A DNA stretch of 37,151 bases from Bacteroidales bacterium (GTDB lineage Bacteria; Bacteroidota; Bacteroidia; Bacteroidales; UBA932). The DNA is taken from contig JAAYYL010000173.1 of assembly GCA_012515395.1 (NCBI GenBank), forward strand, positions 1 to 37,151, given 5' to 3'. Position numbers and translations under genes: made by a program. Below the pieces are notes generated by a model, which was not told where the DNA came from, made no database searches, and saw only the letters and a program-made list of their open reading frames with translations. Positions 1-37,151 of the stretch are shown piece after piece; the first letter of the stretch is position 1; each line of letters begins with the position of its first letter.

Positions 1-65
1 ATATACTCCAGGGCAATCATAATCCCGCCGAACAAGAGCCAGAGGATGTTTCCCAAAACGTTCAT
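1..65 (-). CDS. YccF-domain inner membrane protein, N-terminal fragment cut by window edge
   Basis: Reverse complement of 1..65 translates as MNVLGNILWLLFGGIMIALEY, typical of the YccF/DUF307 N-terminus; preceded on the minus strand by TATATTTG (77..70). Confidence 0.65.
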   Translation of the reverse strand, partial: MNVLGNILWLLFGGIMIALEY

Positions 66-104
66 ACTGCAAATATACGCAAGATATCCTTATATTTGTA
101 TGCT

Positions 105-2213
105 ATGGTTTCCGTCCGGGATACAAACATACAATTTCTGACCGGGGTAGGTCCCAAACGTGCCAGAGAACTGGAAAAAGAGTTGAATATTAAGACGTTC
201 GGCGATCTTGTTCAACATTTTCCTTTCCGCTACATTGACAGGACCCGTTTTTATGCCATAAACGAGATTGATCCCGAACTGGCCTACATTCAGATCAGGG
301 GAGTGGTCAGGGACATGAAGATCATAGGGGCCGGTTCCCGCAAACAAAGGCTGGTAGTGTTGTTTGCCGATCCTACCGGAACTCTGGAACTTGTTTTTTT
401 TAAGGGTATCAAGTGGATCAGGGATAAAATAAAAACGGATACCGAATATATTGTTTTTGGAAAACCCACCGTTTTCAACGGAAAGATCAACCTGGTACAT
501 CCGGATATGGACATTCCTGATAGCCAGAGCTTGCCGGGAAGCGCCGGACTTCAGGCCGTGTATTCATCCACGGAATCGCTACGAGATAAAGGCTTTACGC
601 AAAAATTGTTCTCCAGACTTGTGGCCCGTGCGCTTACTGCCATGGAAGGACAGACCCCGGAAACACTTCCTGATTACCTACTCCGGCACTTAAAGCTGAT
701 GCCATTGGCCATGGCATTGGAAGAGATCCATTTTCCCAAAAATCTTAACAATCTGCAGGCCGCACAGACCCGGTTGAAATTTGAAGAGCTTTTTTACATC
801 CAGCTGGGATTGCTCAGACAAAAATCTGTCAGGATGCGGGCCGCCGACGGATTGCCCTTTCTAACTGTTGGTCAGGCTTTCAACGATTGTTACAACAAAC
901 TCCCGTTTTCTTTGACAGGGGCGCAGAAACGCGTTTTGCGGGAGATCCGCTCCGATCTGAAAAGCGGACGCCAGATGAATCGCCTGCTACAGGGAGACGT
1001 AGGCAGCGGAAAAACGCTGGTTGCCCTGTTAAGTGCACTGATCGCAGTGGACAACGGTTACCAGGCATGCCTGATGGCCCCGACAGAAATACTTGCCAAC
1101 CAGCATTTCAACACAATATCAAAATTTTTGAAAGATCAGGACATCCCCATAGGATTGCTTACCGGATCCACAAAACCGGCTGAACGCAAGAAGCTGCACG
1201 CAAGCTTGCTGGAAGGCTCTTTGAAATTGCTGATCGGCACCCACGCTTTGATAGAAGACACCGTCACTTTTAACAATCTCGGCTTTGTGGTTATTGACGA
1301 ACAACATCGGTTCGGAGTGGAACAACGCGCACGTCTCTGGAAAAAAACCACCGGTTCCCCGCCTCACATTATGGTCATGACGGCTACTCCCATTCCCAGA
1401 ACCCTGGCCATGACATTATACGGAGATCTGGACGTTTCGGTAATTGATGAACTACCTCCGGGCAGACAACCCGTACAAACGATTCATTATCCCGCTTCAC
1501 GTCGCGGCACGGTATATTCTTTTATGAGAAAACAGATCCGCCAGGGACGTCAGGTTTACATTGTGTATCCGCTGATACGGGAATCCGAGAAGATGGATTA
1601 CGAGAATCTGGAAACGGGATACCGGGACATTACCGCTGCTTTTCCCGCTCCCCTTTATTCAGTAGCTGTGGTCCACGGTCAACAAAAGACCGAAAACAAA
1701 GCCTTTGACATGAATATGTTTGTCCAAGGGAATGCCCAGATCCTTGTGGCTACTTCGGTCATTGAGGTAGGTGTAGACGTTCCCAACGCAACGGTAATGG
1801 TCATTGAAAGTGCGGAACGTTTTGGTCTTTCCCAGCTTCACCAACTGCGGGGCCGGGTTGGACGCGGAGCCGAAACTTCATATTGCATCCTGATGACCGG
1901 CAATGCGTTAAGCAAAGAAGCAAAAGAACGTTTGAAACTTATGTGCGAAACCAACAACGGATTTGAAATTGCCGAGGCGGACATGCGTCTGAGGGGACCC
2001 GGTGATCTGGAGGGAACTGCCCAGAGCGGACTGGCGTTCGACCTGCATATAGCCAACCTGGCAAAAGACGGTCAGATACTGGAATGGGCACGGATGGAAG
2101 CCGGCAATATTCTGAATGAAGACCCTTTGCTGGAATCGCAAAAGAACAAATTGTTAAAGGAACAACTCGAGATACTGGCCCGGCATTCCGTGGACTTCAG
2201 CAAGATCTCATGA
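105..2213 (+). CDS. recG: ATP-dependent DNA helicase RecG
   Basis: Wedge/OB region (GVGPKRARELEKELNIKTFGDLVQHFPFRYIDR), Walker A QGDVGSGKT, DEQHRFGVEQR, TATPIPRTLAMT, QLRGRVGRG. The ORF track starts at a TTG (96) inside a promoter box; ATG 105 preferred. Confidence 0.97.
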   Translation: MVSVRDTNIQFLTGVGPKRARELEKELNIKTFGDLVQHFPFRYIDRTRFYAINEIDPELAYIQIRGVVRDMKIIGAGSRKQRLVVLFADPTGTLELVFFKGIKWIRDKIKTDTEYIVFGKPTVFNGKINLVHPDMDIPDSQSLPGSAGLQAVYSSTESLRDKGFTQKLFSRLVARALTAMEGQTPETLPDYLLRHLKLMPLAMALEEIHFPKNLNNLQAAQTRLKFEELFYIQLGLLRQKSVRMRAADGLPFLTVGQAFNDCYNKLPFSLTGAQKRVLREIRSDLKSGRQMNRLLQGDVGSGKTLVALLSALIAVDNGYQACLMAPTEILANQHFNTISKFLKDQDIPIGLLTGSTKPAERKKLHASLLEGSLKLLIGTHALIEDTVTFNNLGFVVIDEQHRFGVEQRARLWKKTTGSPPHIMVMTATPIPRTLAMTLYGDLDVSVIDELPPGRQPVQTIHYPASRRGTVYSFMRKQIRQGRQVYIVYPLIRESEKMDYENLETGYRDITAAFPAPLYSVAVVHGQQKTENKAFDMNMFVQGNAQILVATSVIEVGVDVPNATVMVIESAERFGLSQLHQLRGRVGRGAETSYCILMTGNALSKEAKERLKLMCETNNGFEIAEADMRLRGPGDLEGTAQSGLAFDLHIANLAKDGQILEWARMEAGNILNEDPLLESQKNKLLKEQLEILARHSVDFSKIS

Positions 2214-2227
2214 ATGGTTTGTGTTGC

Positions 2228-2632
2228 TTAAAACGGATTAACCGGCGTTCTTGAAGGAAGGATCATTGTGTCGGTCACTTTGAATTGCTGATGGAATTCC
2301 GTTTTTTCCCTGGGAATTTCAAAATCAAATTGTCTTAACGTATCCCTGTACTTGAGGTTGGGATCTGAATAATCCACAACAAAAACACGCTGCGGAGAAC
2401 TTTGAGTGAGGGTAACAAAATATTTGCCTTCAGCATCCGTGTAGGCCGTATCGGCATCCAGGGAAGATGCGTACGTTTTGAGCATTACCACCGTAATGCC
2501 CTCAATAGGCTGATTAACAATATTTTTTATAACACCTTCCACTGTGTATGTATAGGTGTATTCTTCCCGTTTAATACAAGACGACAAGATCAATAACAAA
2601 AAAAACGGCAGAAATAATTGTTTACAGCACAT
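2228..2632 (-). CDS. small putative lipoprotein with transthyretin/carboxypeptidase-regulatory-like fold
   Basis: From ATG 2632: MCCKQLFLPFFLLLILSSC lipobox; body VEGVIKNIVNQPIEGITVVM...TAYTDAEGKYFVTL resembles CarboxypepD_reg-like domains. Overlaps the yicC 3' end by 11 nt. Confidence 0.6.
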   Translation of the reverse strand: MCCKQLFLPFFLLLILSSCIKREEYTYTYTVEGVIKNIVNQPIEGITVVMLKTYASSLDADTAYTDAEGKYFVTLTQSSPQRVFVVDYSDPNLKYRDTLRQFDFEIPREKTEFHQQFKVTDTMILPSRTPVNPF

Positions 2633-3500
2633 TAAGTACCTGTTCCTTAATCTTTTCCAGTTCATCTTTCATCATTACTACGTATTGTTGCATACCTGCG
2701 TGAGCCGCTTTGGAACCCAAAGTATTGATTTCCCTGCCCATTTCCTGGGAAATAAAAGCCAGTTTGCGGCCGGCAAAGGATTCTTCTTCCAGTGTTTGTC
2801 TGAAATAATCGCAATGTTGCCGCAAACGGACACGCTCTTCACTGATATCGGCTTTTTCCAGGTAATAGATCAATTCCTGTTCCAAACGGTTCTTGTCAAT
2901 GGATATTTCATCACTGAGTCCGGCAAGCTTGTCTTCCAGTCTTTTTCTAACGGCAACGATCCTTTCAGGATCCAAAGTCTCCGCTTTCTTCAAATATGTT
3001 TCAATATTGTCTATATGTGACAAGAGGTCTTCTCCAAGGCGCTCCCCTTCTTTTTTTCTGAATTCGTCCAGGCTTTCCGCCGCCTCATAAATACACTCTT
3101 TCAATGATTCCCAAACCATAGGATCCAGCTCTTTTTTCTGGACTTCCCGGACTTCCGGCATCCTCAGGAGCGCGGCAGCCAGGTCCGTAGAACTTACTTC
3201 CTGGTCCATCTCTCTGAAAATTGTCTGTAATTCCTTGAAATATTGCCTGATAAGAGATACATTGAACGTGCTTTCCAGGATTTCTTCCTCCTGGTCAACG
3301 GAAATAAACAAGTCAATATTTCCCCGTTGCAATCTTTTGATCAGACTTTGCCGTAGATCGTATTCGTATTCCTTGGGTATTTGGGAAGTTTTAAAACCGA
3401 TATCCGCCGTTTTTCCGTTAACCGAACGAATTTCGACGGTATATTTTTTCCCGGAAAAAGAGGTTTCGGCTTTTCCGTAACCGGTCATCGAGCGTATCAT
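2622..3500 (-). CDS. yicC: YicC family endoribonuclease/stress protein
   Basis: MIRSMTGYGKAE N-terminus and C-terminal REINTLGSKAAHAGMQQYVVMMKDELEKIKEQVLNVL, hallmark of the YicC family. Confidence 0.93.
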   Translation of the reverse strand: MIRSMTGYGKAETSFSGKKYTVEIRSVNGKTADIGFKTSQIPKEYEYDLRQSLIKRLQRGNIDLFISVDQEEEILESTFNVSLIRQYFKELQTIFREMDQEVSSTDLAAALLRMPEVREVQKKELDPMVWESLKECIYEAAESLDEFRKKEGERLGEDLLSHIDNIETYLKKAETLDPERIVAVRKRLEDKLAGLSDEISIDKNRLEQELIYYLEKADISEERVRLRQHCDYFRQTLEEESFAGRKLAFISQEMGREINTLGSKAAHAGMQQYVVMMKDELEKIKEQVLNVL

Positions 3501-3564
3501 TTGCTTAAATTTTCAACAAATATACATTAATATGATTACTTTTGTACGTAAACTTTTCAGACAT

Positions 3565-5274
3565 ATGAACGAAGAAGCCACCAAAACGACATCTGAACGT
3601 ACGTTGAATTTTTTGGAAGAGATCATTCGGGATGATCTTGCGCAAGGCAAATACGATTCCATAGTTACCCGGTTCCCTCCCGAACCTAACGGTTATCTGC
3701 ATATTGGACATGCCAAGAGTATATGTCTGAACTTTGGCCTGGCGCAGAGATTCGGGGGCAAAACCAACCTGCGGTTTGACGATACCAATCCCACAAAAGA
3801 AGAAACGGAATATGTTGATTCCATTAAGGAAGACATTCATTGGCTGGGATTCCGCTGGGCCGGAGAATTTTATGCATCCGATTATTTTGAGCAATTGTAC
3901 CTGTGGGCACACGAACTCATAGCTAAAGGGCTGGCATATGTGGATGACCAGACACAGGAAGAAATACGCATGGGACGCGGTACCGTAACCTCTCCCGGAA
4001 CAGAAAGCCCTTACCGCAACAGAAGCATTGAAGAAAATACCGACCTGTTTACCCGGATGAAAAACGGCGAGTTTCCCGACGGAAGCCGGGTTTTGCGTGC
4101 AAAAATTGACATGGCCCATCCCAATATGCTAATGCGTGACCCGCTGATGTACCGGATCATCCACACCGATCATCACAGAACAGGCAACACATGGTGCATA
4201 TACCCGATGTACGACTATGCACACGGTCAGTGTGATTCAATAGAAAAAATCACCCATTCCATATGTACGCTGGAGTTTGACGTACACAGACCGCTTTACG
4301 ACTGGTTTATTGATAAGCTCGGTATATTTCCCTCACATCAGTACGAATTTGCCCGCCTGAACATAACCCATACCGTTATGAGCAAAAGAAAACTGCTGGA
4401 ATTGGTGAAGGCAGGGCTGGTAAAGGGATGGGATGATCCGCGAATGCCAACCATATGCGGACTTAGAAGAAGAGGTTTTACGCCTTCCAGCATACGCCTT
4501 TTTGCAGAAAAAGTAGGCGTAGCAAAACGTGATAATGTAATAGATATTTCGCTCATGGAATGGTGTATACGGGAAGAGTCCAACAAGAACGCTCCCCGTT
4601 ATATGGCCGTTCTGGATCCCGTGAAACTGGTCATAACCAATTATCCTCCGGAACAGGTAGAATATATGAAAGCTCCATTAAATCCCGAGGATCCTGATGC
4701 AGGTAACCGGGATGTTCCGTTTACTCGGGAAATATTCATTGAACGTAACGATTTTATGGAGGATCCCCCAAAAAAATTCTTTCGCCTGAGACCGGGCGGG
4801 GAGGTTCGTTTAAAATACGGATACATCATCCGTTGTGAAAATATCATAAAAGACGAAAACGGCAAGATAACGGAATTGCAATGTACATATGATCCCGAAT
4901 CAAGACCCGGATCGGGAACCTGGAGAAGCGTCAAGGGGACCATTCACTGGCTGTCTGCCGCTCATGCCGTAAAGAGTGAGATCCGTTTGTTTGAACGACT
5001 TTTTACAGAACCTTACATGGGGAACATCCCGGAAAACAAAGATTACAAAGATTACCTGAACCCTGAATCCCTTCAGATTGTTCAAGGTCTGACAGACAGG
5101 GATGCTGCCGCTGTGGCAGGCAAAGCCATTCCCGGCAAGGACGATACCCGTACACGCATACAGTTTGAACGACTTGGTTATTTTGTGCCGGATTACGACA
5201 CAACAAAGGAAAAACCGGTTTTCAACCGTATTTGCACCCTGAAGGATTCATTTGCCAAAACAATGAAAGCTTAA
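3565..5274 (+). CDS. glnS: glutamine--tRNA ligase
   Basis: RFPPEPNGYLHIGHAKSICLNFG (HIGH), VMSKRKLLELV (KMSKS region), class I GlnRS core. ATG 3565 (MNEEATKTTSERTLNFLEE) preferred over 3532, which lies upstream of a TACTTTTG box. Confidence 0.95.
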   Translation: MNEEATKTTSERTLNFLEEIIRDDLAQGKYDSIVTRFPPEPNGYLHIGHAKSICLNFGLAQRFGGKTNLRFDDTNPTKEETEYVDSIKEDIHWLGFRWAGEFYASDYFEQLYLWAHELIAKGLAYVDDQTQEEIRMGRGTVTSPGTESPYRNRSIEENTDLFTRMKNGEFPDGSRVLRAKIDMAHPNMLMRDPLMYRIIHTDHHRTGNTWCIYPMYDYAHGQCDSIEKITHSICTLEFDVHRPLYDWFIDKLGIFPSHQYEFARLNITHTVMSKRKLLELVKAGLVKGWDDPRMPTICGLRRRGFTPSSIRLFAEKVGVAKRDNVIDISLMEWCIREESNKNAPRYMAVLDPVKLVITNYPPEQVEYMKAPLNPEDPDAGNRDVPFTREIFIERNDFMEDPPKKFFRLRPGGEVRLKYGYIIRCENIIKDENGKITELQCTYDPESRPGSGTWRSVKGTIHWLSAAHAVKSEIRLFERLFTEPYMGNIPENKDYKDYLNPESLQIVQGLTDRDAAAVAGKAIPGKDDTRTRIQFERLGYFVPDYDTTKEKPVFNRICTLKDSFAKTMKA

Positions 5275-6827
5275 ACCTCCATTTTCTGGTTTTTGTCATC
5301 CAGCCAACGCGCCTGTGTTACCGCAAGGTCAGGTGCAATTCTTACATTCAGTTTACATCCGTATTTCCTGGACCATTTTTTTGCCCGTGAAACAAGGCCT
5401 TTGGTTAAATAGGCTTCAATAAACGGATGTACTTCCAGTAAAACGGTTTTGAGCTTTTTCTCGTTGGCAAAAAATGCCAGCTGATTCTCGATGTTTTCCG
5501 TAAACAGCAAACTGGGTGCTATTTTCCCGGTTCCGTTACATGTAGGACATTTCTCGCTGGTGTTGATCTCCATGGCCGGACGTACCCGCTGACGGGTTAT
5601 CTGCATCAAGCCGAATTTTGTCAATGGCAGAATGTTGTGTTTGGCCCTGTCTGTGGCCATCAGTTCCTGCATCTTCTTATAAAGTTTCTGCCGGTGTTCT
5701 GATGAATCCATATCAATAAAGTCAACCACAATGATACCACCCAGATCACGTAATCTTAACTGCCTGGCTAGTTCTTCGGCAACGACCATATTGACTTCAA
5801 ATGCATTTTCTTCCTGTCCGTTTCCCATCTTGGAACGGATCCCGCTGTTAACGTCCACAACATGTAGCGCTTCCGTGTGTTCTATGATAATATAAACACC
5901 CTGTCTTAAAGGAACAACCCGGCCGAACGAACTTCGTATCTGGCGGTTGATGTCAAAGGCATCAAAAATCGGGTCTTTCCCTTTGTACAGCTTTACGATT
6001 TTCTCCTTTTCCGGAGCAATGGTGGCTATATAACGGCAGACTTCTTCAAAAACTACTGTGTCGTTAACGTGAATGCTGTTAAACGTATCGTTCAGCAAAT
6101 CACGTATGACAGTTGTGATACGGCTGTTTTCGGTTAACAATCTGGAAGGTGTCTTTCCTTTACGCATTAAAACCCATGATTCTTCCCATTTGTGAATCAG
6201 GGAATTCAGCTCAGTATCCAGAACGGCTGCTTTTTTTCCTTCGGCAGCGGTTCTGACAATCAGGCCGTAATTAGGCGGCAGGATACTCTGGACGAGACGG
6301 TCCAGTCTGCCCCGCTCTTCCTTAAGCGTAATTTTTGAAGACAGGTTTACCTTTTCTGAAAAAGGCAACAAAACAAGGTTTCTTCCGGCAATGGAAATGT
6401 CGGAAGTAAGACGGGATCCTTTTGTGGAAATGGGTTCTTTGACAATTTGCACCAAAACCGGTTGCCCAACTTTTAAAACATCGGAAATTTTGCCTTCCTT
6501 GGGTAAAACAGAGCCCAGCTTCAGACTTGAATAAATTTCCTGGGGCGTATTTTTTTTGGCGATCACCTGTTGGATAAAATAATTGACTGCCGAAAAGGCG
6601 TACCCCAAATCCAGGTAATGAATAAAAGCATCTTTATCGTCACCGATATCTACAAAAGCTGCATTCAGTGCGGGCATGATCTTTTTGACCCTGCCCAGAC
6701 ACAGATCACCCACCGAGAAATGATTGTCACTGGTCTCTTCCTTATGCAGTTCCGTCAACCTGTTGTTTTCCAACAACGCTATGGTAACGTCGGAAGGAGT
6801 AACATCAATAATTAAATCTTTCTCCAT
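5271..6827 (-). CDS. rng: ribonuclease E/G family protein
   Basis: S1-like N-terminal GRVKKIMPALNAAFVDIGDDKDAFIH, GGIIVVDFIDMD, RQRVRPAMEINTSEKCPTCNGTGK Zn-link motif. Confidence 0.95.
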   Translation of the reverse strand: MEKDLIIDVTPSDVTIALLENNRLTELHKEETSDNHFSVGDLCLGRVKKIMPALNAAFVDIGDDKDAFIHYLDLGYAFSAVNYFIQQVIAKKNTPQEIYSSLKLGSVLPKEGKISDVLKVGQPVLVQIVKEPISTKGSRLTSDISIAGRNLVLLPFSEKVNLSSKITLKEERGRLDRLVQSILPPNYGLIVRTAAEGKKAAVLDTELNSLIHKWEESWVLMRKGKTPSRLLTENSRITTVIRDLLNDTFNSIHVNDTVVFEEVCRYIATIAPEKEKIVKLYKGKDPIFDAFDINRQIRSSFGRVVPLRQGVYIIIEHTEALHVVDVNSGIRSKMGNGQEENAFEVNMVVAEELARQLRLRDLGGIIVVDFIDMDSSEHRQKLYKKMQELMATDRAKHNILPLTKFGLMQITRQRVRPAMEINTSEKCPTCNGTGKIAPSLLFTENIENQLAFFANEKKLKTVLLEVHPFIEAYLTKGLVSRAKKWSRKYGCKLNVRIAPDLAVTQARWLDDKNQKMEV

Positions 6828-6844
6828 TCTGTGGTAAAAGTAAG

Positions 6845-6884
6845 AAACCTAAAGAGTCTTTTCGAAAAAAGTTGCTTTAGGTTT
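6845..6884 (-). terminator. hairpin, probable terminator of the HU/COX24-like operon located in the rng upstream region
   Basis: Perfect 10-bp arms AAACCTAAAG (6845-6854) and CTTTAGGTTT (6875-6884), inner CTTTTC/GAAAA pairing, followed on the minus strand by CTTACTTTTA. Confidence 0.55.
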
Positions 6885-6909
6885 CCTGGTTCATGAGACA
6901 TATGATGGC

Positions 6910-6999
6910 TTATTTCTTTTTATGACGGTTCTTGCGCAAACGTTTTTTACGTTTGTGCGTCGCCATTTTATGTCTTTTTCTTTTCTTTCCGCTTGGCAT
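6910..6999 (-). CDS. 29-aa highly basic AURKAIP1/COX24 (mS38-like) domain protein
   Basis: Translated by hand: MPSGKKRKRHKMATHKRKKRLRKNRHKKK*. Starts 8 bp after the HU stop codon. Absent from the supplied ORF track because of its length. Confidence 0.8.
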   Translation of the reverse strand: MPSGKKRKRHKMATHKRKKRLRKNRHKKK

Positions 7000-7007
7000 A
7001 ATTAAAT

Positions 7008-7292
7008 TTATTTAACGCTGTTTTTCACTTTATTCATGAAAACTTTTGCCGGCTTGAAAGCGGGTATGTAGTGTTCAGGAATTACGATGGTTGTGTTTTT
7101 AGAAATATTGCGAGCCGTTTTGCGGGCGCGTTTTTTCAAAATAAAGCTACCAAAACCGCGAAGGTATACGTTGTTATTCTGAACCAAAGAGTTTTTTACG
7201 TTATCCATAAAGCATTCCACAACTTTCTGAACGGCAACTTTCTCCAGGCCTGTTGTTTTGGCAATTTCGTTTACGATATCAGCTTTAGTCAT
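7008..7292 (-). CDS. HU/IHF family DNA-binding protein
   Basis: MTKADIVNEIAKTTGLEKVAVQKVVECFMDNVKNSL...VYLRGFGSFILKKRARKTARNI, canonical HU/IHF. Confidence 0.95.
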   Translation of the reverse strand: MTKADIVNEIAKTTGLEKVAVQKVVECFMDNVKNSLVQNNNVYLRGFGSFILKKRARKTARNISKNTTIVIPEHYIPAFKPAKVFMNKVKNSVK

Positions 7293-7343
7293 AATACGAT
7301 AAATTTAAGAGTTATTGTTAATGATTGCATTCCAAATGGACTG

Positions 7344-7351
7344 CAAAAGTA
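7344..7351 (-). promoter_or_regulatory. Bacteroidota -7 box TACTTTTG for HU
   Basis: CAAAAGTA on + strand; CTTG about 18 nt upstream (CAAG 7370-7373) as a weak -33 element. Confidence 0.55.
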
Positions 7352-7413
7352 ACATTTAATTCTTAATATCAAGACGTTTAGAGTAAAAAATCCAAAAAAA
7401 ACGTCCGTTTAGC

Positions 7414-7421
7414 TATCTTTG
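7414..7421 (+). promoter_or_regulatory. -7 box TATCTTTG immediately before mutY ATG
   Basis: TATCTTTG ends 4 nt before ATG 7426. Confidence 0.55.
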
Positions 7422-7425
7422 CCCC

Positions 7426-8487
7426 ATGGATTTCACTACCCTCCTGCTGGCGTGGTTCAGAGATAACCAACGGGAATTACCCTGGAAAGAATACAAAGAT
7501 GCATACTCTGTGTGGGTTTCTGAAATCATTCTGCAACAAACCAGGGTACAGCAGGGAAAAATGTATTTTAACCGCTTCCTGGAAACTTTTCCGACTATAG
7601 AGCGTCTAGCGGAAGCCCCTGAGGACCAGGTTTTAAAAACATGGCAGGGACTGGGTTATTATTCCCGGGCACGAAATATGCATAAGACTGCAAAAAAGAT
7701 TATGAGGGAATACGGCGGATCATTTCCCAAAGATACAGGACTGCTTCAAAAACTGGACGGCATAGGTCCTTACACTGCTGCAGCTATCGGTTCTTTTGCA
7801 TTCAGACTGCCGGTGGCAGCATTGGATGGCAACGGATACCGCATATTGGCCAGGTATTTCGGGATTGATACTCCTGTTGATTCTGCGGAAGCTAAAAGAT
7901 CATTCACCACCCTGGCCCAATCTTTACTGCCTGCCGGGGACAGTGCTTCATTCAACCAGGCCCTGATGGATTTCGGGTCCCTTATCTGTACACCCAGACC
8001 TGTATGCGGAATATGCCCAATGATCCAAACCTGCAGTGCTTACAGGGACGGCCAGACCGGAAGGCTCCCTGTAAAAAAAGAAAAGGCAACAGCTAAAACC
8101 AGGTATTTCCATTACCTGGACATAGAATACGGGAATGCAACGTTCATAAGGCAAAGAACCGGGAACGATATATGGAAGGGCTTGTATGAATTTCCCCTGA
8201 TAGAAACATCCTCCCCTGCCGGTTACCCAAATCTGATTAAAACGGAGGATTTTAAGAAAATGCTGGACGTATCATCCTGTACACTTATTAATATATACAG
8301 AGCCAAACCCCATAAATTGTCTCATCAGACCATATACCCTGTTTTTTACAGAATACGTTTGCAAAGCGGTGGAAATTACCTGCAAACAGAATACCTGGAA
8401 ATTGACCGAGACGACTTTTCCCGGTACGCTGTTTCCAGGTTAATTGAAAAGTATATGGATTTTTTTCATAATTTTGCCGGCTTATGA
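7426..8487 (+). CDS. mutY: A/G-specific adenine glycosylase
   Basis: HhH LDGIGPYTAAAIGSFAF, Fe-S cluster region CTPRPVCGICPMIQTC, C-terminal NUDIX-like domain. Confidence 0.95.
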   Translation: MDFTTLLLAWFRDNQRELPWKEYKDAYSVWVSEIILQQTRVQQGKMYFNRFLETFPTIERLAEAPEDQVLKTWQGLGYYSRARNMHKTAKKIMREYGGSFPKDTGLLQKLDGIGPYTAAAIGSFAFRLPVAALDGNGYRILARYFGIDTPVDSAEAKRSFTTLAQSLLPAGDSASFNQALMDFGSLICTPRPVCGICPMIQTCSAYRDGQTGRLPVKKEKATAKTRYFHYLDIEYGNATFIRQRTGNDIWKGLYEFPLIETSSPAGYPNLIKTEDFKKMLDVSSCTLINIYRAKPHKLSHQTIYPVFYRIRLQSGGNYLQTEYLEIDRDDFSRYAVSRLIEKYMDFFHNFAGL

Positions 8488-9905
8488 AACCGACCTTTTT
8501 CCGTATTTTTTTTCTTTCCTTATGTTTTTCACTACTCTCATTAACAGGATGGAGCAGGGAATTGCGTATTGACGGAATACAAATTACCGGCAATAAGATC
8601 ACGAAAGATTTCATTATCCTCAGGGAATTACCGTTTGCAACGGGAGATATTATCCCTGAAGAAAATCTCGCAGAACAATTGCGTCTGGCAAAAGAAAATC
8701 TGAACAACTTGCTTTTATTTAATTTTGTTGAGATATCCCCTCTCGGATCAATTGAAGATCCCTCATTGATCACGCTGATCATTCAGGTACAGGAAAGGTG
8801 GTATATATGGCCACTGATAGAAGTCAAGCTGGAAGAACGCAACCTGAGCACCTGGCTGCAAAACTGGGATTTTACAAAGATTACCATTGAAGCAGGAGCA
8901 CGCATAGATAATTTTCTGGGACTCAAACACAAACTGGTTATAGCTGCGCACGGAGGCTATCAATGGGGAGTTTTCCTGGGTTATCGCGACATATCTTTGG
9001 ACAGGAAAGGCAAGCATTTTATGAGCGTGGATATGCAGGGAAATTTCAGCCACAACCTGGATATTTTTACCGGGGAAGATAAACCGGCAAGATACAACCT
9101 GCCGGATATCATCCTGGAAAAATCCGTAGATACCCGGATCAATTATACATACCGTCCGGATATAAGAACCCTGCATCACATTTCCTTCATGCACGAATAC
9201 AGCATGCTTGCCGATACGGTACTTAAGATCAATCCTCATTACTGGGGAAACGACCGCCTTCAGAGAAACGCTTTCAGGCTTAATTACAGGTACCGCCTTG
9301 ACCAAAGGGATTACCATCCATATCCTTTGAACGGCTATTTTTTCCAGGCAGGCATGAACACTTACATCACATCCGATGCATCAGTACGTTATGCTCAACT
9401 TACCCTGGGCCTCCAGTATTTCAAACAGATATCTGAATCCCGCTGGTATTTATCCACAGTTTTTTCCGGCGGATATTCCCTGTCCAACACACAGGCATAT
9501 ATTCTTGAAAAAGCCATTGGGTACGACAACAACATGATGCGCGGATACGAATATACAGTGGCAGACGGCCAGGTATTTGCCATTTCAAACAATACGCTGA
9601 AATTCAACATTCTGAAGAAAAAAACGTTTACCCTCAACTGGCTTTCGTTCCTTCCTCAATTCAACAAGATACATCTTACCATCTATGCCAATGCACATTT
9701 TGATATGGGTTATGCCTATAACAAATGGGATTATTGTCTGAATACCCTTAGCAATCAGTTTCTCTATGCCGGGGGACTGGGTATAGACCTGGTAACTTAT
9801 TACGACATGGTAATAGGTATCGATTACTCGGTAAACAAACAATGTGAACATGGCGTTCTGTCATGGAAAAATTTCTTTTTTTCCATTAAGGTTCCTTTTA
9901 TATAA
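8484..9905 (+). CDS. POTRA plus beta-barrel outer membrane protein (Omp85/BamA-like)
   Basis: Signal peptide, POTRA-like LRIDGIQITGNKITKDFIILRELPFATGD...VQERWYIWPLIEV, then aromatic-rich amphipathic strands. ATGA overlap with the mutY stop. Confidence 0.75.
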   Translation: MKPTFFRIFFLSLCFSLLSLTGWSRELRIDGIQITGNKITKDFIILRELPFATGDIIPEENLAEQLRLAKENLNNLLLFNFVEISPLGSIEDPSLITLIIQVQERWYIWPLIEVKLEERNLSTWLQNWDFTKITIEAGARIDNFLGLKHKLVIAAHGGYQWGVFLGYRDISLDRKGKHFMSVDMQGNFSHNLDIFTGEDKPARYNLPDIILEKSVDTRINYTYRPDIRTLHHISFMHEYSMLADTVLKINPHYWGNDRLQRNAFRLNYRYRLDQRDYHPYPLNGYFFQAGMNTYITSDASVRYAQLTLGLQYFKQISESRWYLSTVFSGGYSLSNTQAYILEKAIGYDNNMMRGYEYTVADGQVFAISNNTLKFNILKKKTFTLNWLSFLPQFNKIHLTIYANAHFDMGYAYNKWDYCLNTLSNQFLYAGGLGIDLVTYYDMVIGIDYSVNKQCEHGVLSWKNFFFSIKVPFI

Positions 9906-9974
9906 AAATCAGTCATTTTGTCAGTCAGGTCCTGTGGCACGAAGATTGACGGAGTGAATGCAGAAGATACAGAT

Positions 9975-12368
9975 ATGAATTTAATTCTAAGTGACAAGAT
10001 GACCGTTATTCCCTTAATGGAAATGGAGATGGAAGAACAACCGGGAAATATTAGAGAAGAAGAATCACCTCAGATACTTCCTTTGCTGGTTCTGCGCAAT
10101 GCCGTCGTTTTTCCGGGAACACTTATTCCCATTACCGTCGGCAGGGAAAAATCAATGAAACTGGTCAGAGAAAGTTTTGCGGGTGATAAATGGGTAGGAA
10201 CCGTTACCCAAATGAATCCGTTAGACGACGATCCGGATGAAGATGATGTAAGCCGTCACGGATGTTTGGCCAAAATACTTAAGATCATTGAAATGCCCGA
10301 AGGCGGCATTACCGTAATATTGCACGGAAGCCGACGTTTCCATGTGGAAAGGATGGTGCAGAAAGACCCTTATTTTGCAGCAGAAGTGCGTTACTTGTCA
10401 GATATCATGCCATTGGATGACAACACCAATTACAAAGCGGTTGTCGAAGGCATCAAAGAAGTAGCAGCCCAGATCTTTCAACTTACTCCCAGCATACCGC
10501 GTGAAGCCGAGTTTGCCCTTAAAAACATTGAAAAGGAAGATTTCCTGGTGAATTTTGTTGCCTCCAACATCTACCTGGAAGGGATCAAGGAAAAGCTGAA
10601 CCTGCTGGCAATAGATGCCCTGGAAGACAGGGCCTCCAAATTGTTGGAATTGCTTTACAAACACCTTGAGCTTCTGAAATTCAAAGAACAGATACATCAA
10701 AAAGTCAGAGGTGAAATTGATCAGCAGCAAAAAGAATATTACCTGAGCAATCAGTTAAAAACCATTCAGGACGAGTTGGGGCTGTCACAGGACATGGAAG
10801 AGATCGACAACCTGCGGGAGCAAGCGGCAAAGAAGAAATGGAGTAAAGAAATAGCCGAGATATTTGAAAAAGAAGTCCAAAAATTGGAACGCGCCAATCC
10901 GCACCAGCCCGATTACGGAATCCAGCTGAATTACTTGCAGTTCCTGGTAGATCTTCCGTGGGGAGAATACACCAAAGATCACCTGGATTTGAAAAGGGCA
11001 CGCAGGGTGCTGGACCGGGATCATTCCGGTCTGGAAACGGTCAAGGACAGGATCCTGGAACATCTGGCCGTTCTGAAACTTAAAGGAGACATGAAATCCC
11101 CCATCTTGTGTCTTTACGGCCCTCCGGGTGTCGGCAAGACTTCCCTGGGCATGTCGGTGGCAAAGGCACTGGGCAGGAATTTCGCACGTATTTCACTCGG
11201 CGGTCTTCACGATGAATCTGAGATCAGGGGACACAGACGTACATACATCGGAGCCATGCCCGGCAGGATCATCCAAAGTATAAAAAGAAGCAAATCCTCT
11301 AACCCGGTCATTGTTCTGGACGAAATAGACAAAGTGGGCGCGGATTTCAGGGGAGACCCATCCTCGGCATTACTGGAAGTGCTTGATCCAGACCAGAACA
11401 ACTCATTCCACGACAACTACCTGGATGTGGATTATGATCTTTCCAAAGTATTGTTCATTACTACGGCCAACAGCATAGGCAACATCCAACCCGCATTGCG
11501 TGATCGCATGGAAATGATTCCCATTAACGGATACCTTGCCGAGGAAAAAAGGACCATTGCACGCAAACATCTATTGCCCAAGCAACTGGAAGCTCACGGA
11601 CTAACACCTCCCCAACTCAGGCTGAGCCGCAAAACCATGGACGTTGTGATTAACGAATACACACGGGAATCCGGAGTTCGCAACCTGGAAAAACAATTGG
11701 CCAAAATTGCCCGTAACATAGCTAAAAAAATTGCTTTCGGAGAAACATACGATCCCAACCTGACACCCGACAATGTGCGGGAAATCCTGGGAGTACACAG
11801 GATCATACAGGACATTCAGAAAGGGAATGAATTCCCCGGAGTAGTCACGGGACTGGCCTGGACAGAAACCGGAGGAGAAATTCTTTTTGTGGAATCAAGT
11901 CTTAGTAAAGGAAAAGGAACTCTCACCACTACGGGCAATCTGGGAGATGTCATGAAAGAATCGGCCATTATCGCCCAACAGTATTTAAAAGCACATGCCG
12001 GTCTTCTGGATCTTGATCCGGAGGTTTTTGAAAAAACCGATATTCACCTTCATGTCCCCGAAGGAGCCATTCCGAAAGACGGCCCTTCTGCCGGAATAAC
12101 CATGATTTGCTCCATGGCCAGTGCCTTTAAAGACAAGTGCATACGTAAAGGCGTAGCTATGACCGGTGAGATTACCTTACGCGGCAGGATACTTCCTGTA
12201 GGCGGTATAAAAGAAAAGATTCTGGCAGCCAAACGGTCCGGAATTAAAACCATAATTCTGTCCGAAGACAACCGGAAAGACATTGAGGAAATCAATCCTG
12301 ACTTTATAAAAGGGGTTGAATTCAAATTCATGAAGACCATCTCTGAAGTGATCAAATACGTATTGTAG
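9975..12368 (+). CDS. lon: ATP-dependent endopeptidase La (Lon)
   Basis: LON substrate-binding domain, CLYGPPGVGKTSLGMSVAKALGR, VIVLDEIDKVG, catalytic PKDGPSAGITM. ATG 9975 preferred over TTG 9918. Confidence 0.97.
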   Translation: MNLILSDKMTVIPLMEMEMEEQPGNIREEESPQILPLLVLRNAVVFPGTLIPITVGREKSMKLVRESFAGDKWVGTVTQMNPLDDDPDEDDVSRHGCLAKILKIIEMPEGGITVILHGSRRFHVERMVQKDPYFAAEVRYLSDIMPLDDNTNYKAVVEGIKEVAAQIFQLTPSIPREAEFALKNIEKEDFLVNFVASNIYLEGIKEKLNLLAIDALEDRASKLLELLYKHLELLKFKEQIHQKVRGEIDQQQKEYYLSNQLKTIQDELGLSQDMEEIDNLREQAAKKKWSKEIAEIFEKEVQKLERANPHQPDYGIQLNYLQFLVDLPWGEYTKDHLDLKRARRVLDRDHSGLETVKDRILEHLAVLKLKGDMKSPILCLYGPPGVGKTSLGMSVAKALGRNFARISLGGLHDESEIRGHRRTYIGAMPGRIIQSIKRSKSSNPVIVLDEIDKVGADFRGDPSSALLEVLDPDQNNSFHDNYLDVDYDLSKVLFITTANSIGNIQPALRDRMEMIPINGYLAEEKRTIARKHLLPKQLEAHGLTPPQLRLSRKTMDVVINEYTRESGVRNLEKQLAKIARNIAKKIAFGETYDPNLTPDNVREILGVHRIIQDIQKGNEFPGVVTGLAWTETGGEILFVESSLSKGKGTLTTTGNLGDVMKESAIIAQQYLKAHAGLLDLDPEVFEKTDIHLHVPEGAIPKDGPSAGITMICSMASAFKDKCIRKGVAMTGEITLRGRILPVGGIKEKILAAKRSGIKTIILSEDNRKDIEEINPDFIKGVEFKFMKTISEVIKYVL

Positions 12369-13037
12369 GTGGACGTACGTATTGAAACCGGCTGGAAAAA
12401 CGTTTTGAAGACGGAATTTTCAAAACCGTATTTTGAAAACATCGCTTCATTCCTTCATACTGAAAAAGAGCACGGAAAGATTATTTATCCCCCCGGAAAG
12501 CAGATCTTCAATGCCTTTGAAATGACCCCCTTTTCTGCTTTAAAAGTCCTTTTATTGGGACAGGATCCCTATCACCGCCCCGGACAGGCTCACGGATTGT
12601 CATTTTCCGTGCCCCGTAATACCGTTCCTCCGCCTTCGCTGAAAACCATATTTGCCGAGTTACACGCCGATACGGGTATTGTGCCCCCTTCCCACGGATG
12701 TCTGGAAGCCTGGGCTGCCCAGGGAGTCATGTTGCTCAATGCCATTCTTACGGTGGAGGCGGGAAAACCTGCCTCGCACAGCGACATAGGCTGGATGGAA
12801 TTCACCGATGCCGTGATCAGGACTGTTTCACAACAAAAAGAACATATTGTTTTTTTACTGTGGGGGAATTTTGCCCGCAGCAAAAAAAGTCTGATAGATT
12901 CTTCCAGGCATTGCGTTCTGGAAGCGGCACATCCTTCACCTCTTGCCCGCGGAGCTTTTTACGGATCCCGTCCTTTTTCAAAAACAAATGCATATCTGGT
13001 CTCAAAAGGAATCAATCCAATAGACTGGCATTTGTAA
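12369..13037 (+). CDS. ung: uracil-DNA glycosylase
   Basis: LLLGQDPYHRPGQAHGLSFSV, LLLNAILTVEAGKPASH, AAHPSPLARGAFYGSRPFSKTN. GTG start directly after the lon stop. Confidence 0.95.
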   Translation: MDVRIETGWKNVLKTEFSKPYFENIASFLHTEKEHGKIIYPPGKQIFNAFEMTPFSALKVLLLGQDPYHRPGQAHGLSFSVPRNTVPPPSLKTIFAELHADTGIVPPSHGCLEAWAAQGVMLLNAILTVEAGKPASHSDIGWMEFTDAVIRTVSQQKEHIVFLLWGNFARSKKSLIDSSRHCVLEAAHPSPLARGAFYGSRPFSKTNAYLVSKGINPIDWHL

Positions 13038-13061
13038 ATTAACTATATCCGATATTTTTCT

Positions 13062-13069
13062 TACTTTTG
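13062..13069 (+). promoter_or_regulatory. -7 box TACTTTTG upstream of coaD
   Basis: TACTTTTG 25 nt before ATG 13095. Confidence 0.5.
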
Positions 13070-13094
13070 GTGTTTAACCAATTTATTTATCTCC

Positions 13095-13571
13095 ATGGAA
13101 AAGATCGCTGTCTTTCCCGGCTCTTTTGATCCGTTTACATCCGGCCATCTGGATGTCCTTCACTCGGCACTGAAACTTTTTGACAGGGTTATCGTTGCTG
13201 TTGGAGTAAATCAGCAGAAAGTAAGCCTGTTTTCACCCCGGGCGCGTGTGGCCATTATCCGGGACGTTGTCAAAGACTTGAAACAGGTGGAAGTTTGTTC
13301 GTTTAACGGTTTGACCATAGATTTTTGCCGGAAAAACAACATCCGTTTTATTTTCAGGGGTATTCGGACAACCACGGATTTTGAACTGGAACAGGTCATT
13401 TCCCAGGTTAACTCAAAGATGGCGCCCGAAATCCAGACAATTTTTATCCCCTCTGGGCCAAAATTTTCGTTTATTTCTTCTACGGTAGTACGGGATGTGC
13501 TTTTGAACGGAGGCGATGCCGGATGCATGCTACCCCCCGGAGTGGATTTAAATAAATATTTAAAAATGTAG
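13095..13571 (+). CDS. coaD: pantetheine-phosphate adenylyltransferase
   Basis: AVFPGSFDPFTSGHLDVL, FIFRGIRTTTDFELE, FSFISSTVVRDV. Confidence 0.95.
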   Translation: MEKIAVFPGSFDPFTSGHLDVLHSALKLFDRVIVAVGVNQQKVSLFSPRARVAIIRDVVKDLKQVEVCSFNGLTIDFCRKNNIRFIFRGIRTTTDFELEQVISQVNSKMAPEIQTIFIPSGPKFSFISSTVVRDVLLNGGDAGCMLPPGVDLNKYLKM

Positions 13572-13580
13572 GACACCCTT

Positions 13581-15311
13581 ATGTGGTCTCTGTTTCTGGC
13601 TGTTTTCTATAACCTTTTTCTGTGTTTGAACGGGGGAAGCGACTCCCCGGTCATCCTTGCCCTGCAGCAGGGAGAGCATGTGATCCCCATAGACACACTG
13701 TCTCCTGACTTACAGGGATGCATGACTTTCACGGGTGAGCAGATCCTGGAACCCGGGCAGTATATGTTTGTGCAAGACAACAGGAGGCTGTTTAATTTTT
13801 TGATATCACGACCGGAACCTGTATCCATCCGCTTTATAGCTACCATTAACAAGGGAAGGACTGAAGACATTCAGATAGACGGCTCTGAAGAAAACAATGC
13901 CTATATGCGTTTTTACCGTTTCCTCCAGGATAAATACGCCTTGATAAACAATATTCTGGACTCGGATTCAGCTCCTCAGGAAAAATTACCGGAAGTAGAA
14001 CGGATGGAAGGGGTAATCAGGGAATATACCCATTTCCTGGCCGGACAGTTTGACAGTTGCATGCTGGGAATCATTGCCCGGAACGTATTCACTCCCCAAC
14101 ATGCCAACGGTGAAAACCCCATGCATTATCTTGGGTACATTGATTTTACAGACTCACGATACCTGAACACCTCTATACTTCCGGTCAGGCTGAAGGAATT
14201 TTTTACACAGAAACTGGTTCAGCAACCGGACACCCTTATCCGTTATACCGACCTCATTCTGAAAGAAGAAATGCATCCACGTGTAAGGGCATATTGTGCC
14301 CGTTACTTGTTCACTCTTTTTTTCACCAGTGAAATCATGGGCATGGAGCGCGTTGCCGTACACATTGCAAATGAATACTTTTTAAACAATCCGGATTTAT
14401 CAGACGATCCTGAAATGTTGCAGGAAATGGAAACTTATGTGCAATTCAATGCTCAGTGCCTCACCGGTATGAAAGCGCCATTACTGGCATTGCCGGACGC
14501 AGACGGGACCGTTCGTTCTCTGGATGCTATACAGGCTCCCTACACAGTGGTTTTCTTTTTTGAAGACAACTGTCCTGCCTGCAGTGATGAATTGCTGAAA
14601 CTGGTAAAACTTTCAAAAAGAGACGACTATCAAGATGTTCGTTTCTATGCGGTCTACACCCAAAACAATCAGGGTGTTTTTGAAAAATATTCTGACTTCT
14701 TTCCGAATAACTGGGTTACTGTTTGGGATCCCGACCTTGGTTCGGAATTTCACAGGAAATATAACGTAAGAAGCACACCCCGGTTGTATTTACTCGACAG
14801 AAATAAAACCATCATTGGAAGAGATATCGGTACCGAAACGCTAAACGAGATCATGGAAGATCACCGTTCCCGTGAACAGGTTGATCTGCCTGTTGCTCCA
14901 AACATAACCCTGGAAACTGAAAATGGCGAATCTTACGCGTTATACGATATACAAGCGCCATATACCGTTCTTTATATATACGATCCTTCCTGTACCACAT
15001 GCGGTATGGTTACGCATCTTTTATATCAACTTTATAAAAACACACGGGATATTGAGGTCGTTTTTTCAGCCTTATATACAGGGAATGATTATAAATCCTG
15101 GAGAAAATGGTTGGCAGAAGGGACATACACAGACTGGATAAATTTATGGAATCCATCGGGAGATGACCGTATATCCCGCCATTACAACATCAACGAAATA
15201 CCCCTGATATTGCTTCTTGATAAAGACAAAAAAATCATAGCGGACCATCTTTCCGTGGAAACACTGACATATATATTAACAGAACTCATGCCTCATGATC
15301 CATTATTTTGA
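13581..15311 (+). CDS. DUF5106-like protein with two tandem thioredoxin-like domains
   Basis: Two CxxC motifs in thioredoxin context: VVFFFEDNCPACSDELLKLV and VLYIYDPSCTTCGMVTHLLY, each followed by a cis-Pro-type RSTPRLYLLDRNK / NEIPLILLLDKDK. Confidence 0.7.
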   Translation: MWSLFLAVFYNLFLCLNGGSDSPVILALQQGEHVIPIDTLSPDLQGCMTFTGEQILEPGQYMFVQDNRRLFNFLISRPEPVSIRFIATINKGRTEDIQIDGSEENNAYMRFYRFLQDKYALINNILDSDSAPQEKLPEVERMEGVIREYTHFLAGQFDSCMLGIIARNVFTPQHANGENPMHYLGYIDFTDSRYLNTSILPVRLKEFFTQKLVQQPDTLIRYTDLILKEEMHPRVRAYCARYLFTLFFTSEIMGMERVAVHIANEYFLNNPDLSDDPEMLQEMETYVQFNAQCLTGMKAPLLALPDADGTVRSLDAIQAPYTVVFFFEDNCPACSDELLKLVKLSKRDDYQDVRFYAVYTQNNQGVFEKYSDFFPNNWVTVWDPDLGSEFHRKYNVRSTPRLYLLDRNKTIIGRDIGTETLNEIMEDHRSREQVDLPVAPNITLETENGESYALYDIQAPYTVLYIYDPSCTTCGMVTHLLYQLYKNTRDIEVVFSALYTGNDYKSWRKWLAEGTYTDWINLWNPSGDDRISRHYNINEIPLILLLDKDKKIIADHLSVETLTYILTELMPHDPLF

Positions 15312-17046
15312 CGAATATCTTAAAATATTACATCAGAAAGGCGAATTGCTGACTATAACCCGTCACGTTGACACAGATCAGGAAATTGCTGAAATAACAG
15401 ACCGTCAGGCCAGCCGGCACAATGGTGGAAAAGCCTTGCTTTTTTCCGATACAGGTACAATTTTCCCTATTGTAACCAATCTCTTTTCTTCCGAAAAAAG
15501 GATTGCCCTGGCATTTGAAATGGATACTTTGGATGATGTCTGCAACAGAATATCGGCTTTTTACCAGGCAATAGCCCGGAGCCGTACCAGCAACCGGTTC
15601 ATGAGAAGATCTCCGGTATCGGAGTTCAACCAATACGTTCCAAAAACGTCAAGTGCCGGTTCCTGCCAGGAGATTGCACTGTTTCCGCCTGACTTGAACC
15701 GAATCCCTTTCCTAAGGAACCGCGCCTTTGATCAGGCACACAGCCTTCACGAAGTACCGCTATTGATCAGGAATCCATACCTGGACACCTATACAATAGA
15801 ATCCACACGCATGCTCTGGCATTCCAAAACTACCGTTCAACTCAGGTTTGAACCGGGTTCGCAGGCTTCTTTATTTATCAATGAATCTCCACAGGCAAGA
15901 ATTCCAATTGCTTTGTTTTTCGGCGGCGATCCGTTATATATACTGACAGGCGTCGTTCCGCGCTCTATTGATGTTGATCCCCTGCTGTTCGGAGGGTACC
16001 TCAGAAAAAAAGCTATTGTCAAAGTGCCCTGCCTTAGTCAACCCCTTGAAGTGCCTGAAAATTGTGACCTTGTAATTGAAGGGTACATAGATAAAAACGC
16101 ACAACAGGTAGCTTCTGCCTCATGCGGCGAAAGTACCGGTTTTTATTCTATGGAAGGAAAAGAACCGCTCATGCATGTAACCTGTATTACTCATAGAAAA
16201 AATGCCAAATTACCCCTGATTATTCCTTCGCTGGGTGTAATTCGTTCACGCAGACACTTGACTAAAGCAGTTTCAGTTTTTGTGGAAACAAATATTGAAC
16301 AAAGTATCGCGCTGAAAATCAGAAAGATCTGTTTCCCTTATTTTGCCGATACAGGTTCAGCGGCCATAGTGGCCATCAAAAAGTTTTACCCGGGCCAGAC
16401 ACAAAAAGTGGCCCATGCATTTTGGGGGTCGTATCTGACCTACCTGAATAAATTGCTGGTCCTGGTAGATGAAAACGTGGATGTCGCAAATATTTACGAA
16501 GTCAACGAATGCATAAAAAAATATTACAATCCGTCCCGGGACACCTTTTTCAGCAAAGGACCGTTAAGCGTTACTGACCATGCCGCTCCTCAGAATGGAT
16601 TTGGAGGAAAAATGTGTATTGATGCCACACGAAAAGCCGGCATAAACGTTCATAAGCCTTCTACAGACAAAGAGCCGTTTCGGTTCTATCATAAGTCGGA
16701 AGCGGATCATCTTCAACATCATTCGGATATCCGAATCATGATTGCGGTTGACCGGGAAGTTGATCTGAAAGATAAGGATTTGTGTTTCTGGATGATGATC
16801 AACCAGGCTGATCCTATAAGAGATGTCAGTATTAAGAACGGGGTTTTGTTTGTAGATGCCTGTACAAAAAACAAAAAAGAAAGAGGTGTAATCAGACCCT
16901 GGCCTAACGTATGCAGTTCTTCCATGGAAACCATCCTGGCAGTTGACCATTATTGGGAGAGGCTTAAGATTGGAGAATTCATCTCATCTCCTTCACTCAG
17001 ATTTCATCCTTTTTTGCGGAACGGCAAAGCACAGATCAGTGAATAA
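15295..17046 (+). CDS. UbiD family decarboxylase
   Basis: N-terminal YFDEYLKILHQKGELLTITRHVDTDQEIAEITDRQ, central CGESTGFYSMEGKEPLMHVTCITHRKNA typical of UbiD proteins. Confidence 0.85.
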   Translation: MIHYFDEYLKILHQKGELLTITRHVDTDQEIAEITDRQASRHNGGKALLFSDTGTIFPIVTNLFSSEKRIALAFEMDTLDDVCNRISAFYQAIARSRTSNRFMRRSPVSEFNQYVPKTSSAGSCQEIALFPPDLNRIPFLRNRAFDQAHSLHEVPLLIRNPYLDTYTIESTRMLWHSKTTVQLRFEPGSQASLFINESPQARIPIALFFGGDPLYILTGVVPRSIDVDPLLFGGYLRKKAIVKVPCLSQPLEVPENCDLVIEGYIDKNAQQVASASCGESTGFYSMEGKEPLMHVTCITHRKNAKLPLIIPSLGVIRSRRHLTKAVSVFVETNIEQSIALKIRKICFPYFADTGSAAIVAIKKFYPGQTQKVAHAFWGSYLTYLNKLLVLVDENVDVANIYEVNECIKKYYNPSRDTFFSKGPLSVTDHAAPQNGFGGKMCIDATRKAGINVHKPSTDKEPFRFYHKSEADHLQHHSDIRIMIAVDREVDLKDKDLCFWMMINQADPIRDVSIKNGVLFVDACTKNKKERGVIRPWPNVCSSSMETILAVDHYWERLKIGEFISSPSLRFHPFLRNGKAQISE

Positions 17047-18593
17047 AGACCGATCAGCAACATAATGATAACGGAAATTCGGCCCGTATAATCCCCGTAT
17101 TTAACATAAAACGTAAGGGAGTCATTCATGTTGATAATCCCTTTCAAGGCATCAGGCTCCCACCATCGTGTCTGAATAATGCGGACGCCTTTCTGGTTTA
17201 TAAGCGCAGAGATGCCGGTGTTTGCACTGTGTGCAATACTTCTTCTTGTTTCAATGGCCCGAAGGGAGGCATAACTGACATGCTGCCGGTATCCAGGTGT
17301 ATTCCGCCACCATCCGTCATTGGTTATAACTGTCATAAAATTGGCACCGTTCTTTACGTAACCCGTAAAAAATTCTCCGTAAATAGATTCATAGCAAATA
17401 GCCACCCCGGTAGCCGCCCTGCTGCCTGTCTTTAAAAAAACGGTCCGTTCAGTTTGCGTTCCGAGAGTACCCGTGGTTCCTCCCAGATTCAATGATAATT
17501 TTTCAATAAACGGGAATATATCTATGTAGGGCATTTTCTCACTTCCAACCACAAGTTTTGATTTGTGATAAAATTGTATGCGGTCGGAAGTATCCAGTTG
17601 CAATGCCGAATTGTAAACTTCATACCACCTGTCCTGGTATCTACGTGAGGAAGGTGTGGGTTTTTTTACGGTAGCCGGATAAAATCCGATGGTATTTGCT
17701 CCAAAAATAAAAGCCGCTCCGGGATAGTCTTCAACCAATTGCCTATACTGCAGAACTGATGGTGAAGAATGATAATTCCCCAATATGATCTCATGAACAC
17801 TTGTCTCAGGGGCTATTACATAGTCGGTGGAAGAAGTGATTTTTTCCCGGGCAAGTTTTAGGATCTTTCTGTCTTGTTCTTCCTGGGGCATCGTACTGTA
17901 TTTCTCTTTCCACGGATCAATGTTCGGTTGAACGATTACGACTTCAACCGGGTTATCCGGTTCTTTGTATGTAACAAATCTTATAATTGAAAAAATAATG
18001 GGAACGAAAATACATGTTGCAAGCAAAATGAGTTTTCGTTTGGTGATATTTTCACGGAAGATGAAAAACACCAACAGATTAACAATCCAGACCCACAAAC
18101 TTCCACCGAGAGTTCCCGTTACTTCATACCACTGAATCAGACTCACATTGGTGGCAAACCCATTCCCAAGTACAAGCCAGGGAAACGATATTTCTGCATC
18201 AAAGTAGAAGAACTCCCATGCTATCCAAAGCACTGCAAGAAAAATATATGCCGGGACATCCGTTTTTCCTTTTCTTAACAGCCACTTTTTGACCCTGCGG
18301 AAAGCCGCAAAAACAACAAACATTTGAAACGCATTGCCCAAAATGGCAAATATACCTCCGGGCAGCGTGCTGTAACATACCCAGAACACAGTCAACCCAT
18401 TCCAAATGACAAATGTCAGTGCATAATATTTCCAGCATCCTTTTGTGCCGTTCACGGTGAATGCATACTCCATCCACAAAAGAGGAACAAAAGCAAATAA
18501 GAGGATTAGTCCGGTGTGGGGAAGAAGAAAAGGGATGCTAAGCAAAATGCCCGACAATACGGACATTACAAGATTTTTGCGTACGGAATTCAT
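17004..18593 (-). CDS. lnt: apolipoprotein N-acyltransferase
   Basis: Multiple TM segments; nitrilase-type catalytic residues in YVIAPETSVHE, YHKSKLVVGSEKMPY, GVAICYESIYGEF. Confidence 0.93.
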   Translation of the reverse strand: MNSVRKNLVMSVLSGILLSIPFLLPHTGLILLFAFVPLLWMEYAFTVNGTKGCWKYYALTFVIWNGLTVFWVCYSTLPGGIFAILGNAFQMFVVFAAFRRVKKWLLRKGKTDVPAYIFLAVLWIAWEFFYFDAEISFPWLVLGNGFATNVSLIQWYEVTGTLGGSLWVWIVNLLVFFIFRENITKRKLILLATCIFVPIIFSIIRFVTYKEPDNPVEVVIVQPNIDPWKEKYSTMPQEEQDRKILKLAREKITSSTDYVIAPETSVHEIILGNYHSSPSVLQYRQLVEDYPGAAFIFGANTIGFYPATVKKPTPSSRRYQDRWYEVYNSALQLDTSDRIQFYHKSKLVVGSEKMPYIDIFPFIEKLSLNLGGTTGTLGTQTERTVFLKTGSRAATGVAICYESIYGEFFTGYVKNGANFMTVITNDGWWRNTPGYRQHVSYASLRAIETRRSIAHSANTGISALINQKGVRIIQTRWWEPDALKGIINMNDSLTFYVKYGDYTGRISVIIMLLIGLYSLICALPFRKKG

Positions 18594-18597
18594 GAGA

Positions 18598-18605
18598 CAA
18601 ATCTA
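18598..18605 (-). promoter_or_regulatory. -7 box TAGATTTG 4 nt before lnt ATG
   Basis: CAAATCTA on + strand; lnt ATG begins at 18593. Confidence 0.45.
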
Positions 18606-18634
18606 CAAATTATTATTAAATAACTGATTTTTTA

Positions 18635-18642
18635 TAACTTTG
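18635..18642 (+). promoter_or_regulatory. -7 box TAACTTTG 6 nt before the LysE-family ATG
   Basis: TAACTTTG then GCGCGCC... ATG 18649. Confidence 0.5.
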
Positions 18643-18648
18643 CGCGCC

Positions 18649-19302
18649 ATGAATGATTTTCCCCTGAATTTGTTAATGGGAATGATAGCCGGTTTTTCGG
18701 TTTCAGTACCCCTGGGACCCGGCGGTTTATTCTGCATCCAAAGGACATTGAGCAAAGGTCCCAGATCCGGTTTGGTAGCCGGTATGGGGGCAGCTACCTC
18801 CGATGTAATATATGCATCCCTTGCCATACTGAGCCTTTCATTCATCCGGAATATTATTGAAAACAATAAGAATTTGCTTTTTCTTATCAGCGGAATGGCC
18901 CTGATGATAATTGGATTGGCCATATTTTCGTCCAATCCCGTAAAACAGTTGCGCCAAAACAGGGAATCCAAAAAATTCTGGGAAGATTACCTTACCGGGT
19001 TTCTCATGTCTATTACCAACCCGGGATGCCTGTTTCTAATCATAGGTGTTTTTGCTTTTTTGGGAACCAGTGTTGACAGGAGTTCCGGCTCATTTATCAT
19101 CTCAGCCATATTGCTGGGAGTCTTTCTGGGGGCTTCATCGTGGTGGTTCCTGTTAAGCACTTTTGTCAATCTGTTCAGAAAAAAATTCAGACTCAGGCAA
19201 TTATGGAACATTAACCGTTTTGCGGGTATTGCTATCATGATCCTTGGCATTCTGGCTGCTGCAAAAGGATTGTCAAATTTATTGCGTACTCTCATTCATT
19301 AA
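18649..19302 (+). CDS. LysE family amino-acid exporter
   Basis: GMIAGFSVSVPLGPGGLFCIQRTLSKGPRSGLVAGMGAATSDVIYASLA, TNPGCLFLIIGVFAFLG; six hydrophobic segments. TTG 18640 in the ORF track lies in the promoter box; ATG 18649 preferred. Confidence 0.88.
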   Translation: MNDFPLNLLMGMIAGFSVSVPLGPGGLFCIQRTLSKGPRSGLVAGMGAATSDVIYASLAILSLSFIRNIIENNKNLLFLISGMALMIIGLAIFSSNPVKQLRQNRESKKFWEDYLTGFLMSITNPGCLFLIIGVFAFLGTSVDRSSGSFIISAILLGVFLGASSWWFLLSTFVNLFRKKFRLRQLWNINRFAGIAIMILGILAAAKGLSNLLRTLIH

Positions 19303-19310
19303 ATTTTACC

Positions 19311-19318
19311 TATCTTTG
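19311..19318 (+). promoter_or_regulatory. -7 box TATCTTTG for ssrA
   Basis: TATCTTTG 15 nt upstream of the mature tmRNA 5' end. Confidence 0.5.
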
Positions 19319-19333
19319 CAATATACTTACCAT

Positions 19334-19731
19334 GGGGATGTTTTGGTTTTGACAGCAGACGACATTGGAAAGTAAGCACGTGGAGCTTCGTGTCCCGGCT
19401 CCAAAATCTCAGGACTCAAGCCATAACTGGCAACAACAATTACGCACTCGCTGCCTGATCGGTTATTAACTGATCACTTAATCAAGCCGGGCTAGGCCCG
19501 GAATGACGAGTATCCCGCCGGGACTTACGCCTTTTGGTTCCCGGCAAACGGGGTATCATTTACAAAGGGCTGGCTGCAAAGAAGCTCCGGCTTTGTAGCA
19601 AGATTTAAGGAGATAAGGAACTGATGGCCTGTCTGCAGGCAGTCTTTTTCCCGAAAACCAAATGTAGACTAAACGTGTAGAAAGCTTTTGGATGCGCTGT
19701 TTGGACGGCGGTTCGAGTCCGCCCATCTCCA
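19334..19731 (+). ncRNA. ssrA: transfer-messenger RNA (tmRNA)
   Basis: 5' GGGGATG...GGTTTTGACAGCAGAC and 3' GGCGGTTCGAGTCCGCCCATCTCCA form the tRNA-like domain (acceptor GGGGATG/CATCTCC, T-arm GGCGG/CCGCC). Internal tag ORF GGC AAC AAC AAT TAC GCA CTC GCT GCC TGA (19429..19458) = GNNNYALAA*. CCA not encoded. Confidence 0.97.
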
Positions 19732-19764
19732 CTGCGTTTAACGGGTTAAATTAAACAAGTTGCC

Positions 19765-20700
19765 ATGAAAAAATCTTATTTCATTTTATTGGCTTTGACC
19801 CTGACCGGCTGTATCAACAATTCCTGGTGGGAGCCCCGTACCATTATTACTTACGATGCTGAAGACAGGGCCCGGGGCCGGTTTCAGTTCATTTACGATG
19901 AACAGGGTAATAAATTCACCGAAACCGGAGATCTTTGGGATCCGGAATCCCAAACCTGGAAACGTGATTACAGAATTTCTTACTCCTATGACATTTATGG
20001 CATACGGACCGGCACTCTTACTGAAAAAAGAGAGCAGGAAACAAGCAAATGGACGCCCTGTGCACGTGTAATATGCGAGTATAAAACGGATACCGGCCAC
20101 CTGATAAAAGAAATACACCAGACTTACCGCACGGATGAAAGTCTTTGGGAAGACATGTTTAAAGACCACTACATACGGGATGAGCAAAACCGGCTTTTGT
20201 ATGTTGTACGTGAAAAATGGAATAACGGGGAAATTGAAAAGGATATTACACTCCGGGGAAGGTTTACATTTAAGGCCAGATTGACAACCCCCGAAGTCGG
20301 CTGGGAAAATTTCATCAGGGATTCTTTCCTTTATGATCAAGACGGGAAACGGTTGGGAGGAATGGTGGATTTCTGGAATAAAACCGCTCGTGAATGGGAA
20401 CCTGTGTTTCAATATACCTATACCTACGACAAAAAAGGAAATGTCATAAGTGAAAAAGAAAAGAAAAAAAACCCGGAAACAGGTACATGGGAAGACGCAG
20501 GAGAATATCTATATACTTATGACGACCACAACAACACTATAGAATCCCGCTATATTCCTTCGCAACAGGATATGCAAACAGAGCATTTCCTGATCTTCTA
20601 CTACAACAACATGAAATCTTCCGTAGGATATTACCTGGGTGATACCGGCAAATTCCCGGGTGTCAGAGGTACTGCAGAATATTTCAGATTGAAAAGATGA
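19765..20700 (+). CDS. lipoprotein with degenerate YD-like internal repeats
   Basis: Lipobox MKKSYFILLALTLTGC; repeated pattern [FY]xYDxxGNxxxxxxxxWxxxxxxW (FIYDEQGNKFTETGDLWDPESQTW, YSYDIYGIRTG, FLYDQDGKRLGGMVDFWNKTAREW, YTYDKKGNVISEKEKKKNPETGTW, YTYDDHNNTIESR). Confidence 0.7.
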   Translation: MKKSYFILLALTLTGCINNSWWEPRTIITYDAEDRARGRFQFIYDEQGNKFTETGDLWDPESQTWKRDYRISYSYDIYGIRTGTLTEKREQETSKWTPCARVICEYKTDTGHLIKEIHQTYRTDESLWEDMFKDHYIRDEQNRLLYVVREKWNNGEIEKDITLRGRFTFKARLTTPEVGWENFIRDSFLYDQDGKRLGGMVDFWNKTAREWEPVFQYTYTYDKKGNVISEKEKKKNPETGTWEDAGEYLYTYDDHNNTIESRYIPSQQDMQTEHFLIFYYNNMKSSVGYYLGDTGKFPGVRGTAEYFRLKR

Positions 20701-23453
20701 ACCGGACTTCATTTCTGAATTCTGTTGCCCGATCACTTTACCAGCATTACGGAGAAGGTATATCTGACTGTTGCCTTGTATTTCCCGGCAGGAGAGCCGG
20801 ATTGTTTTTTCAAAAGGAACTTTCCGGATATATAAAAAGAGAAATATGGATGCCCAGGACCCTGGTGATCAATCAGTTGATTGAAGAAATTGCCGGAGAG
20901 AAAGCCACTGACATATTAATACTGCTTACAGAACTGTACGGACTCTATTCTTCTTTAACGGAAAAAAAAGAAAGTCTTAAGGAGTTCTATACACTGGGAA
21001 ACACAATCATCCGCGACTTTGACCAGGTGGATAAATACATGCTGGACCCTGCTCAATTATTCCACAACGTAAGAGATCTGAAACGTATCAGCGTTGATTT
21101 CAGCTTTCTGAGTAATGAACAGCAAGAAATTATCAAATCTTTTTGGTCATCCTTTCAGGCACAACCGGACCATAATCTGAATGTTCATTTTATGACCTTG
21201 TGGGAAAAGCTCCCTTCTTTATACCAGGCATTCAACCGTTTATTGAATGAAAAAGGCTATGCCTATGAAGGAATGATATACCGGAATATGGCGGACCGAT
21301 TAAAAAATCATAAAGAAAGTGCTTTTCTGAATGAATTTTCAGGGTTTGCATTCATTGGGTTCAATGCATTGAATACTTGTGAAAAAGAATTATTCCGTTA
21401 TCTGAAAAATAACAAAAAGGCATTTTTCTATTGGGATTACGACCCTTATTATATTGACAATCCGCTTCAGGAAGCCGGAATGTTTTTGCGTGAAAATATC
21501 CGTGAATTTCCACCGGCAGAAGGATACGTAAAAGATGTATCTCCACTGCGCAATCCCCGAACTATACATGTGATTTCATCCCCTTCATATGTATTACAAG
21601 CCAAGGTCGTACCCCAACTTTTAAAAAAACATGACCTGCCTTACAACACCCAAACTGCGGTTGTATTGGCTGATGAAAATCTGTTGCTGCAACTTCTGTA
21701 CGGATTGGGATATCATGCGTCTGCGGAACAGGAGATAAACGTCACAATGGGTTTTCCACTCCGTCAAACATCCCTTTTTTCACTTATCGATTCCCTGTTG
21801 CGTTATTATAACAACACCAAAACATCTAGGGATTTCAGACCGGTGGAAATGCACCCTTACGTCCAGTCTCTGACACTTGCCGATACCTTGAAAACTGTAC
21901 CGGGGAACACTGTTGAGTTATACGACCGGCTTCTTACCCTTTTGGAAAAAATCGATATCTTCGACTCATTGCCGGCCGGAGACCCGATGCTCATTCCTGT
22001 TGTTCGTGAAACACGGAAACAATTGAATAAACTTTATCTTGCCGTAACACGCTCCGGTATAGATATCCATCCCGAAGTTTTTTCCAAACTGCTAAAACAA
22101 CACTTGTCTCTTGCCAGTATCCCGTTCAGCGGAGAACCTCTGACCGGCTTGCAGGTTATGGGTATTTTGGAAACCCGTTGTCTGGACTTTAAGAATCTGA
22201 TCATCATATCTGCACAGGAAAATGTCCTTCCAAAAGCATACAGAGACAACTCTCTGATCCCTTATAATATACGTAAAGCATTCGGGTTGCCTGCCGCTGA
22301 ACAGCACACCGCCATACAGGCCTATTATTTTTATCGTCTTATTCAACGTTCATCAAACGTTTTCCTAATATGGAACAGCAACCCGGAAGGCCCGTCCAAA
22401 GGCGAATTAACCCGTTTTATTCGCCAGATCCGTTATGAACTTCCTGATTCGGAAGTTGTAACAACTCCGGTTATCATACAGCATTCCATTCCGGAAATCA
22501 AACCTGTTTCTGTCCAGAAATCCGGACCGGTCAAAGAAATCCTGCAACAATACCTGAATCCTGACACCCATAAATATTTAAGTCCTTCTGCCCTGCAAAC
22601 GTACATTCGTTGCCCGCTAAGTTTCTATTTTAAAAATATTTTATTGTTAAAAGAACCTCTTGAGGTTTCAGATCAGGCGGATCCCCTTCATTTGGGGAAT
22701 ATTGTTCACCGGATACTGGAACATCTGTACAACCCTTTCCTCGGGAAAACACTGTCGGGAAAAGAAATATTACAACTCATTGAACCTCAAAAGGTTTTTC
22801 TCAAAACAGTACTCCGCATAGCCAATGACTACTTTATTGAACAATACGGGAAAGATGCTTCACGCGAAACCGGAAAATGGATTTTACTGTCTGAAGTGGC
22901 AACCCTGTACGTTGAAAGATTTGTTAAACACGATGCATTCCGGGCTCCTCTGGTAGTTTCAGCCGTGGAAAAAATGTTCAAATGCAGGTATAACAATGTG
23001 AACATCAAAGGAATCATTGACAGAGTTGATATTCGCAAAGGACAAGTACATATTATTGACTATAAAACGGGAACGGAAAAAAATGCTTTTGCAAAAGTTG
23101 AAGATCTTTTTGATTCGGAAAAGACCGTAAAAAACAGGGATGCATTCCAAATATTATGTTATGCCTTTTTACAAGAAAATTCCGGCACCGCGAATACACT
23201 TCCCGTTCCTTTGCTGTATTACCTTAATTCCGTCTTTTCCGACAAACCGCAAGGTTATTTGCTATTGAACAAAAAAGATCTGGCAGATCCACTTGATCTG
23301 CCTGCTTTAAAAAATGATTTTCTTAATCTTTTAAACCGTCTGTTGGAAGAAATGTTTAATTTTAACATCCCGTTCAGACAAACAGATTTTCCGGACAATT
23401 GTGTAAATTGCCCATATATATCAATATGTCAAAGAGAAAAATACAATGACTAA
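20697..23453 (+). CDS. AddB-like PD-(D/E)XK nuclease with degenerate helicase domain and Fe-S cysteines
   Basis: N-terminal CLVFPGRRAGLFFQKEL (Walker A without GKT), C-terminal nuclease GIIDRVDIRKGQVHIIDYKTG, cysteines in YIRCPLSFYFK and DNCVNCPYISICQREK. Confidence 0.85.
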   Translation: MNRTSFLNSVARSLYQHYGEGISDCCLVFPGRRAGLFFQKELSGYIKREIWMPRTLVINQLIEEIAGEKATDILILLTELYGLYSSLTEKKESLKEFYTLGNTIIRDFDQVDKYMLDPAQLFHNVRDLKRISVDFSFLSNEQQEIIKSFWSSFQAQPDHNLNVHFMTLWEKLPSLYQAFNRLLNEKGYAYEGMIYRNMADRLKNHKESAFLNEFSGFAFIGFNALNTCEKELFRYLKNNKKAFFYWDYDPYYIDNPLQEAGMFLRENIREFPPAEGYVKDVSPLRNPRTIHVISSPSYVLQAKVVPQLLKKHDLPYNTQTAVVLADENLLLQLLYGLGYHASAEQEINVTMGFPLRQTSLFSLIDSLLRYYNNTKTSRDFRPVEMHPYVQSLTLADTLKTVPGNTVELYDRLLTLLEKIDIFDSLPAGDPMLIPVVRETRKQLNKLYLAVTRSGIDIHPEVFSKLLKQHLSLASIPFSGEPLTGLQVMGILETRCLDFKNLIIISAQENVLPKAYRDNSLIPYNIRKAFGLPAAEQHTAIQAYYFYRLIQRSSNVFLIWNSNPEGPSKGELTRFIRQIRYELPDSEVVTTPVIIQHSIPEIKPVSVQKSGPVKEILQQYLNPDTHKYLSPSALQTYIRCPLSFYFKNILLLKEPLEVSDQADPLHLGNIVHRILEHLYNPFLGKTLSGKEILQLIEPQKVFLKTVLRIANDYFIEQYGKDASRETGKWILLSEVATLYVERFVKHDAFRAPLVVSAVEKMFKCRYNNVNIKGIIDRVDIRKGQVHIIDYKTGTEKNAFAKVEDLFDSEKTVKNRDAFQILCYAFLQENSGTANTLPVPLLYYLNSVFSDKPQGYLLLNKKDLADPLDLPALKNDFLNLLNRLLEEMFNFNIPFRQTDFPDNCVNCPYISICQREKYND

Positions 23454-25479
23454 GAAAGAAAAGGAAAAAGTGATAATTCCCCTGCTCTTTGTGTTGGCAG
23501 CAGCTTTAATGGTTTTCTCTTTGCCCCGGGAAGGGCAGTTCAAGTATCAGTATCAGAAAGGAAGCCCCTGGATGTATGAAAACCTGGATGCCACTTTTGA
23601 TTTCCCTATCTTGAAAACCGACGAGGAATTACATTTGGAAAGGGAAAAATTAGCCGAAAGCTTCACTCCTTATTTTGTATTAAGGCCCGATATTGAAGCA
23701 GAACAACTAAGGGCTTTTACTTCTGAAGCAAGCCGCACGGGACTCCCCGATGAGCTACAGGGCAAGCTTTTATCTTTTTTCAAAAATATATACAGCCGCG
23801 GTATTCTGGATGACGTCCGGCACAACGAACTTAAACCGGAAACCGGGCTTGTGGTAGTACAGGGAAAAATGGCCGAAAAGAAAGCGCAAACAGAGGTTTT
23901 TTCAACAAGTGATGCCTACCGGATCTTTTTAGAAAACATGGAAACCCTTTCCCGCCAGGAACGTAACGAGATCAGTTCTGCAGGGATTGATTTTTCTACT
24001 TTTTTTGTCCCTAACCTCATCTATGACGAAAGCACTACTTTTGCCGTACAATCAAGTAATCTGCAGGATATATCGCTGACAAAAGGTATAGTACATACCG
24101 GACAACGCATAGTAAGCAAAGGAGAAGTAATTACAGGAACCACAGAGCAGATCCTGAATTCCCTGCGCGCCGAATACAATTCCAAGATCGGGTTTTCCGG
24201 AAACCTGTTGCTTCTGATCACCGGACAAACCCTGATCATTATCCTGATAGTATTTATTGCTTTCATCCTCATGGACGCCGTGCGTCCGGAAATGCTGAAA
24301 AAAATCCCGGAGCTGGTTTTTACACTTTTTCTTTTTGTTTTGTTAGTTGCAGGATCTTCATCGGCATGGAAGATTGAACCTTTGTCGCTTTACCTGCTGC
24401 CTTTTCCTGTAATCGTGCTTTTTTTGGATTCTTTCTTTCCGACAAAACTTTCGCTACCCCTGTACATAGTATTTCTCATGCCCCTGGCAGTGGTAACGGA
24501 AAGTTACCATGCTGTTCTTATCAATATTGTAGTGGGAGGTGTTGCCGTTTACGTATTTCGTCACTGGGGAAGAGGCTGGCAACAATTTCTCTCCGCCCTT
24601 GTCGTTTTTATTACTTACCTGACTATTGATCTGGCATTTCACCTGATTTCAGAAGGAACGTTCTCCAATTTGAATGGAGTGGTATTCAGAAATTACGGAA
24701 TTGCATCTGTTCTGGTGATAGCTTCTTATCCGCTGGTCTTCCTGTTCGAAAAGATTTTCGGGTTTGTATCCCTGTCCCGGCTGCGTGACCTTTCCGATAC
24801 CGGAAACAAGGCGCTCCGGGAATTGTCGGAAAAAGCCCCCGGGACCATGCAGCATTCGTTACAGGTAGCAAATCTTGCCGAGACGGCTGCCAGAACCATT
24901 GGGGCAAACGCGCTTTTGTGCCGCGTAGGGGCCCTTTACCATGATATCGGAAAGATTAATAATCCCCAGTATTTTGCAGAAAACCAAACAGCCAGTTTCA
25001 ATCCTCATTCCCTGCTTGATCCCCGGGAAAGTGCCCGAATCGTGATCCAGCATGTTGAAGACGGAAAAGTCCTGGCTAAAAAATACGGGTTGCCCTCCCT
25101 GATTATTGATTTTATTGAAACACACCATGGAAGAACCCGCACCGAATTTTTTTACAACACATGGTGTAATGAAGGAGGAGATCCCGCAAATGTGGAAGAC
25201 TTCACCTACGAAGGCCGGTTGCCTGTAACACCTGAACATGTTATTGTAATGTTGGCCGATGCCGTTGAAGCTGCATGCAGAAGCCTTAAGGATTACACTC
25301 CGGAAAGCATTTCCGAGATGGTAGAAAAAATGATTAAACAACGCATTTCGGGAGACCAATTGCATCATGCGGATATCACTTACAGGAATCTGAGGCGTAT
25401 TCAGGAAACCCTTAAGGTTCAGATCCAGGAGATGTACCACACGCGTATTACCTATCCCAAACGAAAACGGTTAAAATAA
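23446..25479 (+). CDS. 7TM-HD (PgpH-type) HDIG phosphohydrolase
   Basis: Extracellular 7TMR-HDED-like N-domain, multiple TMs, then GTMQHSLQVANLAETAARTIGANALLCRVGALYHDIGKINNPQYFAENQ HD domain. Confidence 0.92.
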   Translation: MTKKEKEKVIIPLLFVLAAALMVFSLPREGQFKYQYQKGSPWMYENLDATFDFPILKTDEELHLEREKLAESFTPYFVLRPDIEAEQLRAFTSEASRTGLPDELQGKLLSFFKNIYSRGILDDVRHNELKPETGLVVVQGKMAEKKAQTEVFSTSDAYRIFLENMETLSRQERNEISSAGIDFSTFFVPNLIYDESTTFAVQSSNLQDISLTKGIVHTGQRIVSKGEVITGTTEQILNSLRAEYNSKIGFSGNLLLLITGQTLIIILIVFIAFILMDAVRPEMLKKIPELVFTLFLFVLLVAGSSSAWKIEPLSLYLLPFPVIVLFLDSFFPTKLSLPLYIVFLMPLAVVTESYHAVLINIVVGGVAVYVFRHWGRGWQQFLSALVVFITYLTIDLAFHLISEGTFSNLNGVVFRNYGIASVLVIASYPLVFLFEKIFGFVSLSRLRDLSDTGNKALRELSEKAPGTMQHSLQVANLAETAARTIGANALLCRVGALYHDIGKINNPQYFAENQTASFNPHSLLDPRESARIVIQHVEDGKVLAKKYGLPSLIIDFIETHHGRTRTEFFYNTWCNEGGDPANVEDFTYEGRLPVTPEHVIVMLADAVEAACRSLKDYTPESISEMVEKMIKQRISGDQLHHADITYRNLRRIQETLKVQIQEMYHTRITYPKRKRLK

Positions 25480-26361
25480 CGTAAGGGCGTATACAAGTAT
25501 ACCCGCTATAAGGACTTTCAGGGCTTTGTCAAGCCCTGCTCCTTTATTATTGGCCAACCAATAAAGATGTGTTGCAAAAAAAGGAATCGCTATCAAAAAA
25601 AGGAATGTACCTTTTTCAGAAACAGCGGCAAAAAATGCAGACAGGATCAGGGCCAGAAAGATCAAAAATCCTTGGTATAGTGTAGCAGGAAAGGTGGACC
25701 CCGTTTTGGACATTCGGGACAACAATATGGCAAAAGTAATTTTCCCGAATTTCTTATCATTTTCAAAATCCCTGATGTTGTTTACGTTTAACACGGCAGT
25801 GGCAAGCAGACCTATGGCTACTGCTATCGCTAAGATCTCTGGATCGGGGGATCCGGTATAAATATAATAACTGCCCCCTACCGCTGCGGGGCCAAAAAAA
25901 AGAAACACGGCAACATCTCCCAAACCCCTGTACCCGTATGGCTTTTTTCCGGTAGAATACAATACGGAAGCAGACAGTGCCAGAGCACCCAGCCCTAGAA
26001 AGAAAACCGGGATAATTCCTGCAAAAGTACCGAATGCCAGATATATCAGTGTTATGCCGGACCCTGCCGCAAGTATCAATACAACGGCAATTGCCCGGAC
26101 TAATTGTTTTTCGGTTAGTTTCCCGCTTTGCAAACTCAAGGCTTTTCGCCCGGGCTGGCGCCGGTCTGTTCCCTTTTTCCAATCACCAAGCTCATTGGCC
26201 AGATTTGATAAGATCTGCAGCAATACAGCAGTCAATAAAAGAAGTACGAAAAGATCCCAGGCAAAACAACCTGAATGCCGCGCCAGAAAGGTTCCGGCCA
26301 GAATTCCCGAAACGGATAAAGGGAGTGTGCGCGGTCTGGTACTTTGCAGTATAGGCCACAT
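25471..26361 (-). CDS. menA: 1,4-dihydroxy-2-naphthoate polyprenyltransferase
   Basis: UbiA family: ARPRTLPLS-like STRPRTLPLSVSGILAG, LQILSNLANELGDWKKGTD, NVNNIRDFENDKKFGK. Confidence 0.88.
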   Translation of the reverse strand: MWPILQSTRPRTLPLSVSGILAGTFLARHSGCFAWDLFVLLLLTAVLLQILSNLANELGDWKKGTDRRQPGRKALSLQSGKLTEKQLVRAIAVVLILAAGSGITLIYLAFGTFAGIIPVFFLGLGALALSASVLYSTGKKPYGYRGLGDVAVFLFFGPAAVGGSYYIYTGSPDPEILAIAVAIGLLATAVLNVNNIRDFENDKKFGKITFAILLSRMSKTGSTFPATLYQGFLIFLALILSAFFAAVSEKGTFLFLIAIPFFATHLYWLANNKGAGLDKALKVLIAGILVYALTLF

Positions 26362-26367
26362 TCCGGT

Positions 26368-27165
26368 TTATTTGAGAAAATACTGATTCAGAAAATTTTG
26401 AAAATCCTTTTTATACTGATCCCCAATGGGTACCGACGCATCCTTTCCAAACACAATCCGGTTCTGTACGACTTCAGTTATTTTTGTCAGATTTACAATA
26501 AAGGAACGGTGGACTCTCATAAAGATGTCCTTTGGCAATCGTTCTTCAATGGATTTCAGACTGAACAGGGTCATTACAGGGATACTGTTCTCGGAAAAAA
26601 TCACAACATATTCTTTCCGGCTTTCAATATACTGTATATCGGAGATTTTCAAGCGAACGGTTTTTGAATCGGCGCGTACAAAAACATATTCGCTATCCCA
26701 TCCTTTAGAAGACTGTCTGTTCCCGGGTTCATCCGCGTCTTCATCTTTCTCGGTCACTGAAGTGTCCTGGGCCCCTGCCGACGATCCGGCAGATGTGGTA
26801 TGCCTCAGTTCAAATTGTTGCCTTACTTTTTCGGCACTTCTCATAAAATCCGTCAGGCTGAAAGGTTTCAGTAAATAATCCGTAGCATCTACCTGGAATC
26901 CTTCTACGGCAAAATTGGCATATGCCGTAACAAACACAATGATAGGCCTGTCTTTGAGTGAACGAATGTACTCCAGTCCGTTAATGTCGGGCATTTCTAT
27001 GTCAGTGAAAATCACATCTACTTTTTCAGTAGCCATCACTTCCATAGCTTCAGTGGGGCCGGAACAGGCTTTTACCAGTTCCAGGTATGGGATTTTCCCC
27101 ACATACGATACCATTTGCTGTAAAGCAAGCGGCTCATCATCTATAACTATACACCTTATATTCAT
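26368..27165 (-). CDS. LytTR family response regulator
   Basis: REC domain CIVIDDEPLALQQM...VDVIFTDIEMPDINGLEYIR...LLKPFSLTDF and LytTR domain VFVRADSKTVRLKISDIQYIESRKEYVVIF...RVHRSFIVNLTKI. Confidence 0.96.
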   Translation of the reverse strand: MNIRCIVIDDEPLALQQMVSYVGKIPYLELVKACSGPTEAMEVMATEKVDVIFTDIEMPDINGLEYIRSLKDRPIIVFVTAYANFAVEGFQVDATDYLLKPFSLTDFMRSAEKVRQQFELRHTTSAGSSAGAQDTSVTEKDEDADEPGNRQSSKGWDSEYVFVRADSKTVRLKISDIQYIESRKEYVVIFSENSIPVMTLFSLKSIEERLPKDIFMRVHRSFIVNLTKITEVVQNRIVFGKDASVPIGDQYKKDFQNFLNQYFLK

Positions 27166-27176
27166 AGGTTCACTTT

Positions 27177-28211
27177 TTATAGGGGGAGCTGCAAATGTAC
27201 AATATATTCTGACTTTGTCTGTTCCATGGTTAATTTATAATTGTTCCCATACAACAGATTCAATCTTTCTTTCACATTTTTGATACCCAATCCGCCCTGT
27301 TTGGCAGTTTTGGGTTTGTCCGGAAATATGGTGTTGGAAAGTGAAAAATGGAACCACCCGGGTTCTACCCAGAAATTCATGTTGATATGTGTCTCTTCTC
27401 CGTATACAATACCGTGTTTGAAGGCATTTTCAATAAATACGATCATGATAAGAGGAGGCAGTTGAACGTTTGGAATGTCCCTGGGAACCGTGATATTAAG
27501 CTTTACATTTTCATCGTATCTCAAAAGGTTGAGGTTGCAATATGCCCTGAAGACTTCCAATTGGCGTTCAAACGAAACCTTGGTGTCCGGCGTGCTTTCG
27601 TAAAGCATATGCCTTAATAATCGGGAGAGGCTCACAATGGCATCTTTGGCCTTTTCTTCATCCGTATCAACCAGTACATGAATATTGTTCAGGGTATTCA
27701 TCAGAAAATGCGGGCTGATCTGGAATTGCAGGAATTCCATTTTGTATTTTATGAGTTTGTTATCAGCCTCGTGGGCCAGCATTTTTGATTTGATATTATG
27801 GAAAACCATACGGATGGCCACATTCATTCCCATAAGCATAAGGGCTATGACAAAATTGCTCAACAAGGTTGATTCATACGGGATGAAATTGGTCCAGGAA
27901 GCTCCGTAACGAACATCCATAATGTCTATGATGGCCTCACACCCGAAGACGATACCCAATAACAAAATAAAAACAAGGAAAAAATACGTAAAATAGTTCC
28001 CTTTCAACATAAAGACGGGCACATAAACGTAGTGGTGGATCAATAGTCCTACAAAAAAAGGAGAAAGTATGGCCCAAAGCGACAGAACGTGTTGCTGTAT
28101 TAAGAGCGGACTCAGAAAAGCTACGGCAATGATACCCCAAAGGGTAATATTTTCCAGCCTCCTCAGTTTTCTGAGTTCCTTGTTGATTTCGTATTCGCTC
28201 TGTTTTACCAT
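27177..28211 (-). CDS. LytS-type (His_kinase, PF06580-like) sensor histidine kinase
   Basis: Four hydrophobic segments then LQFQISPHFLMNTLNNIHVL, LPPLIMIVFIENAFKHGI, GGLGIKNVKERLNLLY. Confidence 0.94.
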   Translation of the reverse strand: MVKQSEYEINKELRKLRRLENITLWGIIAVAFLSPLLIQQHVLSLWAILSPFFVGLLIHHYVYVPVFMLKGNYFTYFFLVFILLLGIVFGCEAIIDIMDVRYGASWTNFIPYESTLLSNFVIALMLMGMNVAIRMVFHNIKSKMLAHEADNKLIKYKMEFLQFQISPHFLMNTLNNIHVLVDTDEEKAKDAIVSLSRLLRHMLYESTPDTKVSFERQLEVFRAYCNLNLLRYDENVKLNITVPRDIPNVQLPPLIMIVFIENAFKHGIVYGEETHINMNFWVEPGWFHFSLSNTIFPDKPKTAKQGGLGIKNVKERLNLLYGNNYKLTMEQTKSEYIVHLQLPL

Positions 28212-28252
28212 AAGGGAAATAGTATACGAATATACGATTTACTGGAGAATAA

Positions 28253-28285
28253 ATAAAAAAAAAGGCGGGATTTAGATCTCCCACC
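28253..28285 (-). terminator. intrinsic terminator between the candidate small RNA and the histidine kinase gene
   Basis: Minus strand GGTGGGA-GATCTAAA-TCCCGCC followed by nine T (28263..28255). Confidence 0.8.
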
Positions 28286-28352
28286 TGTAAAAAAGATTTC
28301 GCATCTTTTTTGTGTACGTTTTTAGTTCAAAAAACCATTCATTATTTATCCT
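28255..28352 (-). ncRNA. candidate ~100-nt small RNA or attenuated leader upstream of the LytS/LytTR genes
   Basis: Minus strand CTTG (28389..28386), 20-nt spacer, TATCTTTG (28365..28358), hairpin AAAAAAGAT/ATCTTTTTT (28289-28297/28303-28311), then the terminator at 28285..28255. Confidence 0.45.
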
Positions 28353-28357
28353 ATTGG

Positions 28358-28389
28358 CAAAGATAAAACCCCTAAACCAATATTACAAG
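28358..28389 (-). promoter_or_regulatory. Bacteroidota-type promoter CTTG-N20-TATCTTTG
   Basis: Matches the TTTG/TAnnTTTG architecture with one mismatch in the -33 box and 20-nt spacing. Confidence 0.55.
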
Positions 28390-28467
28390 GAGAATTTATC
28401 CGGATACGGGTTTTATCTACAGAACCCGCATTTTTATCAACGAACGGCTTTTTTTCTTCAACATAAT

Positions 28468-31401
28468 TTAATACCCGAATATTTCTTCAGCAGTTAATCT
28501 CACAACTTTGCCGTAGCCTGAAAGGTATTCCAGGTCTAATGCCTTGATATCACTTAAAATACAATAATCAGTAGGCCTGTCTTTGATCCATTCCCTCTGA
28601 AAGGCAACAATATCTTCAAGTGTCAGATTTTGAACATCTTCAAAGACAACTTTCCTCATATCCTGCCACATATTCTTTTCTTTGGCCTGACGGTAAAAGC
28701 TCAGAAGACTTCTGCCTGTGATTCTTTCAGTCCTGAGCGTAGAGATCAATCCTTCCTTGGCAAGTGAAAACGATTTTTCAGATTCAGGCATGTTGTTAAT
28801 GATCTCTTCAAAAGCTTCCATCGCTTCCACCATCTTGTCATTCTGGGTAGCTATGAAGCTACTGAAAACATAAGGAAATCCTTCCATATTCAGGGCCGGT
28901 TCGCTAAAACGAGCACTTGCGCTGTAAGCCAATCCCCGGGCTTCACGCATTTCCTGGAAAACAATGGCATTCATGGAAGATCCGAAATATTCGTTATACA
29001 TACGTGCCTTTGCATACGGGACATTGTCATATGTTTCGTTTTCCCTTGCTGAATAAGAAGCATAATACATCTGATTCGCATCGTACTGTGCCAGGTATAC
29101 GTTGTTTCCGGCATCAATGACGGGTTTGAAATATTCTTTATCCGGAACAGGACGCAGGACTTCTGCCATTGGCCAGGAAGTTTCCAGTAAAGTACCTACC
29201 TGCTCTATGGCAGCAGGACCGTGATAATAAACGTCCGCCTTGTATGACAGAAGATCCTGAACTTTTTTCAAAAGAGAAGCGGGATCAGTACTTTTTAATT
29301 CCCTTTCAGACATAACATTAGTAGCCGGATTCACCGGGCCGTACTGCATATATTGCTGGAGACGCTGGAAATTGGTTCTTTGGTCGGTTTTTGCATCCGC
29401 GCGACTTTTAAGCATATTCCCGGTCAGCGAACGGTACACCTCATTGTCTGATTGGGCACCGGAGATCCATTCAGCCAACAATTCAAGTGCCGGTTGCATG
29501 TTCTCGGCCAATCCGTTTAAAGTAACGGAACATGTATTTTGAGAAACATTGGCAGAGAATGTACAGGCAAGTTGGTAAAACGATTTGCTGATTTCTTCAG
29601 CAGATTTTTCGGACGTACCCAGATAATTCAGGTATTCAACAGCCACCGGCAAGGCTTTGTCAACATTGCTTCCAAGCTCGTATACAATGGATAAAGTAAA
29701 AAGGTCGTTCACTGAATTGGGCACATATACAAGTTCTACGCCTTCCCGTATTGTTTGTTTAGTAAAATCTTTTTCAAAATCTACAAAAACCGGTTCTATG
29801 GGCTCTACATCAGCAGCAAGGATTTCTTGTAAAAAGGCAGAAGATTTGTCCCGATTGGTATGAATGGGCGTAATCGCCGGTTTTTCAATTTTTTTGTATG
29901 TGGTATCAGGTCCCTGACGTTTGTATATCACAGCGTAATTGTCATCCTTAAAATATTGATTGGCAAAAGCCACAAGGTCGTCTTTAGTAACGGCTTTCAA
30001 TCTTTCAATAAAACGAATCTGCTGTTCCCAGGGGATTCCGTTGATAAACGAACTCACAAACATGTTGGCGCGTCCCCTGTTGTTTTCAAGCCTTCGCATC
30101 ATATTTAATTTATAATTATTGACGATGGCTTTGATCAACTCCTGGTCAAAATCTCCCTTACGGATCTTATCCAGGCTTTGCAACATCAGATCTTTTACCT
30201 GCTCCAGGGTTTGACCCTGTTTTGGATTGCCCTGCAATATTAATGTGCTTCTGTCTGCCAGCGTATAAGCAAAAGCTCCGGCCTGCAATACTTTTTGCTG
30301 TTGGTTCAGATCCAGGTCCATGATCCCTGCTTTCCCGTTGCTGAGAACTTCTCCCATAACGGTAAACAAGGCATCTTCAGCAGAAGCAATATGCGGTCCC
30401 TGCCAACCCAGGGTGACATACTCGGATTCCAGACCCCAAACTTCCACTTCAAGAGGACCTTCAACGGGCTTTTCCTGTGTAAGTATACGTTCGGGCAATT
30501 CGGGATTTGGCTCCCAGCAACCAAAATATTCATCAATAACGGCTATCATTTCATCGGGATCAAAATCACCGGATAGACAAATGGCAGTATTATTCGGGAC
30601 ATAGTACGTTTTGTAATAATTCTTTATGTTGGTAATGGAAGGATTCTTCAAATGCTCCTGGGTCCCGATAATGGTTTGTTTTCCGTAAGGATGTGTAGGG
30701 AAAAGTGCGGTGAAAAGTCTTTCTATTACTTTTTCACTGTCCATGGTGGAATACATATTCATTTCTTCGTAAACGGTTTCCAGTTCGGTGTGAAATCCGC
30801 GGATCACATTGTCCGAAAAACGTTCAGACTGAATTTTTGCCCAGTTCCTGATCTGGTTGGAGGGGATGTCTTCAATGTACATAGTCTGGTCATATCCTGT
30901 CCCTGCGTTGGTTCCGGTAGCTCCGATGGCAGACATAAGTTTATCGTATTCATTCGGGATTGAATATTTGGAAGCTTCCAACGATATGCTATCTATACGA
31001 TGGTAGATGGCCTTGCGTTCTTCTTCGTCCCGGGTGGCCCTGTACTCTTCAAACAGCAACTCTATCTGATCCAGAAGAGGTTTTTCCATTTCATAATTCT
31101 GTGTTCCGAACTTTGAAGTTCCCTTGAACATCAGGTGCTCAAAGTAATGAGCCAAGCCCGTTGTTTCCGAAGGATCGTCCTTGCCTCCCACCCTGACGGC
31201 TATGTATGTCTGGATCCTGGGAGTTTCATCATTAACTGTCATATATACTTTAAGACCATTATCAAGGGTATATATGCGTGCATTCAACGGATCCCCTTCT
31301 ACGGTCTGGTATGTATAACGGGGTCCGCAAGAAAATAAGACGCCTATGGCGCCTAGTGTCAAAACGGCAGTAGTAAATTTGTGTAAGAGTGACATAATCA
31401 T
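28468..31401 (-). CDS. M16 family zinc peptidase, two-domain, lipoprotein
   Basis: HxxEH in TTGLAHYFEHLMFKGTSKFGT; lipobox LTLGAIGVLFSC; second inactive M16 half. ATG 31401 (or 31395) preferred over 31479. Confidence 0.92.
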   Translation of the reverse strand: MIMSLLHKFTTAVLTLGAIGVLFSCGPRYTYQTVEGDPLNARIYTLDNGLKVYMTVNDETPRIQTYIAVRVGGKDDPSETTGLAHYFEHLMFKGTSKFGTQNYEMEKPLLDQIELLFEEYRATRDEEERKAIYHRIDSISLEASKYSIPNEYDKLMSAIGATGTNAGTGYDQTMYIEDIPSNQIRNWAKIQSERFSDNVIRGFHTELETVYEEMNMYSTMDSEKVIERLFTALFPTHPYGKQTIIGTQEHLKNPSITNIKNYYKTYYVPNNTAICLSGDFDPDEMIAVIDEYFGCWEPNPELPERILTQEKPVEGPLEVEVWGLESEYVTLGWQGPHIASAEDALFTVMGEVLSNGKAGIMDLDLNQQQKVLQAGAFAYTLADRSTLILQGNPKQGQTLEQVKDLMLQSLDKIRKGDFDQELIKAIVNNYKLNMMRRLENNRGRANMFVSSFINGIPWEQQIRFIERLKAVTKDDLVAFANQYFKDDNYAVIYKRQGPDTTYKKIEKPAITPIHTNRDKSSAFLQEILAADVEPIEPVFVDFEKDFTKQTIREGVELVYVPNSVNDLFTLSIVYELGSNVDKALPVAVEYLNYLGTSEKSAEEISKSFYQLACTFSANVSQNTCSVTLNGLAENMQPALELLAEWISGAQSDNEVYRSLTGNMLKSRADAKTDQRTNFQRLQQYMQYGPVNPATNVMSERELKSTDPASLLKKVQDLLSYKADVYYHGPAAIEQVGTLLETSWPMAEVLRPVPDKEYFKPVIDAGNNVYLAQYDANQMYYASYSARENETYDNVPYAKARMYNEYFGSSMNAIVFQEMREARGLAYSASARFSEPALNMEGFPYVFSSFIATQNDKMVEAMEAFEEIINNMPESEKSFSLAKEGLISTLRTERITGRSLLSFYRQAKEKNMWQDMRKVVFEDVQNLTLEDIVAFQREWIKDRPTDYCILSDIKALDLEYLSGYGKVVRLTAEEIFGY

Positions 31402-31414
31402 TTGGTTATTTATA

Positions 31415-31422
31415 CAAATGTA
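31415..31422 (-). promoter_or_regulatory. -7 box TACATTTG for the M16 peptidase gene
   Basis: CAAATGTA on + strand, 13 nt before ATG 31401. Confidence 0.45.
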
Positions 31423-31477
31423 CAAATATTTGTGCTCGGCATTGTATTTGCTGTAAAAATCAAAAAAAAACAAAAAC

Positions 31478-32170
31478 ATGGAACCTGCTTCAACAGTGTC
31501 TTACTACTGGATCATTTTCATAGGAACCGTTTTGCTCAGCTGGATAGTCCAGTCGCTGCTCCGGTCAAAATTCAGAAAGTATTCCAAAATACGGGTCACC
31601 TCCGGATTAACCGGAGCGGAAGTCGCCCGGAAAATGCTGCATGACAATAATATTAATGATGTACAGGTCACCTCAACCAGGGGGAGGCTGACAGACCATT
31701 ACAATCCGGCCACCAGGACAGTAAACCTGAGCGAAGGTGTATACGGCAGTAACAGCATTATGGCGGCCGCCGTTGCAGCTCATGAATGCGGTCACGCGTT
31801 ACAGCATGCACGCGGCTATGTTCCTCTGAAAATGAGATCCACACTGGTTCCCGTGGTTAGCTTTGCCTCACAATGGGTCATATGGGTAATCCTGGCAGGC
31901 ATGCTGCTCATAAAAACATTCCCCCAACTGATGCTTTTCGGGATCATTTTGTTCGGGCTGACCACACTATTCAGCGTCATCACGCTTCCGGTTGAAATCA
32001 ATGCAAGCCGTCGCGCACTTGCCTGGCTTAACGAAAGCGGGATCACCAATTATGAAACGTATCCCATGGCAAAAGACGCACTCCGCTCTGCAGCATATAC
32101 ATATATTGTTGCCGCATTAAGCTCCCTAGCCACTTTATTCTATTATATCACCCTCTTTTCCAGACGTTGA
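31478..32170 (+). CDS. YugP-like neutral zinc metallopeptidase, membrane
   Basis: AAVAAHECGHALQHARGY (HExxH), YNPATRTVNLSEGVYGSNSI, TM segments, CDS ends LATLFYYITLFSRR. Confidence 0.92.
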   Translation: MEPASTVSYYWIIFIGTVLLSWIVQSLLRSKFRKYSKIRVTSGLTGAEVARKMLHDNNINDVQVTSTRGRLTDHYNPATRTVNLSEGVYGSNSIMAAAVAAHECGHALQHARGYVPLKMRSTLVPVVSFASQWVIWVILAGMLLIKTFPQLMLFGIILFGLTTLFSVITLPVEINASRRALAWLNESGITNYETYPMAKDALRSAAYTYIVAALSSLATLFYYITLFSRR

Positions 32171-32194
32171 GCACCCGGCACTTCCCGTTTTTTG

Positions 32195-32202
32195 TATATT
32201 TG
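32195..32202 (+). promoter_or_regulatory. -7 box TATATTTG for kdgK-eda
   Basis: TATATTTG 22 nt upstream of ATG 32225. Confidence 0.5.
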
Positions 32203-32224
32203 CACTGATATACAACACAAAAAC

Positions 32225-33259
32225 ATGGGAAAAGTTGTCACATTTGGAGAAATCATGTTGCGACTTGCCGTCCCGGGCCATTTGCGGCTGGGACAATCCG
32301 GGGAATTTTCCGCAACGTTCGGAGGTGGCGAAGCCAACGTCGCCGTATCCCTGGCCAATTTCGGAATACCTGCTTCTTTTATTACCCGGCTGCCCGACAA
32401 CGATCTGGCACTTTGGTGTCTGAAAGATTTAAAATCACACGGAGTCGATACCTGCGCCATCATTCGAGGCGGAAATCGCATGGGTCTGTATTATCTGGAA
32501 ACCGGAGCAGTTGCCAGGGCTTCCAAAGTAATCTACGACAGAGCCCATTCATCTTTTTCTGAAATACTTCCCCAAATGATATGCTGGGAAGAGGCTCTTA
32601 AGGACGCCACGTGGTTTCACTGGACGGGAATAACTCCGGCCGTCAGCCGGAATGCCGCCCAAACATGTCTGGAGGCTGTAAAAACGGCAAACAGGATGGG
32701 CATCACTGTTTCCTGTGACCTGAATTACAGAAAAAACCTTTGGAAATACGGGGTGCCTGCCTCCGAAATCATGCCCGAATTGGTATCGGGATGCGATATC
32801 ATTATTGGAAACGAAGAAGATGCCGAGAAGGTTTTTGGAATCAAACCGCAAGGGTTCAAAGCCAGCGAAGGAAAAACTGATGCAGCCGCTTTTCACCCGG
32901 TTTGTGAATCACTTATGAAAAAATTTCCGCGTGCAAAGAAAGTGGCCATAACCTTAAGAGGGTCACTGAGTGCCAGTCACAACACCTGGTCAGCGATCCT
33001 TTGGGACGGAAAAAAAATGCATACGGCCCCTTTTTACGATATTACACATATTGTAGACCGGGTAGGTTCAGGCGATTCCTTTGCCGCAGGATTGATTTAC
33101 GGATTAATCACATACCCGGGTAATGACAGCCGGGCATTGGATTTTGCAACGGCCGCGTCTTGCCTTAAACATACCGTATACGGAGATTTTAACAGGGTAA
33201 ATGTTCAGGAAGTAGAAACGTTAATGGCCGGAGATGCATCCGGCAGGGTAAACAGATAA
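32225..33259 (+). CDS. kdgK: 2-dehydro-3-deoxygluconokinase (PfkB family)
   Basis: VVTFGEIMLRLAVPGHLRLGQSGEFSATFGGGEANVAVSLANFG and DRVGSGDSFAAGLIYGL. ATG 32225 preferred over TTG 32192. Confidence 0.87.
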   Translation: MGKVVTFGEIMLRLAVPGHLRLGQSGEFSATFGGGEANVAVSLANFGIPASFITRLPDNDLALWCLKDLKSHGVDTCAIIRGGNRMGLYYLETGAVARASKVIYDRAHSSFSEILPQMICWEEALKDATWFHWTGITPAVSRNAAQTCLEAVKTANRMGITVSCDLNYRKNLWKYGVPASEIMPELVSGCDIIIGNEEDAEKVFGIKPQGFKASEGKTDAAAFHPVCESLMKKFPRAKKVAITLRGSLSASHNTWSAILWDGKKMHTAPFYDITHIVDRVGSGDSFAAGLIYGLITYPGNDSRALDFATAASCLKHTVYGDFNRVNVQEVETLMAGDASGRVNR

Positions 33260-33269
33260 TATCATTGTT

Positions 33270-33947
33270 ATGGCAAGGTTTTCAAAATGGGATGTTACGG
33301 ATGCCATCAGAGAAACAGGCTTGGTTCCTGTTTTCTACCATCCGCAGAAAGAAACGGCAGAAAATGCAGTCAAGGCCTGCTACCGGGCAGGTGTACGCAT
33401 TTTTGAATTTACAAACCGGGGAGACTTTGCCCACGAGGTATTTGAGCATCTGGAACGGTTTATGGAACAGGAATGTCCCGGAATGATCCTGGGAGCAGGG
33501 TCCGTAACCGATCCGGCTACGGCAGCTCTTTTTGTTCAAATGGGAGCAGCTTTTATTGTAGGCCCGAATTTTAATCCCGAAGTTGCCCGGTTGTGTAACC
33601 GCCGGCTGATCCCCTACATCCCGGGATGTGCCACGGCGACCGAAGTCGGAAATGCCCAGGAAGCCGGGTGCGAAATATGTAAGATCTTTCCTGCCTCCGA
33701 GATCGGGGGACCGTCATTCATTAAAAGTCTGAAAGCACCCATGCCACGCAGTTTGTTCCTGGTTACCGGAGGTGTGGAACCCCGGGAAGAAAATCTAAGG
33801 GAATGGTTCAAGGCCGGAGCCACCTGTGTTGGGATGGGCTCGGCACTCTTTACAAAAGAACTTCTGATTGCCAACGACTGGTCCGGTATTACACGTTTGT
33901 GTAAGATATCCCTGGAGGCCATAGCCGGGATCAGATCTACAATATGA
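33270..33947 (+). CDS. eda: KDPG/KHG aldolase
   Basis: GLVPVFYHP, GVRIFEFTNRGDFAHEVF, LGAGSVTDPATAALFVQMGAAFIVGPNFNPEVA, KIFPASEIGGPSFIKSLKAPMP. Confidence 0.9.
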   Translation: MARFSKWDVTDAIRETGLVPVFYHPQKETAENAVKACYRAGVRIFEFTNRGDFAHEVFEHLERFMEQECPGMILGAGSVTDPATAALFVQMGAAFIVGPNFNPEVARLCNRRLIPYIPGCATATEVGNAQEAGCEICKIFPASEIGGPSFIKSLKAPMPRSLFLVTGGVEPREENLREWFKAGATCVGMGSALFTKELLIANDWSGITRLCKISLEAIAGIRSTI

Positions 33948-35376
33948 TCTTTCTGTAACGGGGAACGAGCGTTTTCATGATCACCCATCCTCCCAGGTAA
34001 GCCACCGAGCAGATACAGAACACAATAAAATACCCGGCTGCCTCCCCCTGGAATCCCATAAAGGTCATCTGCGTATTGGCGGCATGATCAAATAAAACAC
34101 CCGAAAAACGATTGATCACATAAGAAGATATCATCCCGGCCGTAGTTCCTATACCCGTTATGGTGGCTATGGTACTTTTCGGGAACATATCTCCTATGGT
34201 TGAATACAGGTTGGCTGACCAGGCCTGATGCGCCGCTCCGGCAATGCCAATGATAATTACAGGAATCCAGTAGGATACACTGCCCAGCGGTTGCGCAAAC
34301 ATGGTCAGTAAAGGAAAAAAGGCAAAAATCAGCATGGCCCGCATTCTTCCGGCATAAGGATCCATCTTCTTTTTATCTACAAAATATGTAGGCAGCCAGC
34401 CTCCTATGATCGCAAGCAGGGTTATGGCATAAAGCACGAAGATCAGCAATTGGGCGGTGGGATTGTTTGAAGGCAGATCGTACACCGAACTCAGGTAGGC
34501 CGGTGTCCAGAAAAGAAAGAACCACCAGACCCCGTCGGTCATGAACTTGCCCAGGGCAAAAGCCCAGGTTTGCCTGAAGGTCAGACATTTCCAGAAAGAT
34601 ATCCTGGTTTGTGAAACCGGGAGTTTATCGTCTGCAGATACGTCTTCTCCGTCTTGCTGAATATACATAAGTTCAGCCCGGTTTACTTTGGGGTGAACCT
34701 CGGGTTTTTTATATATGAAGATCCAGAAACCCATCCAGATAAAGCCTAAAGCCCCAATGATCAAAAAAGCCGCTTCCCATCCCCAGCGGGTAGCGATCAG
34801 GGGAACGGTAACGGGAGCGACCAAGGCCCCTACCGTAGCGCCCGCATTGAAAATACTGGTGGCAAAGCCCCTGTCTTTTTTAGGAAAATATTCAGCCGTT
34901 GCTTTCACTGCCGCCGGGAAATTTCCCGCTTCCCCCAGGGCCAGAATGCTTCGGGCAAAAATGAAAAGTGACACACTTACTGTCGTTATCCTGGCCACCA
35001 TATCCACACCCTGTGCCATGCGTAATGCGCCGGCACTGTCCAACCCCACGACGGCTTCCGTGATAACACCGCACAAAGCATGCAGGCAGGCACCCACGGA
35101 CCATATCCCTATAGCCCACAAATACCCCTTTTTTGTGTCTATGCGATCTATGATCCTTCCTGCAAACAAAACGCCTATAGCATACATGATAGAAAAGATA
35201 CCCGTGATCTTTCCGTAATGCACATTGGTCCAGTGAAATTCAGGGGCAATAAAATCCATCCAGGTAAGGGACAACACCTGGCGATCCATATAATTGACGG
35301 TAGTGGCAAAAAACAACATCATACAAACGGTCCACCTGTATCTTGTCGCTTTTTCTCCTGCAGGTTTTATATTCAT
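33937..35376 (-). CDS. MFS transporter, ACS family (hexuronate transporter-like)
   Basis: NYMDRQVLSLTWMDFIAPEF, ILALGEAGNFPAAVKATAEYFPKKDRGFATSIFNAGATVGA typical of ExuT-like MFS. ATG 35376 preferred over TTG 35385. Confidence 0.87.
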   Translation of the reverse strand: MNIKPAGEKATRYRWTVCMMLFFATTVNYMDRQVLSLTWMDFIAPEFHWTNVHYGKITGIFSIMYAIGVLFAGRIIDRIDTKKGYLWAIGIWSVGACLHALCGVITEAVVGLDSAGALRMAQGVDMVARITTVSVSLFIFARSILALGEAGNFPAAVKATAEYFPKKDRGFATSIFNAGATVGALVAPVTVPLIATRWGWEAAFLIIGALGFIWMGFWIFIYKKPEVHPKVNRAELMYIQQDGEDVSADDKLPVSQTRISFWKCLTFRQTWAFALGKFMTDGVWWFFLFWTPAYLSSVYDLPSNNPTAQLLIFVLYAITLLAIIGGWLPTYFVDKKKMDPYAGRMRAMLIFAFFPLLTMFAQPLGSVSYWIPVIIIGIAGAAHQAWSANLYSTIGDMFPKSTIATITGIGTTAGMISSYVINRFSGVLFDHAANTQMTFMGFQGEAAGYFIVFCICSVAYLGGWVIMKTLVPRYRKIIL

Positions 35377-35381
35377 GGGAT

Positions 35382-36791
35382 TCAAAATTTAAAATATTCC
35401 AAAGCATTTCGGTAGCATACGGCCTGAACAATCTGTTTGCCAATGAATTCCGTTTCCGAGACAGGAAGCAGGCCCTGTTCAATATCATTACCCAGTATGT
35501 TGCACAATGTTCTGCGAAAATAATCATGCCTGGCATAACTCAGAAAACTCCGGGAATCGGTCAACATCCCTACAAACCGGCTCAGCAATCCCAGAAGGGA
35601 CAATGTATTGAGTTGCTTCTCCATGCCGTCTTTCTGATCCAGGAACCACCAGGCTGCCCCAAACTGGATTTTTCCGGGGATACGGCCGTCCTGGAAATTC
35701 CCGGCCATCGTGGCCACCATTTCATTATCCCCCGGGTTTAAGTTATAAATGATTGTTTTTGCCAATTTGTCACGGCTGTCCAAACCGTCCAGAAAACGTG
35801 ACATATTTCGTGCTACCGTAAAATCGCCAATGGAATCATACCCGGTATCGGGACCGATCCTCCGGAACATACGGGTATTGTTGTTGCGCAGGGCCCCGTA
35901 ATGAAACTGCTGCGTCCAGCCCGTTTCCCAATCCATGATTCCGAACTCGGTGAGCATGGCCGTTTTGAACATGCGAATCTCTTGCACGCCCGGTTCTTTG
36001 CCGCTCATCACTTTCCGGAACACCGTTTCCACCCCGGCAGGGGTGTACTCCTCGGCAAAAAATTCCTCGATCCCGTGATCGGACAAGCGGCATCCGTGCT
36101 CCCCGAAATAAGCGTGACGCACCCGCAAGGCTTCTATGAGCGTGTCAAAAGAACGGATATCAACCCCCGATACTTCGGCCAGCTTTTCCACGTATTTTTT
36201 GTATGCCGCGGGGTCCTCAACAGCCATGGCTTTGTCCGGACGCCATGCGGGAAGGACTTTCACCGCAAATCCGTCAGCAGCTATCTTTCGGTGGTGTTCC
36301 AGGGAATCTGCGGGATCGTCCGTCGTGCACAAGGTTTCCACTCCGAATTTTTTGATCAGCCCCCTGGCACTGAAATCCTTTTCTGCCAAACGTTCATTGC
36401 ATTGCAGGTATATGCGTTCGGCTGATTCTGAATTCAATAGTTCCTTGATTCCGAATGCCGATTTCAATTCCATGTGGGTCCAGTGATACAGCGGATTACG
36501 CATGGTATAAGGAACCGTCTCCGCCCATTTTTCAAATTTTTCCCAATCGGTTGTCTCTGTACCTGTTATAAAACGTTCGTCTATGCCGTTGGCCCGCATG
36601 GCCCTCCATTTGTAATGATCTCCGTTGAGCCAGACACGGGTCATGTTTTCAAATTGACGATCCAGGGCAATCTCGGCGGGATCCAGGTGACAATGGAAAT
36701 CAATTATGGGCAGTTCACGGGCATAATCGTGATAAAGCCGCCGGGCTGTCTTTGTCTGTAAAAGAAAATTTTCGTCGTTAAACTGTTCCAT
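35382..36791 (-). CDS. uxaC: glucuronate isomerase
   Basis: LPIIDFHCHLDPAEIALDRQFENMTRVWLNGDHYKWRAMRANGIDERFITG; RSFLSYARHDYFRRTLCNILG C-terminus. Confidence 0.96.
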   Translation of the reverse strand: MEQFNDENFLLQTKTARRLYHDYARELPIIDFHCHLDPAEIALDRQFENMTRVWLNGDHYKWRAMRANGIDERFITGTETTDWEKFEKWAETVPYTMRNPLYHWTHMELKSAFGIKELLNSESAERIYLQCNERLAEKDFSARGLIKKFGVETLCTTDDPADSLEHHRKIAADGFAVKVLPAWRPDKAMAVEDPAAYKKYVEKLAEVSGVDIRSFDTLIEALRVRHAYFGEHGCRLSDHGIEEFFAEEYTPAGVETVFRKVMSGKEPGVQEIRMFKTAMLTEFGIMDWETGWTQQFHYGALRNNNTRMFRRIGPDTGYDSIGDFTVARNMSRFLDGLDSRDKLAKTIIYNLNPGDNEMVATMAGNFQDGRIPGKIQFGAAWWFLDQKDGMEKQLNTLSLLGLLSRFVGMLTDSRSFLSYARHDYFRRTLCNILGNDIEQGLLPVSETEFIGKQIVQAVCYRNALEYFKF

Positions 36792-36804
36792 GACCGTTCA
36801 ATAA

Positions 36805-37151
36805 TTAAAACCATATGGATTCATGCAGTATCTCCCGAAAACTGTTTGCGGAAACAAAAAGTATGATCCTGACCAGGTGGTAGCCTCCCATCAGAACAGC
36901 CGCCCCGTATGCCAGTTTCATGTTATAAAGCCACCTTATCTGAAAGTTACGACCGCGTATGAGTTCAGCAATCATTACAAATAAAGCGGAGGTGAAAAAC
37001 AACACAAGCAACGGCCCGAACAAATGGTACCTGAAACTTTCCGCAAGATCCCCCCTGTAAAGACTGACCATGGATTTCACCATGCCGCAACCCGGACAAG
37101 GCAGTCCTGTCAGCATTTTGAACGGACAAAACGACTGGCTTTCCTGCAAAT
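36805..37151 (-). CDS. DUF2752 membrane protein, likely truncated at its N-terminus by the window edge
   Basis: CPFKMLTGLPCPGCGMVKSMVSLYRGD motif plus two TM segments; the listed start is a TTG at the window boundary. Confidence 0.82.
   Translation of the reverse strand, partial: LQESQSFCPFKMLTGLPCPGCGMVKSMVSLYRGDLAESFRYHLFGPLLVLFFTSALFVMIAELIRGRNFQIRWLYNMKLAYGAAVLMGGYHLVRIILFVSANSFREILHESIWF

Follow-up and report, generated by a model that had tools for sequence, protein, structure and literature searches.

A candidate small RNA conserved beside a LytS/LytTR gene pair in a Bacteroidales genus, with a predicted target at the translation start of a DUF4402 gene

Few small RNAs (sRNAs) of Bacteroidota are known together with both their control and their target. 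According to the accessible parts of the reports, GibS, BatR, and FopS of Bacteroides thetaiotaomicron repress by pairing at translation starts (PMC7366714, PMC10861873, PMC11697453), and repression by GibS was noted to work although its mRNAs lack Shine-Dalgarno sequences (PMC7366714). The accessible text of the GibS report also gives the promoter type of the phylum, with TTTG at -33 and TAnnTTTG at -7 (PMC7366714). In Clostridium perfringens, VirR binds to a pair of direct repeats ahead of the -35 element and controls protein genes and VR-RNA, which in turn controls plc, colA, ptp, and cpd (PMC2838878). AgrA of Staphylococcus aureus is a LytTR regulator (PMC4227749). LytTR regulators bind imperfect direct repeats of 8 to 13 bp that lie about 12 bp apart, with the core CCGTTCGTC in the case of AlgR (PMC4064291), and a spacing of 9-12-9 bp is typical for their sites (PMC6193735). 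The sequence of the locus described here allows a regulator, its site, an sRNA, and a target to be proposed jointly.

We analyzed a stretch of 37,151 nucleotides (the window) from a metagenome-derived Bacteroidales assembly of 1.55 Mb that is 79% complete. All features of the locus lie on the minus strand. Reading the sequence directly, we found a gap of 256 bp between the end of the stop codon of an M16 peptidase gene (28468..31479), which is upstream context outside the sRNA, and the ATG at 28211 of a LytS-type histidine kinase gene (PF06580, 27177..28211). The kinase gene is followed by the gene of a response regulator with a LytTR DNA-binding domain (26368..27165; PF00072 plus PF04397, the latter at E 3e-20), the presumed binder of the direct repeats described below. 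Within the gap, the -33 element CTTG (28386..28389; mostly TTG or TTTG in relatives) is separated by 20 nucleotides from the -7 element TATCTTTG (28358..28365; TTAnCTTTG in 12 genomes). A sigma-70 scan did not list this promoter because it has the TTTG / TAnnTTTG form of Bacteroidota. The predicted transcript, a small RNA of about 97 to 99 nt with the 5' end AGGAUAAAUAAUGAAUGG, covers 28254..28352, with +1 predicted at about 28352.

The RNA begins with a near-invariant stretch that includes a predicted unpaired seed, AUAAUGAAUG (nt 8 to 17, 28336..28345), followed by a second potential pairing block, GUUUUUUGAACUAAAAA (nt 18 to 34, 28319..28335), which forms a 6-bp hairpin when the RNA is folded alone. 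Next come an AT-rich 9-bp hairpin (28289..28311), AAAAAAGAU-GCGAA-AUCUUUUUU in the RNA with the DNA arms AAAAAAGAT and ATCTTTTTT, and an intrinsic terminator (28254..28286) made of AGGUGGGA...UCCCGCCU and nine U residues, in which the G+C-rich hairpin spans 28286 to 28263 and is followed by nine T in the DNA. A mini-ORF from ATG to TAA (MNGFLN) lies at 28342 to 28322. Downstream of the terminator is a separate -7 element for the kinase, TCGTATATTCG (28227..28237), which contains TATATTCG at 28234 to 28227. The gap, the CTTG-N20 box, the two hairpins, the T run, the mini-ORF, and the kinase box had all been listed in an earlier note on this DNA, and each was found again at its place; absent from that note were a short third hairpin in the RNA (GUUUUU-UGAACU-AAAAAC), the three direct repeats that precede the promoter (28467 to 28410), and the near-invariance of the first 41 nt.

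The predicted fold of the RNA has an energy of -23.2 kcal/mol (z = -3.1), and only 1 of 200 shuffled sequences was equally stable. A terminator scan ranked the hairpin among the strongest minus-strand matches, within a region (25 to 32 kb) that holds 18 terminator-like sites compared to 7.0 expected. Strict and permissive Rfam scans found no family at its cut-off in this gap, the sole match in the window being a tmRNA gene elsewhere (19334 to 19734, plus strand, RF00023, 158 bits). The best sub-threshold match, to sroB (20.1 bits against a cut-off of 44, E 3.2), was driven by the terminator and was rejected.

Each of the 12 other genomes in the genus has the region before the orthologous kinase gene, with synteny kept. 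Because the contig of one genome (G002) starts inside the RNA, 12 of the 13 genomes, including that of the window, have a readable copy. All 12 keep the sRNA unit in single copy, with its own promoter and its own intrinsic terminator, as is the case for trans-acting sRNAs, and this conservation argues that the unit is not a product of chance; the genus is one lineage, so its orthologues are not independent. In the alignment, the -7 box (TTAnCTTTG) is kept, the bases between the box and +1 have diverged, and near-invariance sets in with the AGG at the predicted +1 (28352). Across nt 1 to 41, the 12 genomes differ by only two substitutions, one in G010 and one in G009, and by a 2-nt insertion in G005. 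The sequence from the M16 stop codon to the promoter, by comparison, has diverged among the aligned genomes.

The earlier note had named stem covariation as a check on the RNA, and the outcome was mixed. In the aligned copies, 98.6% of cells preserve the three hairpins; real covariation is confined to one terminator pair, which appears as U-G, U-A, C-G, and A-U across the copies. The covariation is weak because variation is low and the rest of the stems are almost invariant. A covariance model built from the aligned copies gave one strong match in each genome of the genus and nothing credible outside it among 300 genomes of the family and 393 of the order; two weak matches in the family (E 0.003 and 0.008) were terminator look-alikes. 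The named relatives of the genus found here are all metagenome assembled, and the closest kinases among public contigs belong to Bacteroidales metagenome-assembled genomes, one of which is labeled Rikenellaceae bacterium DTU002.

Upstream of the sRNA promoter, we detected a periodicity of 21 bp. At this lag, the mean best match was 10.3 of 14 positions, compared to 6.6 +/- 0.4 in shuffled sequences, none of which exceeded 8.0 at any lag, and lag 21 is the single lag that stands out; because the orthologues are related, the z-value of this periodicity overstates its significance. The periodicity reflects three half-sites, ATTATGTTGAAGAAAA (28452..28467), CGTTCGTTGATAAAAA (28431..28446), and GTTCTGTAGATAAAAC (28410..28425), whose central G residues (28462, 28441, and 28420) lie 97, 76, and 55 bp before the -7 box. 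The same three distances recur across the 12 genomes; in two species the sites are shifted outward by one base, and some copies are degenerate. The half-site consensus is about CTTTCGTTGATGAAAA. The window carries CCGTTCGTT, and the second half-site with its upstream base reads CCGTTCGT, as in AlgR/LytTR sites. The promoter is accordingly preceded by what characterizes LytTR promoters, namely at least two direct repeats of about 9 bp, about 12 bp apart.

Given this form and the adjacency of the genes, the LytTR regulator encoded downstream is the most likely protein to bind the three half-sites. The genomes carry further LytS-type kinases and hence probably further systems of this kind, so some regulator besides the adjacent LytTR protein might occupy the repeats; however, the typical LytTR arrangement of 9-bp repeats about 12 bp apart yields the very 21-bp step observed, the core CCGTTCGT agrees with that of AlgR, the LytTR gene of the window lies in the operon directly downstream of the repeats, and an ortholog of the kinase follows the repeats in all congeners read. 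Taken together, we regard binding by another regulator as unlikely, if still worth bearing in mind.

We searched the genus for the half-site pattern. The best matches fell at the sRNA, and a second conserved locus carries three tandem half-sites; protein-coding matches, TTTGATGAAATGATTGCGTACGTAGATGAAA among them, were left out of account. A run of DUF4402 genes (PF14352), whose products are secreted, begins at the second locus and is accompanied by a gene for a protein with a weak Fn3-like match. Genome-wide controls were run on the nearest genome (G007), which is 97% identical to the window over the sRNA region, has both the sRNA and the DUF4402 locus, and was taken in stretches. Using a matrix trained on sRNA promoters only, we scanned 2.13 Mb of this genome and obtained 36.7 and 32.1 at the sRNA promoter, which belongs to the training set, 30.3 at the DUF4402 promoter, which lies outside it, and 17.9 at the next match. 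The match at the DUF4402 promoter carries TATCTTTG at a distance of exactly 55. A third conserved repeat locus, GTTTATAAAAAAnGnnTCTTTGTTGATAATT (L113-L115), was set aside and not counted as a LytTR site, as it is absent among the matrix matches in this genome. It sits about 180 to 200 bp upstream of a lipoprotein gene, is conserved in about nine genomes, and gives the impression of a DnaA-box-like TTATCAACAA inside.

In ten species, the DUF4402 half-sites fall on a grid of 76, 55, and 34 relative to their own -7 box and share the helical phase of the sites at the sRNA promoter. Exceptions are G001, G003, and G012, in which only the site at 76 reaches the threshold, and G006, in which the grid is one base off. 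The LytTR regulator therefore probably also drives the DUF4402 operon, as judged from these identically phased sites. The DUF4402 proteins are only 25 to 63% identical between species, yet the start region of the gene is kept. Because the DUF4402 locus was not found in the window's own assembly, the evidence for the target comes from congeners, chiefly G007. A sequence search for solved relatives of DUF4402 returned nothing significant.

In six genomes, a contig ends at the DUF4402 gene or at its promoter (C4 of G001, C51 of G006, C62 of G009, C97 of G012, C17 of G002, and C84 of G011). This pattern looks as if strain variation or repeats break the assemblies, and DUF4402 may be a hypervariable surface gene.

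We compared the sRNA with the translation starts of the DUF4402 genes. The start of the mRNA reads [CT]ATTCATTATGAAAA, and its complement is the unpaired nt 8 to 17 of the sRNA; the seed is a perfect complement of the start region CAUUCAUUAU(G). The sRNA is thus predicted to resemble trans-acting sRNAs in having a conserved seed, free to pair, that complements a translation start. Exact occurrences of CATTCATTATGAAA number 0 to 2 per genome, and most are starts of DUF4402 genes. The exact form is found at DUF4402 starts in G005, G006, G008, G009, and G010, and a T variant marks the start in G001, G003, G004, G007, and G012, so that complementarity at the start codon is kept in 10 species. The exact form also occurs at a different DUF4402 gene in G011 and, at a contig end in G002, probably at the counterpart of that gene. 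Many DUF4402 leaders add UUUUUAGUU[U/A]AAAAAAC, which is complementary to the second block of the sRNA (nt 18 to 34). The resulting duplexes of 10 plus 17 bp through the start codon have predicted energies of -22 to -23 kcal/mol in G001, G004, G007 (leader at C3:473590-473680), and G012. The duplexes are AU-rich, and elsewhere they are weaker, at -14 to -17 kcal/mol in G005, G008, and G010 (-14.0 in G005); G005 and G010 do not keep the second pairing block.

Whole-genome RNAduplex searches were dominated by GC-rich loops; therefore, we used cofolding, which charges for opening both structures, on start regions. Among the 1,721 starts of G007, the DUF4402 start ranked third by duplex energy and z-score and first by cofolding, at -17.6 kcal/mol against a mean of -4.6 (sd 2.4), with runners-up at -17.0 and -16.7, so it is no isolated outlier. 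With 200 shuffled sRNAs, the DUF4402 start never came first among 151 starts. The mean energy over ten leaders was -19.9 for the real sRNA and -15.8 for the best shuffled one, with none of the 200 reaching the real value. Since the promoter repeats had picked out the candidate before complementarity was ranked, neither line of evidence depends much on the other.

The cofolding runners-up, two other starts that score nearly as well as DUF4402, bear on whether a real sRNA might act mainly on other mRNAs, or on several at once. The chief competitor is an outer-membrane barrel gene, of which both the start and the 3' end are among the best whole-genome duplex matches in G007 and of which the stop codon carries the complementary CGTTTTTAGTTCAAAAA in G000, G003, G004, G007, G012, and G002. 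However, the barrel gene was found in just 7 of the 13 genomes, part of its match is coding constrained (YRF-stop), and its promoter in G007 has no half-site pair; a barrel target would, moreover, leave DUF4402 possible as a target too. We consider it doubtful that the main targets lie elsewhere than DUF4402. Around the stop codon, CGTTTTTAGTTCAAAAA is kept in six of the seven species that have the barrel gene, including the window's genome (L119-L125). As this sequence is complementary to nt 20 to 36 of the sRNA, the barrel mRNA may be a second target.

A different kind of complementarity was observed in G007 alone (contig C9, 44240-44300, minus strand; L052/L233), where a sequence almost perfectly complementary to the 5' end of the sRNA, GTACGTTTTTAGTTTAAGAAACATTCATTATTTATCCT, follows a gene that by eye resembles that of a purine nucleoside phosphorylase. 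It is followed by a CGATCA-TTATTTATCC-TGATCG hairpin that exposes a further complement of the sRNA. The element might act as an RNA sponge or represent a copy of the sRNA gene that has decayed.

The earlier note leaned toward an independent sRNA but also considered a leader whose readthrough controls the kinase operon. A cis-acting leader of this kind, read from 28352 into the operon under the control of the leader or the mini-ORF, would fit the presence of a short ORF and the position of the terminator, which lies ahead of the kinase gene in the same orientation, its U tract about 42 nt from the ATG. However, the sequence T[CT]GTAT[AC]TT[CT]G is conserved in all species between the terminator and the kinase ATG, where the note had suggested that TATATTCG could serve the kinase, and this second -7 element makes a separate kinase promoter probable. 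Because nt 1 to 65 contain no CC, no antiterminator against the GGUGGGA arm of the terminator can form there. The mini-ORF was rejected as a coding feature, since every base is invariant, including the wobble positions, and its stop codon lies about 35 nt before the terminator; neither an alternative antiterminator nor a leader peptide that would control readthrough was found. In addition, the 5' end of the RNA has a better-supported target elsewhere. These observations leave a cis-acting leader very improbable, and together with the conserved promoter, the near-invariance from the predicted +1, and the conserved terminator, they support the reading of the unit as an independent small RNA rather than an attenuator. 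Least probable of all is that the hairpin merely terminates the M16 mRNA with no separate RNA made, which the note had also allowed and which agrees with the hairpin being the first terminator-like site downstream of the M16 stop on this strand to have a complete T run, but which explains neither the conservation of the -7 box and the near-invariance of the 41 nt from +1 nor the phased repeats and the divergence between M16 and the promoter. The independent sRNA unit may additionally stop readthrough from M16.

The locus thus presents, in its sequence, a conserved promoter, RNA, and terminator, phased repeats shared with a second promoter, and conserved complementarity. The best explanation of the whole, which we consider probable, is that the LytTR system controls the DUF4402 operon together with a trans-acting sRNA that limits the operon's translation. 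In this proposal, an sRNA of about 97 nt would be transcribed from its own Bacteroidota-type promoter and act in trans. The LytTR regulator would bind half-sites at 21-bp steps upstream of both promoters and activate both, as the position of the repeats just upstream suggests. The near-invariant 5' end of the sRNA is predicted to pair across the DUF4402 start codon and would block ribosome loading there. We infer binding by the LytTR regulator, activation rather than repression, and repression at the level of translation. Activation of both promoters would make the arrangement an incoherent feed-forward loop, restricting either the level or the timing of a surface protein. More tentatively, and with slightly less than even confidence, we suggest that the regulon consists of essentially two promoters, those of the DUF4402 operon and the sRNA, and that its output is a self-limiting pulse of, or a ceiling on, one possibly hypervariable surface structure. 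Because no paper on DUF4402 was found in the open-access literature searched, the circuit would provide a first handle on DUF4402 control.

How does this proposal compare with the described systems? In S. aureus, AgrA drives RNAIII, which is encoded beside the agr genes, is transcribed divergently from the agr operon, and acts on surface-protein mRNAs; RNAIII is about 514 nt long and encodes a peptide too. The locus described here likewise combines a LytTR regulator, an adjacent regulatory RNA, and, by prediction, surface-protein mRNA targets. The two RNAs differ in size, with about 97 nt for the sRNA here, and to our knowledge they are not homologous. The likeness to VirR-VirS, compared by description, is that a response regulator acting at direct repeats governs protein genes and a regulatory RNA; the differences are another phylum and another spacing of the repeats, and, where VR-RNA controls plc, colA, ptp, and cpd, the sRNA here has its predicted pairing partner within its own regulon.

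Within Bacteroidota, GibS, FopS, and BatR are, in the accessible parts of their reports, likewise intergenic sRNAs with a seed for pairing at start regions, in many cases those of surface or uptake genes. As far as the same texts go, the seeds of GibS and FopS are at the 5' end and single-stranded, as predicted for the seed here, FopS shares the promoter type and the intrinsic terminator, and the sRNA here differs from all three in being single copy and in having a different seed. A permissive Rfam scan gave no match to GibS/FopS, a family whose presence in the release searched is unconfirmed. Control by a LytTR regulator is not described for GibS, FopS, or BatR in the accessible text (PMC7366714, PMC11697453, PMC10861873), and no Bacteroidota sRNA under a LytTR regulator was found in the open-access literature searched. 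Given repression at start sites by GibS, BatR, and FopS and the precedent of VirR and VR-RNA, the circuit proposed here belongs to a known kind; novelty, as far as our searches reach, lies in the RNA family and in its regulator and target.
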